64,000 nt of DNA from NCBI RefSeq assembly GCF_900172325.1, contig NZ_FWFR01000001.1, positions 992,001 through 1,056,000 of the forward strand, in the 5' to 3' direction. The DNA comes from Oceanibacterium hippocampi. Its GTDB lineage: Bacteria > Pseudomonadota > Alphaproteobacteria > Sneathiellales > Sneathiellaceae. Positions 1 through 64,000 of the stretch are shown here, piece after piece. Below the pieces are notes generated by a model that was not told the DNA's origin, did no database searches, and saw only the letters and a program-made list of their open reading frames with translations. Position 1 is the first letter of the stretch; every line of letters begins with the position of its first letter. The position numbers were made by a program, and so were the translations under genes.

Positions 1-207
1 GCCTTCTACGCCTTCTTCGCCGTGGACGGCATCGACGACAGCCTCGCCTTCGCCCAGGACCTGGTGCGTCGCCACGGCGTCGGGCTCTCGCCGGGCTCGG
101 CCTTCGGGCCGGGCAACGAAAGCTGCCTCCGGCTCTGCTTCGCCAATTCGGAGGCTGTCCTTTCCGACGCGCTGGATCGGCTGACAGCGGCGCTCGGGCG
201 GGCCTGA
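1..207 (+). CDS. Class I/II aminotransferase, C-terminal fragment
   Basis: Only the last 68 codons lie in the window; the gene enters from the left edge already in frame. The visible part holds the small-domain signature of PLP-dependent aspartate-type aminotransferases: GVGLSPGSAFGPG followed by LRLCFA and a closing helix. The Arg of LRLCFA normally binds the substrate alpha-carboxylate. The PLP lysine lies upstream and cannot be seen, so the substrate cannot be assigned. The gene ends about 85 bp before the flavoprotein on the same strand. The family call is good; any specific function is unknown. Confidence 0.75.
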   Translation, partial: AFYAFFAVDGIDDSLAFAQDLVRRHGVGLSPGSAFGPGNESCLRLCFANSEAVLSDALDRLTAALGRA

Positions 208-292
208 TCCGGCCGCATCGGGCGGACTCGCGCTTGTCATGTGCTGGTGCTAGGCTTCCCGGCGGAGGGGTGGAACGGCAGGTGCGTATCGA

Positions 293-1333
293 GTGTCGGA
301 TATGGCGGAAACACGGGTTGCGGTAATCGGCGCCGGGATGGCGGGGCTGGCCTGTGCGCGCCGGCTCTCCGAAAGCGGCGTCGCGGTCACGGTCTTCGAA
401 GCCGAGGCGTTGCCCGGCGGGCGCATGCGCTGCCATGCCTGCGAGGCGTTGCTGGTCGATCACGGCGCGCAATATTTCACTGCCAGCGATCCGCGCTTCC
501 GAAGCTGGCTCACCGAACAGCTTGGCGCCGGCCGCGTCACCCAGTGGCACGGGCGGATCGTCGTGCTGCGCGAGGGCGCGGCCGAGACCGCCGATTTCCG
601 GATGCGCTATGTCGGCGTGCCGAACATGGAAAGTGCCATTTCCAGCCTTGCCGGGGGTATCGACCTGCGGCTGGGCAGCCCGGTCGCGTCGCTCCGCCGG
701 GAGGCAGGCGAAACCGAACTGATCGACGCCGACGGTCGCTCCCTCGGACGCTTTCGCTCGGTCGCCGTCGCGGTGCCGGCACAACAGGCCGCGACGCTTC
801 TCGCCGATATCGCCCCGGCGCTGGCAGGCGATGCCCGGCAGGCGCCGCTCTCACCCTGCTGGGCGGTGATGCTCGGCTTCCGCGATCGCCTGCGCGTCGG
901 TTTCGAGGGCGCCTTCATCGAGGACGGCGTGCTGTCCTGGATCGCCCGCAACGACGCCAAGCCGGGACGGGACGGGACCGAGACCTGGCTGCTTCACGCC
1001 GCCGCCGGCTGGTCTGAGGAGCATCGCGACAAGCCCGAGGCCGAGGTCGCGGCGATCATGACCGACGCCTTCCTGCGTGCGATCGGGCGGCAAGACATCA
1101 CGCCGGACGTCAGCCTGATCCATTTCTGGCCGTACGCCCAGCCGCTTGCGCCGCTCGGCAAGCCCTGTCTCTACGACCCCGTGCTCGGCATCGGCGCCTG
1201 CGGCGACTGGTGCCTCGGTTCCCGCGTGGAAAGCGCCTATATCTCCGGCCTGGAACTCGGCGACCGCCTGGTCGCGCTGAGCGAGCAGGACGCCGCCACG
1301 ACCCGGCGCGCCGGGGCCGGCCAGAACGGTTGA
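293..1333 (+). CDS. Renalase-like FAD-dependent NAD(P)/amine oxidoreductase
   Basis: A 346-residue flavoprotein. The N-terminus has a Rossmann dinucleotide fold with GAGMAG (13-18), the ribose-binding Glu36 and GGRM (42-45). DHGAQYFT follows, which is typical of the bacterial renalase-like group. Near the C-terminus GDWCLGSRVESAYISG closes the FAD site. No signal peptide is visible, so it is probably cytoplasmic. The GTG at 293 is chosen because AGGT lies about 9 bases upstream; an ATG at 302 is possible. Renalases oxidise off-isomers of NAD(P)H; the substrate here is inferred from family only. The next gene is convergent. Confidence 0.8.
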   Translation: MSDMAETRVAVIGAGMAGLACARRLSESGVAVTVFEAEALPGGRMRCHACEALLVDHGAQYFTASDPRFRSWLTEQLGAGRVTQWHGRIVVLREGAAETADFRMRYVGVPNMESAISSLAGGIDLRLGSPVASLRREAGETELIDADGRSLGRFRSVAVAVPAQQAATLLADIAPALAGDARQAPLSPCWAVMLGFRDRLRVGFEGAFIEDGVLSWIARNDAKPGRDGTETWLLHAAAGWSEEHRDKPEAEVAAIMTDAFLRAIGRQDITPDVSLIHFWPYAQPLAPLGKPCLYDPVLGIGACGDWCLGSRVESAYISGLELGDRLVALSEQDAATTRRAGAGQNG

Positions 1334-1359
1334 CCGCCGGCGGCTGACAAGAGGCCCGC

Positions 1360-1926
1360 TCAGCCCGGCAGCAACGCCTCGATCGCGCGGACCAGCGACG
1401 GGTCGTCCGGCTCGACGGCGGTCGCGAAGGCGCGCACCAGGCTCCCGTCGGGAGCGACCAGATACTTGTGGAAGTTCCAGCGCGGCGCCGCCTCGCCACC
1501 CAGTTCCGCCGCCGCCCAGCGATAGAACGGATGGGCCTCGCCGCCCCGAACGCGGCTTTTCCCGGCGAGCGGGAAATCGATCCCGTAGGTGGTTTCGCAG
1601 AAGGTCTTGATCGTGCCGGCGTCGCCCGGCTCCTGGCCGCCGAAGTCGTTCGACGGCACGCCGATGACGACCAGGCCGCGGTCGCGGAAGCGATCGTAGA
1701 GCGCCTGCAGGGCGCGGTACTGCGGGGTATAGCCGCAGAACGAGGCCGTGTTGACGATCAGCATGACCTTGCCCGCGAATTGCCCAAGTGGCAGCTCGCC
1801 GCCGTCAATCGCGGAAAAGTGATAGGCGTGGGCACCGTTCATGGTTTCGCCCCGCGCGCCCGGCCATGGCGCGAACAGGATCGCCAGAAACACGGCGGAA
1901 AGCGCGGCCTTGTGCCAATCCCTCAT
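1360..1926 (-). CDS. Glutathione peroxidase family protein (periplasmic, Cys type)
   Basis: A 188-residue protein with a signal peptide (about residues 1-26: charged start, AALSAVFLAILFA core, A-R-G cleavage region). The catalytic set of the GPx family is visible: Cys64 in NTASFCGYT (Cys in place of Sec), Gln98 in SNDFGGQEPG, and Trp150-Asn151 in WNFHKYL. It probably reduces peroxides in the periplasm using a thioredoxin-like donor, since Cys-type bacterial members rarely use glutathione. The start at 1926 has GGAGGAAG directly upstream. It is transcribed divergently from the sigma factor gene, which may suggest shared stress control. Confidence 0.88.
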   Translation of the reverse strand: MRDWHKAALSAVFLAILFAPWPGARGETMNGAHAYHFSAIDGGELPLGQFAGKVMLIVNTASFCGYTPQYRALQALYDRFRDRGLVVIGVPSNDFGGQEPGDAGTIKTFCETTYGIDFPLAGKSRVRGGEAHPFYRWAAAELGGEAAPRWNFHKYLVAPDGSLVRAFATAVEPDDPSLVRAIEALLPG

Positions 1927-2038
1927 TTCTTCCTCCAACATCCTGCGGCCCTCGCCGGCCCCGTTTCGCGCGCCTGGCCGGCGGGCCGATACGTCCTATA
2001 CGCGAATAATTCCTGCGTCGGGCGATCCAAGTGGTGAT

Positions 2039-2065
2039 TTGCGATGTAATACTAAAGTGTAAAAT
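2039..2065 (+). promoter_or_regulatory. Possible promoter of the rpoH-like gene
   Basis: The divergent 1927-2088 gap turns AT-rich just before the sigma gene. TTGCGA (2039-2044) and TAAAAT (2060-2065) are separated by 15 bases, shorter than ideal. A strong AGGAGG lies 5 bases before the ATG at 2089. The ribosome site is clear; the promoter assignment is tentative. Confidence 0.35.
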
Positions 2066-2088
2066 ACTGCGAGCGACAGGAGGCAACG

Positions 2089-2994
2089 ATGGCAGCACGG
2101 GAAAGTCGGGAAACGGTCGCCGCGAACCAGCGCCTGATCCGCGAATCGATGAAAGTGCCACTGCTGAGCAGGGAACGCGAGGTCGAACTTGCCACCCGCT
2201 GGGTGGAACATCGCGACGAGATCGCCATGCGCGAGTTGATCCGCGCCCACATGCGCTTGGCAATATCGATTGCCCTTACCGGGCAGCGGTCGGGCCTGCC
2301 GCTCAGCGACCTGATCCAGCAGGGTCATCTCGGGCTGCTCCAGGCGGTCGAGAAGTTCGACCCCACGCTCGGCGTCCGCTTCTCGACCTACGCGACCTGG
2401 TGGATCCGGTCGGCCGTGCAGGATTTCGTGATGCGCAATACCTCGATCGTGCGCATCGGCACCAATTCTGCCCAGAAGGCGATGTTCTACCGGCTGCGCC
2501 GGCTGACCGCCCTCCATGCCGCCTCCAGCGAACCCGGCGACATGTCGGCCGCGGTCGACCTGATCGTCGAGGAGACGGGCGTCAGCCGAGCCGAGGTCGA
2601 ACGCCTGCTAGTCCAGGTCACCTCGTCCAACCTGTCGCTCGATGCGCCGCGCGGCGAGGACGGCGAATTCGTGCTGTCGGACCTGATCGTCGACGAGCGA
2701 CCGACCCCGGAAATGGCGGTTGGCGACAGCGTCGATCGCGGCGTCGGCAGTGCCTGGATCGCCGATGCGCTCGGTACTCTTCCGGCGCGCGAGCGATATA
2801 TCGTGCGGCGCCGTCATCTCGACGACGAGCCGGCGACGCTTGCCAACCTGGGCAGCGATCTGGGGGTCAGCAAGGAACGGGTCCGGCAGTTGGAAAAGCG
2901 CGCCCTCGACCGGATCAAGGAGCAGCTCCGGAAGCGGCTTTCGGACTACGGGATCACCGACATCCACGACGCTTTCGGTCACCTGCACGCCTGA
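2089..2994 (+). CDS. rpoH: RNA polymerase sigma-32 (RpoH-like) factor
   Basis: A 301-residue sigma-70 family protein of RpoH size. Region 2.2, the core-binding helix, is DLIQQGHLGLLQAVEKFDP (74-92). Region 2.4 follows (FSTYATWWIRSAVQDF). The RpoH box reads QKAMFYRLR (129-137), a variant of the classical Q-[RK]-KLFFNLR. Region 4.2 ends with a helix-turn-helix (SKERVRQLEKRALDRI) that would read the -35 element. Alphaproteobacteria often carry more than one RpoH; the divergent box suggests this may be a secondary copy for a specific stress. It heads no operon and its last 41 bases overlap a convergent gene. Confidence 0.9.
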   Translation: MAARESRETVAANQRLIRESMKVPLLSREREVELATRWVEHRDEIAMRELIRAHMRLAISIALTGQRSGLPLSDLIQQGHLGLLQAVEKFDPTLGVRFSTYATWWIRSAVQDFVMRNTSIVRIGTNSAQKAMFYRLRRLTALHAASSEPGDMSAAVDLIVEETGVSRAEVERLLVQVTSSNLSLDAPRGEDGEFVLSDLIVDERPTPEMAVGDSVDRGVGSAWIADALGTLPARERYIVRRRHLDDEPATLANLGSDLGVSKERVRQLEKRALDRIKEQLRKRLSDYGITDIHDAFGHLHA

Positions 2995-3496
2995 CCGTCG
3001 GGTCTTCCGCCGCTGTCCCGGCGGCCGGCGCGGATTCGCGGAGCGGCACGATCCGGGCGGCCCGGGCGCCGTCGTCCGGCGGCTCGGGCCGGTCGCCCGG
3101 CATGCCCTGTATCAGGAAGGCGTCCTGGATCGCCAGCAGGCGGAACAGCAACCGCGGATCTGCCACTACGTCCCCCAGTCGGCCGGCCCCGCAGCGCGCC
3201 AGCAGCAGGCGATAGGCGACGCGCGCGGTCGGCGGCTGTTCGCCCTGGCCCAGGAACAGGCGAAAGGCCGGGTCGTCGATCAGGGCGGTGACGATCGCCC
3301 GGACCGTCGCGTCGAGGAAACTGGCGCGCAGAAGCGCATGGGGAAGGCGGCCGGCGCCGGCCCGCCGCGCCCGCTCGAGCAGGAGGAGTGTAAGGTCGAA
3401 CGCCTCGTCGCCCTCGCGGCATGACGCTATGGCGTCACGGAGCATGGCATCGAGACGCGCCAGACGCGAGATCTCGGCTTCGGGATCTGCGAGCAT
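2954..3496 (-). CDS. Unrecognised 180-residue protein overlapping the rpoH 3' end
   Basis: I do not recognise a family. The protein is helical and Leu/Ala/Arg-rich, with no signal peptide or membrane span. The first 140 residues look like a folded domain (for example LLRASFLDATVRAIVTALIDDPAFRLFLG), and the tail is low-complexity and basic. The upstream 90 bases (3497-3585) are AT-rich, unlike the surroundings, which fits a promoter. The stop lies inside the rpoH-like gene on the other strand (41-bp tail-to-tail overlap). No good ribosome site is visible before 3496, so the start is uncertain. Probably a real gene, but function unknown. Confidence 0.55.
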   Translation of the reverse strand: MLADPEAEISRLARLDAMLRDAIASCREGDEAFDLTLLLLERARRAGAGRLPHALLRASFLDATVRAIVTALIDDPAFRLFLGQGEQPPTARVAYRLLLARCGAGRLGDVVADPRLLFRLLAIQDAFLIQGMPGDRPEPPDDGARAARIVPLRESAPAAGTAAEDPTVRRAGDRKRRGCR

Positions 3497-3585
3497 GCGA
3501 AATCAGTAGCACAATTACAGGAAGAATGCACGTATATCGTGTATCGTCACTCGGATTGTCGCCGGGGTGGTGACGCCCCGCTGGC

Positions 3586-5673
3586 CTAGTGCGCGGTGTG
3601 GGAAACCGCCGACGATGCCTTGAGCGCGGCCTCGCGTCGCCATTCCGTGGAGAGCGCGATTCCCTCCGGACTGTCGAGGAAGTTCCGGAGCGCGGAAACA
3701 ACGTCCGGATCGTACTTCTCGGGATGCATCTCGAAGATACGCAGCGCCTCTTCCGCGCTGATCGTTTCGCGGTAGGACCGCGGCGAGATCCGGGCGACGA
3801 AGACATCGACGGTACCGAGGATCCGCGCCGCCATGCAGATCCGCTCGCGCTTCATCCCCGCCGGATAGCCGGACCCGTCGAGTCGCTCGTTCATCTGGCC
3901 GACCGCGTCGACGATGTTCCGGTCGAAGTTCATTTTCTGCAGGGTCTGGGCGGCGCCGGAGACATGGGCACGGAGCTGGATGAGCTGACTCGGGCTCAGC
4001 CGGCTTTCGCTGAGCCGCAGGCTGGGCGGGACCGACAGCTTGCCGATCTGCGACAGGCTGGCGGCGAACTGCAGCATGGACACCGCCTCCGGCGTGAAGC
4101 CGAGCATGCGCGCGACGCCGCTGGCGAGATGGGTGACCCGTCCGCTGTGGCCGGCGAGATAGTGGTCGTTCTGCTCCATCGCGTGGGCGAGCACGGCGAT
4201 GGTCTGGTACATCGCCTTTTCCTTGATCTGCTGGCGTTCCATTGTCGCGGTGACGTCACGGGCGACCGTGACGACGCCGATCGCCTTGTCGGCGCTGTCG
4301 CGCAGCGGCGTCTTCGAGATATGCAGATAGATGAAGCCGTCGCCGTCGGCGAGCTTGTGGTGCTGCTCCACCATGCCGTTTGTGGCCAGCGCGTTGCGGT
4401 CCGCCTGGTTCAGCCGGCGGGCGAACTCGGCGTCAAAGATGTCGCTGTCGGTGCGGCCGATGATGTCGGCGGCATTCCGGTCGAGCGCCTTGGCGAAGGC
4501 CGGATTGACGTAGAGATAGCGGCCGTCGATGTCCTTGACGCCGATGTGTTCGCTGATCGCGCTGTTGATCGCGTCGAGCAGGCGGCGCTGGTCCTGGATG
4601 CGGCCGGCGAGGCGACGGAACTGCTCGGCCAGCGCCCGGTTGGAGTCGCTCCGCTGCTTGTACCAGAAGCCGGCGATGGCGGCGGCCGCGGCAAGCAGCG
4701 CGAGGACGGTCAGGCTGCCGGCGAAATTCCGGAACTCGGCCAGCGGGGCGAGTGCCTTGCGGACCTCGTACTCGTGGCTCACGACCCAGTCGGTGTCGGC
4801 CAGGTGATAGCCGGCGGCGAAGACCGCGACGTCGTGGCCCGGGCCGCGACGGGCGGCGAACCGGGTGGCGAAGGCGGCATCCTCGTCGGTCGCGCGGAAA
4901 TGCGGCTTGGACCAGGGCCGCACCTCGACCGCGCCTTCCGGCATGCGCTGGAAAAGGCGGGTCCGTTCACCGGCACGGGTTTGCGCGGTCGGCGACAGGA
5001 GTCGGCCAAGCGCCTGCGAGGCCGGCAGGGTGACGATCAGCGTCGCCGCGAAGCGTTCGGCGCCGTCGTTTGCGATCTGCGGCTCGTTCACCGGCATGAC
5101 GAGATCGAGTTCGAGGCCGCTTTGTCCTTCGCGGAAGCGGGAGAAACTCGTCTTGCGCCGGGCCGCCACGGCGATCGCCGCGAGGCGCTGTTCGTCGCTG
5201 AGGCGCGGCGCATCGGCGCTGGCCAGCAAGGCGCGGCCGCTCGGGTCGGCGAGATAGGCGGCGGCGAGTCCGCTGTCACGGGCGAAGGCCGTGATGCTGG
5301 CCTGCATGTAGGGAAGCTGGCGGGCCAGCGCGTCTGGAAGCCCGTCGCGGTGCAGATCGGCCTCGGTGGCGAACAGCTGCACCGTCGGCGCATTGGCGAA
5401 GCGCCGCGCCAGTCCCTCCTGCGCTTCGAGCCAGGTCTTCAGCACCTCGGCGCGGGCGCCGACCACGAGTTCCGTATGCTGCTTGGTGGTCGCGACGATC
5501 ATGTTCTTGCGGCTGTTCACCGCGTACCAGAGAACGGCGAAGGCGAAGACCGTGATCAGCAGGAAGCAGGTGATGGCGAGCGCCATGCTCCGGCGGGCGC
5601 CGACCGGGCGAAGACTGCCCGCCGGAGCATCCAGCATGACGCGGAGCGGACTGATGCTCTCGTTGCTGTTCAT
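3586..5673 (-). CDS. Membrane sensor with PAS and degenerate HD-GYP domain
   Basis: A 695-residue membrane protein. A first transmembrane helix (about 31-52) and a second (about 317-338) flank a periplasmic region of about 260 residues. A PAS domain (about 365-480) and an HD-GYP domain (about 490-670) follow in the cytoplasm. HD-GYP enzymes normally hydrolyse cyclic di-GMP with a metal centre. Here the HD pair is lost (LSQIGK, 540-545), the HHE is lost (QMNERLDGSGYP) and the late DVFDA reads DVFVA. HS (509-510), one His (AHVSG) and the GYP loop remain. It is therefore probably a receptor, not an enzyme. The start overlaps the preceding LapG-like gene by ATGA. It is the last gene of the ABC-HlyD-protease operon. 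Confidence 0.85.
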   Translation of the reverse strand: MNSNESISPLRVMLDAPAGSLRPVGARRSMALAITCFLLITVFAFAVLWYAVNSRKNMIVATTKQHTELVVGARAEVLKTWLEAQEGLARRFANAPTVQLFATEADLHRDGLPDALARQLPYMQASITAFARDSGLAAAYLADPSGRALLASADAPRLSDEQRLAAIAVAARRKTSFSRFREGQSGLELDLVMPVNEPQIANDGAERFAATLIVTLPASQALGRLLSPTAQTRAGERTRLFQRMPEGAVEVRPWSKPHFRATDEDAAFATRFAARRGPGHDVAVFAAGYHLADTDWVVSHEYEVRKALAPLAEFRNFAGSLTVLALLAAAAAIAGFWYKQRSDSNRALAEQFRRLAGRIQDQRRLLDAINSAISEHIGVKDIDGRYLYVNPAFAKALDRNAADIIGRTDSDIFDAEFARRLNQADRNALATNGMVEQHHKLADGDGFIYLHISKTPLRDSADKAIGVVTVARDVTATMERQQIKEKAMYQTIAVLAHAMEQNDHYLAGHSGRVTHLASGVARMLGFTPEAVSMLQFAASLSQIGKLSVPPSLRLSESRLSPSQLIQLRAHVSGAAQTLQKMNFDRNIVDAVGQMNERLDGSGYPAGMKRERICMAARILGTVDVFVARISPRSYRETISAEEALRIFEMHPEKYDPDVVSALRNFLDSPEGIALSTEWRREAALKASSAVSHTAH

Positions 5674-6413
5674 TGCGGCATACCTCCGCGATGTTCCGGT
5701 TCCGCCGCCGTCCCGGCACCGTCCCGAAGCGCGAGCCAGGGGGCCATGTGGGCCCAGCGGGTCTCCCCATTGAGCGAGATATGGGGCAGGTAGAAGCGCA
5801 TGTCCGCGGCCTTCTGCAGATGATCGCTGCGCGAATCGAGAACCCATGTGCCCCGGGTCCTGACGATCAGGACGGCATGCGGGCGGTCGCGCAGCGTGTC
5901 CGTGACGATGACGATCCGGAGCTGGTGGTCGGCGAAGCCCAGTTCGCGCAACAGGACGTATTTGAGGACCGCCAGGTCGAGCGGGTCGCCGCCCTCGCGC
6001 AGGGTTTCCTTCGGCCCGGCCCAGCGCCCGTCGGGTTTGGCGAGGGGCGCGTCCGGGGCAGTGGCGAGGCTGTTCACGAACTGGTTGACGCCGGCCAGCT
6101 GCCGGCTGTTCGGCTGTCCTTCGAGCAGCATTTTCCTGGCCACCCAGCGCGCGACCGAGAAATTGCTGCAGTTCGTCTCGTCCCGGGCGCAGGCGTTCAC
6201 CGCCATCCGGAAGGCCGGCAGTCCGGCCAGGATATGACGCCATTGCGGGAAGGCGCCGAGGTCGTGCGAGGGAAATTCCAGCGAACCGAACAATCCGGTC
6301 TCGACGGCCAGCGGCGCCTCGGCGGCACGGGTGACAGTGCCGGCCAGGCCACATGCCAGCAGCAGAGCCATGAGCGCCGCCAGTCCGTGGCGCTGTCGCC
6401 GATACCCGCTCAT
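5670..6413 (-). CDS. LapG-like (BTLCP) protease homologue lacking the catalytic Cys
   Basis: A 247-residue secreted protein with a signal peptide (LAALMALLLACGLAG, cleavage near residue 30). It belongs to the bacterial transglutaminase-like cysteine peptidases (DUF920), the family of LapG, which cuts LapA-type adhesins in the periplasm. His179 (RPHAVL) and Asp193 (VLD) of the triad are kept. The block that reads GDCEDYA in active members is GDPLDLA here, so the nucleophile is Pro144. The codon is plainly CCG and the frame is intact, so this is not a frameshift. It is probably a binding-only pseudoprotease. The start overlaps the HlyD stop by 4 bp and the stop overlaps the HD-GYP start by 4 bp, which suggests tight co-expression. 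Confidence 0.85.
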   Translation of the reverse strand: MSGYRRQRHGLAALMALLLACGLAGTVTRAAEAPLAVETGLFGSLEFPSHDLGAFPQWRHILAGLPAFRMAVNACARDETNCSNFSVARWVARKMLLEGQPNSRQLAGVNQFVNSLATAPDAPLAKPDGRWAGPKETLREGGDPLDLAVLKYVLLRELGFADHQLRIVIVTDTLRDRPHAVLIVRTRGTWVLDSRSDHLQKAADMRFYLPHISLNGETRWAHMAPWLALRDGAGTAAEPEHRGGMPQ

Positions 6414-7735
6414 CGCTCCCTCAACGCATTGTCGCGCGCCTTCAGGATCGGCTTCAGCAGATAGTCCAGTATCGATTTCTTGCCGGTCAGGATGTCGACC
6501 GAGGCGACCATGCCCGGGATGATCGGCAGGCGCTGCTCGCCCCGCTGCAGGTAGGTCTTCTCGGTACGGACGGCGATCTTGTAGAAACTGTTGCCCTCGT
6601 CGTCGACGATTGTGTCGGCGCCGATCCTGTCGACCGTCCCTTCGAGACCGCCGTAAATCGAGTAATCGTAGGCGGTCAGCTTGACCGTCGCCTTCTGGCC
6701 GGGACGGATGAAGGCGATGTCGGCGGGCCGGACCTGCGCCTCGACCAGCAGGCCGTCCTCGATCGGCACGATCTCGACGATATCCTGGCCGGGCTGCACG
6801 ACGCCACCGACCGTGCGGATCTTGAGCTGCTTGACGATGCCCTTGACCGGGGAGCGAACCTCGGTCCGGGTGACCCGGTCCTGGGACGCCGAGATGGTCG
6901 TGCCAAGTGCGGTGAACTCCGAGGTCCGGGCGTTGAGATCGCCGGTCGCCTGGCTCCGGAAACTCAGGATCTTTTCCTCGATCCGCTGGTTGGCCTCGCG
7001 GATCGCCGCCTGGGCGCGCGGAATGCCGAGCCGGGTTTCCGCCTCCTCGCCCTTCAGGTCGTTGTACTGGCGGCGCAGCTTCAGCATCTGCACCTTCGGC
7101 ACGATCCCCTTGTCGGCGAGCGGCTGGTTGAGCTCGAGCTCTTCCTTCGCCAGCGCCATGCTTTCGCCGATCCGGTTGAGCCGGCTGTTCAGTTCGGTCA
7201 CCTCCTGGCGACGCTGGTCGGCCTGGCGGCGGAGAATGGAAATCTGGCTCTGCAGTTCGGCCTGGCGGGCATCGTAGAGGGCGCGTTCGCGCACCGCGAC
7301 CTCGCGGGCCTCGGCGAGCAGCTCCGGTGCGAACTCCAGCGGCCGGTCGTTGGCCTCGGCGGAAAGTCGGGCGATCTCGCCCATCAGCGTGTAGTAACGC
7401 GACTGCTTCTCGTCGAAATCGGCGGCTGCCGACTTGTCGTCGATGCGAACCAGCACCTGCCCTGCCTCGACCGCGTCGCCCTCGGCGACGAGGATGGCGT
7501 CGAGGATGCCGCCCTCGAGATTCTGCACGACCTGGACCTGGCTCGTCGGGATGACCCGCCCCGCGCCGCGCGTGAATTCGTCGATGATCGAGTTCGCGGC
7601 CCAGAAATAGGCGGCGACCATGAAGGCGGTGATGGCGAGCAGAAGCAACACCGAGGCCGGCCGCGGTCCCTGCAACCGGGCTGCCAGCACATCGGAGGCG
7701 TAATCGGCGTCTTCCCAGCGGTCAGCGGTCGCCAT
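6410..7735 (-). CDS. HlyD-family type I secretion adaptor (LapC-like)
   Basis: A 441-residue membrane fusion protein that bridges the inner-membrane ABC exporter and TolC. It has one transmembrane helix (about 28-48), a lipoyl-like half motif (about 60-100, QNLEGGILDAILVAEGDAV), a long coiled coil (about 105-290), the second lipoyl half and a beta-barrel domain. The C-terminus carries the HlyD signature (LPIIPGMVASVDI then LTGKKSILDYLLKPI). The start at 7735 lies inside the 3' end of the ABC gene (14-bp overlap), so the two are translated together. The cargo is not encoded in the window. Confidence 0.93.
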   Translation of the reverse strand: MATADRWEDADYASDVLAARLQGPRPASVLLLLAITAFMVAAYFWAANSIIDEFTRGAGRVIPTSQVQVVQNLEGGILDAILVAEGDAVEAGQVLVRIDDKSAAADFDEKQSRYYTLMGEIARLSAEANDRPLEFAPELLAEAREVAVRERALYDARQAELQSQISILRRQADQRRQEVTELNSRLNRIGESMALAKEELELNQPLADKGIVPKVQMLKLRRQYNDLKGEEAETRLGIPRAQAAIREANQRIEEKILSFRSQATGDLNARTSEFTALGTTISASQDRVTRTEVRSPVKGIVKQLKIRTVGGVVQPGQDIVEIVPIEDGLLVEAQVRPADIAFIRPGQKATVKLTAYDYSIYGGLEGTVDRIGADTIVDDEGNSFYKIAVRTEKTYLQRGEQRLPIIPGMVASVDILTGKKSILDYLLKPILKARDNALRER

Positions 7736-10172
7736 CGGGGCCTCCCTTCGGCGCCGGCGCGGCAGGTTTCGCGGCGGCCGGCCGGGCGACCTGGCCGCTC
7801 TGTTTCGTGGCGCCGATTCGCCGGGCATTGGCGAGGCCGAGGACCTCGTCGCGCGGCCCGTCGGCGACGATCTCGCCGTTGCCGATGACGATGACCCGGT
7901 CGACGAGTTGCAGCAGCGAGCTGCGGTGCGTGATCATCAGCAGGGTGCGGCTGCCGAGCGACTCGCGCATGCGCTGGATGAAGGCCTGTTCCGTCCGGTT
8001 GTCCATCATGCTGGTCGGCTCGTCGAGGATCAGGACCTTCGGATCGTTGAGCAGCGCGCGGGCAAGCGCCACCGCCTGGCGCTGGCCGCCCGAAAGCGTC
8101 ACGCCGCGCTCGCCGATCACCATGTCGTAGCCCATCGGCTCGTGCCGGACGAAATCGTCGACGCCGGCAAGGCGGGCGGCGCGGAGGATCATCCGGTCGT
8201 CGGCCAGCGGATTGCCGAGCGCGATATTCTCGCGCATCGTGCCCTGGAACAGCACGACGTCCTGCATTAACGTGCCGATCGCCTGGCGCAGGTCGGCCGG
8301 GTCGATCTGGCGGATGTCGGTGCCGTCCAGCAGGATCGAGCCGTCGTCAGGGTCGTAGAGCCCGATCAGAAGCCGCGACAGCGTCGTCTTGCCCGAGCCG
8401 ACCGGGCCGATGATGCCGACGCGTTCGCCGGGCCGGATCTCGAAGCTCATGTTCTTCAGCGACGCGATCTGGCTTTCCGGATAGCGGAACGAGACGTCCT
8501 CGAAGCGGACGCTGCCCCGGATGTCGGGGCGGTTCAGATGGTTCTTGCCCTGCGGGCGCTCGACCGGCAGCGCCATGATGTCGTTCAGGCCCTTGAGCGC
8601 GACCATCGACTGGTTGAGGCGGGCGAGCAGGCCGGCGACCTGGCCGAGCGGCGCCATCGCGCGCCCGGTCAGGATGGTACAGGCGATCAGCGCGCCGACC
8701 GTCATGTCGCCGGACATGATCCGGTAGACGCCGAAGACCACGACGGCGACCGTCACCGCCTGCATCACGGTCGAGGCGAAATTGACGCCGAAGCCGGCGA
8801 CCGTGCGGGTTCGCACGGCTGTGCGCGCGGTGGCGCCGACGAAGCGTTCCCATTCGCGCTGCATGTGGCCTTCGACGCCGAGGCTCTTGACGGTGTCGAG
8901 GGCGTTGATCGTTTCGACCAGGATGCCGTGCTTGCGGCTCGCTTCCCTGTTCTGCTGACGCATCGCCCGGCGCATCGGCCATTGCAGGATCAGCCCGGCG
9001 CCGATGACCACCGGCACCGCGATCGCCGGGATTGCCGCGATCGGCCCGCCGAGCAGCCAGACAATGGCGAGGAACAGCCCGATGAATGGCAGATCGACGA
9101 GCGCCACCAGGGTCGCCGAGGTGAAGAAGTCGCGCAGCGACTCGTACTCTTTCAGGTAATGGGCGAACTCGCCGGCCGATTTCGGCCGCGCCTTGACCTT
9201 AAGGGCCAGTACCTGCTCGAAGAGCCGGCTGGAAAGCAGCACGTCGGCCCGCTTCCCGGCATTGTCGACGAAATAGGCGCGCAACGATTTCAGCAGGATG
9301 TCGAAGCCCAGGATCGTCGCCATCCCGGCGGCGAGGACCCAGAGCGTCTCGACCGCCTGGTTCGGTACGACCCGGTCGTACACGTTCATGACGAAGATCG
9401 GGCTGGCGAGCGCGAACAGGTTGATCAGCACCGCCGCCAGCGCGACCTGCATGTAGGATGGCCAGAACCGGCGCAGCGTGCCCCAGAACCAGGAACGCGG
9501 GTTCTGGCTCGCGGCCTCGGCTTCCGCGGCGCGGCGGAAGCGGTGTTCCGGCCGGACGAAAATCGCATAGCCCGCGTAGAGCGCCTTGACTGCCTTGAGC
9601 GGCAGGATCTCGCTGCCGTCGCCGGTCTCGGGCAGGATGATCTCCGCGCGGTCGCCGTCGAGACGGCGCAGCAGCACGCAGGCGGACCGGTTCTTGAGCA
9701 GCAGCACCGCCGGCAGCACCATGTCGGGTACCTGGTCGAGGCCGCGGCGGGAAATCCGCGCGCTCAGATCGAGGCGGCCGGCGGCGCGCAGGAAGGTGGC
9801 GGGCGTAAGCTTGCCGCCTTCGAGCGGCAGGCCGTTGGTCAGCGACGCGGCGCTGGGCGCCCCACCGAACAGGCGCGCAACGACGCGCAGGCAGCCGAGC
9901 AGCGGATCGGCGGGTTCCGCGGCGATCTCGGCGGCGCTGACGACCCAGTCGCTTTCGGCCTGCGCCGCGCTGCCCGCATCGTTGTGGTCGGCGGCTGCCG
10001 TGTCCTGCGCCGGCGCCGTGCCGTTGCGGCCACCCATGCCGAACAGTTCACGCACGCCGCGCGACCGGGCAGCCTCCGGTGTCGCCAGCGTGCCGAGACG
10101 CTGCCGATCGTTGTCGGCGGCCGCATCGCGTCTCGCCGCGGCTCCCTTCCCGTCTGGTGCCGTAAGCGTCAC
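7722..10172 (-). CDS. Type I secretion ABC permease/ATPase with degenerate C39-like domain (LapB-like)
   Basis: An exporter of about 816 residues. After a 70-residue polar N-terminal extension comes a C39-peptidase-like domain starting DPLLGCLRVV. It has no catalytic Cys-His pair (SACVLL where active members have a His), as in LapB and HlyB, where it acts as a docking domain for unfolded cargo. Six transmembrane helices follow, then an ATPase with Walker A (GPVGSGKTT), the signature LSGGQRQ and Walker B (VLILDEPTS). The GTG at 10172 has GAGGGG 9 bases upstream; a TTG at 10181 is the alternative. It is the first gene of a four-gene operon: ABC, HlyD, LapG-like, HD-GYP. Confidence 0.92.
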   Translation of the reverse strand: MTLTAPDGKGAAARRDAAADNDRQRLGTLATPEAARSRGVRELFGMGGRNGTAPAQDTAAADHNDAGSAAQAESDWVVSAAEIAAEPADPLLGCLRVVARLFGGAPSAASLTNGLPLEGGKLTPATFLRAAGRLDLSARISRRGLDQVPDMVLPAVLLLKNRSACVLLRRLDGDRAEIILPETGDGSEILPLKAVKALYAGYAIFVRPEHRFRRAAEAEAASQNPRSWFWGTLRRFWPSYMQVALAAVLINLFALASPIFVMNVYDRVVPNQAVETLWVLAAGMATILGFDILLKSLRAYFVDNAGKRADVLLSSRLFEQVLALKVKARPKSAGEFAHYLKEYESLRDFFTSATLVALVDLPFIGLFLAIVWLLGGPIAAIPAIAVPVVIGAGLILQWPMRRAMRQQNREASRKHGILVETINALDTVKSLGVEGHMQREWERFVGATARTAVRTRTVAGFGVNFASTVMQAVTVAVVVFGVYRIMSGDMTVGALIACTILTGRAMAPLGQVAGLLARLNQSMVALKGLNDIMALPVERPQGKNHLNRPDIRGSVRFEDVSFRYPESQIASLKNMSFEIRPGERVGIIGPVGSGKTTLSRLLIGLYDPDDGSILLDGTDIRQIDPADLRQAIGTLMQDVVLFQGTMRENIALGNPLADDRMILRAARLAGVDDFVRHEPMGYDMVIGERGVTLSGGQRQAVALARALLNDPKVLILDEPTSMMDNRTEQAFIQRMRESLGSRTLLMITHRSSLLQLVDRVIVIGNGEIVADGPRDEVLGLANARRIGATKQSGQVARPAAAKPAAPAPKGGPDGDR

Positions 10173-10181
10173 CCTGTGCAA

Positions 10182-10553
10182 CCCCTCATGCCGTCGCCGC
10201 CATAACCGGTGTCCGGAAATGTTACCATCCGGGAACGTTTATGGCGCCCCGCCTCCTTATGAACGGTTAATTCCGGGGGGCCGATCATTGCGAACAAGTC
10301 GCGGCGGGGAACGCCGGTCGCGGGCCGCGCCGCGAAATCCATACTTTACGAGTAACCATATAAGGTTTTGAAAGTGAAAGCATTTCTTAAACCTTTCGAA
10401 ATCATCCTCAGTTGTCTCGCGTGGGCAAAAATGTGATATGTTCCAGCGGCTCGCAATGATGCCTGTGCGGACGGGGGACCGTTGCTGTCCGCATTGTGTC
10501 TAATCAAGTTCGTAGCGCCCCGCTAACGCAGGATAGCGGGGCTGGAGATCCGG
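10182..10553. other. Divergent regulatory region between the ABC exporter and tolC
   Basis: A 372-bp gap with no credible gene. Its centre (about 10340-10440) is AT-rich, in strong contrast to its flanks. It holds an imperfect inverted repeat, TTTTGAAAG (10366-10374) and CTTTCGAAA (10393-10401), 18 bases apart, which could be a regulator site or a stem. Both halves of the secretion system would be controlled from here. Confidence 0.5.
10412..10440 (+). promoter_or_regulatory. Candidate sigma-70 promoter of the tolC-like gene
   Basis: TTGTCT (10412-10417) and GATATG (10435-10440) are 17 bases apart, with a TG two bases before the -10. This leaves a leader of roughly 105 bases before the ATG at 10554. 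The call rests on sequence match only. Confidence 0.4.
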
Positions 10554-11909
10554 ATGCATTCGCTGAAATCGTTGTCGACATCCATTGCCGTCGTCGCATT
10601 GGCCGGGCCTCTGGCCGTCGGGCTGTTCACCGGCGCCGCCGGCGCTGCGTCCCTGAAGGAGACCGTGCAGGCGGCGATCGGTACCTACCCGGAAATTTCC
10701 GAGGCGGCCTACAATCGCTACGCCACCGAACGCGAGCTCGATCAGGCGCGCGGCCTTTACCTGCCGAGTGTCGATCTCCAGGCCGGATACGGACCGGAAT
10801 GGACGGACGACCAGAGCTTCGACAACAAGTGGCTGACGCGCAAGGAATCGCGCATCACGATCCGCGAAACCATCTTCGACGGCTATGGCCGCGAGGCCGA
10901 GGTCGAGCGCCAGCAGGCGCGCACCGACGCCGCCGCCCATCGTGTCCGGGAGCGGACCGAGGCGATCGGCCTCGACGTCGTCCAGGTCTATCTGAACGTG
11001 CTCCGCAACCGCGAGATCATCCGCCTGGCCGAGGAGAATGTGGAGGCCCACAACGCGACGCTCGGAACCGTTCGCGACCGCTTCGATGGCGGGCAGGGCG
11101 GCATCGGCGACGTGCAGCAGGCCGAAAGCCGGCTTTCGGCAGCCAATGCGGCACTGATCCAGGCGCAACGCGACCTCGACGAGGCGGAGATCATTTTCCG
11201 CCGGCTCGTGCAGCAGGTCCCGGCCGATCTCGAGGAGCCCGCAGCGCCGGTCGCGGCGCTGCCCCCCGATCCGGACGCGGCGGTCGAGCGGGCACAGACC
11301 GAGAGCCCCGACATCCAGCTCGCCGTTGCCGATGTCGATACCTCCCGCGCCGAGCTGCGGGCCTCGAAGGCAGGCTTCTATCCGAGCCTGAACGTCGAGG
11401 TCAGCGGTTCGATGAACGAGGACATCGACGGCGTCGAGGGGCATGACGCCGATTTCCAGGCGCTCCTCGTGATGCGCTACAACCTGTTCCGCGGTTTCAT
11501 CGACCGCAACCGGCAGCGCGAGGCGGCGGCCCGCCTGTCGCAGACCCAGGCGCGGCTCAACCGGCTCCGTCTCGAGGTCGCCGAAGAGACCCGGCAGTCG
11601 TGGAGCGCATACCAGCGCGCCCTGGCGCGGGTCGAGGTGCTGGACGGCCAGACGCTTTCCAACAGCCAGGTTCTCTCGACCTATCGGCAGGAGTTCGATA
11701 TCGGCCAGCGCGACCTGCTGGACCTGCTGGATTCCGAGAACGAACTGTTCCAGTCGCGGACCCGCCACGTCACCAGCCGCTACGCCGCGCTGTTCGCCCA
11801 GTTCCGTCTGCTTGCCAGCATGGGCGTGCTGATGGACGCGCTCGGCGTCGAGGTGCCGCAATCGACGGTGGCCAACGCGCGGAGCTCGACCTGGTCGCTG
11901 CCGGACTAG
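10554..11909 (+). CDS. TolC-family outer membrane channel of the type I secretion system
   Basis: A 451-residue protein with a signal peptide ending in an Ala-rich AAGAA region (about 33). Two repeats of the outer-membrane efflux domain follow (LKETVQAAIGTYPEISEA; later PDIQLAVADVDTSRAELRASKAGFYPSLNVEVSG). The closing part (ALARVEVLDGQTLSNSQVLSTYRQEFDIGQRDLLDLLDSENELFQSR, given here as a region) is typical of type I secretion TolC and LapE proteins. It supplies the outer-membrane exit for the ABC/HlyD pair encoded on the opposite strand. GGAG lies 8 bases before the ATG. Confidence 0.92.
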   Translation: MHSLKSLSTSIAVVALAGPLAVGLFTGAAGAASLKETVQAAIGTYPEISEAAYNRYATERELDQARGLYLPSVDLQAGYGPEWTDDQSFDNKWLTRKESRITIRETIFDGYGREAEVERQQARTDAAAHRVRERTEAIGLDVVQVYLNVLRNREIIRLAEENVEAHNATLGTVRDRFDGGQGGIGDVQQAESRLSAANAALIQAQRDLDEAEIIFRRLVQQVPADLEEPAAPVAALPPDPDAAVERAQTESPDIQLAVADVDTSRAELRASKAGFYPSLNVEVSGSMNEDIDGVEGHDADFQALLVMRYNLFRGFIDRNRQREAAARLSQTQARLNRLRLEVAEETRQSWSAYQRALARVEVLDGQTLSNSQVLSTYRQEFDIGQRDLLDLLDSENELFQSRTRHVTSRYAALFAQFRLLASMGVLMDALGVEVPQSTVANARSSTWSLPD

Positions 11910-11937
11910 GCAGCGGCGCAGCCGCCAGCCGGCGGTC

Positions 11938-12624
11938 TCAGCCGGCCGGGCGGTAGCGCCACCAGCCGTTTTCGTTGACCGAGTAGATCGGCCGGTAGTG
12001 GCGGATCCGTCCGGCTTCCACGACCATCGAGATCTGGTTGTCGAGGACGTAGATCTTGTCGCCCTCCCGCACCGTCAGCACGGCATGCGGAATCCCGAGG
12101 TTGAGGTCCTGCAGGACGACGATCCGGAGGTCGTCCGCCGGCACGCCGATGGCGCGCAGCGAGAAATACTTGGCAATCGCATAATCCTCGCAATCGCCGA
12201 AGCGTCGGAAGAACTCGTCGGGCGAGGCCCAGTAATCCTTCACGCCCCAGTTGATCGGGTCGAGGATGTAGCGATAGCGGTTCATGAAATCGTTGACCGC
12301 CTCGAGCTGGCGCAGCCGCGGCTTCCCGGCGACGTCGCGGATCAGCGCCTGCCAGCGTTCGTAGTGGCAGCGGTTGAAGGTCGGGTCGTCGCAGCTTCCG
12401 GCCCTGTCCTTGCGGGCCTCGAAATAGCGCTCGATGGCGCCGGTCCAGCGCGGGAACGGCTTCAGCCCCTGATGCGCGGTGGCGCGGCTGCCGAACAGGA
12501 TCGTCGTGTCGCCGGTGCCGGTCGCACCGGCGGCCGCGCCGACGGTTCCGACCGCCGTGCCGGCGGCGAGCAGGCCGGCGAATGCCAGCGCCCGGAGGCG
12601 GGCGGCTCCCCGCCCTCTCGCCAT
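11938..12624 (-). CDS. LapG-like (BTLCP) periplasmic cysteine protease, intact triad
   Basis: A 228-residue secreted protein (signal peptide to about residue 33). It has the full LapG-family signature: NWGVKDYWASPDEFF (125-139), then GDCEDYAIAKY with Cys145, then His180 in GIPHAVL and Asp195 in YVLD. LapG cleaves the N-terminal region of giant adhesins, releasing them from the outer membrane, and binds calcium near the DCED stretch. The start at 12624 has AGGGG 6 bases upstream. The gene is convergent with tolC and divergent from the second HD-GYP gene. It is the only active-looking protease of the pair in this locus; the paralogue at 5670-6413 has lost its Cys. Confidence 0.9.
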   Translation of the reverse strand: MARGRGAARLRALAFAGLLAAGTAVGTVGAAAGATGTGDTTILFGSRATAHQGLKPFPRWTGAIERYFEARKDRAGSCDDPTFNRCHYERWQALIRDVAGKPRLRQLEAVNDFMNRYRYILDPINWGVKDYWASPDEFFRRFGDCEDYAIAKYFSLRAIGVPADDLRIVVLQDLNLGIPHAVLTVREGDKIYVLDNQISMVVEAGRIRHYRPIYSVNENGWWRYRPAG

Positions 12625-12787
12625 GTTGATCCCCTGTCGCCGCATTAAGTCACTCTTAACCCTGACAATGGCACCTTCCGGTCGATATGACCGATCGAAA
12701 TCCCGCCCCGATGACCATGCGCCGCAACCGGTTAACGCAAGTTTATCGCCGCCTCGCCGGCTGCCCCATGCCTGTGCCGGGGCGCCG

Positions 12788-14941
12788 ATGATCGGCGATC
12801 TCGCCGGCGCCGCCGGCCACACGCCGGCCCGCCTCGAGGGCCGCCTGCCGCTGATCGGCGGGCTGATCCTGATCGCGGCCGTCCTGGTCGGGGCCTTCTT
12901 CTCCTGGCGTTTCGTCGAATCCGAACGGGCCCGCGAGCTGCAGCAATGGCAGGTCCGCCTCGGCCTCGTTGCCGACAGTCGCGCCGCCGCGGTCGAGCAA
13001 TGGCTCGACGACCGCCGCGGCACGCTCCGCGACCTGGTCGAGAATGCCTCCGTCCAGCTCTACCTGACCGAGCTCTCGCTCGCCCGCGACGGCGGCGGTC
13101 GGGCAGGTGGCGCGGGCGCCGAATCCGAGTATCTCGCCAACCTTCTCGAGGTCGTGGCCGAACGCGACGGCTATACCGCGCCGGTCGTCGGCCCGCGCGT
13201 CAACGCCAATGTCGCCCGCGTCGGCCAGGCCGGCCTCGGGCTCACCGACGCCGACGGCAACCTGCTGGTCGCGACCCGCGACATGCCGCCGATGACCACG
13301 GCGCTGCGCGAGGCGATGGCGCGGGCTGCGGGCGGCGAGGCGGCCTTCGTCGATATTCACGAGAATGCCGCCGGCAATCTTTCGCTGGGCTTCGTGCTGC
13401 CGGTCTTCGCCGTGCAGGAATCAGCGGCGGGCAGCCGCGTCGTCGGCTTTGCCGTCGGCCTTCGGCTGCTCGGCGACGGCTTCTTCCGGCTGCTCGACCA
13501 GCCCGGCGAGACCGCGGAAAGCGCCGAGACCTTCCTGGTCCGGAAGGACGGCGCGATGATCGTCTACCTGACGCCGCTGCGCGACGGGACGCCGGCGATG
13601 AAGCGACGGCTCGCCGCCGACAGCGCCGATCTCGCGGCCGCGCGGCTGGTCGCCGACAGGGGCGGCTTCACCCTGACCCGCCGCTACGACGGCACGCCGG
13701 TCCTGGCGACCGGCCGGGCGCTGGCCGGGGCGCCCTGGTATCTCGTCCGCATGATCGCCCGTGACGAGGCGCTGGCCGCGGTCGAGCAGCGTCTCGACAC
13801 GATCCTGATCGTGCTGTTCGCCAGCATCATCGGCGTCGCCATCGCGATCTTCGCGGTCTGGCGCCATGGCAGTTCGGTGCGCGCCCACGCCATGGCCGGC
13901 GATTACCGGGCGATGGCCGAACGGCTCGAGGAATACAGCGACTTCCTGCGCATCGTCACCGACCGCCAGCCGACCGCCATTGCCGTGGTCGATGGCGAGG
14001 ACCGCTTCACCTTCGCCAATGCCGGGGCCGCCGCCGGGGCCGGAATCGGCCAGGAAGACATGATCGGCATGCGGCTGCGCCAGGTCATCGGCCCGGTCAT
14101 GGCCAGGGACATCGAGGAAACCAACGCTGCCGTGCGCGGCGACGGGCACGCACGCACGGTGACCCGACGGATCGCCGCCGAGGAGAACGACGACGGTTCC
14201 GGCGAGCGCATCGTCCTGCGCGAACACCGGCCGCTCGGCGAGAGCGCTCAGAAGCGCGGCCGGATCCTGATCGTCGAGCACGACATCACCGAACTGGTTG
14301 TCGAGCGCGAGCGGCGCGAGCAGGTCATGCGCGATCTTGTCTCGACACTGGTCACGCTGGTCGATCGCCGCGATCCCTTCTCGGCGGACCAGTCGCGCCG
14401 GGTGGTCGAGGTCGCCGCCGCGATCGCCACCGAACTCGAGGTCGACGAAACAACCGCGCAGACGATCGACATCGCGGCCCGCCTGATGAATCTCGGCAAG
14501 CTGCTGGTGCCGAGCAACCTGCTGACCAAGCTCGGTGCCCTGGACGACGACGAGAAGCAGCTGATCCGGGACAGCATCCTGCAGACCGGAGACCTGCTGG
14601 CCGGTCTCGACTTCCGTCTGCCGGTGGTGGAAACGCTTCGCGAAGTGCAGGAACACTGGGACGGGACCGGGTACCCGAACGGCCGGGAGGGCGAGCGGAT
14701 CCTGATCGCCGCGCGAATCATCGCAGTCGCCAATGCCTTCGTCGGCATGGTAAGCCCGCGGGCCTATCGCTCGGGCATGGATTTCTCGACCGCTTGCGAC
14801 GTGCTGTCGGCCAATGGCGGCCGACGCTTCGACCGCCGGGTCGTCAGTGCGCTTGTCTACGTGCTGGAAAACCGCGGCGGGCGCGAGCGCTGGGCCTATT
14901 TCTCCGAGCCGCCGAAGCTGATCGCCCACCTTCCGGAATAG
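12788..14941 (+). CDS. Membrane sensor with PAS and fully degenerate HD-GYP domain
   Basis: A 717-residue protein with the same plan as the one at 3586-5673: transmembrane helix 1 (about 21-42), a periplasmic sensor region of about 290 residues, transmembrane helix 2 (about 337-357), PAS (about 385-505) and HD-GYP (about 512-695). All the usual metal ligands are gone: QSRRV for HSxRV, LMNLGK (566-571) for LHDIGK, ILQTG for HxxxG, EVQEHWDG for HHERWDG and ANAFVG for ADVFDA. The loop HWDGTGYP (623-630) is kept, so it may still bind a nucleotide or partner without hydrolysis. The ATG at 12788 was chosen because the membrane helix follows at normal distance; its ribosome site is weak. It is divergent from the intact LapG-like gene. 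Confidence 0.82.
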   Translation: MIGDLAGAAGHTPARLEGRLPLIGGLILIAAVLVGAFFSWRFVESERARELQQWQVRLGLVADSRAAAVEQWLDDRRGTLRDLVENASVQLYLTELSLARDGGGRAGGAGAESEYLANLLEVVAERDGYTAPVVGPRVNANVARVGQAGLGLTDADGNLLVATRDMPPMTTALREAMARAAGGEAAFVDIHENAAGNLSLGFVLPVFAVQESAAGSRVVGFAVGLRLLGDGFFRLLDQPGETAESAETFLVRKDGAMIVYLTPLRDGTPAMKRRLAADSADLAAARLVADRGGFTLTRRYDGTPVLATGRALAGAPWYLVRMIARDEALAAVEQRLDTILIVLFASIIGVAIAIFAVWRHGSSVRAHAMAGDYRAMAERLEEYSDFLRIVTDRQPTAIAVVDGEDRFTFANAGAAAGAGIGQEDMIGMRLRQVIGPVMARDIEETNAAVRGDGHARTVTRRIAAEENDDGSGERIVLREHRPLGESAQKRGRILIVEHDITELVVERERREQVMRDLVSTLVTLVDRRDPFSADQSRRVVEVAAAIATELEVDETTAQTIDIAARLMNLGKLLVPSNLLTKLGALDDDEKQLIRDSILQTGDLLAGLDFRLPVVETLREVQEHWDGTGYPNGREGERILIAARIIAVANAFVGMVSPRAYRSGMDFSTACDVLSANGGRRFDRRVVSALVYVLENRGGRERWAYFSEPPKLIAHLPE

Positions 14942-14992
14942 GACTTGCCGGTTTGACGGCGCAGTTCCGCGTCGCTTCCGGGCGAGGTCCGC

Positions 14993-16072
14993 TCAGGTGG
15001 CGCCGGGCAGGGCAGCCGGGCCGGTCAGCACAAGCTTGATCAGCTCCGCCTGGCGGTTCGTATCGGTCTTGCGGAAGATCTGCCGGAGCTGGGAGCGTAC
15101 GGTGTGCTGGCTCAGGCCGAGGTCGCCGGCGATCGTCTCCAGCGTCGCGCCGTTGGCCAACAGGGCGGTCAGCCGGGCTTCGGCCGGTGTCAGCCCATGG
15201 AGCCGGGCGAGCGCGTCGGTCGAGAGCGAAGGCGGTGCCGAGGGATCGGCAAGGAAGATCACGGCGCCGCCCTCGGCGCGCTCGTGCAGCGGGGCGACGA
15301 GGGCCGAGATCGCTCCCTCCGTCCGATGGCGCTGCAGCCCGATGGTGCAACCGAGTTCGGCATCGGCGACCCCGTCGAGGGTGGCGCGCACAAGCTGGTC
15401 GAAGGCATGGCGGTCGGCCGCGTGGCTGGCCCGGCAGATCCCGTCCCGGTCGATGGTCAGGCCGGTCGAGGCGTCGAGCAGCGCCCGCGCCCTTTCATTG
15501 GCAAGGCGAACCCGGCGCATCCGGTCGATGATGACGATCCCGAGCGGCAGGCGGTCGAGCAGCGCGGCGACCGGTGATTCCGGTGCGAGCGGCGGCAGGC
15601 CGGTGCGGGACAGCCGGCTGCGGTTGCGAACCACGGCGCTGATCAGCGTACGGGCCAGCAGTGCCTCGTCGATCCGGGGCGTGTCGAACACGTCCTCGAA
15701 GCCGTGCTCCAGCAGAGAATAGCGGACCGTCTCGTCGAGCCGCCGCGGGACATAGGCAATGACCGGCCGGGTGTCGCCCGCGCCGGCGGCGGCGACCATC
15801 GTGGCGAGATGCGACGCCTCGTAGCCGTCGATGTCGATGATCACGACGTCGGCCGGCGCCTCCGCCTGCAGTCGGCGGACCGAAACCGGATCGATTGCGG
15901 AGCCGGTGCGGAAGCTCGGCCGGCGGATCCGGCCGATGGCGCGCCGGAGCATGGCCAGGCGATCCCCATGGGCGCTGACCACGAGAATCGCGGCCTTGTC
16001 GATTTCAAGAATTCTCGGCTGCATCGCGAAGGCGGTCGGGATTGCGCCCGCCAATTGCCTGTCCAGCAGCAT
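14993..16072 (-). CDS. LuxR-family regulator with pseudo-receiver and PAS-like regions
   Basis: A 359-residue protein. The C-terminal 60 residues form a LuxR/NarL helix-turn-helix (LTPAEARLTALLANG, then LGLSQHTVRSQLRQIFRKT). The first 130 residues resemble a response-regulator receiver fold but lack the acidic pair (ILVVSAHGD where active ones have VDDD), although an Asp sits at IIDIDG. The middle (about 190-280) looks PAS-like. It is probably controlled by something other than phosphorylation. The start at 16072 has GGGGAG 8 bases upstream. It is convergent with the HD-GYP gene at 12788-14941 and could regulate the secretion locus; that link is inference from position. Confidence 0.78.
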   Translation of the reverse strand: MLLDRQLAGAIPTAFAMQPRILEIDKAAILVVSAHGDRLAMLRRAIGRIRRPSFRTGSAIDPVSVRRLQAEAPADVVIIDIDGYEASHLATMVAAAGAGDTRPVIAYVPRRLDETVRYSLLEHGFEDVFDTPRIDEALLARTLISAVVRNRSRLSRTGLPPLAPESPVAALLDRLPLGIVIIDRMRRVRLANERARALLDASTGLTIDRDGICRASHAADRHAFDQLVRATLDGVADAELGCTIGLQRHRTEGAISALVAPLHERAEGGAVIFLADPSAPPSLSTDALARLHGLTPAEARLTALLANGATLETIAGDLGLSQHTVRSQLRQIFRKTDTNRQAELIKLVLTGPAALPGAT

Positions 16073-16113
16073 CCATACACTCCCCACGCCGTCCGCGACA
16101 AGCGCGTGACTCC

Positions 16114-16147
16114 GCCCCCGAAGCGGGGGCTCCTCCGTTCCTAACGG
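16114..16147. repeat. Two adjacent short inverted repeats between luxR and tetR genes
   Basis: GCCCCC (16114-16119) pairs with GGGGGC (16125-16130) around a GAAGC loop. Immediately after, CCGTT (16135-16139) pairs with AACGG (16143-16147). Both lie in the divergent gap upstream of both regulators. They could be an operator for the TetR protein or leader stems. The pairing is seen directly; the role is unknown. Confidence 0.4.
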
Positions 16148-16263
16148 AATAACGCCGCAGATTTTAAGGAAATGTGAAGGCCGGTCACCGGGCGGCGATC
16201 TTTGCGCGCAGCGCCGACCGGGGGTATCGTGGCGAACCGGAAGTCGACAAGGAGCGGAGCCGA

Positions 16264-16905
16264 ATGGCACGGCCTCGGAAATACGACGACGCGGATGTTC
16301 TGGACAGGGCGGTGGAGGTCTTCTGGCTGAAGGGCTTTGCCGCGACCTCGATCCAGGACCTGGTCGAAGCCACGGGGCTCAACCGCGGCAGCCTCTACAA
16401 TGCCTATGGCGACAAGGCCGGCCTGTTCGCCGCGGCCATCGAACGCTATGGCAGCCTGTCGCCGCTGCGGGCGATGGTGAAGCACCAGAACGACGCACCG
16501 CCCCGGCAGTCGATCGAACGCCTGTTTCGCGATCTGGTGGCGATTGCCGGCGCCGATCGGGCCCATCGTGGCTGTCTGCTGACCAATACCGCGACCGAGC
16601 TCTGCGCCCTGGATCGTGACATGCAACAGCGCATCGCCGAGAATTTCGGTGACGCCGAGGATGCGCTTTGCCGGCTTGTCGAGCGGGGCCAGGCGGCCGG
16701 CGTCATCGCGGCCGGGAGGCCGCCGCGGGCGCTCGCCCGAGGCCTTCTGGCCACCATGCAGGGGCTCTGGGTGATGTCCAAGGTCGATCCCGAGCCGGAG
16801 CGGCTTCGCGACATCGCCGATGCCGGCCTGGCGATGCTCGACGCGCCGCCCTGCCGCAGGGTGGCCGCACCGGACGAACGAATGGAAGAGGAGCGTATAT
16901 CATGA
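16264..16905 (+). CDS. TetR-family transcriptional regulator
   Basis: A 213-residue regulator. The N-terminal DNA-binding domain is canonical: RKYDDADVLDRAVEVFWLKGFAATS, then IQDLVEATGLNRGSLYNAYGDKAGLF (about residues 5-52). The C-terminal ligand region resembles the TetR_C_16/AcrR-like type with GCLLTNTATEL. The start at 16264 has AAGGAG 10 bases upstream. It overlaps the DUF427 gene by 4 bp (ATGA), so they form an operon and the regulator probably controls its partner and itself. The ligand is unknown. Confidence 0.9.
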   Translation: MARPRKYDDADVLDRAVEVFWLKGFAATSIQDLVEATGLNRGSLYNAYGDKAGLFAAAIERYGSLSPLRAMVKHQNDAPPRQSIERLFRDLVAIAGADRAHRGCLLTNTATELCALDRDMQQRIAENFGDAEDALCRLVERGQAAGVIAAGRPPRALARGLLATMQGLWVMSKVDPEPERLRDIADAGLAMLDAPPCRRVAAPDERMEEERIS

Positions 16906-17702
16906 ACGAGATGTCGAGCGGCACGGCGCCGGGCTTCGCGAAGCACCCGGGCTATGTGCTGGAGGTGCTGTCGACGCCGAAGCGCGTCCGCGTCGTTTTC
17001 GGCGGCGAGACGCTCGCCGACACGACCGCCGCGCTGATCGTTCGCGAGAGTGGTCACATGCCGGTCTACTATCTGCCGCGTGCCGATATCCGGCTCGACC
17101 TGCTGACCGCGACCGATCATTCCAGCTACTGCCCGTTCAAGGGCACCGCCGCCTACTGGTCGATCGCCGCCGGCGACAAGGTGGCGGAAAACGCGGTCTG
17201 GTCCTACCCGTCGCCCTACCGGGAAGCGGGGGCGCTGAAGGACCATATGGCGTTCTACTGGAACCGGGTCGATCACTGGTACGAGGAGGACGAGGAGGTC
17301 CTCAAGCATCCGCGCGATCCGAAGGTTCGCGTCGACGTCCTGTCGAGCCGCCGAGAGGTCTCGGTCCGGCTGGAGGGCGAGCTTGTCGCGAAGAGCAGTA
17401 ATGCGCTTTTCGTGTTCGAAACCGGCATGCCCGTGCGCTATTATCTGCCCGCGGAAGACGTCCGGATGGACCTGCTGCGCCCGGTCGAGACCAGTTCGAT
17501 CTGCCCGTACAAGGGCAAGGCGCGCTATTGGCAGGCGGAACTGGGCGGGAAGGTCTTCGACGATATCGCCTGGGCTTATCCCGACCCGTTCGACGAGGTT
17601 CGACGGATCCGCGACCGTATCGCCTTTTTCGACGAGCGGGTCGACGAGGTGTTCGTCGATGGAATCGCGCAGGCACGACCGAAAACGCAGTGGTCGGCCT
17701 GA
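16902..17702 (+). CDS. Tandem DUF427 protein
   Basis: A 266-residue cytoplasmic protein made of two DUF427 (nucleotidyltransferase-like beta fold) copies. Repeat 1 (about 18-110) has YYLPRADIRLDLL, then SSYCPFKGTAAYWS. Repeat 2 (about 140-240) has YYLPAEDVRMDLLRP, then SSICPYKGKARYW. Both keep the CP[FY]KG core typical of the family. The biochemical role of DUF427 is not established. The gene is translationally coupled to the TetR gene in front. Confidence 0.85.
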   Translation: MNEMSSGTAPGFAKHPGYVLEVLSTPKRVRVVFGGETLADTTAALIVRESGHMPVYYLPRADIRLDLLTATDHSSYCPFKGTAAYWSIAAGDKVAENAVWSYPSPYREAGALKDHMAFYWNRVDHWYEEDEEVLKHPRDPKVRVDVLSSRREVSVRLEGELVAKSSNALFVFETGMPVRYYLPAEDVRMDLLRPVETSSICPYKGKARYWQAELGGKVFDDIAWAYPDPFDEVRRIRDRIAFFDERVDEVFVDGIAQARPKTQWSA

Positions 17703-17772
17703 TCGATGCCGTTCACGCACGCACCGTCGGTGAAGGCGGGATGACAACCGATGAAGTGGGGAGTGAACTGAG

Positions 17773-18411
17773 TTGCGGAATGTTGCCGAACTTATGGATG
17801 GCTACCGGTCTTTCCTGAAAGAGCGCTATCCGGCCGACGCGGAACTGTACCGATCGCTCGCCGACAACGGACAGTCGCCTCAGACGATGGTCATTGCCTG
17901 TTGTGACAGCCGGTCCGACCCGGCGACAGTGTTCAACGCGGGCCCCGGCCAGATCTTCGTGGTCCGGAACGTCGCCAACCTGGTGCCCCCGTGGGAGCCC
18001 GGCGGCGAATTCCACGGCACCAGCGCGGCGATCGAATTCGCCGTCACGGTTCTCAAGGTCCGCAATATCGTGGTCATGGGCCATGCGCGCTGCGGCGGCA
18101 TCTCGGCCTTCCTTGAAGGCCTGCTCAAGGATCAGCCGCCCGAGACCTTCGTCAGCAAGTGGATTTCTCTGCTCGAGCCGGCGCAGGCCGAACTTGACCG
18201 CCTCGGTTCCGACGCGAGCGCCGATGAGCGGCAGGAGGCGATGGAATATGCCGGCATCCGCCGTTCGCTCGACAACCTGCTGTCCTTTCCCTTCGTGAAG
18301 GAGCGCGTCGACACCGGCAAGCTCGAGCTGCACGGCGCCTATTTCGCCATCGCCACCGGCGTCCTGAAGTATCTCGACAAGAGCGACGGCAGGTTCTACC
18401 CGGCCGTCTGA
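17773..18411 (+). CDS. Beta-class carbonic anhydrase
   Basis: A 212-residue enzyme that hydrates CO2 to bicarbonate. The zinc site is complete: Cys43 and the Asp45/Arg47 dyad in CCDSR, and His104 and Cys107 in GHARCGG. Length and fold order match bacterial beta-carbonic anhydrases. A TTG start at 17773 is favoured because GGGGAG lies about 9 bases upstream; an ATG at 17794 is possible. There is no signal peptide, so it is cytoplasmic. It lies 70 bp after the DUF427 gene and may share its transcript. Confidence 0.92.
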   Translation: MRNVAELMDGYRSFLKERYPADAELYRSLADNGQSPQTMVIACCDSRSDPATVFNAGPGQIFVVRNVANLVPPWEPGGEFHGTSAAIEFAVTVLKVRNIVVMGHARCGGISAFLEGLLKDQPPETFVSKWISLLEPAQAELDRLGSDASADERQEAMEYAGIRRSLDNLLSFPFVKERVDTGKLELHGAYFAIATGVLKYLDKSDGRFYPAV

Positions 18412-18433
18412 TGATCGCCGCCGCCGTGCGACA

Positions 18434-18455
18434 GGCGGGTCCGGTCGGACCCGCC
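18434..18455. terminator. Strong hairpin between convergent genes
   Basis: GGCGGGTCC (18434-18442) and GGACCCGCC (18447-18455) form a perfect 9-bp stem with a GGTC loop, midway between the stops of the carbonic anhydrase and thiolase genes. There is no T-run on either side, so intrinsic termination is uncertain, but the place fits a bidirectional terminator. Confidence 0.5.
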
Positions 18456-18481
18456 CGCCGTTCGGCGGCGCGCGCCGGCGC

Positions 18482-19690
18482 CTACTTCACCCGTTCGATG
18501 ATCATCGCGATGCCCTGGCCGACACCGATGCACATGGTGCAGAGCGCGTAGCGGCCGTCGATCGTCTCGAGCTGGTTCAACGCCGTGGCGACGAGGCGGG
18601 CGCCGGACATGCCGAGCGGATGGCCAAGCGCGATCGCCCCGCCGTTCGGGTTGACCGCCTCCTCGGTGTCGGAGAGGCCGAGATCGCGGGTCACCGCGAG
18701 GGCCTGCGCGGCGAAGGCCTCGTTGAGTTCGATCACGTCCATGTCGGTGATCGAAAGGCCGGCGAGTTCCAGCACCTTGCGGCTCGCCGGGGCAGGGCCC
18801 ATGCCCATGATCCGGGGCGGCACGCCGGCGGTCGCCGTGGCGACGACGCGACCCCGCGGCGTCAGGCCATGGCGCTCGAGCGCCGCCTTCGAGGCGACGA
18901 TCAACGCCGCGGCGCCGTCGTTGACGCCGGAGGCGTTGCCTGCCGTCACCGTGCCTTCGGCGCGGAACGGGGTGCGCAGGCGGGCGAGGCCCTCGAGCGT
19001 GGTGTCGGCGCGCGGATGCTCGTCCTGGCGCACGACGATCGGGTCGCCCTTGCGCTGCGGGATCGACACCTCGACGATCTCGCGATCGAAGAAGCCGTTC
19101 TTCTGGGCAGCGACGGCGCGCTGCTGGCTGCGCAGCGCGAAAGCGTCCTGGTCCTCGCGGCGAACCTGGAACTCGGCGGCGACATTCTCGGCCGTTTCCG
19201 GCATCGAGTCGGTACCGTATGCCTTGTCCATCAGCTTGTTGACGAAGCGCCAGCCGATCGTGGTGTCGTAGATCTCGGTGCTGCGGGAATAGGCGCTGTT
19301 CGACTTGGCCATGACGAAGGGCGCACGGGTCATGCTCTCGACCCCGCCGGCGATGACCAGCTGCTGCTCGCCCGTCTTGATGGCGCGTGCCGCGACGTTC
19401 ACCGCATCGAGGCCGGAGCCGCAGAGCCGGTTGATGGTCGCGCCGGGGACCGAGTCGGGCAGCCCGGCCAGCAGCAGGGCCATGCGCGCGACATTGCGGT
19501 TGTCTTCGCCCGCCTGGTTGGCGCAGCCGTAGATCACGTCATCGACCGCCGCCCAGTCGACATCCTTGTTCCGCTCGATCAGCGCCTGGATCGGCCGGGC
19601 GCCCAGATCGTCGGTCCGGACCTCTGCCAGGGCACCGCCGTAGCGGCCGATCGGCGTGCGCACGGCATCGCAGATAAAGGCGTCGCTCAT
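18482..19690 (-). CDS. pcaF: 3-oxoadipyl-CoA thiolase (PcaF/PaaJ type)
   Basis: A 402-residue thiolase. The catalytic residues are present: the acyl-accepting Cys in INRLCGSGLDAV, the His in GGAIALGHPLG and the second Cys in CTMCIGVGQG. The stretch IYDTTIGWRFVN, with the matching length, is typical of the beta-ketoadipate and phenylacetate pathway thiolases, which split 3-oxoadipyl-CoA to succinyl-CoA and acetyl-CoA. No other pca or paa genes are in view, so general acetyl-CoA acyltransferase activity remains possible. Confidence 0.85.
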   Translation of the reverse strand: MSDAFICDAVRTPIGRYGGALAEVRTDDLGARPIQALIERNKDVDWAAVDDVIYGCANQAGEDNRNVARMALLLAGLPDSVPGATINRLCGSGLDAVNVAARAIKTGEQQLVIAGGVESMTRAPFVMAKSNSAYSRSTEIYDTTIGWRFVNKLMDKAYGTDSMPETAENVAAEFQVRREDQDAFALRSQQRAVAAQKNGFFDREIVEVSIPQRKGDPIVVRQDEHPRADTTLEGLARLRTPFRAEGTVTAGNASGVNDGAAALIVASKAALERHGLTPRGRVVATATAGVPPRIMGMGPAPASRKVLELAGLSITDMDVIELNEAFAAQALAVTRDLGLSDTEEAVNPNGGAIALGHPLGMSGARLVATALNQLETIDGRYALCTMCIGVGQGIAMIIERVK

Positions 19691-19851
19691 CTCGTTCTCA
19701 TCTCCTCAGGAATATCTGTCGCGGCGGGCGCCGCTGACGCAACATTCCGTCTCCATAACATGCTGCAGACGCGTTGTCGCCTGTGTCCCCTGTTGCGCAT
19801 GGCGCCCCGAAGCCCGACAATCGCAATCGACGCCGCCCCTCCGGAGCCGCC

Positions 19852-21492
19852 ATGCATTTCCTGTCCGAGATCGCGCTCATCGCCCTGGTCGCATTGCTGC
19901 TCGGCCTGGTCATGACGCGAATGCGGCAGCCATCGCTGGTCGGCTATATCCTCGCCGGCGTCGTCCTCGGCATTTTCATGCCGCGGATATCAGAAAATCG
20001 GGAAGTGATCTCGCTGCTCGCCGAGCTCGGCGTGCTGATGCTGCTGTTCCTGATCGGCATGGAGCTTTCGCTGCGCTCCTTCATGCGGGTCTGGCGGGTC
20101 TCCGTGATCACCATGGTGCTCCAGGTTGCGCTCTCGCTTGCCGTGATGTGGCTGCTTTCCTATGCCCTCGGCTGGCCGGGCGAGCTGGCGATACTGCTCG
20201 GCTTTGCCATCGCGCTTTCCTCGACCGCGGTCGCGATCAAGATTCTCGAGGATGTCGGCGAGTTGCGGAGCGATGTCGGCCAGGTTGCCGTCGGCGTCCT
20301 CGTCGCCCAGGATCTGGCCGTCGTGCCGATGCTTCTGATCGTCAGCAGCCTCGGCGGGGGCGGTTCGGGAATCGTCGGATCGGCCGCGATGATCCTGCTC
20401 GCGGTCGGCCTGCTCGTTGCCTTGGTCGTCCTGCTGAGCCGGCGCCAGAGCGTCCGGCTGCCGTTCGGCGAATGGCTGGGCGACCACCACGACCTGACGC
20501 CGATGACCGGGCTCGCGCTCTGCTTCGGCGCGGCCGCGCTTTCTGGTGTCCTCGGCCTCACGCCCTCCTACGGTGCTTTCCTTGCCGGACTCGTGCTCGG
20601 CAACACGCGGGAGCGGAAGGGCATGATGGAGGCGATGATGCCGATCCAGGCGGTCCTGATGATGGTCTTCTTCCTGTCCGTCGGGCTGCTCGTCGACATT
20701 CCCTTCGTTATCGAGAATATCGGCACCGTGCTGCTCCTGCTGGCGATCGTGACGGTGGTCAAGACGGTCGCCAACGTCTGCATCCTGCGGCTGACCGGGG
20801 AGCCGTGGCCGCGCTCCTTCAAGGCTGGCACGGTGCTCGGCCAGATCGGCGAATTTTCCTTCGTGCTGATGGCGGCCGGAGCGACCGCCGGCATCGTCGA
20901 CGATTACGCCCGCCGCCTGATGGTGTCGCTGATCGTCTTCTCGCTCGCGGTCTCGCCGCTATGGCTGCTGACCTCGCGCCGGCTGGAGGAGGTGCGCTGG
21001 CGGAGGATCGCCAATTTCCGGCATCTCTGGGCGCAACTCTATGGCCGGGAAACCCAGGCCGTGGTCTCGGTGTCAAGCCGGGCCGTCGCCTCCACGGCCC
21101 GCATCACGCTTGCCTTCCGGGGCCAGACCGGCCCGGCTGCGGACGACGATGACCGGGATCCGGCGGCGGACGAGGCCGTCATCATCGATGTCGACGCGGA
21201 AGCGGGCGCGGGCCGACCGGACGTCGCCGACGACGGCCCGGACGCGGCGATGCCGGTGGCGAAACCGGCGCCGAAGAAACGCAAACTGGTCCGGAAGCGG
21301 AAGCCCGCCGCCGCCGAGGCAGCTGTGCCCGCCCCGGTGCGGAAGCAGGTGAAGCGCAGCAAGCCGGCCCCGTCGGCGCAGGCGAAGAAGCCGGCGGCGG
21401 CCCTGCCGGCGGCAAGGACGACCTCCGAGCCGGAGAAGAAATCGGCGACGCCGGACAAGCCTGCGAGCGGCGAATTCGACGCCGACGACTAG
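19852..21492 (+). CDS. Kef-type (CPA2) cation:proton antiporter with charged C-terminal tail
   Basis: A 546-residue membrane protein. Residues 1 to about 390 form the Na+/H+ exchanger domain of the KefB/CPA2 type, with about 12 helices (for example LVGYILAGVVLG; SSTAVAIKILED; GAFLAGLVLGNT). The usual cytoplasmic TrkA-N (RCK) domain is absent. Instead there is an acidic stretch (DDDDRDPAADEA) followed by about 80 residues rich in Lys, Pro and Ala (PAPKKRKLVRKRKPAAAEA and more), like the tail of histone H1. The ATG at 19852 is preceded by CGGAG. It probably exchanges K+ or Na+ for protons; the role of the tail is unknown. Confidence 0.85.
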   Translation: MHFLSEIALIALVALLLGLVMTRMRQPSLVGYILAGVVLGIFMPRISENREVISLLAELGVLMLLFLIGMELSLRSFMRVWRVSVITMVLQVALSLAVMWLLSYALGWPGELAILLGFAIALSSTAVAIKILEDVGELRSDVGQVAVGVLVAQDLAVVPMLLIVSSLGGGGSGIVGSAAMILLAVGLLVALVVLLSRRQSVRLPFGEWLGDHHDLTPMTGLALCFGAAALSGVLGLTPSYGAFLAGLVLGNTRERKGMMEAMMPIQAVLMMVFFLSVGLLVDIPFVIENIGTVLLLLAIVTVVKTVANVCILRLTGEPWPRSFKAGTVLGQIGEFSFVLMAAGATAGIVDDYARRLMVSLIVFSLAVSPLWLLTSRRLEEVRWRRIANFRHLWAQLYGRETQAVVSVSSRAVASTARITLAFRGQTGPAADDDDRDPAADEAVIIDVDAEAGAGRPDVADDGPDAAMPVAKPAPKKRKLVRKRKPAAAEAAVPAPVRKQVKRSKPAPSAQAKKPAAALPAARTTSEPEKKSATPDKPASGEFDADD

Positions 21493-21517
21493 TCAGTCGT
21501 CCGGTCACGAACCCGCG

Positions 21518-21697
21518 TTAACGACCGTCGTGGTCGTCGCCGTGATGGTTGCCGGCGATATCGTGATGGACGTTGCCCGGCCGTGTATCGCCGGGCGTCG
21601 ACCGCTCGCGCCCCAGCGGGTCGCGGCCGGTCTGGCGCACCACGTCGCTGTAGGATCGAACCGGTCGATCCAGGTAGGGGCTGCCGGCGAGGGTCAT
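21518..21697 (-). CDS. Small hypothetical protein (59 residues)
   Basis: A short open frame starting MTLAGSPYLDRPVRSYSDVV and ending in a His/Asp-rich tail (NHHGDDHDGR). The SPYLDRPVRS start resembles small uncharacterised proteins I associate with alphaproteobacteria. ACGGGA lies upstream of the ATG. It lies downstream of argS on the same strand, with about 107 bp between, and is convergent with the antiporter gene. No domain is recognised. It may instead be non-coding. Confidence 0.45.
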   Translation of the reverse strand: MTLAGSPYLDRPVRSYSDVVRQTGRDPLGRERSTPGDTRPGNVHHDIAGNHHGDDHDGR

Positions 21698-21804
21698 CGG
21701 ATTTTCCCGTTCATCATCACGAGACAACAACTGGGGCCCCAAACCGTTCCTCGCAAGGCGCATTCGCGGCCGCGGTGATACTGATCACAGGCTTTCCCGG
21801 GCGG

Positions 21805-23580
21805 CTACATCCGGTCCGGAATCTCGAGTCCGAGGATCGTCAGGGCGAGCGCGATCTGGGCCAGCGTCACCTCCGCGAGTCGGAGCCGGGCGCCGCGGCG
21901 GACGAGGTCCTGTTCGCTCAGGATATGGCAATCGTGATAGAAGCGATTGAAGGCCTGCGCGACATTGTAGACATGCTCGCAGAGGATATGCGGCTGGTAG
22001 CGTTCGTAGGCACCGCGAACGGCTTCCGGGAGGGCCGCGAGCGTCAGCATCAGGTCGCGTTCGGCATCGGTTTCCGGGGCCAGCCCACCGGCGGCGAAAC
22101 CCTGGTCGGCCGCCTTGCGGAGCAGCGAACGCAGGCGCACGGCGGCATAGAGCAGGTACGGGCCGGTCCGGCCCTCGAAGCGGGTGAAGCGCTCCAGGTC
22201 GAAGACGTAGTTGGAATGACGCTGGTTCTGCAGGTCGGCGAACTTGATCGCGGCGATGCCGACGTTGCGCGCGATCGCGGCCCGCTCGGCTTCCGAGAGT
22301 TCCTGCGCCAGGCCGGCTTCCGAGAGCCGCTTGCCGGCCTCCTCGGTCGCCATGGCAATCAGTTCGGACAGCCGGACGACGCCGCCCGCGCGGGTCCGGA
22401 AGGGCTTGCCGTCGGTCCCGTTCACGGTGCCGAAGCCGACATGTTCGAGGGCGACGTCGTCGCGGACCAGGCCGGCGAGGCGGGCGGTGCGGAAGACCTG
22501 CTCGAAATGCAGGCTCTGGCGGCCGTCGACGACATAGACGATGGCATCCGGATCCTGGCGCTCGACGCGGTTGACGATGGTCGCGAGATCGGTGGTCGAA
22601 TACATCACGCCGCCGTCGGACTTGAGCAGCACGAGCGGCGGCATCTCGGCCTTGTCGTCGGGGCGGGCGACACGGACGATCAGCGCCCCCTCGCTCGGCT
22701 CCGCGATCCCGGCATCGGTCATCCGCTGGATCATCGGATCGATCAGGTCGTGGACGCAGGCCTCTCCATCCCACAGGTCGAAGCGAACGCCAAGGGCCTC
22801 GAAATCGGCGCGCATCGCCTCGACCGAAACCGCCACCATGCGCTCCCACAGGGCGCGGTAGCCCGGCCGGCCGCGCTGCAGCTCGAAGGTCGCCTGGCGG
22901 GCCGCGGCAAGTGCCTCGTCATCCTCCTTGGTGCGCGCGGAAGCACGCGGGTAGAGCTCCTGGAGATCGTCGATCGAGACCGGCGAGGCATCCGGATAGG
23001 GGCCGTCATAGGCGGCGTCGAAATAGGGCAGCTCCGGCGCGTCGCGGGCGATTTCCGCGATCAGCATGCCCATCGGCAGACCCCAGTCGCCGAGATGGAC
23101 ATCGCTGGTCACGCGGTCGCCGACCTGGCGACAGAGCCGCTGCAGGCAGTCGCCGATGATCGAGGCGCGCAGATGGCCGACATGCATCGCCTTGGCGACA
23201 TTCGGGCCGCCGAAATCGAGCACGACCGTGCGCGGCGCATGGCCGATGCGACAGCCGGTTGCCGGGTCGTCGAACAGGGCCGTCACGCGGTCCACCAGGA
23301 AATCGTCGGCGAGCGAGAAGTTCACGAAGCCCGGCCCGGCGATCGAGAGGTCGCGGAAGCGGCCGTCGCGGGCCAGCCGCTCGACCACCGCGTCGGCGAT
23401 CTGGCGCGGCGGGCGCTTGGCGGACTTGGCGGCGGCGAGTGCCCCGTTGCATTGGAATTGCCCGAGCTCGGGTCGCTGCGACGGCGCCACCTGGCCGAAG
23501 GCGGGATCGAGGTCGAGAGCGCCGAAATGGGCGCCAACGAGGGCGGACAATTCGTCTCGGAGCGATTGATCGAGTGACAT
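21805..23580 (-). CDS. argS: Arginyl-tRNA synthetase
   Basis: A 591-residue class I aminoacyl-tRNA synthetase that charges tRNA-Arg. The N-terminal Add-1 domain precedes the Rossmann core with the HIGH-type motif (HVGHLR) and LDFGGPNVAKAMH. The KMSKS-like loop is replaced by the ArgRS form (PFRTRAGGVVRLSELI). The C-terminal DALR anticodon-binding domain ends at the stop (SEQDLVRRGARLRLAEVTLAQIALALTILGLEIPDRM region). Length is normal. It is divergent from groES, 300 bp away. Confidence 0.97.
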   Translation of the reverse strand: MSLDQSLRDELSALVGAHFGALDLDPAFGQVAPSQRPELGQFQCNGALAAAKSAKRPPRQIADAVVERLARDGRFRDLSIAGPGFVNFSLADDFLVDRVTALFDDPATGCRIGHAPRTVVLDFGGPNVAKAMHVGHLRASIIGDCLQRLCRQVGDRVTSDVHLGDWGLPMGMLIAEIARDAPELPYFDAAYDGPYPDASPVSIDDLQELYPRASARTKEDDEALAAARQATFELQRGRPGYRALWERMVAVSVEAMRADFEALGVRFDLWDGEACVHDLIDPMIQRMTDAGIAEPSEGALIVRVARPDDKAEMPPLVLLKSDGGVMYSTTDLATIVNRVERQDPDAIVYVVDGRQSLHFEQVFRTARLAGLVRDDVALEHVGFGTVNGTDGKPFRTRAGGVVRLSELIAMATEEAGKRLSEAGLAQELSEAERAAIARNVGIAAIKFADLQNQRHSNYVFDLERFTRFEGRTGPYLLYAAVRLRSLLRKAADQGFAAGGLAPETDAERDLMLTLAALPEAVRGAYERYQPHILCEHVYNVAQAFNRFYHDCHILSEQDLVRRGARLRLAEVTLAQIALALTILGLEIPDRM

Positions 23581-23763
23581 GGGGCGATTCGGGGTTGTTA
23601 CCGGGGCACGGGCGACCGATATGCTGTCGGGCCGCGCCCTTACTTAGTCGATCCGGTCGCGGCGGCACAAGGGGCGCGAGGATTCGCGGCGCTCCCGCGC
23701 CAGCCGCGCGTCGACAACGGCGCACGCCGTGCCACCACGCGGTCGATTTCAGCCCTCGAATCC

Positions 23764-23791
23764 TTGACTCACACGCCGGGTGTGACTAAAT
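23764..23791 (+). promoter_or_regulatory. groESL promoter with nested inverted repeat
   Basis: TTGACT (23764-23769) and CTAAAT (23786-23791) are 16 bases apart, placing the start of transcription just before the CIRCE. Between and over them lies an inverted repeat, TCACAC (23769-23774) and GTGTGA (23780-23785) with a GCCGG spacer. No sigma-32-type spacing (CTTGA with CCCAT) fits. Confidence 0.6.
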
Positions 23792-23808
23792 GCGGCCCAT
23801 TCTGGTTG

Positions 23809-23835
23809 TTAGCACTCGACCGTGTTGAGTGCTAA
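23809..23835 (+). promoter_or_regulatory. CIRCE operator for HrcA
   Basis: TTAGCACTC (23809-23817), nine spacer bases, then GAGTGCTAA (23827-23835): a perfect match to the CIRCE consensus with exact 9-9-9 geometry. It lies 45 bases before groES. HrcA binds CIRCE and represses chaperonin genes until heat stress titrates GroEL away; hrcA itself is not in the window. Confidence 0.97.
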
Positions 23836-23880
23836 CAGAGGGTCCATCCACCCGTAACCATCGAATTGGAGAGGGAAAGA

Positions 23881-24168
23881 ATGAAATTCCGTCCGTTGCA
23901 TGACCGTGTACTGGTCAAGCGCACCGATGCCGAGGAAAAGACCTCCGGCGGCATCATTATCCCCGATAGCGCGCAGGAAAAGCCGATGCAGGGCGAGGTC
24001 ATCGCTGCTGGTTCCGGCGTCCGCAACGAAACCGGGAAGCTCACCCCGCTCGATGTGAAGAAGGGCGACCGCGTGCTCTTCGGCAAGTGGTCGGGGACCG
24101 AGGTCAAGATCGACGGCACCGAGCTGCTGATCATGAAGGAATCCGACATCATGGGTATCGTCGAGTAA
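23881..24168 (+). CDS. groES: Co-chaperonin GroES
   Basis: A 95-residue GroES, the seven-subunit lid of the GroEL chamber. It begins [14 protein letters not shown]. The mobile loop is [18 protein letters not shown], and the domain ends [15 protein letters not shown]. It has a normal length. GGAGAGGGA precedes the ATG at 23881. It is the first gene of the groESL operon, with groEL 62 bp downstream. Confidence 0.98.
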
Positions 24169-24191
24169 CGCTGCCGCACGGCAAGACGTAA

Positions 24192-25874
<1,683 letters not shown>

Positions 25875-25906
25875 GGAAGCCGATACCGCGTCGCAAGACA
25901 GGGAAA

Positions 25907-25936
25907 GGGCCGCGGATCACTCCGCGGCCCTTTTTC
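25907..25936 (+). terminator. Rho-independent terminator of groESL
   Basis: GGGCCGCGGA (25907-25916) and TCCGCGGCCC (25921-25930) form a perfect 10-bp stem with a TCAC loop, followed by TTTTT. It lies 32 bases after the groEL stop and before the convergent bactofilin gene. Confidence 0.93.
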
Positions 25937-25982
25937 GTTGCCCGCCCGGCGCGACGTCCGCCCGGCGCCGGATCGGGTCGGC

Positions 25983-26741
25983 TCAGATCAGGTTGGCACC
26001 GGCCTGTTCGTCGCTGCCGTTCTCGGTCTTGCCCGAACCGCCACCCGACTGCTCGGCACGCTTCGAGGGACGGAGCGAGGCCTGCTCGTCCTTCGCGGTA
26101 CTGCCATTGTCATCGGCCGCCTTCGAATCCTTCGCCGCCGTTTTCGACGCCGCCGCGCCGACCACCTCGACCTCGCCGGCGATCTGGCCGCCCGGCTCGA
26201 TGGTGATCTCGCCGTAGCGGATCGTTCCGCGCACCCGGCCGGTGGAGCGGATCACGAGTTTCTGGCGCGCCGTCAGGCTGCCCTCGAACAGGCCGGAAAT
26301 ATCGGCAGTGTCGATCTCGACGGTGCCGTTGAAGATGCCGCTCTCGGCGATCTCGATGATCCGGCTGTCCATCGAGGCCTCGACGCGGCCCTCGACGATC
26401 AGCCTGTCGCAGGACGTGATCTCGCCTTTCAGATGGATGTCCGGCCCGACGATCAGCTTGCTGCCGGCAGCATCCGAGGCCTGCGGGGTGCTTTCCCCGG
26501 AAGCCGCCGAAGACCCGACGGGGGTCGGCGCCGCCACGCCGGGGCGACTGGGCACGCTTTCCCGCGGCCGCGCGGCCGGCACGTCGGGGTGATAGGGAGT
26601 GTTGCGTTGCGGCGTGACCATGCTATTTCCTTCCTTCTCGAGCCCTTGGGCTGACTCGGCATTGCGATGCGGCGGACGAGGTGTCAATGCAGCCGGTTTG
26701 GCCGTCGCCTTCTCGCCCTCGGGGGTTTTGCGTCGAAACAT
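25983..26741 (-). CDS. Bactofilin (polymer-forming cytoskeletal protein)
   Basis: A 252-residue protein. A disordered Pro/Ala-rich N-terminal part (about 1-95) precedes the bactofilin beta-helix domain (about 96-200). That domain shows the repeating Ile/Val-Gly pattern LIVGPDIHLKGEI, LIVEGRVEAS, GTVEIDTADISG, LVIRSTGRVRGTI. A charged tail follows. Bactofilins polymerise without nucleotide on the inner membrane and place cell-wall or stalk enzymes. Many alphaproteobacterial copies sit next to an M23 peptidase gene; none is here. The start at 26741 (MFRRKTPEGE) is a usual bactofilin start. It is divergent from the DUF2842 gene. Confidence 0.9.
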   Translation of the reverse strand: MFRRKTPEGEKATAKPAALTPRPPHRNAESAQGLEKEGNSMVTPQRNTPYHPDVPAARPRESVPSRPGVAAPTPVGSSAASGESTPQASDAAGSKLIVGPDIHLKGEITSCDRLIVEGRVEASMDSRIIEIAESGIFNGTVEIDTADISGLFEGSLTARQKLVIRSTGRVRGTIRYGEITIEPGGQIAGEVEVVGAAASKTAAKDSKAADDNGSTAKDEQASLRPSKRAEQSGGGSGKTENGSDEQAGANLI

Positions 26742-26887
26742 TGCGGACTCCGTGCTGCGGATGGCGATCAAAGAATCACATCCGACGAGAATATCCAAAT
26801 GGTGGTGACTGAAATGGGCCAAATCTACGGCGATCATGTGGCGGTCCGGAAAAATTCCGCACTCGGGACAAGGGCTTGGTGGGCGCG

Positions 26888-27076
26888 ATGACGGGCTTGA
26901 GAAAATTCGGCGCAGTCGTCCTGCTGGTCGTCGGCCTGACCGTCTATGCGCTTTTGGTGATGCGATTCGCGATCGACTGGCTGCCCGAGCACTGGGCGCT
27001 CCAGGGGCTCTTCTACGCGGTTGCCGGAATCGTCTGGATCTTCCCTGCCCGCCGGGTCATGCGCTGGATGATGTAG
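26888..27076 (+). CDS. DUF2842 small membrane protein
   Basis: A 62-residue protein with two predicted membrane helices (GAVVLLVVGLTVYALLVM; ALQGLFYAVAGIVWIFP) separated by DWLPEHW, and a basic C-terminus. This matches the alphaproteobacterial DUF2842 family, whose function is unknown. The ATG at 26888 is taken; GTG 26879 and TTG 26876 are in frame and AAGGG lies upstream of them, so the protein may be 3-4 residues longer. Confidence 0.8.
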   Translation: MTGLRKFGAVVLLVVGLTVYALLVMRFAIDWLPEHWALQGLFYAVAGIVWIFPARRVMRWMM

Positions 27077-27115
27077 CCGCCCGCGCGTCTCGCTTTCGTT
27101 TCGCGTCGCCGACCC

Positions 27116-27565
27116 TCAGGGTCGGCTGGCCGTCGGCCGCATCGTCACAGATTGATCGATGATCCGGAGTGTTTCCGACCATTCGAGATAATGTGCCGCC
27201 TCGTCGCGGCGGATCCAGGCGACCGCGTCGGCGTCGCTGTCGGCCCGCGCCTCGCCGGAGACCCATTCGGCCACGAAATCGAGCAGCGTGTAGTGGTAGC
27301 GGACCCGGCCGTTCGCGTCCGGGACGATCGCATCGACGATATCGACGAGGCCGAGGATCCGGCATTCGACGCCGGTTTCCTCCCGGACCTCGCGAAGCGC
27401 CGCCTCGACGGTCGTCTCGCCGAGTTCCTGCAGCCCGCCCGGCAGGCTCCACTGGCCGGCCCTGGGCGGCTTGCCGCGCCGGACCAGAAGCAGCCGGTCG
27501 CCCTGCCAGAGCACGACGCCGACACCGATCATCGGCCGTGCCGGGTATTCGCGGCTTGCTTCCAT
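27116..27565 (-). CDS. NUDIX hydrolase
   Basis: A 149-residue enzyme. The NUDIX box is complete: GGLQELGETTVEAALREVREETG (given as a region; GX5EX7REUXEEXGU), preceded by LLLVRRGKPPRAGQWSLPG. Members hydrolyse nucleoside diphosphates linked to another group; ADP-ribose-type or NADH substrates are likely, but not certain. The start at 27565 (MEASREYPARPMIG) suits the domain border. It lies 23 bp downstream of the stop of the molybdenum hydroxylase gene on the same strand, so the two may be co-transcribed. Confidence 0.88.
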   Translation of the reverse strand: MEASREYPARPMIGVGVVLWQGDRLLLVRRGKPPRAGQWSLPGGLQELGETTVEAALREVREETGVECRILGLVDIVDAIVPDANGRVRYHYTLLDFVAEWVSGEARADSDADAVAWIRRDEAAHYLEWSETLRIIDQSVTMRPTASRP

Positions 27566-27588
27566 GGCGAGCCTCGTCCGCCGCGCCC

Positions 27589-29934
27589 TCAGGCTGCGGC
27601 GCGTGCCGCCTGCATGGCCTGCCATACGACCTCCGCCGTCGCCGGCATGTCGATCCGCTCCACGCCAAGCTCGGCCAGCGCATCGAAGACGGCGTTCATC
27701 ACCGCCGGCGGCCCGGCGATGGTGCCGGCCTCGCCGACCCCCTTCACGCCGAGCGGATTGGTCTTGCAGGGCACCTCGATCGTCGAGAAGTCGAACGGCG
27801 GCAGGTTGTCGGCCCGGGCGAGGCAATAGTCCATCAGCGAGCCGCTGAGCAACTGGCCGTTCTCGTCGTAGACGGTGTGTTCGAGCAGCGCCTGCCCGAT
27901 GCCCTGGGCAACCCCGCCGATCACCTGTCCCTCGACGATCTGCGGGTTCAGGATGGTGCCGAAATCGTCGACCATGGCGTAGGAGACGACGGCGACGGTC
28001 CCGGTCGCCTCGTCGATCTCGACTTCGCAGACATGGCAGCCGTTCGGGAAGGTGAAGACCGGCACCGTATGGCTGCCCCTGGTATCGAGACCGTTGTCGC
28101 CGGTCTCCTCGTGGCCGTCGACCGCGCCGATCTCGCGCGCCCGGGCGGCCAGTTCGAGGATGCCGATGCGGCGGTCGGTGCCGACGATGCTGAATTCCCC
28201 GCTCTGATTGTCGAACTCGATGTCGTCGAGCGCGGTTTCGAGGACCTGCCCGGCGTAGAGCCGACCCTTCTCGATGATCCGGTCGCCGGCATTCAGGATC
28301 GCCGCGCCCTGGGTCGTCAGCGACCGCGAACCGCCGGTGCCGCCGCCGCTCGGGATGCGGTCGGTATCGCCCTCGATCACGCGGATCCGGTCGTGCGGCA
28401 GGCCGAGCTTCTCGGCCATGATCTGGGTATAGGCGGTGGCGTGGCCCTGGCCGCCGGACTGGGTGCCGACGAGCAGCGATACCGTGCCGTCGGTCTCGAA
28501 GCGGACATCGGCGCCTTCTGTCGGGTTGCCGCCGGTCGCCTCGATGAAATAGGAGATGCCGAAGCCGCGGCGCTTGCCCTGCTTCGCCGAGGCCGCCTTG
28601 CGGGCCGGGAAGCCGGCATAGTCCGCCTTCTCCAGGCAGGCATCGAAGAGCCGGCGGAACTCGCCGCTGTCATAGACCTCGCCGGCGCCGTTGGTGTAGG
28701 GCATCTCTTCCGGGCTCACGAAATTCCGCCGCCGGATCTCGACCGGGCCGATGCCGGTCTCGCGACCCGCCTTGTCGATCAGCCGCTCCATCATGTAGAT
28801 CGCTTCCGGCCGGCCGGCCCCGCGATAAGCGTCGACCGGGACGGTGTTGGTGAAGACCCCCTTGACGTTGAAATGCAGGGCCGGGATCCGGTAGGCGCCG
28901 GTCAGCACCTTGGCAGTGGCCATCGACGGGATCAGCGGCCCGAAACTCGAATGATAGGCGCCGAGATCGGCCAGCGTGCGGACGCGCAGGCCGAGCGCCC
29001 GGTGGTCGCCATCAAGTGCGAGTTCGGCGACGGTCACGTGATCGCGGCCCTGGCTGTCCGAAAGGAAGCTCTCGGTCCGCTCGTTGACCCACTTGACCGG
29101 CCGGGCGAGCTTGCGGGCGGCGAAGGCTGTGCAAGCGGCCTCGCTGTAGTAGAACAGCTTCATGCCGAAGGCGCCGCCGACGTCCGGGGTGATGACGCGA
29201 ACCCGGGACGGATCGATCTTCAGCAGCGAACCGGCAAGGAAGTTCTTCAGACCCCATCCGCCCTGGGTCGGCGCATAGACTGTCATCTTCTCCGCCGCCG
29301 CGTCCCAGTCGGCGTTGAGGCAGCGGGGCTCCATGCTGTTGACCACGAGGCGGTTGTTGACCAGTTCGATCCGCGTCACGTGCGCGGCCCGGGCGAAGGC
29401 CGCCTCCAGGGCGGCCTCGTCGCCGGCCGACCAGTCGAAACTGACGTTGCCCGGCGCCTCCGGGTGGAGCTGGACGGCGCCCGGCTCGATCGACCGGGCG
29501 GCTCCGACGGTGGCGTCGAGCTCGTCGTAATCGACCATGACCAGTTCCGCCGCGTCGCGGGCGGCATGGCGGTTCTCGGCGACCACGAAGGCGACCGCCT
29601 CGCCGACATGGCGGACAATGTCGCGGGCGAGTACCGGCCGCTTCGGATCGGCGCGGTTGCTGCCGTCCCGGTTCTTCAGCGGGATCATGCAGGGCAGCAG
29701 GTTGGCGTCGGATTTATCGAGATCGGCGGCGGTCAGGATGTCGACCACGCCCGGCAGGGCGCGGGCCTCCCCGATGTCGATCGAGGTGATCCGGGCGTGT
29801 GCGTAGGGCGAGCGCACGACGACGCCGTGGAGCTGGTTCGGCAGGTCGATATCGTCGGTATAGCGGCCGCCGCCCGACACGAGACGGTGATCCTCGACGC
29901 GGCGGATGGGCTGACTGGCGCCAAACTGTGTCAT
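27589..29934 (-). CDS. Molybdenum hydroxylase large subunit (xanthine dehydrogenase family, CoxL-like)
   Basis: A 781-residue molybdopterin-binding subunit. The N-terminal aldehyde/xanthine dehydrogenase a/b hammerhead domain (RVEDHRLVSGGGRYTDDI) precedes the Mo-cofactor domains. The loop near residue 370 reads AYRGAGRPEA, not the AYRCSFR of form I CO dehydrogenase. The catalytic Glu is in GVGEAG (about 733). It should therefore hydroxylate an aldehyde, purine or N-heterocycle, not oxidise CO by the form I route. The FAD and 2Fe-2S subunits that normally accompany it are absent from the neighbourhood. Confidence 0.88.
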   Translation of the reverse strand: MTQFGASQPIRRVEDHRLVSGGGRYTDDIDLPNQLHGVVVRSPYAHARITSIDIGEARALPGVVDILTAADLDKSDANLLPCMIPLKNRDGSNRADPKRPVLARDIVRHVGEAVAFVVAENRHAARDAAELVMVDYDELDATVGAARSIEPGAVQLHPEAPGNVSFDWSAGDEAALEAAFARAAHVTRIELVNNRLVVNSMEPRCLNADWDAAAEKMTVYAPTQGGWGLKNFLAGSLLKIDPSRVRVITPDVGGAFGMKLFYYSEAACTAFAARKLARPVKWVNERTESFLSDSQGRDHVTVAELALDGDHRALGLRVRTLADLGAYHSSFGPLIPSMATAKVLTGAYRIPALHFNVKGVFTNTVPVDAYRGAGRPEAIYMMERLIDKAGRETGIGPVEIRRRNFVSPEEMPYTNGAGEVYDSGEFRRLFDACLEKADYAGFPARKAASAKQGKRRGFGISYFIEATGGNPTEGADVRFETDGTVSLLVGTQSGGQGHATAYTQIMAEKLGLPHDRIRVIEGDTDRIPSGGGTGGSRSLTTQGAAILNAGDRIIEKGRLYAGQVLETALDDIEFDNQSGEFSIVGTDRRIGILELAARAREIGAVDGHEETGDNGLDTRGSHTVPVFTFPNGCHVCEVEIDEATGTVAVVSYAMVDDFGTILNPQIVEGQVIGGVAQGIGQALLEHTVYDENGQLLSGSLMDYCLARADNLPPFDFSTIEVPCKTNPLGVKGVGEAGTIAGPPAVMNAVFDALAELGVERIDMPATAEVVWQAMQAARAAA

Positions 29935-30038
29935 GCGGTCCGATCCTTGTGTTCGGGAGTGACGGCGCTGCCGCGCCGGTCACGGATTGTAGAAACTTTT
30001 GGTCGCTTCGCTCAAGCCGTTGCTAAGGCACGAACCGG

Positions 30039-31241
30039 TCAGAGCTTGCGCGGCTTCGCGACCACGATTCCATCCGCGATCAGCGCGTCGATCTCGCTCT
30101 CGGAATAACCCGCCTCCTTCAGGACATCCCGGTTGGAAGCGCCGAATTCGGGTGGCGTCAGGCGCACCGAGCCGGGTGTCCGGCCGAGCTTGACCGGTAT
30201 CCCCGTGCCCCGATAGCCATCCTTCTCGACGACCATCTCGCGATGCAGGGTGTGAGGATGCTCGGCCATGTCGGGCACGCTGAGCGCCGCCCCGGCCGGC
30301 ACCCCGGCCGCGAGCAGGGCCGCCGCGATCTCCTCGCCGTCGTGCCCGGCCATCAGGGTCTCGATCTCGGCGGTCAGGGCATCGCGGTTGCCGACCCGGT
30401 CGCTGTTCGAGAGGAAGCGCGGGTCGTTCGCCAGTTCGGGCTTGCCGAGCACCGCGCAAAGGCGCTGGAACTGGCGGTCGTTGCCGATGCCGAGAAAGAC
30501 CGGACGGCCTTTCGTCCGGTAGAGGTCGTAGGGTGAGATGTTCGGATGCGCGTTGCCGGTCAGGCGCGGCGCCCGGCCCGACATGAAATAGTTCGGCGCA
30601 TGCGGATGCTGGAGCGCGATCCCGGTATCGAACAGCGAGATGTCGATATGCTGGCCCTTGCCCGAGCGGGCCCGCTCCGTCACCGCCAGCAGGATGCCGA
30701 TCGCCGCGTTCATGCCGGTGCCGAGATCGACCAGGGGAATGCCGAGACGGACCGGGCCGCTCTCCTCGGAGCCGTTCACCGAGATCAGCCCGGTCCAGGC
30801 CTGGACGACCGCATCGTAACCCGGAAGACCGCCGAACGGACCGTCCGTGCCGAAGCCGGTCACCGAGCAGTGGATCAGCTTCGGAAAGCGTTCCTTCAGG
30901 ACCGTCTCGTAGCCGAGGCCCCAGCGTTCCATCGAGCCGGCCTTGAAATTCTCGAGCAGGATGTCGGCGTCCTCGAGCAGCTTCAGCAGGATATCGCGGC
31001 CGCGTTCGGTGCCGATGTCGAGGGCGAGCGATCGCTTGTTGCGGTTGACGCCGGAGAAATAGGCGCTGAGCCCGCTGTCGCTGAACGGCGGCCCCCATTG
31101 CCGGGTCTCGTCGCCCTGCGGCGGCTCGATCTTGATCACGTCGGCACCGTGGTCGGCGAGCATCTGCGAGCAGTAGGGACCGCCCAGCACGCGCGACAGG
31201 TCGATCACCTTGAAGCCCGCGAGGGCGCCTTGGCTGGTCAT
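30039..31241 (-). CDS. CaiB/BaiF family (class III) CoA transferase
   Basis: A 400-residue protein with the family's opening (LAGFKVIDLSRVLGGPYCSQMLADHGADVIKIEPP, given as a region). The conserved Asp that forms the acyl anhydride is in GYDAVVQAWTG. Such enzymes move CoA between carboxylic acids, often from succinyl-CoA or formyl-CoA; the acid here is unknown. It lies 27 bp after a two-subunit class I CoA transferase on the same strand, so the locus holds two unrelated ways of activating acids. Confidence 0.9.
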   Translation of the reverse strand: MTSQGALAGFKVIDLSRVLGGPYCSQMLADHGADVIKIEPPQGDETRQWGPPFSDSGLSAYFSGVNRNKRSLALDIGTERGRDILLKLLEDADILLENFKAGSMERWGLGYETVLKERFPKLIHCSVTGFGTDGPFGGLPGYDAVVQAWTGLISVNGSEESGPVRLGIPLVDLGTGMNAAIGILLAVTERARSGKGQHIDISLFDTGIALQHPHAPNYFMSGRAPRLTGNAHPNISPYDLYRTKGRPVFLGIGNDRQFQRLCAVLGKPELANDPRFLSNSDRVGNRDALTAEIETLMAGHDGEEIAAALLAAGVPAGAALSVPDMAEHPHTLHREMVVEKDGYRGTGIPVKLGRTPGSVRLTPPEFGASNRDVLKEAGYSESEIDALIADGIVVAKPRKL

Positions 31242-31268
31242 GTCGTGAACCTCGATTTCGGTAAGTCG

Positions 31269-32018
31269 CTATTCCGCCGCGCTGGCCGCCGGTGATCCGA
31301 AGACCCGTTCGGCGAAGCGCGGATAGGTTTCTGCCAGTTGCGCCGCGATCGGCCCGCGGATCAGCGCGAGAGTTGCCGGGTCGGGCGGTTCGGTCGTTTC
31401 CGGATCTGCCTCGTGCTCGAAGGCGAAGCCGGTATTCTCCTCGATGTCGCGGAGCGTGTAGCCCGGATGAACGCTGCGCAGCCGGAAGCCGGGCCGCGCG
31501 CGGTCGAAATCGAACAGTGCCATTCCGGTCAGCAGCGCCTTCGGCCCGCCGGGGCGGTTGACCTCCGGCCCGGAAATGCCGGGTGCCGAGACGAAATCGA
31601 CCTTCGGCACGAAGACCCGCCGGCTGTGCTCCTCGCGGAACAGGATGACGTTCGGCACAAGATGATAGAGATAGGCCGAGCCGAACGAGCCGGGCCAGCG
31701 CACCTTGTTGTCGGGATAGTCGCCGATCCCGACGAGATTGATGTTGCCCTGCCCGTCGATCTGGCCGCCGCCGAGGAAGAAGGCGTCGATGCGTCCCTGG
31801 GCGGCGCAGTCGAACAGCTCGACCCCGCCCGAGGTAAAGCGGTTCTGCGCCTCCGAGCCCAGCAGGTTGACGGTCATCCGGCCGTCGCCCTGGGCGCGGC
31901 GGAGCATCGCGCCTGCCGCCGGGATCGGCGACGAGGCGCCGACCGCCACGTGCCGGCAGGGGCCGAGCAGGCGGGCGATCACCGCGATCAGCAGTTCCTC
32001 GGTCCGGATCTCGCTCAT
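31269..32018 (-). CDS. CoA transferase beta subunit (IpdB-like)
   Basis: A 249-residue protein of the class I CoA-transferase fold. GASSPIPAAGAMLRRAQ, GSEAQNRFTSGGVELFDCAAQGRID and FLGGGQIDGQGNINLVGIG fit the beta subunits related to IpdB, which in steroid degraders act as ring-opening hydrolases, and to glutaconate CoA transferase. Which of these it is cannot be told from sequence alone. The start overlaps the alpha subunit's stop by 4 bp, as expected for a heterodimer made in equal amounts. Confidence 0.85.
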   Translation of the reverse strand: MSEIRTEELLIAVIARLLGPCRHVAVGASSPIPAAGAMLRRAQGDGRMTVNLLGSEAQNRFTSGGVELFDCAAQGRIDAFFLGGGQIDGQGNINLVGIGDYPDNKVRWPGSFGSAYLYHLVPNVILFREEHSRRVFVPKVDFVSAPGISGPEVNRPGGPKALLTGMALFDFDRARPGFRLRSVHPGYTLRDIEENTGFAFEHEADPETTEPPDPATLALIRGPIAAQLAETYPRFAERVFGSPAASAAE

Positions 32019-32842
32019 TCGGCGGCCATCGGCACGGCGCTGCCCTCATTGTCGAGCCAGACCCTGAACCCTTCCGCGCTGCGTGCCGCGGCGGCATAGG
32101 CGGAAAGCGCTGCCTCGTCCTCTTCGTAGGTCGACCAGAGGCGGAGCGGCCAGGCCCCGCGCGGTGCCTCGGCGATACCGTCGACGTAGAAACTCGGCAG
32201 CACGCCGGCGGTCCGCATCTCGTCGGCGAAGAAATCCTCGTCGACGATCCGTTCGACGGTGACCAGCGTGCGGACGGCCGCATGCGCCATGGTGATCAGC
32301 TCGCGCCGCCGGCCGATCCAGACATTGCCGGCGCGGTCGGCGAGCGGGGCGTGGAAGAGCGCGACGTCCGGGCGGATCGCCGGGACCAGAACGATCGGCG
32401 CCGGGGCCTCGGCGAAGGGGTCGTCAATGACCCGCCAGTCGGGCCGGATCGTCAGCAGGTCGCTGCCGAGGATGCCGCGGATCGGCATGAAGGGAAGGCC
32501 CTTCTCTGCCGCTTGCAACCCGGCATGAACGGCCGGGCAGGTCGCGTCCATCATGCGGATCGACCGTGTCTTGAGCGCCTCGGTGAAGCGGGGCGCCGGG
32601 CCGTATTCGCCGAGGGTGATGGCGGAGGTTTCCAGCGTGGCGACCGCGCCGGTGCCGATCAGGATGTCCGCCTGGATGCCGGAGGTGGGCACGCAGACGA
32701 GATGCAGATCGCGGACGCCGCGCCGGACGAGGGCACGGGTCGCGGCCATGGCGACACCGGAATAGTCGGTCGGGATCGCGAGCTTGGCGCCGTCCGGAAT
32801 CGCCGCCGCGAGGGCATCAAGATCGATGAAGGGTTCGTTCAT
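32015..32842 (-). CDS. CoA transferase alpha subunit (IpdA-like)
   Basis: A 275-residue partner of the beta subunit. It opens with IDLDALAAAIPDGAKLAIP and contains HLVCVPTSGIQADILIGTGAVATLETSAITLGEYGPAPRF (a region), matching alpha subunits of the IpdA/glutaconate CoA-transferase group. It is the first gene of the pair; the next gene upstream on the same strand is an MFS carrier about 50 bp away, so carrier and enzymes may share a transcript. Confidence 0.85.
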   Translation of the reverse strand: MNEPFIDLDALAAAIPDGAKLAIPTDYSGVAMAATRALVRRGVRDLHLVCVPTSGIQADILIGTGAVATLETSAITLGEYGPAPRFTEALKTRSIRMMDATCPAVHAGLQAAEKGLPFMPIRGILGSDLLTIRPDWRVIDDPFAEAPAPIVLVPAIRPDVALFHAPLADRAGNVWIGRRRELITMAHAAVRTLVTVERIVDEDFFADEMRTAGVLPSFYVDGIAEAPRGAWPLRLWSTYEEDEAALSAYAAAARSAEGFRVWLDNEGSAVPMAAE

Positions 32843-32894
32843 GAGCAGTCTCCGCCAGCCTTGCCGACACTATAACGTCTGTTTCCCGCCGCCG

Positions 32895-34130
32895 TCATCC
32901 GCCTCGCTTGAGTTCCGGAACCAGCCAGAACGGCATGCTGCCGAAGATGATCATGACGAAGGCGAAAACGAAGCCCGCCTCGTAGGCGTCGGTCCAGTCG
33001 TGCAGCAGGCCGCTGATCGTCGAGCCGATGGCGCCGCCGATGCCGCCGCCCATGCTGACGGCGCCGAAGATCGCGCCGATCGAGCGGCCACGGAACAGCC
33101 CGGCACAGATCGCCCCGACCACCGGGCCGCGCGAGCCGAGACTGAGCCCGAACAGCATGACGAACAATCCGAACAGGACATGAGACGGGACAAGGGCAAG
33201 CAGCCAGAGCAACGGGATCGCCGTCAGGGTCAGGCTGTAGGAGAGCGCGATCGCGCCGCGATTGCCGAGCTGCGAGGCGAGCCAGCCGAAGGACAGCATG
33301 CCGACCGGCATGAACAGGCCGTTGAAGCCGTAGATTGTCGCCGCCTCCTGGGCGCCGAAGCCGACCGAAACCAGATAGGCGATGATCTGGACGACGACCG
33401 CCGAGATCCCGGTCGAGGTGAACAGGAAGACCGAGAACAGCGCCCAGAATGGAAGCGTTCCCATCGCCCGGCGCAGCGTCCAGTTCACGGTGACCTTCAC
33501 ATCCGTTTCGACCGTGCTGACCGGCAGTTCGACGCCGCGGCCCAGCCGCCGCCAGGGCAGGATCAGCAGGATCGGGGCCAGCACCAGCATGAAGATGCCG
33601 ATGCAGCGGTAGGCGAAGGACCAGCCGCCGTGATCGATGAGATACTGGGCGAGCGGCAGCATGATCAGCGCGCCGACGCCGAGCGACGAGAAGGCGACGC
33701 CGAGCGCCATCGGCAGCCGGTCGCGGAACCAGCGCGCCAGCAGGGCCGAATTGGGAACGTTGCCGAGCGAGATCGCGCCGACGCCGACCATCAGGCCCGA
33801 GCCGAGGTAGAAGACGGCGAGGCTCGACGCACTGCTCGACACCAGCATGCCGGCCCCGAGCGTCGCCAGCCCGCCGCAATAGAGCAGGCGCGGGCCGAGC
33901 CGGTCGAAAAGGTAGCCGGCGACCGGCGAGGCGAGCCCGGAAACCAGCAGCGACGAGGAATAGATCGAGGCGACCTCGGCGCGCTCCCAGCCGAACTCGA
34001 GGCTGAGCGGCAGCACGAAGACGGGGAAAGTCTCGATCGAACCGCGCCCGAGCATGCCGAGCAGGAAGCAGATCGCGAGAACGGTGAAGGCGGCGACGGG
34101 ATCGCCACCGGACTTGGCGCGAGGGGCCAT
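32895..34130 (-). CDS. MFS transporter, monocarboxylate-like
   Basis: A 411-residue protein with about 12 membrane helices. It has the MFS motif A-like loop GYLFDRLGPR after helix 2 and the second-half counterpart FGWLASQLGNR. The overall pattern (SIYSSSLLVSGLASP; ARWFRDRLPMALGVAFS) resembles MCT/OFA-type carboxylate carriers. It is a good candidate to import the acid handled by the CoA transferases next to it, by inference from context. Confidence 0.85.
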   Translation of the reverse strand: MAPRAKSGGDPVAAFTVLAICFLLGMLGRGSIETFPVFVLPLSLEFGWERAEVASIYSSSLLVSGLASPVAGYLFDRLGPRLLYCGGLATLGAGMLVSSSASSLAVFYLGSGLMVGVGAISLGNVPNSALLARWFRDRLPMALGVAFSSLGVGALIMLPLAQYLIDHGGWSFAYRCIGIFMLVLAPILLILPWRRLGRGVELPVSTVETDVKVTVNWTLRRAMGTLPFWALFSVFLFTSTGISAVVVQIIAYLVSVGFGAQEAATIYGFNGLFMPVGMLSFGWLASQLGNRGAIALSYSLTLTAIPLLWLLALVPSHVLFGLFVMLFGLSLGSRGPVVGAICAGLFRGRSIGAIFGAVSMGGGIGGAIGSTISGLLHDWTDAYEAGFVFAFVMIIFGSMPFWLVPELKRGG

Positions 34131-34208
34131 GATTCCCCGAGGAAGATGTCGATAGACCCTGATCGCTTACGCGATCCCCGTTACCGTGGCAAGCGCACGA
34201 CGCCTGTA

Positions 34209-35294
34209 TCAGAACTGGAAGGAGAGGCTGATGGCGCCGAACTCGTCGGCCGAATCCTGGCCTTCGAATTCGTGGCTTCGAAGGACGTAGGTATAGGCGA
34301 GCCGGGTCGAGCGCCAGGTAAAGGCGACGCCCAGCTGCAGGTCGGCGACCAGCGGGATCCGGTCGACGCTGCGGCTGTCCGTGAAGGTATTGCCGTCCAG
34401 GAAGATGTTGTGGGCGACCGCCCGGCCGTCGAAGCCGGCGAAGAAGTAGCCGCCGGGCCGGTCGCGGGCGATGAAATAGCCGGACCCGGGCAGCGACGGC
34501 TGGACCCGGGGCGGGCCGTAATCGTCGGGCAGGTTGTAGCCGACGCGGAAGGTGGCTCCCGCATTGCCATAGGTGAAGACATTGCCCAGCGCGCCGCCGA
34601 GATGCGGCGTGACGTCGAAGGCGAAGCCGAACAGTTCGCCGGAAACGAAGGCGCGCAGGCTGCGCTGGTAGGTGAGCTGAATGCCCGGTTCGGCGCGCAG
34701 CTGCTTGTCCCAGCCCTTCGGTTCGGGGGAACCGATTACCTCGTGGACGATTTTCTGGGCCTGCTCGGCAAGCGACGGGGAGCCGACGACGCCGACCTGC
34801 AGGCGAAGCTGGTCGAGTTGACTGCCGTTCTCGGAGATCAGCCCCACCGAACCATAGAGCCAGCCGGCGTAGGGCCGATCCTCGGCCGGCGGGTCGGCAA
34901 GGCTGATGTCGGCCGGGGTATACATGCTCTGGCCGAGCGAGAAACTGGCGCGGACCCGGCCGTCGCCCGGGAACAGCGGAAACAGGTTCGCCGCCTTGAC
35001 GACCCAGTACGGGACATGCTGCGGGTTCGACGTCCAGCCGACCTGGATGCCGTTGGTATAGTCGCGATCGCGACCGTAGAAGAGGTCGTTTTCCAGCACG
35101 AAGGAAAAGGTGCCGCGTTCGCCCTCGGGCGCGGAATCGGCAGGCAGCGGCGCCCCGGCCGCGGTTTCCGCCGGCCCCGGTGCCGGCGGTCCGGCTGCCT
35201 CGCCGGCCGTCGCCCTAGGCGAACCGAGGGCGGTCAGGCCGGTCAGGGTGAGGAACAGCAGCGCCGTGGCGACGGCGCGCGTGGTGCAGGGCAT
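34209..35294 (-). CDS. LpxR-like lipid A deacylase family outer membrane protein
   Basis: A 361-residue protein with a signal peptide (VATALLFLTLTGLTA, cleavage near 30) and a Pro/Ala linker, then a beta-barrel domain ending in F (ISLSFQF), as outer-membrane barrels do. The N-terminal motif ENDLFYGRDRDYTNGIQ and the later RPYAGWLYG match LpxR, which removes the 3'-acyloxyacyl group from lipid A using Asn, Asp and a His with calcium. It probably modifies the outer-membrane lipid A. It stands alone, divergent from the enoyl-CoA hydratase gene. The start at 35294 is favoured by the signal peptide position. Confidence 0.85.
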   Translation of the reverse strand: MPCTTRAVATALLFLTLTGLTALGSPRATAGEAAGPPAPGPAETAAGAPLPADSAPEGERGTFSFVLENDLFYGRDRDYTNGIQVGWTSNPQHVPYWVVKAANLFPLFPGDGRVRASFSLGQSMYTPADISLADPPAEDRPYAGWLYGSVGLISENGSQLDQLRLQVGVVGSPSLAEQAQKIVHEVIGSPEPKGWDKQLRAEPGIQLTYQRSLRAFVSGELFGFAFDVTPHLGGALGNVFTYGNAGATFRVGYNLPDDYGPPRVQPSLPGSGYFIARDRPGGYFFAGFDGRAVAHNIFLDGNTFTDSRSVDRIPLVADLQLGVAFTWRSTRLAYTYVLRSHEFEGQDSADEFGAISLSFQF

Positions 35295-35505
35295 GGTCGT
35301 GTTCACCGAGGTGGATAGTGTCCGGACGCTAGCTAGGCTAGTCCGTCGCCCCCGGCAAGTCATGTCACAGCATTGCCCCAGCCAAGGCGCGTTCGGATGG
35401 CCGGGGCAGCCCGCCGGACCGCGTTGACAGGTTCCGGGTGACGCGCAACAGTGCCCGCGCAACGAGAACGAACAACAGCACGATCCGATGGAGGAGAGCC
35501 GCCCG

Positions 35506-36315
35506 ATGTCCGACCGTTATGCCGCCTATACCCGTCTCAAGTTCGATTATCCGGCGGACCGGGTCCTGCGGATCACCATGAACCGCCCCGAGCGCCTGAA
35601 TGCGGCCGACGAGACCATGCATCGCGAACTGACCGAGGTCTGGCGCGACATCGACGGCGATCCGGACATCAACGCGGTCATCCTGACCGGCGCCGGTAAG
35701 GCCTTCTCCGCTGGCGGCGATTTCGAGATGGTGCAGAACATCGCCGACAATTTCGAGACCCGGGCACGGGTCTGGAAGGAGGCCCGGGATCTCGTCTACA
35801 ACGTCATCAATTGCGGCAAGCCGATCGTCTCGGCGATGCGCGGGCCGGCGGTCGGCGCCGGGCTGGTGGCGGGTCTCCTGTCGGATATCTCGATCGTCGC
35901 GAAGAAGGCCCGGATCATCGACGGCCATACCCGCCTCGGTGTCGCCGCCGGCGACCATGCGGCGATCGTCTGGCCGCTGCTCTGCGGCATGGCAAAGGCG
36001 AAATACTACCTGCTGCTCTGCGACCCGGTGACGGGCGAGGAGGCGGAACGGATCGGCCTTGTCTCGCTTGCCGTCGAGGACGAGGAACTCGACGCCAAGG
36101 CGGTCGAGGTCGCGACCCGCCTGGCCGGCGGCGCGCAGAGCGCCATCCGCTGGACGAAATATGCGCTGAACAACTGGTACCGCATGGCGGGGCCGACCTT
36201 CGATACATCACTCGCGCTGGAATTCCTGGGCTTTACCGGCCCGGAGGTCCAGGAGGGGCTCGCCTCGCACCGGGAAAAGCGGAAGCCGAATTTCCCGCCG
36301 TCGACGCCGATCTGA
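35506..36315 (+). CDS. Enoyl-CoA hydratase/isomerase family protein
   Basis: A 269-residue crotonase-fold enzyme. [16 protein letters not shown] begins the domain. The oxyanion-hole regions are [12 protein letters not shown] and [19 protein letters not shown]. The usual catalytic Glu positions are not canonical ([13 protein letters not shown] in the second block), so the exact reaction (hydratase, isomerase or hydrolase) is open. The start at 35506 has GGAGGAG 9 bases upstream; an ATG at 35488 is in frame but poorly placed. It lies near, but opposite to, the CoA-transferase genes. Confidence 0.85.
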
Positions 36316-36328
36316 AGCGGCGCGCGCC

Positions 36329-37096
36329 CTAGTCGCGGCGGAAGAACAGCGCCGCGGCCCAGCCGGAAAGCAGCGCCAGCAGGACCGCGATGAGGGCATA
36401 GAAGAACGGCTGATCGTGCGCGAAATCGAAGATCGTGCGGCCGACGCCGAATTTCTGGATGAGCAGCGAGGTCGTCTGCCCCTCGATGATGTCGCCGTCC
36501 CGGAACAGGTAGATCGAGGCGGTATAACTGCCGACCGGGACATTCGCCGGGATATGGATATTGGCCCGGAACAGGGTGCCGCCGAGGAAGCTCACGGTCG
36601 CCGTCTCGCGGCTGAACAGGCCGTCGCGCAGCCGGTTCCGGATCAGCGCCGTCTTGAACAGCGGCGCTTCCGGATCGCCCAGCCCTTTCTCCGGCGTGAA
36701 GCGGAGGTTCTCGCTGCCGACCTCGAGCCGTCGCGCCTGGCTGGCGCTCAGGATCTCGGCCAGCGGCGCGCTGGCGGCGACGGCATAGAATCCGGGCAGC
36801 GACTTGAAGGTGAAGGCGGTGCTGTTGACCCAGATCCCGGCGACCCGCTCCTTGCGCCGGACCACGACATCCTGGGCCGGGCCGCGCACGACGATCACGA
36901 TATCCCCGCGCGGGGCGTCGGGCACCGTGTCGATGGCGCCGAATATCAGCAGGTCGGTGCCGGTGAAGCTGGAGGTCACCGACACGAGATGGGAGGAAAT
37001 GTCGGTCAGCAGCGGCGCCGCGGCGCGGGCCGACGCCGCCGGCAGCGCCATCGCCAGCGTGAGCAGGAAGCAGGGGATCCAGTGCCGCATCGTCAT
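36329..37096 (-). CDS. TIGR02186 family membrane-anchored protein
   Basis: A 255-residue protein: signal peptide (about 1-26), a periplasmic beta-rich domain ([26 protein letters not shown]), and one C-terminal membrane helix ([22 protein letters not shown]) followed by RRD. This is the alphaproteobacterial TIGR02186 family, which typically travels with a TauE/SafE permease, as here (4-bp ATGA overlap). Its function is unknown; it may be a periplasmic partner of the exporter. Confidence 0.88.
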
Positions 37097-38013
37097 TCGT
37101 CCCCGATGACGCTGATCGAATAGGCGTCCAGCGGCGTCGCGACCAGGTCGTAGGCCATCTTCCCGCAGACGATGACGACCATCAGCGCCAGCAGGCCGCG
37201 AACATATTCGCCGCGCAGCCGGCTGCTGAAGCGGGTCCCGAACTGGGCCCCGATGACCGCCCCGGCGAGCAGCAGGAGGGCCAGCATCGCATCGACCGTC
37301 TGGGTTGCCACCGCATGCAGGAAGGTCACGTTCGCCGAGACGAAGATGATCTGGAACAGCGACGTGCCGACGACGACGTTGGTCGGGACGCCGAGCAGGT
37401 AGATCATCGCCGGCACCATGATGAAGCCGCCGCCGACGCCCATGATCGCCGAGAGGATGCCGACGAGGAAGCCGATGCCGAGCGGCAGCATGGCGCTGAT
37501 ATAGAGCTTCGAGCGGCGAAACCGCATCTTGAATGGCAGGCCGTGCAGGAAGGTATGCTGGTGCAGCTTGCGCCGCTTCATCGTGCCGCGCTTCTGCTTG
37601 ACCAGGGCGCCGACGCTCTCGAACAGCATCATGAAGCCGATGATGCCGAGGAAGAACACGTAGGAGAGCGAGATCAGCAGCTCGACCTGGCCGATCTTCT
37701 CCAGCAGGGTGAAGATGCCGGCGCCGACGAAGGAGCCGGCGATGCCGCCCGCGAGCAGCACAAGGCCCATCTTGAAGTCGACGTTGCCGCGCCGCCAGTG
37801 GGCGAACACGCCGGAAACGCTAGACGCGACGATCTGGTTGGCCTGGCTCGCCACCGCGACGGCCGGCGGCACGCCGATGAAGATCAGCAGCGGGGTCATC
37901 AGGAAACCGCCGCCGACCCCGAACATGCCGGACAGGAAACCGATTACCGCGCCCATGCCGAGCAGTAGAAAGACGTCGACCGTCATTTCGGCGATGGGGA
38001 GGTAAATAGGCAT
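37093..38013 (-). CDS. TauE/SafE family sulfite or sulfonate exporter
   Basis: A 306-residue membrane protein with 8 or more helices and the duplicated TauE/SafE glycine-rich motif: [19 protein letters not shown] (first half) and [19 protein letters not shown] (second half). Members move sulfite, sulfoacetate or related anions across the inner membrane. It is the first gene of the two-gene operon with TIGR02186. Confidence 0.9.
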
Positions 38014-38214
38014 ACGCGCACCCGGCTCTTTCGCTGAATGCCAAGAAACGGCACCGGCATGGCCGGGGTTCCGGCCGGCGGGCCGCCCTCACATGGCCGC
38101 CCGACCCGGATGTGCCGCGGTTCCGGATCCCGGATCCGCCGCTACCTCTGCCAAGTCGATAGAGACCCGGTATAGTCCATCCGTATGAGCCTTACAACCG
38201 CTGCCGTTCGCCGT

Positions 38215-39534
38215 TCAGCGACCCATCAGACCGGGCAGGTAAAGCGAGATCGCGGGCACGCCGACGAGCAGCGACAGGCGCACGATATCGGCGCACCAGA
38301 AGGGCATCACGCCGCGGAAGATGGTCCGCGTCGAAAGCTCCGGCAGGACGCCCTTGAGGACGAAAACGTTGAGCCCGACCGGCGGCGTGATGAGGCTGAT
38401 CTCGGTGACCACGACGACGACGATGCCGAACCAGATGAGCACCGATTGCGGATCGAACGCGGTGCCGAAATCGAGACTGAGGACGAGCGGGTAGAAGACC
38501 GGCACGGTCAGCAGGATCATCGACAGGCTTTCCAGCACGCAGCCGAGCAGCAGGTAGACGATCACGATCATCGCGATCACCGCGTAGGCGGGCAGTTCCA
38601 TCTCGTTGATCCAGCCGGTCAGATCGCTCGGCATGCCGGTCACGTTGATGAAATTGGCGAACATCAGCGCCCCGATCAGGATCGAGAAGATCATCGCGGT
38701 GGTCTCCGCGCTCTCCCTGAGGATCGTACGCAGCGATGCCCAGGTGAGCGTGCCGCGGAACAGCGCGAATAGGAAGGCGCCGCTCGCGCCGACCCCGGCC
38801 GCCTCGGTCGGGGTGAAAACGCCGCCGTAGATTCCCCCCATGACCAGCACGAACAGGACGAGCACGCCCCAGACCCCGCGCAGTGCCCGGAGACGGTCGC
38901 GCCAGCCGAGCCGGTCGCCCGGCGGTCCTGATTCCGGGTTGCGGAAGACCGTGTAGCGCACCGCGCCCATGTAACAGATCACGCCGACGATCCCGGGCAG
39001 GATGCCGGCCATGAACAGCTTGCCGATATCGCTTTCGGTCATCAGGCCGTAGAGCACCAGGATGACGCTCGGCGGGATCAGGATGCCGAGCGTGCCGCCG
39101 GCGGCGATCGAACCGGCGGCGAGGCTGTCGGAATAGCCGTACCGCCGCATCGACGGCATCGCCACCTTGGACATCGTCGCCGCAGTCGCCAGCGACGAAC
39201 CGCAGATCGCGCTGAAGCCGCCGCAGGCGACGACCGTGGCCATCGCCAGCCCGCCGCGCCGATGGCCGAGAAAGGCATTCGAGGCGGTGTAGAGTTCGTC
39301 CGACAGCCCCGCGCGGGTGACGAAGTTGCCCATCAGGATGAATAGCGGCACGATCGACAGCGTGTAATGCAGGCCGGTCTCGTAGGTCACGTTGCGGACC
39401 ATCGCCAGCGAGGCGTCCCAGCCGATCAGCACACCGAAACCGACGAACCCGGCCAGCCCCATCGCGAAGGCAATCGGCAGACGCAGGGCGATGAGCGCCA
39501 GCAGCGCGGCAAAGGCGATCAACGCATCGAACAC
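38215..39534 (-). CDS. TRAP transporter large permease (DctM type)
   Basis: A 439-residue protein with about 12 membrane helices. It has the DctM pattern: RLPIAFAMGLAGFVGFG, GGFSAICGSSLATAATMSKVAMPSM (region), and AAGGTLGILIPPSVILVLYG. It is the ion-coupled channel of a tripartite ATP-independent periplasmic transporter that uses a Na+ or H+ gradient. It follows the small permease by 13 bp and completes the P-Q-M operon. Confidence 0.95.
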   Translation of the reverse strand: MFDALIAFAALLALIALRLPIAFAMGLAGFVGFGVLIGWDASLAMVRNVTYETGLHYTLSIVPLFILMGNFVTRAGLSDELYTASNAFLGHRRGGLAMATVVACGGFSAICGSSLATAATMSKVAMPSMRRYGYSDSLAAGSIAAGGTLGILIPPSVILVLYGLMTESDIGKLFMAGILPGIVGVICYMGAVRYTVFRNPESGPPGDRLGWRDRLRALRGVWGVLVLFVLVMGGIYGGVFTPTEAAGVGASGAFLFALFRGTLTWASLRTILRESAETTAMIFSILIGALMFANFINVTGMPSDLTGWINEMELPAYAVIAMIVIVYLLLGCVLESLSMILLTVPVFYPLVLSLDFGTAFDPQSVLIWFGIVVVVVTEISLITPPVGLNVFVLKGVLPELSTRTIFRGVMPFWCADIVRLSLLVGVPAISLYLPGLMGR

Positions 39535-39547
39535 GGCGGAACCCTGT

Positions 39548-40057
39548 CTAGCGGTTGCGGGGGAATAGGACGACGCCGGCGCGGATGACCAGGATCAGGG
39601 CGGTGGCGACAAGCGTGGCGGTCATGAAGGCGACGACCGGCCAGATCGGGATGTGCAGGATCGCTGTGACATCGCCATAGCCGACCGTTTCCCCGGTCTT
39701 GATGGCGAGCTGCCAGGCCAGCACGCCGGTCATCGCCGCGCAGGCCAGGTTGATCAGGGCCTCCTTGATCCGCGAGACCGCGTTCGGAATCAGGATCTCG
39801 AAGATATCGACGGCAATGTGACCGTCGGTGGCGCTGACCAGCGGAAGACCCGCGAAGATCAGCGTCGCCAGCATCAGCTCGGTGATCTCGAAGCCGCCTT
39901 CGACCGGGGTGTTGAAGAAATACCGGCCGATCACGTCGACGAAGGTCAGTACCATCATCGCGAACAGGATGACGGCCGCCAGTCCGCCGAGGATCCGGTT
40001 GAGCCAGATCTTCGCGGCGGGCCGGACGGCCGGTTGGACGGACCGGTCGGTCGTCAT
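39548..40057 (-). CDS. TRAP transporter small permease (DctQ type)
   Basis: A 169-residue protein with four predicted membrane helices, starting LNRILGGLAAVILFAMMVLTFVDVIGRYFFN, the DctQ signature region. It pairs with the large permease. It lies between the binding protein gene (31 bp) and the large permease gene, in the usual TRAP order. Confidence 0.93.
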   Translation of the reverse strand: MTTDRSVQPAVRPAAKIWLNRILGGLAAVILFAMMVLTFVDVIGRYFFNTPVEGGFEITELMLATLIFAGLPLVSATDGHIAVDIFEILIPNAVSRIKEALINLACAAMTGVLAWQLAIKTGETVGYGDVTAILHIPIWPVVAFMTATLVATALILVIRAGVVLFPRNR

Positions 40058-40088
40058 CCCATACTGCCCCTCTCGGACCGTCTGCGGC

Positions 40089-41120
40089 CTAGTTCGACGC
40101 CTCGAGCTTGGCGATCTCGGCGCGGAAGTCCTTCAGCACCATGTCGCCGTCGATGCCCTTCTCCTTGGCCGCCGCGATCCATGCGGCCTCCATCGGCGCG
40201 GCCTTCTCGGCGATGCCTTGGACCAGGGCTTCCGGCGCGTCGATGATCTCGACGCCGGCCGCCTCCATGTCGGCCTGGCCGGCCTTGTCGGCGCGATCCC
40301 AGGCCTGGCCGGCCATCTTGGCGAAATGCTCGCCCGAGACGCTCATGATCGCGTCCTGCTCGGCCTTCGTCAGGGCCTCGAACTTGGCCGGGTTCATGGC
40401 CAGGAAGAAGCTCACGTTGTAGAGCCCGCCCGGAACGACCGTGCCGTACTTGATGAAGCTCGCGAGCTTGAAGGACTTGATCGATTCCTTCGGGAAGAAG
40501 ACGCCGTCGGCGACGCCGGTCGAGATCAGCTCGTAGGAGGCCGGCGCAGGCTTGAGCAGGGCGGTCGCGCCGAGCGCCGTCGTCAGGTCGTTGATCAGGC
40601 CGCCGCCGACGCGAATCTTCATGCCCGCCAGGTCGGCGAGGCTGGTGATCGGGCGCTGGGTATTGAACATCTGGCCCGGGCCGTGGGTCATCAGGGCAAG
40701 CAGTTTGACGCCCTCATGCTCGTTCGCCTTGGCGAGATGTTTCTCGAAGATCCGCCAGTAGGCGACCGAGATCGCCTCCGAGCTGTTGCCGAGGAATGGC
40801 ACTTCGGCGGCCTGGGTCAGCAGGAATCGGCCGGGCTGGTAGCCGTGCACGCCGAACGTGACGTCGGCGATGCCGTCCTTGGCAAGGTCGAAATGGGCCG
40901 GCGCGGCGCCGAGCGCCTTCGGCAGGATGATGATGTTGACGCTGCCGTTGGTCGCCTTCTTCACCTCTTCGATCCAGGGCACCATCATGTCGGCCACGAT
41001 CGGGTGTTTCGGCGGCAACCAGGACGACATCCTGAGCGTCGTCTCGGCGCTCGCGGCGCCGGCCGAGAATCCGAGGCCGATGGCGAGGGCCACGGCTACA
41101 GGTTTGATGTACTTCAACAT
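40089..41120 (-). CDS. TRAP transporter substrate-binding protein (DctP family)
   Basis: A 343-residue periplasmic protein with a signal peptide (VAVALAIGLGFSAGAASA, cut near 26). The mature part begins ETTLRMSSWLPPKHPI and has the DctP-family LADLAGMKIRVGGG, whose Arg usually holds the substrate carboxylate. The ligand is probably an organic acid; neighbours suggest an acid later joined to CoA. The start at 41120 has GGGAGG about 11 bases upstream. It is the first gene of the TRAP operon. Confidence 0.93.
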   Translation of the reverse strand: MLKYIKPVAVALAIGLGFSAGAASAETTLRMSSWLPPKHPIVADMMVPWIEEVKKATNGSVNIIILPKALGAAPAHFDLAKDGIADVTFGVHGYQPGRFLLTQAAEVPFLGNSSEAISVAYWRIFEKHLAKANEHEGVKLLALMTHGPGQMFNTQRPITSLADLAGMKIRVGGGLINDLTTALGATALLKPAPASYELISTGVADGVFFPKESIKSFKLASFIKYGTVVPGGLYNVSFFLAMNPAKFEALTKAEQDAIMSVSGEHFAKMAGQAWDRADKAGQADMEAAGVEIIDAPEALVQGIAEKAAPMEAAWIAAAKEKGIDGDMVLKDFRAEIAKLEASN

Positions 41121-41216
41121 TCGACGATACCTCCCCAGGTCGCTGCTGTTTTGCTTGCCACGCTTTGCGTGTATTGCCGGCAATATAACGTCTTCGCGCG
41201 ATCGTTACCAAAGAAA

Positions 41217-41618
41217 CTATTTGCCGGCACCCGCCGGCGCCCCGCCACGGGTATCTCCGGTCGAATCGTTGCCCGCGCCGTTGCCGCCCGGGCCGACGCC
41301 GGCCCGCCGGAGTTCCGGGCCGAGCCTGCCGACGAGGAAGAGCACGAACATCCGGAAGTCGCTGAACAGCGACCAGAACGGGTATCTGAAGGTCGCCGGA
41401 CGGTTCTTCTCGATCAGGAAATGGGCGGCCCAGGCCGGGCCGTAGCCGGCAACCAGCGCCACCGCGATGAAGACCGGTTCGCGGCTCACGATCAGGGCGG
41501 CAAGCGCCAGCAATGCCAGCGACGATCCGACATAATGCAGCGCCCGCCCTTGCGGCCGTGAATGCTCCCGAAGATAGTAGGGCCAGAACTCGCTGTAAGT
41601 GGTGATCCGCTCCGTCAT
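41217..41618 (-). CDS. Mpo1-like (DUF962) membrane protein
   Basis: A 133-residue protein of the DUF962 family. Conserved His residues occur in [17 protein letters not shown] and [14 protein letters not shown], flanked by two or three membrane helices. Yeast Mpo1 of this family is an iron-dependent dioxygenase for alpha-oxidation of 2-hydroxy fatty acids. The C-terminal 30 residues are Gly/Ala-rich. The gene is divergent from the MerR/beta-oxidation operon and close to its operator, so it may share lipid-linked control. Confidence 0.82.
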
Positions 41619-41759
41619 GGACGGCCCTCCCTCGAAATCGCGAAGTCCGCGCGTATCTTCATTTCTCTTGTTCGTTATCCGTATCGTGCGCGAGCTTTGG
41701 AGACAGATCAAGCGTCCGCCGGAGCCGGCGCCCGGCCCGCTGGCCGGGAGGCCGCAAGG

Positions 41760-41781
41760 TTGACGTTTACGTTAACGTCAA
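41760..41781. promoter_or_regulatory. LiuR-like operator, copy 1
   Basis: A 22-bp element: TTGACGTT (41760-41767), six central bases TACGTT, then AACGTCAA (41774-41781). The 8-bp arms are exact reverse complements. The same 22 bases recur at 62157-62178. The element covers the -35 box and most of the spacer of the merR promoter, as a repressor site would. Confidence 0.85.
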
Positions 41782-41788
41782 CTATAGT
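41760..41788 (+). promoter_or_regulatory. Promoter of the merR/beta-oxidation operon
   Basis: TTGACG (41760-41765), exactly 17 bases, then TATAGT (41783-41788). The -35 is the first part of the operator. It lies about 30 bases before the merR start codon. Confidence 0.7.
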
Positions 41789-41818
41789 CCCGGCAGCCGA
41801 ATTGCGTGGGTGGAGACG

Positions 41819-42265
41819 ATGGGACGGCGAATCAAGAAAGTCGACGCGGAAGCGCGCGAAACGTTCACGATCACCGAGCTGGCGGATGAATTCTCCATTA
41901 CCGCCCGGGCCATCCGATTCTACGAGGACAAGGGCCTGCTGGAGCCGATGCGCTGCGGTCTCAACCGGGTTTACCGGCGCCGCGACCGGGCCCGGCTGCG
42001 GCTGATCCTGCGCGGCCGGCGGCTCGGCTTCACGCTCCGCGACATCAAGGAAATGCTCGATCTCTACGATCCTGCCGGCACGCCGACCCGGCAGGTGCAG
42101 GTGACGCTCGACAAAAGCCGGGAACAGCTCGTCAAGCTCGAGAAGCAGCGCCACGACATCGACGAGGCGATATCGGAGCTGCGGCAGGGAATCGCCGAAT
42201 GCGAGGCCTATCTGGAGGGGCGGAAGCCCCGTGCCGCCGACGCGGCGCGTGCCCGCATCGCCTGA
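41819..42265 (+). CDS. MerR-family regulator (LiuR-like)
   Basis: A 148-residue regulator. The winged helix-turn-helix is at about 15-82 (FTITELADEFSITARAIRFYEDKGLL, then NRVYRRRDRARLRLILRGRRLGFTLRDIKEMLDLYDP, given as regions). A dimerisation coiled coil follows (QLVKLEKQRHDIDEAISELRQGI). No Cys-based metal site is seen. It matches LiuR-type regulators of branched-chain and fatty acyl-CoA degradation, which act as repressors relieved by acyl-CoA. The ATG at 41819 is used; a GTG at 41810 is in frame. It sits in front of six beta-oxidation genes. Confidence 0.9.
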   Translation: MGRRIKKVDAEARETFTITELADEFSITARAIRFYEDKGLLEPMRCGLNRVYRRRDRARLRLILRGRRLGFTLRDIKEMLDLYDPAGTPTRQVQVTLDKSREQLVKLEKQRHDIDEAISELRQGIAECEAYLEGRKPRAADAARARIA

Positions 42266-42358
42266 TCGACCGCGCCGCGTAACCAGTTCTGGAACTGAAC
42301 AGGCCGGCCGGACCGATGTCCGGCAGCGTGCCAACCGACAACAAGGGATGGTGGACCG

Positions 42359-43495
42359 ATGAAAAACGTCGTCATTGCGGGATTTGCACGTTCTCCTTTC
42401 ACGCTGGCCCGCAAGGGTGCGCTTGCCCGGGTGCGTCCTGACGAGATCGCCGGCCAGGTGGTCAAGGGGCTGCTCGAGCGGACCGGCGTCGACGCCGCCG
42501 ACATCGAGGATGTCATCGTCGGTTGCGCCTTTCCGGAAGGCGAGCAGGGCCTGAACGTGGCGCGCATCATCGGCTTCCTCGCCGGTGTCCCGATCGGCGC
42601 GGCGGCGACCACGGTCAACCGCTTCTGCGGCTCCTCCATGCAGGCGATCCATCAGGCGGCCGGCGCCATCCAGATGAATGCCGGCGAGGTTTTCATCTGC
42701 GCCGGGGTCGAGAACATGACACGGGTGCCGATGGGTGGCTTCAACCCGATGCCCCATCCGGGCCTCTACAAGGAATATCCGGAAGCCTATGTCTCGATGG
42801 GCATCACGGCGGAGAATGTCGCGAAGAAGCACGGCATCTCGCGCAAGGAACAGGAAGAGATGGCGCTCGAGAGCCACCGTCGGGCAGCAAAGGCCCAGGC
42901 CGACGGCAAGTTCGACGACGAGATCGTCGCCATCGTCGACGGCAACCAGCGCATCGACCGGGACGGCTGCATCCGTGCCGACAGCACGCTGGAAGGCATG
43001 GCCGGCCTCGACCCGGCCTTCGACAAGGCCGGCACGGTGACTGCCGCGACCTCCTCGCCGCTCACCGACGGCGCCTCGGCGACTCTGGTCTGTTCCGAGG
43101 AATATGCCGATGCGCATGGCCTGAAGAAAATCGCCCGCATCCGCTCGATCGCGGTTGCCGGCTGCAAGCCGGACTTCATGGGCCTCGGTCCGGTCCCGGC
43201 GACCGAGAAGGCGCTGAAGCGGGCCGGCGTCAAGCTGGCCGACATCGACGTGATCGAGCTCAACGAGGCGTTCGCCGCGCAGGCGCTCGGCGTGCTGCGC
43301 GAGAGCGGCATGGACTTCGCGAAGACCAACATCGACGGCGGCGCCATCGCGCTCGGCCATCCGATGGGTGCGACCGGCGCCCGGATCACCGGCAAGGCCG
43401 CGCAGATCATGGTCCGGGAGGGCAAGGGCCTGTCGCTCGCCACCCAGTGCATCGGCGGCGGGCAGGGCATCGCCACCGTCATGGAGGCCTGCTGA
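42359..43495 (+). CDS. Acetyl-CoA acyltransferase (thiolase), first copy
   Basis: A 378-residue thiolase that splits 3-ketoacyl-CoA. The active-site residues are in VNRFCGSSMQAI (nucleophilic Cys), GGAIALGHPMGATGAR (His) and ATQCIGGGQGIA (Cys). The insertion domain is slightly short compared with PcaF-type enzymes. The stop TGA shares its last base with the next start codon, so the thiolase and the fused dehydrogenase/hydratase are translated together, as in fadA-fadB pairs. Confidence 0.93.
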   Translation: MKNVVIAGFARSPFTLARKGALARVRPDEIAGQVVKGLLERTGVDAADIEDVIVGCAFPEGEQGLNVARIIGFLAGVPIGAAATTVNRFCGSSMQAIHQAAGAIQMNAGEVFICAGVENMTRVPMGGFNPMPHPGLYKEYPEAYVSMGITAENVAKKHGISRKEQEEMALESHRRAAKAQADGKFDDEIVAIVDGNQRIDRDGCIRADSTLEGMAGLDPAFDKAGTVTAATSSPLTDGASATLVCSEEYADAHGLKKIARIRSIAVAGCKPDFMGLGPVPATEKALKRAGVKLADIDVIELNEAFAAQALGVLRESGMDFAKTNIDGGAIALGHPMGATGARITGKAAQIMVREGKGLSLATQCIGGGQGIATVMEAC

Positions 43496-45828
43496 TGGCC
43501 ATCGAGAAGGTCGCCGTCATCGGCTCCGGCGTGATGGGTGCGGCGATCGCCGCCCATTGCGCCAACGCGGGTTGCCAGGTGGTGCTGCTCGACATCGTGC
43601 CGAAGGGCGCGGAAAACCGGAACGCGCTCGCCGAGGGCGCTGTCCAGAAACTGCTGAAGACGAAGCCGGCGCCGCTCACCCACAGCCGCAACGCGCGCCG
43701 CATCGCGACCGGCAACCTCGATGACAATCTCGACCTGCTGGCCGACGTGGACTGGATCTGCGAGGCGATCATCGAGAACCCCGACATCAAGCAGAGCCTC
43801 TACGGCAAGCTCGAAGCGGTCCGCAAGGACGGCTCGATCATCACCTCGAACACCTCGACGATCCCGCTCGGCCGCCTCGCCAAGGGCATGCCGGACCGCT
43901 TCCAGGCGGATTTCGCGATCACCCATTTCTTCAATCCGCCACGCTACATGCGGCTGTTCGAACTGGTCGCCGGGCCGAAGACCCGTCCGGATGCGATTGC
44001 CGACCTGCGCGCCTTCGCCGATGTCAGGCTCGGCAAGGAAGTCGTCGACTGCAAGGACACGCCGGGCTTCATCGCCAACCGGATCGGCATCTACTGGTCC
44101 TGGATCGCGCTCTCCAAGGCGATCGACCTCGGCCTCAGCGTCGAGGAGGCGGACGCCATCGTCGGCAAGCCCATGGGCATTCCGAAGACCGGCATTTTCG
44201 GCCTCGCCGACCTGACGGGCATCGACCTCGCCCCGCATGTCAACGCCTCGATGCTGGCGCTGCTGCCGGCCGACGACGCCTTCTGCCAGGCCTATGACGC
44301 GAAACATCCGCTGGCCACGACGGTCGAGCGGATGATTGCCGAGGGCTATACCGGGCGGAAGGGCAAGGGCGGCTTTTACCGCCGGGTCGTCAAGGACGGC
44401 GCCAAGCGCACGGAAGTGCTCGACATCGCCAGCGGCGAATACCGGGCCGAACGGAAGCCCGACCTGGCGAGCGTCAAGGCGGCGCGGAAGGGTCTGCGCG
44501 CCCTCGTCGAGCATGATGACAAGGGCGGCGCCTATGCCTGGGCGGTGCTCTCGCACGTACTCTCCTATGCCGCCTCGCTGGTTGGCGAGATCGCCGACGA
44601 TATCGTCTCGATCGATCTCGCGATGAAGACCGGCTACGCCTGGAAATACGGCCCGTTCGAGCAGATCGACCAGCTCGGCGCCAAATGGTTCGCGAACCGG
44701 CTCGCGGCCGAGGGCCGGCCGGTGCCGGCGATCCTGAAGAAGCTCGGCGGTGGCCGCTTCTACAAGGAGGAGGGTACCCGCGCGCTCTACTACGCGCTGG
44801 ACGGCAGCTACCAGGACGTGCCGCGCCCCGAGGGCGCCTTCCTGCTCGCCGACTACAAGCGCGGCCGGAGCCCGGTCGCGGGCAATCGCAGCGCCTCGAT
44901 CTGGGATATCGGCGACGGTGTCGCCTGTCTCGAGATCCACACCAAGATGAACAGTATCGACCCGGACGTGGTGGCGATGCTGAAGACCGCCTCGAAGATC
45001 GACAAGCAGGGCTTCAAGGCGCTGGTGATCCACACCGATGCCGACAACTTCTCCGTCGGCGCCAATGTCGGGATCGCGATCTTCGCCGCCAACGCCGCCA
45101 TGTGGCCGCTGATCGAGGGTTCGATCTCGGAAGGCCAGAGCACCATGCTGGCGCTGAAATACGCCAAGTTCCCGGTGGTCGCGGCACCGGCCGGGATGGC
45201 GCTCGGCGGCGGCTGCGAGATCTGCCTCCATGCCGACGCGGTGCAGGCCCATGTGGAAAGCTACATGGGGCTGGTCGAGGTCGGCGTCGGGCTGCTGCCC
45301 GGCTGGGGCGGCTGCAAGGAACTGATCAGCCGGGCGCTCGCCAATCCGAAGCGTCCGGGCGGGACGATGCCGGCGATCTCGACGGTGTTCGAGGCGATCG
45401 CCACCGCCAAGGTCGCGACCAGCGCCGAGGAAGCCCGCGATCTGCTGATCCTGCGCCCGTCCGACCGCGTCACCATGAACCGCAAGCGGGTGCTTGCCGA
45501 CGCCAAGGCCCGGGCGCTGGAACTGGCCGCCAACTACGCGCCGCCGGAACCGGTCGACATCGCGCTGCCCGGCCCGACCGGGCAGGCCGCCCTGTCGATG
45601 GCGGTCGAGGGCCTCGTCCACCAGGGCAAGGCGACCGCCTATGACGGCGTGGTCTCGGGCGAGGTCGCCCGGGTGATCACCGGCGGCGACACCGACATCA
45701 CCGAAACGATAAGCGAAAAGGCGCTGATGAAGCTCGAACGCGACAGCTTCATGACGCTGATCCGCAACACGCAGACGCTGGACCGGATCGAGCACATGCT
45801 CACCACCGGCAAGCCGCTGCGCAACTAG
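43495..45828 (+). CDS. 3-hydroxyacyl-CoA dehydrogenase/enoyl-CoA hydratase, dehydrogenase-first (FadN-like)
   Basis: A 777-residue bifunctional enzyme. Dehydrogenase half: NAD site GSGVMGAAIAAH (10-21), catalytic His in ITHFFNPPRYM, then DTPGFIANRIG. Hydratase half, C-terminal: oxyanion region NFSVGANVGIA, GMALGGGCEICLHAD, and the Glu-bearing LVEVGVGLLPGWGG. The domain order is the reverse of E. coli FadB and matches Bacillus FadN (YusL). It starts on the last base of the thiolase stop. Confidence 0.93.
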   Translation: MAIEKVAVIGSGVMGAAIAAHCANAGCQVVLLDIVPKGAENRNALAEGAVQKLLKTKPAPLTHSRNARRIATGNLDDNLDLLADVDWICEAIIENPDIKQSLYGKLEAVRKDGSIITSNTSTIPLGRLAKGMPDRFQADFAITHFFNPPRYMRLFELVAGPKTRPDAIADLRAFADVRLGKEVVDCKDTPGFIANRIGIYWSWIALSKAIDLGLSVEEADAIVGKPMGIPKTGIFGLADLTGIDLAPHVNASMLALLPADDAFCQAYDAKHPLATTVERMIAEGYTGRKGKGGFYRRVVKDGAKRTEVLDIASGEYRAERKPDLASVKAARKGLRALVEHDDKGGAYAWAVLSHVLSYAASLVGEIADDIVSIDLAMKTGYAWKYGPFEQIDQLGAKWFANRLAAEGRPVPAILKKLGGGRFYKEEGTRALYYALDGSYQDVPRPEGAFLLADYKRGRSPVAGNRSASIWDIGDGVACLEIHTKMNSIDPDVVAMLKTASKIDKQGFKALVIHTDADNFSVGANVGIAIFAANAAMWPLIEGSISEGQSTMLALKYAKFPVVAAPAGMALGGGCEICLHADAVQAHVESYMGLVEVGVGLLPGWGGCKELISRALANPKRPGGTMPAISTVFEAIATAKVATSAEEARDLLILRPSDRVTMNRKRVLADAKARALELAANYAPPEPVDIALPGPTGQAALSMAVEGLVHQGKATAYDGVVSGEVARVITGGDTDITETISEKALMKLERDSFMTLIRNTQTLDRIEHMLTTGKPLRN

Positions 45829-45844
45829 TCAGGGAGCCAGCCAG

Positions 45845-47635
45845 ATGCCGATCTACGAAGCCCCGGTCAAGGATATCCGGTTCGTCCTGAACGATCTCAT
45901 CGGCGTGCAGAAATACGCCAATCTGCCGCATTTCTCCGAGGCCACGCCGGATGTCATCGACGCCATCCTGGAGGAGGGCGGCAAGTTCCTGAGCGAGGTC
46001 ATCCAGCCGCTCAACCAGGTCGGCGACCACGAGGGTTGCACCTGGAAGGACGGCGAGGTGACCACGCCGACCGGGTTCAAGGACGCCTACAAGGCCTATT
46101 GCGAGGCCGGCTGGGGCACGTTGTCGTCCGATCCGGACTATGGCGGCCAGGGCCTGCCGCATTATCTCGGCATCGTCTTCGCCGAGATGATGTCCTCGGC
46201 CAACCTCGCCTTCGGCATGTATCCCGGGCTATCGCACGGCGCCTACGAGGCGCTTCGCCAGCACGGCACCGACGAGCAGAAGGCGATGTTCCTGCCGAAG
46301 CTGGTGTCCGGCGAATGGACCGGCACGATGAACCTGACGGAGCCCCATTGCGGTACCGACCTCGGGCTCATGCGGACCAAGGCCGAGCCGAACGACGACG
46401 GGACCTACCGGGTCAGCGGCACAAAGATCTTCATTTCCGCCGGCGAGCACGACCTGGCGGAAAACATCATCCACCTGGTGCTGGCGAAGATCCCGGGCGG
46501 CCCTGAGGGCATCAAGGGCGTCTCGCTGTTCCTGGTGCCGAAGTTCCGCATCGAGGCGGACGGCAGCCTCGGCGACCGGAACGGCGTCTCCTGCGGCTCC
46601 ATCGAGGAGAAGATGGGGATCCACGGCAACTCGACCTGCGTGCTCAACTACGACAACGCCATCGGCTACCTGATCGGCGAACCCCACCGCGGCATGCGGG
46701 CGATGTTCACGATGATGAACGCGGCCCGCATCGGCGTCGGCATGCAGGGCCTCGGGATCGCCGAGGTCGCCTACCAGAACGCCGTCGTCTATGCGCGCGA
46801 GCGCATCCAGGGTCGTTCGATCTCGGGCGTCAAGGCGCCGGAACAGGCGGCCGACCCGATCATCGTGCATCCGGACGTGCGCCGCATGCTCCTGCAGATC
46901 CGGGCTTTCACCGAGGGCTCGCGGGCCTTCGCGCTGTGGGCCGGGGTCTCGCTCGACCTGGCGGAATCGGCGAGCGACGCGAGCGAACGCCGCGACGCCG
47001 AGGATTTCCTGGCGCTGGTGACGCCGGTGCTCAAGAGCTTCCTCACCGACGGCGGCTTCGAGGCCGCCAATCTCGCCATGCAATGCTACGGCGGGCACGG
47101 CTATATCCGCGAATGGGGGATGGAGCAGTTCGTCCGCGACGCCCGCATCACGCAGATCTACGAGGGCGCCAACGGCGTCCAGGCGCTCGACCTGGTGGGC
47201 CGCAAGCTGTCCGCCAACATGGGCCGCTCGCTGCGCCAGTTCTTCCATCCGGTCGACCGCTTCCTGCAGGAGAACATGGGCGACCCGGAGATGAAGGACG
47301 TGGTCATGCCGCTGGCCAAGGCCTTCGCCCATCTGCAGCAGGGCACGCTCTGGATCGCCGAGAACGGCCTGAAGAATCCGGACAACGCGGGGGCCGCCTC
47401 GAGCGACTATCTGAAACTGTTCGGCCTCGTCGCGCTCGGCTTCATGTGGGGCCGCACCGTCAAGGTCGCCCGCGAGAAGCTCGCCAACGGCGCCGACGAT
47501 CCGCCCTTCCTCGAGACCAAGCTGGCGACGGCGCGCTTCTTCTTCGCCCGCATGCTGCCGGAAACCTCGTCGCTGGTCGCAAAGATCAATGCTGGCGCGG
47601 ACAGCCTCATGGCGCTCGACGCGGAGGCATTCTGA
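45845..47635 (+). CDS. Acyl-CoA dehydrogenase, long form (DmdC/FadE-like)
   Basis: A 596-residue flavoenzyme, longer than the usual 380. An N-terminal extension (about 1-75) and a C-terminal helical domain flank the standard fold. FAD/substrate motifs visible are MNLTEPHCGTDLGLM, CYGGHGYIREWGMEQFVRDARI and YEGANGVQALDLVGRKL, where the Glu of YEGAN is the likely catalytic base. This type includes 3-methylmercaptopropionyl-CoA dehydrogenase and broad long-chain enzymes; operon context favours fatty acid oxidation. Confidence 0.9.
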   Translation: MPIYEAPVKDIRFVLNDLIGVQKYANLPHFSEATPDVIDAILEEGGKFLSEVIQPLNQVGDHEGCTWKDGEVTTPTGFKDAYKAYCEAGWGTLSSDPDYGGQGLPHYLGIVFAEMMSSANLAFGMYPGLSHGAYEALRQHGTDEQKAMFLPKLVSGEWTGTMNLTEPHCGTDLGLMRTKAEPNDDGTYRVSGTKIFISAGEHDLAENIIHLVLAKIPGGPEGIKGVSLFLVPKFRIEADGSLGDRNGVSCGSIEEKMGIHGNSTCVLNYDNAIGYLIGEPHRGMRAMFTMMNAARIGVGMQGLGIAEVAYQNAVVYARERIQGRSISGVKAPEQAADPIIVHPDVRRMLLQIRAFTEGSRAFALWAGVSLDLAESASDASERRDAEDFLALVTPVLKSFLTDGGFEAANLAMQCYGGHGYIREWGMEQFVRDARITQIYEGANGVQALDLVGRKLSANMGRSLRQFFHPVDRFLQENMGDPEMKDVVMPLAKAFAHLQQGTLWIAENGLKNPDNAGAASSDYLKLFGLVALGFMWGRTVKVAREKLANGADDPPFLETKLATARFFFARMLPETSSLVAKINAGADSLMALDAEAF

Positions 47636-47693
47636 GGCTATCGAAAATGCGCGCCGGTCGCGCCGGCGCCGAGTTCAGGGGGTAACGACACCG

Positions 47694-48830
47694 ATGATCG
47701 AACGCACGATCTTCGCCGAGGAGCACAATCTTTTCCGTGAATCGGTCCACCGGTTCATGGAGGAGGAAATCGCGCCGCACCGGGAACGCTGGGAAGAGCA
47801 GGGCCAGATCGATCGCGAGGCCTGGCTGAAGGCGGGCGAGCAGGGCTTTCTCTGCCCGACCATGCCGGAACAGTACGGCGGTGCCGACGCGGACAAGCTC
47901 TACAGCGTGATCCTGATGGAGGAGCAGGCGCTGACCGGCGCCTCCGGCCCGGGCTTCGGGCTGCATTCGGAGATCGTCGCCCCCTACATCCTGCATTACG
48001 GCTCGGACGAGCAGAAGGAAACCTGGCTGCCGCGCATGGCCAAGGGCGAGGTGATCGGCGCCATCGCCATGACCGAGCCCGGCACCGGCTCGGACCTGCA
48101 GTCGGTCAAGACGACGGCGGTGAAGGACGGCAACGAGTTGGTCATCAACGGCGCCAAGACCTTCATCACCAACGGCTACATGTCGGATCTGGTGATCGTC
48201 GTCGCCAAGACCGACCCGAAGGCCGGCGCCAAGGGCGTCAGCCTGATCCTGGTCGAGGCCGACCGCGATGGCTTCACCAAGGGCCGCAAGCTGAAGAAGC
48301 TCGGCCTGAAGGCGCAGGATACCTCGGAGCTCTTCTTCGACAATGTCCGGGTGCCGATGACCAACATGCTCGGCGGCGAAGGGCAGGGCTTCTATTACTT
48401 GATGCAGGAACTGCCGTGGGAGCGCCTGCAGATCGCCATCACCGCGATCGCCACCTGCGAGCGCATCGTCGAGCAGACGATCGCCTATACCAAGGAGCGC
48501 AAGGCCTTCGGCCGCGAGATCGCGAGCTTCCAGAACACCCGTTTCAAGCTCGCCGAATGCAAGACCGAGACGCAGGTCGCCCGCGTCTTCGTCGATCGCT
48601 GCATCGACCTGCTTCTGCAGAAGAAGCTCGATGTCGAGACCGCGGCGATGGCGAAATACTGGTGCTCCGACCTGCAGTGCAAGGTCATCGACGAATGCCT
48701 GCAACTCCATGGCGGTTACGGCTTCATGTGGGAATACCCGGTTGCCCGGGCCTATGCGGACGCCCGCGTCCAGCGGATCTACGGCGGAACCAACGAGATC
48801 ATGAAGGAACTGATCGGCCGCGGCCTCTGA
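47694..48830 (+). CDS. Acyl-CoA dehydrogenase, short form
   Basis: A 378-residue FAD enzyme making the first double bond of beta-oxidation. Visible motifs are AMTEPGTGSDLQSVKT, FITNGYMSDLVIVVAKT, LHGGYGFMWEYPVARAYADARV (region) and IYGGTNEIMKELIGR, with the catalytic Glu in GGTNEI. The start at 47694 follows AGGGGGT by about 11 bases. It is the fifth gene of the operon counting merR as the first. Confidence 0.93.
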   Translation: MIERTIFAEEHNLFRESVHRFMEEEIAPHRERWEEQGQIDREAWLKAGEQGFLCPTMPEQYGGADADKLYSVILMEEQALTGASGPGFGLHSEIVAPYILHYGSDEQKETWLPRMAKGEVIGAIAMTEPGTGSDLQSVKTTAVKDGNELVINGAKTFITNGYMSDLVIVVAKTDPKAGAKGVSLILVEADRDGFTKGRKLKKLGLKAQDTSELFFDNVRVPMTNMLGGEGQGFYYLMQELPWERLQIAITAIATCERIVEQTIAYTKERKAFGREIASFQNTRFKLAECKTETQVARVFVDRCIDLLLQKKLDVETAAMAKYWCSDLQCKVIDECLQLHGGYGFMWEYPVARAYADARVQRIYGGTNEIMKELIGRGL

Positions 48831-48929
48831 CGGCTCTTGCAGCGCCGGCGGGGCGCGCTACCTCGAGACTTGCGGGGCGGGCGCACGGCACGGGATCGGA
48901 CCGGGCGGTCCGGACAAGGAGAAACGACG

Positions 48930-50138
48930 ATGACCGACGCATTCATTTTCGACGCGGTACGGACCCCGCGCGGCAAGGGCAAGAAGGACGGCTCCCTGCA
49001 CGAGGTGGCGCCGATCGAGCTGGCCGCGACCGCGCTCCGGGCGCTCCGCGACCGCAACAACCTGGACACCGCGGAAGTCGACGATGTCGTGCTCGGCTGC
49101 GTCGAGCCGGTCGGCGACCAGGGCTCCGACATCGCCCGCGTCGCGGTCCTCTTCGCGGACTATGACGAGAGCGTCTCCGGCGTCCAGATCAACCGCTTCT
49201 GCGCCTCCGGGCTGGAGGCCGTCAACATGGCCGCCGCCCAGGTCATGTCGGGGCAGTCGGACCTCTCGATCGGTGGCGGCGTGGAAAGCATGTCGCGGGT
49301 TCCGATGATGTCGTCGGGCGGTGCCTGGGCGTCGGATCCGGCGGTCGCCTTCCACACCTACTTCGCCCCGCAGGGCATCGGCGCCGACATGATCGCCACC
49401 AAGTGGGGCTACAGCCGCGACGACGTCGACGCCTACGCGGTGGAAAGCCAGAAGCGCGCCAAGGCGGCCTGGGACGCGAACCGTTTCTCCGCCTCGGTCG
49501 TCCCGGTGAAGGACCAGAACGGCCTGACCATCCTCGACCATGACGAGTTCCTGCGCCCCGAGACCACGATGCAGACGCTGGCCTCGCTCAATCCGTCCTT
49601 CATCATGCAGGGCGAGCAGCTCGGCTTTGACAGCGTCATCATGCAGCGCTACCCCGAGGTCGAGCGGCTGAACCATGTCCATCATGCCGGCAATTCCTCG
49701 GGCATCGTCGATGGCGCCGCCGCGGTGCTCGTCGGCAGCGAGGCGATCGGCAGGAAGCTCGACCTGAAGCCGCGCGCCCGCATCCGCTCCTTCGCCTCGA
49801 TCGGCTCGGAGCCGTCGATCATGCTGACCGGCCCGTCCTACGCGGCCGAGAAGGCGCTCAAGCGGGCCGGCATGACCGCCGCCGACATCGATGTCTGGGA
49901 GCTCAACGAGGCCTTCGCCGCCGTCGTGCTCCGCTTCATGGAGGCGATGGGCGTCGATCATTCCGACATCAACGTGAACGGCGGCGCGATCGCCATGGGC
50001 CATCCGCTCGGCGCGACCGGGGCAATGATCCTCGGCACGGTTCTCGACGAACTGGAACGTTCCGGCAAGTCGACCGCGCTGGTCACGCTCTGCGTCGGCG
50101 CCGGCATGGGCACCGCGACCATCATCGAGCGCGTCTAG
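48930..50138 (+). CDS. Acetyl-CoA acyltransferase (thiolase), second copy
   Basis: A 402-residue thiolase with [27 protein letters not shown] and [16 protein letters not shown]. It is quite different from the first copy (Ala for Gly after the Cys, longer middle loop with [18 protein letters not shown]). It pairs with the downstream FadB-like gene. AAGGAG lies 8 bases before the ATG. Confidence 0.93.
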
Positions 50139-50217
50139 ACAGGGACCGGACGGGGGGCGGGGCGGCGCGCGGGATTTCGCGCGGACACCCCCTCTCGCGG
50201 AGACAGGGGATATCAGG

Positions 50218-52347
50218 ATGATCAACTATTCCGTCGATTCCGACGGCATCGCCACCATCAGCTGGGACATGCCGGGCCGTTCGATGAACGTGCTCAACGA
50301 CCAGTCGCTTCCGGCCTTCATCGATGCCGTCGACAAGGCGATCGCCGACGATGCGGTCAAGGGTGTCGTCATCACCTCGGGCAAGGCCGACTTCATCGCC
50401 GGCGCCGACCTGGAGATGCTGCAGGGCTGGTCCGGCGCGGCCGACGCCTTCGCCTCGGTCATGAACACCAACCGCGCCTTCCGCCGCATGGAGACCTCGG
50501 GCAAGCCGTTCGCGGCCGCGATCAACGGCACCGCGCTCGGCGGCGGCTTCGAGATCTGCCTCGCCTGCCATTACCGGGTCGCGGCCGACAAGCCGAAGGC
50601 GCAGATCGGCCTGCCGGAATCCCAGGTCGGCCTGCTGCCGGGCGGCGGCGGCACCCAGCGCCTGCCGCGCCTGATCGGCATCCAGGCGGCGCTGCCGCTG
50701 ATCCTCGAGGGCAAGCGGCTGAACCCGGCGGCCGCCGCCCAGGCCGGCCTCGTCCACAAGGTCGTCCCGGCGGAGGAGCTGATGGCCGAGGCCAGGCGCT
50801 GGATCCGGGAAGAGGGCGCGAAGGGCGCCGCCCAGCCGTGGGACAGCAAGAGCTTCAAGCTGCCCGGCGGGCCGGTGCAGAGCCCGAAGGGGATGCAGAC
50901 CTTCGTCGCCGGCAATGCCATGCTGCGCCAGCGCACGATGGGCAACTACCCGGCGCTGAACAACATCATGAGCGCCGTCTATCACGGCTGCCAGGTCGAC
51001 ATCGACACCGGCCTCAAGATCGAGGCCCGGCAGTTCGTCGCCACCGTGCAGACGCCGGAAGCGAAGAACATGATCCGCTCGCTGTTCTTCGGCATGGGCG
51101 AGGCCAACAAGCTGGCCGACCGCCCGGCCGGGGTGCCGAAGCAGGCCTATTCCAGGGTCGGCATCCTCGGCGCCGGCATGATGGGCGCCGGCATTGCCTT
51201 TGTCACCGCGCTGGCCGGCATCGAGGTCGTGCTGATCGACACCGAACAGGCCGCGGCCGAACGCGGCAAGGCCTATTCGGAGGGACTTCTGAAGAAGCGC
51301 GTCGCCCAGGGCCGGATGGCGCAGGCGGAAGCCGACGCGGTGCTCGCCCGGATCACGCCGACCACCGACTATGCGCCGTTGAAAGGCGCCGAGATGGTGA
51401 TCGAGGCGGTCTTCGAACGCCGCGACATCAAGGCCGAAGTGACGAGGAAGGCCGAGGCCGTGCTGGCCGCGGACGCGGTCTTCGCCTCCAACACCTCGAC
51501 CTTGCCGATCACCGGCCTCGCCGAGGCGAGTGAGCGGCCGGCCAACTTCATCGGTCTGCATTTCTTCTCGCCGGTCGACAAGATGATGCTGGTCGAGATC
51601 ATCATGGGCGAGAAGACCAGCGACGAGACGCTGGCGCGCGCCATGGATTACGTGAAGGCGATCCGCAAGACGCCGATCACCGTCAACGACAGCCGCGGCT
51701 TCTATACCTCGCGGGTCTTCGCGACCTATGTGGCAGAGGGCCTCGCCATGCTGGCCGAGGGCGTCGAGCCGGCGCTGATCGACAATGCCGGCCGGCTCGC
51801 CGGTATGCCGGTCGGGCCGCTGGCGCTTGCCGACGAGGTCTCGATCGAGCTGATCCACAAGATCGCCACCCAGTCGAAGGCTGACCTGGGCGACGCCTAC
51901 CGCCCCTCGCCGGCCGATCCGGTGACCGCGCTGATGGTGGAAAAGCTCGGCCGCCTCGGCAAGAAGGCCGGCAAGGGTTTCTACGACTATCCGGAGGGCG
52001 CGAAGAAGCGGCTCTGGCCCGGCCTCGCCGATCACTTCCCGGTCGCCGACGCGCAGCCCGAGGTCGGCGAGGTGATCAAGCGGCTGATGTATGTGCAGTC
52101 GGTCGAGACCGCCCGCTGCATGGAGGAAAAGGTGGTCACCACCGCCCGCGATGCCGATGTCGGCTCGATCCTCGGCTGGGGCTTCGCGCCGTTCAAGGGC
52201 GGCACCGTCAGCCAGATCCATTCGCTCGGCCTCGATGCCTTCATCGCCGAATGCGACCGCCTCGCCCAGGCCCACGGCGCCCGCTTCGCGCCGCCGGCCC
52301 TGCTGCGCGACATGGCGGCGAAGGGCGAGACCTTCTACGCCGCCTGA
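50218..52347 (+). CDS. Enoyl-CoA hydratase/3-hydroxyacyl-CoA dehydrogenase, hydratase-first (FadB/FadJ type)
   Basis: A 709-residue fused enzyme. The N-terminal crotonase half has DFIAGADLEML, GTALGGGFEICLACHYRVA and GLPESQVGLLPGGGGTQRLPRL (region), with both Glu positions. The C-terminal dehydrogenase half has GILGAGMMGAGIAF, SNTSTLPITGLA, GLHFFSPVDKMMLVEI (catalytic His) and NDSRGFYTSRVF. This is the FadB/FadJ order, opposite to the enzyme at 43495-45828 in the same operon. It is probably the last gene. Confidence 0.94.
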   Translation: MINYSVDSDGIATISWDMPGRSMNVLNDQSLPAFIDAVDKAIADDAVKGVVITSGKADFIAGADLEMLQGWSGAADAFASVMNTNRAFRRMETSGKPFAAAINGTALGGGFEICLACHYRVAADKPKAQIGLPESQVGLLPGGGGTQRLPRLIGIQAALPLILEGKRLNPAAAAQAGLVHKVVPAEELMAEARRWIREEGAKGAAQPWDSKSFKLPGGPVQSPKGMQTFVAGNAMLRQRTMGNYPALNNIMSAVYHGCQVDIDTGLKIEARQFVATVQTPEAKNMIRSLFFGMGEANKLADRPAGVPKQAYSRVGILGAGMMGAGIAFVTALAGIEVVLIDTEQAAAERGKAYSEGLLKKRVAQGRMAQAEADAVLARITPTTDYAPLKGAEMVIEAVFERRDIKAEVTRKAEAVLAADAVFASNTSTLPITGLAEASERPANFIGLHFFSPVDKMMLVEIIMGEKTSDETLARAMDYVKAIRKTPITVNDSRGFYTSRVFATYVAEGLAMLAEGVEPALIDNAGRLAGMPVGPLALADEVSIELIHKIATQSKADLGDAYRPSPADPVTALMVEKLGRLGKKAGKGFYDYPEGAKKRLWPGLADHFPVADAQPEVGEVIKRLMYVQSVETARCMEEKVVTTARDADVGSILGWGFAPFKGGTVSQIHSLGLDAFIAECDRLAQAHGARFAPPALLRDMAAKGETFYAA

Positions 52348-52435
52348 CCGTTCGTCACGACACGTGTTGCCCGCGCCCCGGCCCGACAAGCCGGGACGTT
52401 CTGCTTCGCTGCGCCGGTGGCGACTTTGCCGGCGT

Positions 52436-52648
52436 TCAGTCCTCGTTGTAGCGGAAGGAGAGCTTGAGCCGGGTCCGGAAGGCGCGGATCTTGCCGTTCT
52501 CGATCTGCAGGTCCTGCTCGACCACCTCGGCGATCCGCAGGTCGCGGAGCGAGGCGCCCGCCCGGGCGACCGCCAGTTCCGCCGCCTTCTCCCAGGATTC
52601 GCTGCTGCTGCCCACGAGTTCGATCACCTTGTAGACGCTGTCCGGCAT
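52436..52648 (-). CDS. Dodecin flavin-binding protein
   Basis: A 70-residue protein, VYKVIELVGSSSESWEKA then AGASLRDLRIAEVVEQDL and a closing RTRLKLSFRYNED, which matches the dodecin fold. Twelve copies form a hollow shell storing FMN, FAD or riboflavin. The Trp in SESWE is not the stacking Trp position with certainty. CGGAGG lies just before the ATG at 52648. It is convergent with the beta-oxidation operon, whose enzymes need FAD. Confidence 0.9.
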   Translation of the reverse strand: MPDSVYKVIELVGSSSESWEKAAELAVARAGASLRDLRIAEVVEQDLQIENGKIRAFRTRLKLSFRYNED

Positions 52649-52840
52649 GGTGGCCTCCGTTGCTTCCGGGGCGTGCTCGCCGCCGCCCGGTCGGACGGGG
52701 CCGGCGCACCGGAACATTAGAATAACATAAAGTGTCGGCGGCGGGGCTGCATCCTGCGTCCCGGTCGGCTATGACCAATAGAGGCATTCCCTTTCGCGAA
52801 CGGGGCTTGGCCGCTGGACAACTGATCGGGGAAATGAGCG

Positions 52841-53425
52841 ATGGCGACGACGGCGAAGATCCTGGCCTTTGCAGGCAGCGCGCGGGACGGCTCCTGGAAC
52901 CGGAAACTGATCCGGATTGCCGTCGAGGGCGCGTCCGAGGCCGGCGCCGAGGTGACCCTGATCGAACTTCGCGACTTCCCGATGCCGCTCTATAACGGCG
53001 ACCTGGAGGCGGCCGAGGGTCTGCCGGAGCATGCGACGCGGCTGCAGGCGCTCTTCGCCGCCCATGACGGCCTGCTGATCTCGGCGCCGGAATACAACAG
53101 CTCGGTCACGCCGCTGCTGAAGAACACGATCGACTGGGTATCGCGCCCGAACGGCGATGCCCCGAGCCTGAAATTCATTCGCGGCAAGACGGCGGGGCTG
53201 GTCTCGACGTCGACCGGGGCGCTCGGCGGTCTGCGCGGCTTGCGCCACCTGCGCGAGATCTTCGGCAATATCGGCGTCACGGTGATCCCGGACCAGACGG
53301 CGGTGCCCAGCGCGGCCAGCGCCTTCGACGAGAACGGCCGGCTCACGGACGCCCGAAAGGAAGCGACCGTGAAGGCAGTCGGCGCAAGGCTCGTGTCGGT
53401 GACGAAGGCGCTTGCCGGAGTCTGA
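52841..53425 (+). CDS. NADPH-dependent FMN reductase family protein
   Basis: A 194-residue flavodoxin-fold protein. GSARDGSWNRKLI is the FMN phosphate loop and APEYNSSVTPLLKNTIDWVSR is the family signature. It reduces FMN, quinones or azo compounds using NADPH. It is divergent from the dodecin gene (a flavin store), with a gap under 200 bp. No partner monooxygenase is seen. Confidence 0.9.
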   Translation: MATTAKILAFAGSARDGSWNRKLIRIAVEGASEAGAEVTLIELRDFPMPLYNGDLEAAEGLPEHATRLQALFAAHDGLLISAPEYNSSVTPLLKNTIDWVSRPNGDAPSLKFIRGKTAGLVSTSTGALGGLRGLRHLREIFGNIGVTVIPDQTAVPSAASAFDENGRLTDARKEATVKAVGARLVSVTKALAGV

Positions 53426-53768
53426 CCGACGGCCGCGCCCCGCTACCACTCGTCGGGCCGGGTCGTACTATGGATTGAAAAAATTTCACACTTGATCACG
53501 CATTGCGAGAGTATTCTGCCGTAAGATCGCCTGATCGACATCTTGTGTCGAATTGCCTCGCGGCGTTCACGGGAGCGACGGTGCCCGCGGAACGTCGGCA
53601 TGGAACAACGCTTTTTTGTCAAGGAATCCGACAAATCCGGCGCCGGTGGTGGAGCGCGTCCAGCTATCTTTCTGAAAATGAATATATTTCATACTCGGCA
53701 TATAACTTGCATTAACCCTCGCCGGTTTCGTTGCTTGTCGCAAAAAAGTGCGCACGGGAGGTGCAATC
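53426..53768. other. AT-rich gap upstream of the PEP-CTERM gene
   Basis: This 343-bp region has no credible gene and is markedly richer in A and T than its flanks. It contains a palindrome, TGAAA (53476-53480) and TTTCA (53484-53488), and the same arms further apart at 53673-53677 and 53687-53691, just before the sigma-54-like promoter. The arms may be activator sites; this is inference. Confidence 0.4.
53696..53711 (+). promoter_or_regulatory. Sigma-54-type promoter (-24/-12)
   Basis: CGGCATATAACTTGCA: GG (53697-53698), exactly ten bases, then GC (53709-53710), with TTGC at the -12. This is the invariant geometry of RpoN promoters. The first base of the -24 box is C instead of T. It lies about 60 bases before the start codon of the PEP-CTERM gene. 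PEP-CTERM genes in other bacteria are known to depend on RpoN and the PrsK/PrsR two-component system. Confidence 0.6.
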
Positions 53769-54596
53769 ATGGCGAGAGTGAGTGGCGTTCTTGGCGGAGT
53801 GGCCGCCTTTATGCTGGCCGGTTTCATGGCGTCACCGGCGGGCGCGGTGCTGGTATCGGCGTCATCGGAAGTCTATGAGTCCGGCGCGTTGGTAGCCCAG
53901 CAGGGTATCCTGGCCGGGGCAATTGCATCCAGCTCCGCGGGGATAACCGGGATCGGACAGGCCAACGCGTATTCGCGGGCGGATGGACTGCTGAATACCA
54001 GCGCTGTCGCCGGCGAGGAGGAGGACGATGGCGGTATCGTTATCGCGTTCTTCGCTTTCCCGGTGCCGACGGAGGAGGCGGCCGCCGCAGGATTCGCGGC
54101 CTGGGGGAACAGCGTCACCAACAACACGACCACGCTAGTGAATTACAAGTATCTCTTCCATGTCCAGAATCCGTCGCTCGGCACTGGCGGCGGCGCCGGT
54201 GACTTTGCCGGCCTGTCGATCGATATCACCCTCAACGGCGGCTCGATCTGGACCGGCTACGCCCAGATGGACGAATGCACGCTTTCCTCGAGCAACTTCG
54301 GCGCGCCGGTCGGAACTTCCGGTTGCGAGGCCGACTTTGCCTCCTTCACGATCGGGCTCGATCTCGGGACCTATGCGCCCGGCGGAAGCTTCGATCTCGG
54401 CTACACGATGACCGCCTACGCGGAGACCGCCGACAAGACGCGGCCGGCCTTCGCGCGGATCGGCGATCCGATCAACCCGACCGGCGACCCGATACAGATC
54501 ACCGAGACGGCGATCACGGTCCCGGAACCGGCGATGCTCGGGATTTTCGGCCTCGGTCTCGCCGGCCTCGGCCTGATGCGTCGCCGACGGCGCTGA
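53769..54596 (+). CDS. PEP-CTERM sorting-domain protein
   Basis: A 275-residue secreted protein: signal peptide (GVLGGVAAFMLAGFMASPAGA, cut near 26), an extracellular domain I do not recognise, rich in Gly, Ala, Ser and Thr with NNTTTLVNYKY, and a C-terminal sorting tag. The tag is VPEP, a hydrophobic helix (AMLGIFGLGLAGLGLM) and RRRRR at the end. Exosortase (EpsH/XrtA type) cleaves at the PEP motif; its gene is not here. The ATG at 53769 has GGGAGGT 7 bases upstream. Confidence 0.9.
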   Translation: MARVSGVLGGVAAFMLAGFMASPAGAVLVSASSEVYESGALVAQQGILAGAIASSSAGITGIGQANAYSRADGLLNTSAVAGEEEDDGGIVIAFFAFPVPTEEAAAAGFAAWGNSVTNNTTTLVNYKYLFHVQNPSLGTGGGAGDFAGLSIDITLNGGSIWTGYAQMDECTLSSSNFGAPVGTSGCEADFASFTIGLDLGTYAPGGSFDLGYTMTAYAETADKTRPAFARIGDPINPTGDPIQITETAITVPEPAMLGIFGLGLAGLGLMRRRRR

Positions 54597-54610
54597 CCGG
54601 AAACCGGACG

Positions 54611-54637
54611 CGACCCCTCCGGATCGCGGAGGGGTCG
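54611..54637. terminator. Hairpin between convergent PEP-CTERM and CaiB-type genes
   Basis: CGACCCCTCC (54611-54620) and GGAGGGGTCG (54628-54637) form a perfect 10-bp stem with a 7-base loop. It lies in the 49-bp gap between two stops. There is no strong T-run on either side, so it is probably a bidirectional terminator of weaker type. Confidence 0.65.
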
Positions 54638-54645
54638 TAACGGTT

Positions 54646-55836
54646 CTATTCTCCGCCCAGCACGCCGGCCTCGCGCAAGGCGGCGATCTCGTCCGCTGAC
54701 AGCCCTGCTTCGCACAATATCTCGGGCCCGTGCTGGCCGAGCGCCGCACCGCCGAAGCGGATGCTCGCCGGGGTCTCCGAGAAGCGGGCCGGCGGGCGCG
54801 CCTGGCGGAGGGTCCCGGCCTGATCGTGCGGCGTTTCGACCAGCGTCTCCATCGCCACCACCTGCGGGTGGCCGACCATCTCGCCACGGGTCAGTACCGG
54901 CACGGCGGGCACATCCTCGGCTTCCAGCCGCGCGAGCCATTCGGCCGCGGTGCCTGTCCGGAGTGCTTCCTGGGTCAGGGCCAGGCGGGCGTCGATATTC
55001 TCCTGGCGGAGCGAGACCGTGCGGAAGCGCGGATCGTCGAGCCATTCCGGATGGCCTAGGGCGCGGCTGAGCCCCGCCCATTGCCGGTCAGACTGCACGG
55101 CAACGCTGATATAGCCGTCCTTCGTCTCGTAAATCAGGTCGATGAAGCTCTGGGCCTTCGCCTGGGCGAACTCCCGGCCGACGAAGGTCTGGCTGCCCAT
55201 GTCCGACGACCACATGAAGGCGATCACCGAATCCAGCATCGAAAGCCGGACATGCTGGCCCTTGCCGGTCCGCGTGCGGGCGAAGAGTGCCGCCGTGATC
55301 GCCTGCGCCCCGGTGACCCCGGTCAGCTTGTCGGGCAGGATGGTGCGGACCAGCCGCGGCCGCTCGCCGTCCGAACCGGCCTGCACCGTGGTCAGCCCGG
55401 AGAGCGCCTGGACCAGCGGGTCGTAGACCGGCTTCGCCGCGTAGGGCCCGGCCTCGCCGAAGCCCGAGATCGAGACATAGACGATGTCGGGGGCGACCGC
55501 GCGCACCGCGTCCTCGCCGAGGCCCATGCGTTCGACCACGCCGGGGCGGAAATTCTGCACGAAGACGTCGGCGCCGCGGACGAGCCGGAGCAGCGCCTCG
55601 CGGCCGCGCGGGTCCTTCAGGTCGAGCGCGATCGACCGCTTGTTCCGGTTGTTGTTGAGGAAGGAGGCGGAGAAGCCGCCCGCGCGGTTGGAGACGGCGC
55701 GGGTATGGTCGCCGCCCCTCGGCGGCTCGACCTTGATGACGTCGGCGCCCTGGTCGGCCAGCATCATGGTGGCGAGCGGACCGGCGATCATCTGGGTCAG
55801 GTCGACGATGCGAACCCCTTCGAGCGGACCTGTCAT
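54646..55836 (-). CDS. CaiB/BaiF family (class III) CoA transferase, second copy
   Basis: A 396-residue enzyme. It opens with LEGVRIVDLTQMIAGPLATMMLADQGADVIKVEPP (region) and has the catalytic Asp in VYDPLVQALSGLT. It is clearly different from the copy at 30039-31241. It could transfer CoA to a branched or terpenoid acid for the carboxylase pathway encoded next on the same strand; that link is inferred from position only. Confidence 0.9.
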   Translation of the reverse strand: MTGPLEGVRIVDLTQMIAGPLATMMLADQGADVIKVEPPRGGDHTRAVSNRAGGFSASFLNNNRNKRSIALDLKDPRGREALLRLVRGADVFVQNFRPGVVERMGLGEDAVRAVAPDIVYVSISGFGEAGPYAAKPVYDPLVQALSGLTTVQAGSDGERPRLVRTILPDKLTGVTGAQAITAALFARTRTGKGQHVRLSMLDSVIAFMWSSDMGSQTFVGREFAQAKAQSFIDLIYETKDGYISVAVQSDRQWAGLSRALGHPEWLDDPRFRTVSLRQENIDARLALTQEALRTGTAAEWLARLEAEDVPAVPVLTRGEMVGHPQVVAMETLVETPHDQAGTLRQARPPARFSETPASIRFGGAALGQHGPEILCEAGLSADEIAALREAGVLGGE

Positions 55837-55990
55837 GGCAGCGGTTTCTCCCCTGGGCGTTGGCGTGGCCGGACACAGATGCGCGCCCGGGCGGGAGGAG
55901 ACAACCGCGGCTCGGCCGAAAGCGCTTTTGCGTGGAAAGGCCCCGGGCGATCGCCCGGGCGCAACCCTGCCGACGGCGCCGCCCGGTCTG

Positions 55991-56296
55991 TCAGGCCTTC
56001 TTGTTGCCCGGCGTGATCGAGGCGGCGATCTTCAGCCAGCTTTCCCGGCGCTCGACATCGAGGTCGTAGTCGGCCTGCAGATGCATCCAGTTCTTGGCCG
56101 CGATGCCGAAGAAGCGTTCGAGGCGGAGCGCGGTGTCGGCGGTGATCGCCCGCTTGCCGTTGACGATGGCGCTGATCCGGTTCGGCGGCACGTGGATGAG
56201 ACGGGCCAGCCGATTGATGGAGATGCCGAGCGGGTCCATGAAGCTCGCCTTCAGGATCAATCCCGGATGGCTGACGCGGGTGTCCGTTTCGCTCAT
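55991..56296 (-). CDS. higA: HigA-family antitoxin (orphan)
   Basis: A 101-residue XRE-type protein of the HigA/VapI addiction-module group. It begins HPGLILKASFMDPLGIS, has the helix-turn-helix INRLARLIHVPPNRISAIVNGKRAIT, and ends with the typical FFGIAAKNWMHLQADYDLDV. The HigB toxin gene normally lies directly upstream. Here the 102 bases before it reach the end of the carboxylase gene and hold no toxin, and none lies downstream. It is a lone regulator or a remnant. Confidence 0.85.
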   Translation of the reverse strand: MSETDTRVSHPGLILKASFMDPLGISINRLARLIHVPPNRISAIVNGKRAITADTALRLERFFGIAAKNWMHLQADYDLDVERRESWLKIAASITPGNKKA

Positions 56297-56398
56297 GACT
56301 TCAACTGTACGAGGGTCCGTGCCGCGATCAAGCGGAAAACGCGGCCCGGCCACGGAATCATGACGTGTTGCGTATCCTGTTGCGGGGTCGGCAGCCGT

Positions 56399-58390
<1,992 letters not shown>

Positions 58391-58401
58391 CCGGGGCCGG
58401 C

Positions 58402-59586
<1,185 letters not shown>

Positions 59587-59602
59587 CGGGATTCCTCCGG
59601 CC

Positions 59603-61222
59603 TCACATCCTGGCCACGCCGAACGTGTTGGCATTGAGTTGGCGCCGTTCCGCGTCGCGGCAAACGGCGAGGCAGTATCCGAGCACGGTGCGGCTGTTGC
59701 GCGGGTCGATGATGCCGTCGTCCCAGAGCCGGGCGGTGGCGTAGAGGGCGGTCGATTCGCCGTCCATGCGCTCGACGATCTTCGCCTCCATCGCCTCCAG
59801 AAAAGCCGGGTCCGCCTGCTGGCCGGCGCGCGCCATCTTCTCCTCGGTCACGATCGACATCACGCGGGCCGCCTGCTGGCCGCCCATCACCGCGATCCGG
59901 TTGTTGGGCCAGGCAAAGACGAAGCGCGGATCGTAGGCCCGTCCGCACATCCCGTAATGGCCGGCGCCGAAGGAGGCGCCGATATGCAGGGTGATCTGCG
60001 GCACGGTCGCGTTGGCGACCGCCTGGATCATCTTCGAGCCATGCTTGACGATCCCGCTCTGCTCGGCCTCGGTCCCGACCATGTAGCCGGTGGTGTTCTG
60101 CAGATAAACGATCGGCGTGCCGCTCTGGCACATCAGCTGGATGAACTGCGCCGCCTTGGCCGCGCCCCGGGCGTCGATCGGCCCGTTGTTGCCGATGATG
60201 GCGCAGGGTAGGCCATGGATCGCCGCCTGCAGGCAGACCGTCCCGGGCCCGTAGCCGGCCTTGAAATCGAGGAAGTCGGAGCCGTCGACGACCCGGGCAA
60301 CGACCTCCCGGACGTCGTAGGGCTTGCGGTAATCGACCGGGACGAAGCCGAGCAGTTCCTCCGGATCGTAGCGCGGCTCGGCGAAGTCCGGGGCGTCTGC
60401 CGCCGCTTTTCCCGCGTCCCAGCCGAGCCGGCCGACGATCTCGCGGGCAAGGCGGATGCCGTCGGCGTCGTCCTCGGCGATGAAGTCGGCGACGCCGGAA
60501 ACGGTGGCATGCATCTCCGCCCCGCCGAGTTCCTCGTCGCTCGCGATCTCGCCGGTCGCGGCCTTGAGCAGCGGCGGGCCGGCGAGGAAGACCTTGGCCT
60601 TGCCGCGCACCATGACGGTGTAGTCGGACAGCCCCGGCTGGTAGGCGCCGCCAGCGGTCGACGAGCCATGCACGACCGTGACCTGCGGGATGCCGGCCGC
60701 CGACAGCCGCGCCTGGCTGCAGAAGCCGCGGCCGCCGTCGACGAAGATCTCCGCCTGGTAGAGCAGGTTGGCGCCGCCCGATTCCACCAGGTTGACCACC
60801 GGCAGCTTGTTCAGACGCGCGATCTCCTGCGCGCGCAGGCTCTTGCGGAGGCCCATCGGCGCCACCGTCCCGCCCTTGATCGCGCTGTCGGAGGCAACGA
60901 TCAGGCAGCGCGTGCCGGCGACCCGGCCGATCCCGGCGATCAGGCCGCCGCCGAAGACATTCTCCTTGCCGTCGTCGTCATGCATGGCGAGGCCGGCCAG
61001 CGTGGAGAATTCCAGGAACGGCGAATCCGGGTCGAGCAACAGGGCCAGCCGCTCGCGCGGCAGCAGTTTGCCGCGCTTCTCAAAGGTCGCCTTCTTGCCG
61101 TTCGAGATGTCGCGGACCTTCTGTTCGAGAGCGCGGAACCGGGCGATCCAGTCGAGCATCTCGGCGCGGTTCGCCCGAAAGGCCTCGCTGCCTGTATCGA
61201 TCGTGCTCTCGAATTCCGCCAT
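59603..61222 (-). CDS. Acyl-CoA carboxylase beta subunit (carboxyltransferase), AtuC-like
   Basis: A 539-residue carboxyltransferase that passes CO2 from biotin to an acyl-CoA. It has both crotonase-like halves: GGTVAPMGLRKSLRAQEIA, VHGSSTAGGAYQPGLSDY, and later NTTGYMVGTEAEQSGIVKHGSKM (region) with GASFGAGHYGMCGRAY. Methylcrotonyl-CoA carboxylases read AGGAYVPAMSDE and have a Phe-rich segment before it; this protein has DGGRGFCSQARLS and AYQPGLSDY, which I take as nearer to geranyl-CoA carboxylase. It is the second gene of the operon. Confidence 0.85.
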   Translation of the reverse strand: MAEFESTIDTGSEAFRANRAEMLDWIARFRALEQKVRDISNGKKATFEKRGKLLPRERLALLLDPDSPFLEFSTLAGLAMHDDDGKENVFGGGLIAGIGRVAGTRCLIVASDSAIKGGTVAPMGLRKSLRAQEIARLNKLPVVNLVESGGANLLYQAEIFVDGGRGFCSQARLSAAGIPQVTVVHGSSTAGGAYQPGLSDYTVMVRGKAKVFLAGPPLLKAATGEIASDEELGGAEMHATVSGVADFIAEDDADGIRLAREIVGRLGWDAGKAAADAPDFAEPRYDPEELLGFVPVDYRKPYDVREVVARVVDGSDFLDFKAGYGPGTVCLQAAIHGLPCAIIGNNGPIDARGAAKAAQFIQLMCQSGTPIVYLQNTTGYMVGTEAEQSGIVKHGSKMIQAVANATVPQITLHIGASFGAGHYGMCGRAYDPRFVFAWPNNRIAVMGGQQAARVMSIVTEEKMARAGQQADPAFLEAMEAKIVERMDGESTALYATARLWDDGIIDPRNSRTVLGYCLAVCRDAERRQLNANTFGVARM

Positions 61223-61235
61223 GCCGGGTTCCCGC

Positions 61236-62102
61236 CTAGTCTTCGCTCAATACCTGCGGCGTCGACGCCAGGTGGAAGCCGTCGAAGGCCGGCGCCGGCT
61301 CGCCTTTCGGCAGCGGGTAGTTGCCGCGCGCGTTCGGCGCCGCGCCGTCGACGCGCAGACAACTGCCGGAGATGAACGCCGCGCCGTCGGACAGCAGGAA
61401 GACGATGGCCGCGGCCACCTCTGATTCCGTACCGACCCGGCTGAGCGGGACAAGCGTCTTCAGGCGGCGGATCATCGGCCGGACTTCTGGCGGGTAGTTG
61501 TCGAGCCCGGAGGAGGCGATGTAACCGGGCGCGACGGCATTGACCCGGACCCCGGCATGCCCCCATTCGACCGCCGCCGTCTCGGTGAAATTGAGCATGC
61601 CCGCGCGCGCCGCGCCGGAATGTCCCATCGCCGGCATCGACCGCCACATGTCGGCGATGATGTTGACGATCGCGCCGCCATGGTCGGCCATCCAGCGGTT
61701 GTAGCATTCGCGGGCCATCAGGAAGCCGCCGGTGAGATTGGTCCGGACCACGGTTTCCCAGCCTTTCTGGCTGATCTTGGCGAGCGGGGCGGAGAACTGG
61801 CCGCCGGCATTGTTGACCAGCCCGTCGATGCGGCTGTGGCGCGCGAGGATCGCCGCCACCGTATCGCCGACCGGGCCTTCCTCGCGGATGTCGCAGGGAT
61901 GGGCGGTGGCCCGCCCGCCGGCCTCGGCGATCTCGGCGACGACCGCGTCCAGTTTCGCCGGCTTGCGACCGACCAGGGCGACATGAGCGCCGAGCGCGGC
62001 AAGCTCGTGCGCGGTGCAGCGGCCGATACCGCTGCCGCCGCCGGTCACGATGATGCTGCGGCCCTCGAAAAGCCCGGGCCGAAAAATGCTGTCGTAGCGC
62101 AT
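61236..62102 (-). CDS. SDR family dehydrogenase/reductase (AtuB/AtuG-like)
   Basis: A 288-residue short-chain dehydrogenase. It has the cofactor loop TGGGSGIG (about 20-27), NNAGG and a long C-terminal extension. The catalytic Tyr position is unusual: after MWRSMPAMGHSGAARAGML the usual YxxxK reads HSGAARAG, so Tyr and Lys are both replaced. This is the pattern of 2,4-dienoyl- and enoyl-CoA reductase-like SDRs, which lack Tyr. SDRs of this type occur in terpene (Atu) and branched acyl-CoA operons. It is the first gene of the operon, with the operator 55 bp upstream. Confidence 0.85.
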   Translation of the reverse strand: MRYDSIFRPGLFEGRSIIVTGGGSGIGRCTAHELAALGAHVALVGRKPAKLDAVVAEIAEAGGRATAHPCDIREEGPVGDTVAAILARHSRIDGLVNNAGGQFSAPLAKISQKGWETVVRTNLTGGFLMARECYNRWMADHGGAIVNIIADMWRSMPAMGHSGAARAGMLNFTETAAVEWGHAGVRVNAVAPGYIASSGLDNYPPEVRPMIRRLKTLVPLSRVGTESEVAAAIVFLLSDGAAFISGSCLRVDGAAPNARGNYPLPKGEPAPAFDGFHLASTPQVLSED

Positions 62103-62149
62103 CGCCCCCTCGGTTCCGCCGCCCTTCTCACGGGGCGGCGATTGACAGA

Positions 62150-62178
62150 AAAGTACTTGACGTTTACGTTAACGTCAA
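62150..62178 (-). promoter_or_regulatory. Promoter of the SDR-carboxylase operon
   Basis: On the minus strand, TTGACG (62178 down to 62173), exactly 17 bases, then TACTTT (62155 down to 62150). As in front of merR, the -35 is the outer part of the operator. The -10 is a poorer match. Confidence 0.55.
62157..62178. promoter_or_regulatory. LiuR-like operator, copy 2
   Basis: TTGACGTT (62157-62164), TACGTT, AACGTCAA (62171-62178): identical over 22 bp to the element at 41760-41781. It lies between the SDR operon and the divergent SCP2 gene and could control both. Confidence 0.85.
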
Positions 62179-62284
62179 GCTGACGCCGGATTGTGAGACG
62201 GTGTCCGGCGACCGACATTCTGCAGCGTATTACGGGTCGGCGGGTGCGCCATTCCCGAAAACACCAAGACAAGAAGGACAGGTC

Positions 62285-62587
62285 ATGGCCACGCTCGAAG
62301 AAATTACCGCCGGCATGGCGGAACGCCTCGGCGACGAATCCGGTCTCGATGCGACGATCAAGTTCGATTTCGGCGATGACGGCATTGTCTTCGTCGACGG
62401 CGCCTCTTCGCCGAACAAGGTCAGCAACGAGGACCTCGATGCCGATTGCACGATCCGCATGAGCAAGGACGATTTCGAGAGCATGGTGGCCGGGGACCTC
62501 GACGCGACCACGGCCTTCATGATGGGCAAGCTGAAGATCGAAGGCAACATGGGCCTGGCGATGAAGCTGCAGGGCATCCTCGGCTGA
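62285..62587 (+). CDS. SCP2 sterol/lipid-binding domain protein
   Basis: A 100-residue single-domain protein. IKFDFGDDGIVFVDG, DADCTIRMSKDDFESMVAGDLDATTAFMMGKLKIEG (region) and NMGLAMKLQGIL match the SCP-2 fold, which carries fatty acyl-CoA, sterols or other lipids in a hydrophobic tunnel. It is divergent from the carboxylase operon and shares its operator region, which fits delivery of a hydrophobic acyl-CoA. AGGACAGGTC precedes the ATG at 62285. Confidence 0.92.
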   Translation: MATLEEITAGMAERLGDESGLDATIKFDFGDDGIVFVDGASSPNKVSNEDLDADCTIRMSKDDFESMVAGDLDATTAFMMGKLKIEGNMGLAMKLQGILG

Positions 62588-62624
62588 TACGGCCCCCGTA
62601 CCTGGCGGCGCACCGGGTGCCGCG

Positions 62625-63986
62625 TCAGGCCCGGTCATCGGGCCGATTGCGGCGCGGTGGCCGTCCAGGACGGCCAGGCCCGGGCTGGTGGCGGCTCAGC
62701 CATTTGAGCAGGCCATAGGACAGGCGGAACTTTTCCTCGCCGAGCGTCAGGTCCGGCCTGCCCAGCATCCAGGACGATTTCGGATAGGCGACCGGCTGAT
62801 CCGGATAGACGCTTCGGTGTCCGATGATCAGATAGGCGGCGATCGCCGCGCCGGCGCCATAGATCGTGCCGGCCATCCCGCCGAACAGCTCGATGCCCAT
62901 CAGGATCGCTGCGATCGGGGTGTTCGAGGCGGCCGCGATCACCGACACCAGCCCGACCGCCGCGCCGAGCGCGGGGTCGACATCGAGCAGGTCGGCGACG
63001 GCGCTTCCGGCGATCGCGCCGATCACGAACTGCGGCGTCGCGATCCCGCCGTAGAAGCCCGAGCCAAGCGTGATCGCGACCAGCAGCGTCTTCCAGACGA
63101 CGCCCAGGAACGGCATCGCCTCGCCGTCGAGCGCGCGGCTGACAAGCGGCAGGCTGAGCCCCAGATAGTCGGTCGGGATGACGATGATCAGCGCCGACAG
63201 CAGGACGCCGCCGAGAAACGGCATGAGCGGCGGCCAGATCGCGAAGCGCGTCCGAAGTCGCTCGAACATCTTGCGCGACAAGGTGAGCATGTCGACGAAG
63301 AACCAGGCCACGAGGCCGCAGACGATGCCGATGACGATCGTCTTGATGAACAGGATCTCGGAGAATTCCGGCAGTACGGGAATGAGGTAATAGGTGTAGG
63401 GGACACCCCACATCTTGCTGACCTCGAACGAGGTGACACCGGCGATGATCGCCGGAAACAGGAAGTCATGGCGGATACGGCCGATCGCCAGCACCTCGAC
63501 GCCGTAGATCGCGCCGGCGATCGGCGTGCCGAACACGCTGGCGAAGCCGGCGCTGACCCCGCAGGCCACGATCCGCTTCTGCAGTTCGACATTCAGCCGC
63601 AGCATCCGCCCGATCGCCGAGGCCAGGCTGCCCCCGATATGCGAGCACGGCCCTTCCTTGCCGGCCGAACCACCGGAGGCGAGCGTTATGAGGGCGGCGA
63701 GCGGCTTTATCGCGACCGTCTTGAACGGCATTCGGCCGGATTGCTTGTGCACCGAGGTGATGACCGAGTCGGTCAGGCCGGCGGTATTCCACCGATAGCC
63801 GTAATAGAGCAGAAGCCCGTTCAGAATGCCGCCCAGCGGCAGCAGGAGCATCTGCACCCAAAGCGGAACGGATGCCGTCCGTTCGGTGAGGAAGAACAGG
63901 CCGTGCAGGAAAAGACTGGTCCCGCTTCCGACGAACGCGCCGGCGACGGTGGCCAGGAACAGCCATTGCAGGATGGTCGCCAGCAT
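62625..63986 (-). CDS. ClC-type chloride channel/antiporter
   Basis: A 453-residue membrane protein with about 10-12 helices. The selectivity motif GSAGKEGPCSHIGG carries the gating Glu of Cl-/H+ antiporters. GFASVFGTPIAGAIYGVEVL and the later GSGFYGGIATPQFVIGA match helices of the family. The first GSGIP motif is replaced (TSVHKQSGRMP). The C-terminal tail is basic and lacks CBS domains. The start at 63986 is 14 bases from the window edge and the frame stays open there, so a longer N-terminus is possible. Confidence 0.88.
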   Translation of the reverse strand: MLATILQWLFLATVAGAFVGSGTSLFLHGLFFLTERTASVPLWVQMLLLPLGGILNGLLLYYGYRWNTAGLTDSVITSVHKQSGRMPFKTVAIKPLAALITLASGGSAGKEGPCSHIGGSLASAIGRMLRLNVELQKRIVACGVSAGFASVFGTPIAGAIYGVEVLAIGRIRHDFLFPAIIAGVTSFEVSKMWGVPYTYYLIPVLPEFSEILFIKTIVIGIVCGLVAWFFVDMLTLSRKMFERLRTRFAIWPPLMPFLGGVLLSALIIVIPTDYLGLSLPLVSRALDGEAMPFLGVVWKTLLVAITLGSGFYGGIATPQFVIGAIAGSAVADLLDVDPALGAAVGLVSVIAAASNTPIAAILMGIELFGGMAGTIYGAGAAIAAYLIIGHRSVYPDQPVAYPKSSWMLGRPDLTLGEEKFRLSYGLLKWLSRHQPGPGRPGRPPRRNRPDDRA

Positions 63987-64000
63987 GACTGCCGGCTCGA

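Follow-up and report, generated by a model that had tools for sequence, protein, structure and literature searches.

What does an HD-GYP protein do once it has lost every metal ligand? The question is raised by HDGYP_B, a single uninterrupted ORF of 717 amino acids from ATG to stop (12788-14941, plus strand) in the 64,000-nucleotide stretch of the Oceanibacterium hippocampi genome that was analyzed here (the window). A longer GTG ORF starting at 12479 was considered less likely; it overlaps the divergent protease gene. HDGYP_B lies in a locus with the following gene order:

3586..5673, minus strand: HDGYP_A, second dCache-PAS-HD-GYP receptor, DvhD-like; HD replaced by SQ as in DvhD
5670..6413, minus strand: BTLCP_A, LapG-like pseudoprotease; 4-base overlap with the HDGYP_A start
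6410..7828, minus strand: HlyD-type T1SS membrane fusion protein, LapC-like (TIGR01843)
7722..10181, minus strand: LssB/LapB-type T1SS ABC exporter (TIGR03375, E = 6e-288)
10554..11909, plus strand: TolC-type T1SS outer membrane channel, LapE-like (TIGR01844)
11938..12624, minus strand: BTLCP_B, LapG-like periplasmic cysteine protease, divergent from HDGYP_B
12788..14941, plus strand: HDGYP_B, TM-periplasmic dCache-TM-PAS-HD-GYP, predicted catalytically dead; putative DvhD-like receptor, subtype B
14993..16270, minus strand: LuxR/GerE-type regulator with PAS; adjoins HDGYP_B in nearly all family loci

The LapB-type exporter is the only full match in the genome above the TIGR03375 family cut-off, and the genome has exactly two BTLCP genes, both at this locus. 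The whole arrangement was found again in 17 of 17 same-family (Sneathiellaceae) genomes fetched (L037-L053). HDGYP_B of L051 is broken into two overlapping ORFs (13750-15865), a frameshift or sequencing error. The PAS-LuxR protein at 14993-16270 may be a transcriptional regulator of the adhesion locus. With a probability of roughly 85%, HDGYP_B is no phosphodiesterase but a DvhD-type c-di-GMP receptor of the inner membrane, one that controls BTLCP_B and, through it, adhesin retention.

HDGYP_B has Pfam matches to HD_5 (PF13487, E = 1.1e-34), PAS_4 (E = 7.6e-9) and, weakly, dCache_1 (E = 0.009). Transmembrane segments at ~20-38 and ~339-357 flank the periplasmic domain, which gave no significant match by sequence alone and needed fold comparison. 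A preliminary description of this DNA held that all metal ligands are gone, and alignment to the DvhD crystal sequence bears this out, with 0 of the 7 canonical positions left. The motifs it listed, including an intact HWDGTGYP, are all present in the translation. Ligand positions beyond HD and HH are those established for HD-GYP enzymes. His is replaced by Gln in ADQSRR, HD by MN in LMNLGK, His by Ser in DSILQTG, HH by VQ in EVQEHWDG and Asp by Asn in VANAFVG. The loss is far beyond chance because it is fixed in identical form in every one of the 18 Sneathiellaceae B copies that could be aligned. The 114 related proteins keep at most four of the seven ligands; HDGYP_A (P0002) keeps 3 of 7 when aligned to DvhD. 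The active HD-GYP phosphodiesterases PmGH (4mcw), PA4781 (4r8z) and V-cGAP3 (5z7c) share the fold and the GYP loop, but they differ from HDGYP_B, which is without any metal ligand. Hydrolysis by HDGYP_B is not expected because no metal ligands are left.

A receptor of this kind is known from Desulfovibrio vulgaris Hildenborough. DvhD has HD replaced by SQ and HH by MN; no c-di-GMP hydrolysis was measured and no metal density was seen, and the protein binds c-di-GMP with a Kd of ~99 nM (PMC13090378). It controls the LapG-like protease DvhG and thereby the retention of a type I adhesin (PMC13090378). Ligand loss combined with kept nucleotide contacts is therefore the expected signature. The best PDB sequence matches of HDGYP_B are the DvhD PAS/HD-GYP structure 9rc0 (E = 2.9e-45) and the c-di-GMP-bound HD-GYP structure 9rbz (E = 1.5e-39). 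An AlphaFold2 model built from a 57-sequence alignment (pLDDT 88.9) matches 9rbz with Z = 27.3, 9rc0 with Z = 25.9 and the DvhD periplasmic domain 9rc2 with Z = 21.9. The last is the top dCache structure match, followed by the next solved dCache at Z = 17.8. The model also has the broken alpha1/alpha1' helix, a DvhD-type feature (helices 19-84 and 87-101). HDGYP_A matches 9rc0 (E = 1.5e-53) and 9rc2 (E = 1.3e-8). In the cytoplasmic part, subtype B shares only ~28-38% identity with DvhD, and HDGYP_B falls outside the DvhD clade in the receptor tree, where DvhD groups with the type A receptor of the locus. HDGYP_B is therefore a DvhD homologue and likely an analogue, not the closest orthologue.

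The nucleotide site was compared in DvhD numbering. HDGYP_B keeps the contacts Arg650, Tyr652, Arg653, Met646, Leu577, Lys582, Tyr621 and Pro567, and departs from DvhD at Lys520 (Arg), Tyr523 (Phe), Arg569 (Asn) and Glu668 (not kept). Across types A and B, the canonical contact Arg650 is kept in 111 of 111 alignable sequences; Arg653 is conserved in all but one of them and the bridging Pro567 in nearly all. DvhD also contacts c-di-GMP through the Tyr of GYP. Most Sneathiella HDGYP_B copies (e.g. L040 and L045) have Gln at this position; the window copy keeps Tyr. A rather unlikely alternative is that the HD-GYP domain senses another nucleotide such as pGpG or 3'3'-cGAMP, or that a periplasmic dCache ligand is the main signal and c-di-GMP a secondary one. 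In its favor, 3'3'-cGAMP is bound by DvhD too (PMC13090378). The Glu668 with which DvhD reads the amino group of guanine is absent from both A and B, Met646 is Arg in A, and the dCache fold is typical of ligand sensors. Against this, HDGYP_B keeps Arg650, Tyr652 and Pro567, and its site is otherwise DvhD-like.

As a c-di-GMP receptor, HDGYP_B would work like LapD with an HD-GYP in place of the EAL domain. At high c-di-GMP the nucleotide would be bound by the metal-free HD-GYP dimer, and binding would rearrange the helical stalk through the PAS domain and the membrane. The periplasmic dCache domain would then keep the neighboring BTLCP_B inactive, and the T1SS-exported adhesin would remain anchored in TolC. 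At low c-di-GMP, BTLCP_B would be freed and would cut the adhesin after its retention domain. The logic shared with LapD/LapG of Pseudomonas fluorescens would be that of a dead c-di-GMP enzyme serving as the inside-out receptor of a periplasmic cysteine protease. LapG cuts a T1SS adhesin at [T/A/P]AAG, and the same is presumed here. LapD differs in being LapD_MoxY_N-HAMP-GGDEF-EAL rather than dCache-PAS-HD-GYP; HDGYP_B has neither a GGDEF-EAL module nor LapD_MoxY_N. A search for LapD_MoxY_N (PF16448), run without a positive control, had no match across the family.

DvhD/DvhG (BfsD/BfsG; PMC13090378; PMC11784015) shares more with the locus: a TM-dCache-TM-PAS-dead HD-GYP receptor beside a LapG-like protease in a LapB-type T1SS locus, loss of both HD and HH, and retention of Arg650, Tyr652 and Pro567. 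It differs in that HDGYP_B is a distinct subtype transcribed divergently from its protease, the adhesin is unlinked, and the window has a second, A-type pair with a Cys-less protease. DvhG is membrane-anchored with a long linker, whereas here the protease domain follows closely on a single, signal-peptide-like N-terminal hydrophobic segment. In 2026 an HD-GYP receptor with LapD-like control was described from sulfate reducers (PMC13090378), and the partly accessible literature found on such control does not discuss Alphaproteobacteria.

The candidate adhesin, P0005, is a 1723-amino acid protein encoded on another contig (G000:C6:354806-359977). It has a retention-like N-terminal domain, an APAAGG site, six T1SS-143 repeats and an RTX C-terminal end. 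The LapG/DvhG cleavage site is DP plus [T/A/P]AAG; most family copies read have DP or NP followed by APAAG, and the window genome has DA for DP. The retention module is present in 19 of 25 family genomes; P0005 was not reached by the curated LapA retention model. Because the adhesin is unlinked to the locus, we can only infer that P0005 is its substrate. Other candidates were set aside. An NF033682 adhesin search of the same genome gave five sub-threshold matches, three FecR-like and two not adhesin-like, and the RTX ORFs on contigs C7 and C16 are other RTX proteins with no retention module seen at their starts. Just beyond the window end, two large FecR-like secreted proteins are encoded near each other in open frames of ~930-950 amino acids (G000:C16:1056789 and 1061071).

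The same architecture and type of neighbor in HDGYP_A and HDGYP_B had been noted beforehand, and both hold. Their history was examined in unrooted trees of receptors (72 rows) and proteases (67 rows). The branch separating A from B receptors has an SH-aLRT support of 100. Window A groups with Sneathiella A (support 98) inside a clade that holds DvhD, Desulfobacterota and other alphaproteobacterial A types. Window B groups with Sneathiella B and the B types of Rhodospirillales, Kordiimonadales, Chromatiales and Desulfurivibrio. In the protease tree, LapG falls with the B types, apart from the A types (support 95/96). L086_A and L252_A are long branches of unsure placement, and the grouping of window A with L086_A in the protease tree is equally unsure. 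The A/B splits are congruent in the two trees; HD-GYP and protease are therefore inherited together as pairs. HD-GYP adjoins the protease in about two-thirds to three-quarters of 80 loci from Alphaproteobacteria, Gammaproteobacteria and Desulfobacterota, and several of the others lie on short contigs. Alphaproteobacterial BTLCPs of L095-L100, L103-L106, L143, L144, L146 and L153 have no recognizable HD-GYP neighbor in the stretch examined. Desulfobacterota compared in twos (L240, L242, L244, L246 and L248 versus L241, L243, L245, L247 and L249) have two A-type HD-GYP receptors per genome, one in a T1SS operon without a protease and the other beside a BTLCP elsewhere.

The phylogeny proposed in the preliminary description thus shows pairs that travel as pairs, with a split that predates the family. 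Its idea of duplication and division of roles survives in part: a local duplication does not, as each copy sits with other orders or phyla, and division of roles is plausible because the pair A protease lacks the catalytic cysteine, a point that description had missed. It is improbable that HDGYP_A and HDGYP_B are recent paralogues whose roles are now diverging, produced when the entire receptor-protease pair was duplicated around the T1SS. Shared architecture, shared neighbors and the joint inheritance of receptor and protease would suit such an origin, but the two receptors are only ~24% identical and the fully supported A/B split contradicts it. Pair A, moreover, is ordered ABC-MFP-protease-receptor like the Dvh operon, whereas pair B forms a divergent unit of its own; the A-type operons L199, L201, L202 and L239 have the order ABC-HlyD-BTLCP-HDGYP with the Cys kept. 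If a duplication did give rise to A and B, it predates the family, and the trees, being unrooted, do not show a duplication of pairs.

The AlphaFold3 model in the DvhD paper places the alpha1' helix against DvhG (PMC13090378). Of 37 A receptors, 30 have an LFA[ATSV][ED]-like signature in this helix and 1 has an NxSLQxY-like one; of 73 B receptors, 2 have the former and 64 the latter. Both patterns were written after viewing the sequences. These signatures would fit two insulated receptor-protease couples.

The two proteases differ in their active sites. BTLCP_B has an intact Cys-His-Asp triad and calcium motif (GDCEDYAIAK), matches the LapG model (E = 3.7e-31) and the LapG structure 4fgo (E = 2.8e-27), and is intact in 18 of 18 family copies. 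These copies came from an unbiased PF06035 search; for the other B loci the search pattern itself included GDCEDYAI, which biases the intact Cys outside the family by selection. In BTLCP_A of the window the catalytic Cys is Pro (GGDPLDLAVLKY), with His and Asp kept. The residue is Ser in 16 of 16 aligned Sneathiella copies, and L048 and the incomplete L079 are also without Cys; with the window copy included, 16 of 17 keep the His and all 17 the Asp. The BTLCP_A model (pLDDT 87.9) has the LapG fold (Foldseek 4fgq, E = 1.5e-10). Change of the DvhG Cys to Ala abolishes cleavage, and BTLCP_A should therefore be non-cutting.

Outside the family, A-type BTLCPs keep the Cys in 13 of 15 cases. The exceptions are L203 (G202), where it is Asp, and L086, where it is Arg in the alignment and the His is lost too. 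A-type Cys loss seems to have occurred more than once, the placement of L086 being unsure. The genome also has a second, intact BTLCP in all three cases of Cys loss, and both BTLCPs are intact in G171 and G348. It is very unlikely that BTLCP_A is an active serine-type protease: the presence of Ser in every Sneathiella copy, mostly alongside a conserved His and Asp, speaks for it, but the residue is Pro in the window and Asp in the separate case L203, and calcium ligands are also lost in one-third of the Sneathiella copies. BTLCP_A is a conserved pseudoprotease in every family member examined and is under purifying selection. A pair with a conserved dead LapG-like protease appears not to have been described previously; a literature search on BTLCP pseudoproteases, degenerate HD-GYP receptors and Sneathiella adhesins, with most subscription papers and preprints outside its coverage, found nothing on point.

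Between Sneathiella species, dN/dS is 0.06-0.10 for BTLCP_A, 0.05-0.11 for BTLCP_B, 0.06-0.08 for HDGYP_A and 0.02-0.05 for HDGYP_B, rough values with dS near saturation. The two HD-GYP proteins had been described as being at different stages of degeneration, which does not hold: each ligand state is fixed, older than the family and under purifying selection. The notion that the locus encodes decaying, pseudogene-like proteins without function is highly improbable. The loss of catalytic residues in both HD-GYPs and BTLCP_A speaks for it, but the losses are fixed across the family, all four genes, that of the dead protease among them, have dN/dS of 0.02-0.11, frames are intact, folds are confident and ligand contacts are kept.

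HDGYP_B is thus a real, catalytically dead HD-GYP protein and, we infer, a functional receptor, a new subtype of the recently described kind. Nucleotide binding, control of the protease by the receptor and adhesin cleavage would follow the DvhD scheme at this locus. Pair A would be the counterpart of the Dvh operon with a catalytically dead protease. BTLCP_A most likely serves as a non-cutting competitor or adaptor for the adhesin or the receptors, a role much less certain than that of HDGYP_B. Tentatively, the pseudoprotease under its own DvhD-type receptor may oppose the active protease in Sneathiellaceae, shielding retention domains or occupying receptors, so that release would need the input of both receptors.

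Subtype B pairs are common across Alphaproteobacteria and also occur in Chromatiales and Desulfobacterota, which makes subtype B a likely c-di-GMP receptor for LapG-like proteases without an adjoining LapD. The most surprising part is the neighboring pair with its conserved pseudoprotease. We know of no earlier pseudoprotease regulator of the Lap/Dvh kind; the two-receptor switch, if true, would be the first, and adhesin release would depend on two c-di-GMP receptors. The paired locus makes it testable what a non-cutting LapG does for adhesion.
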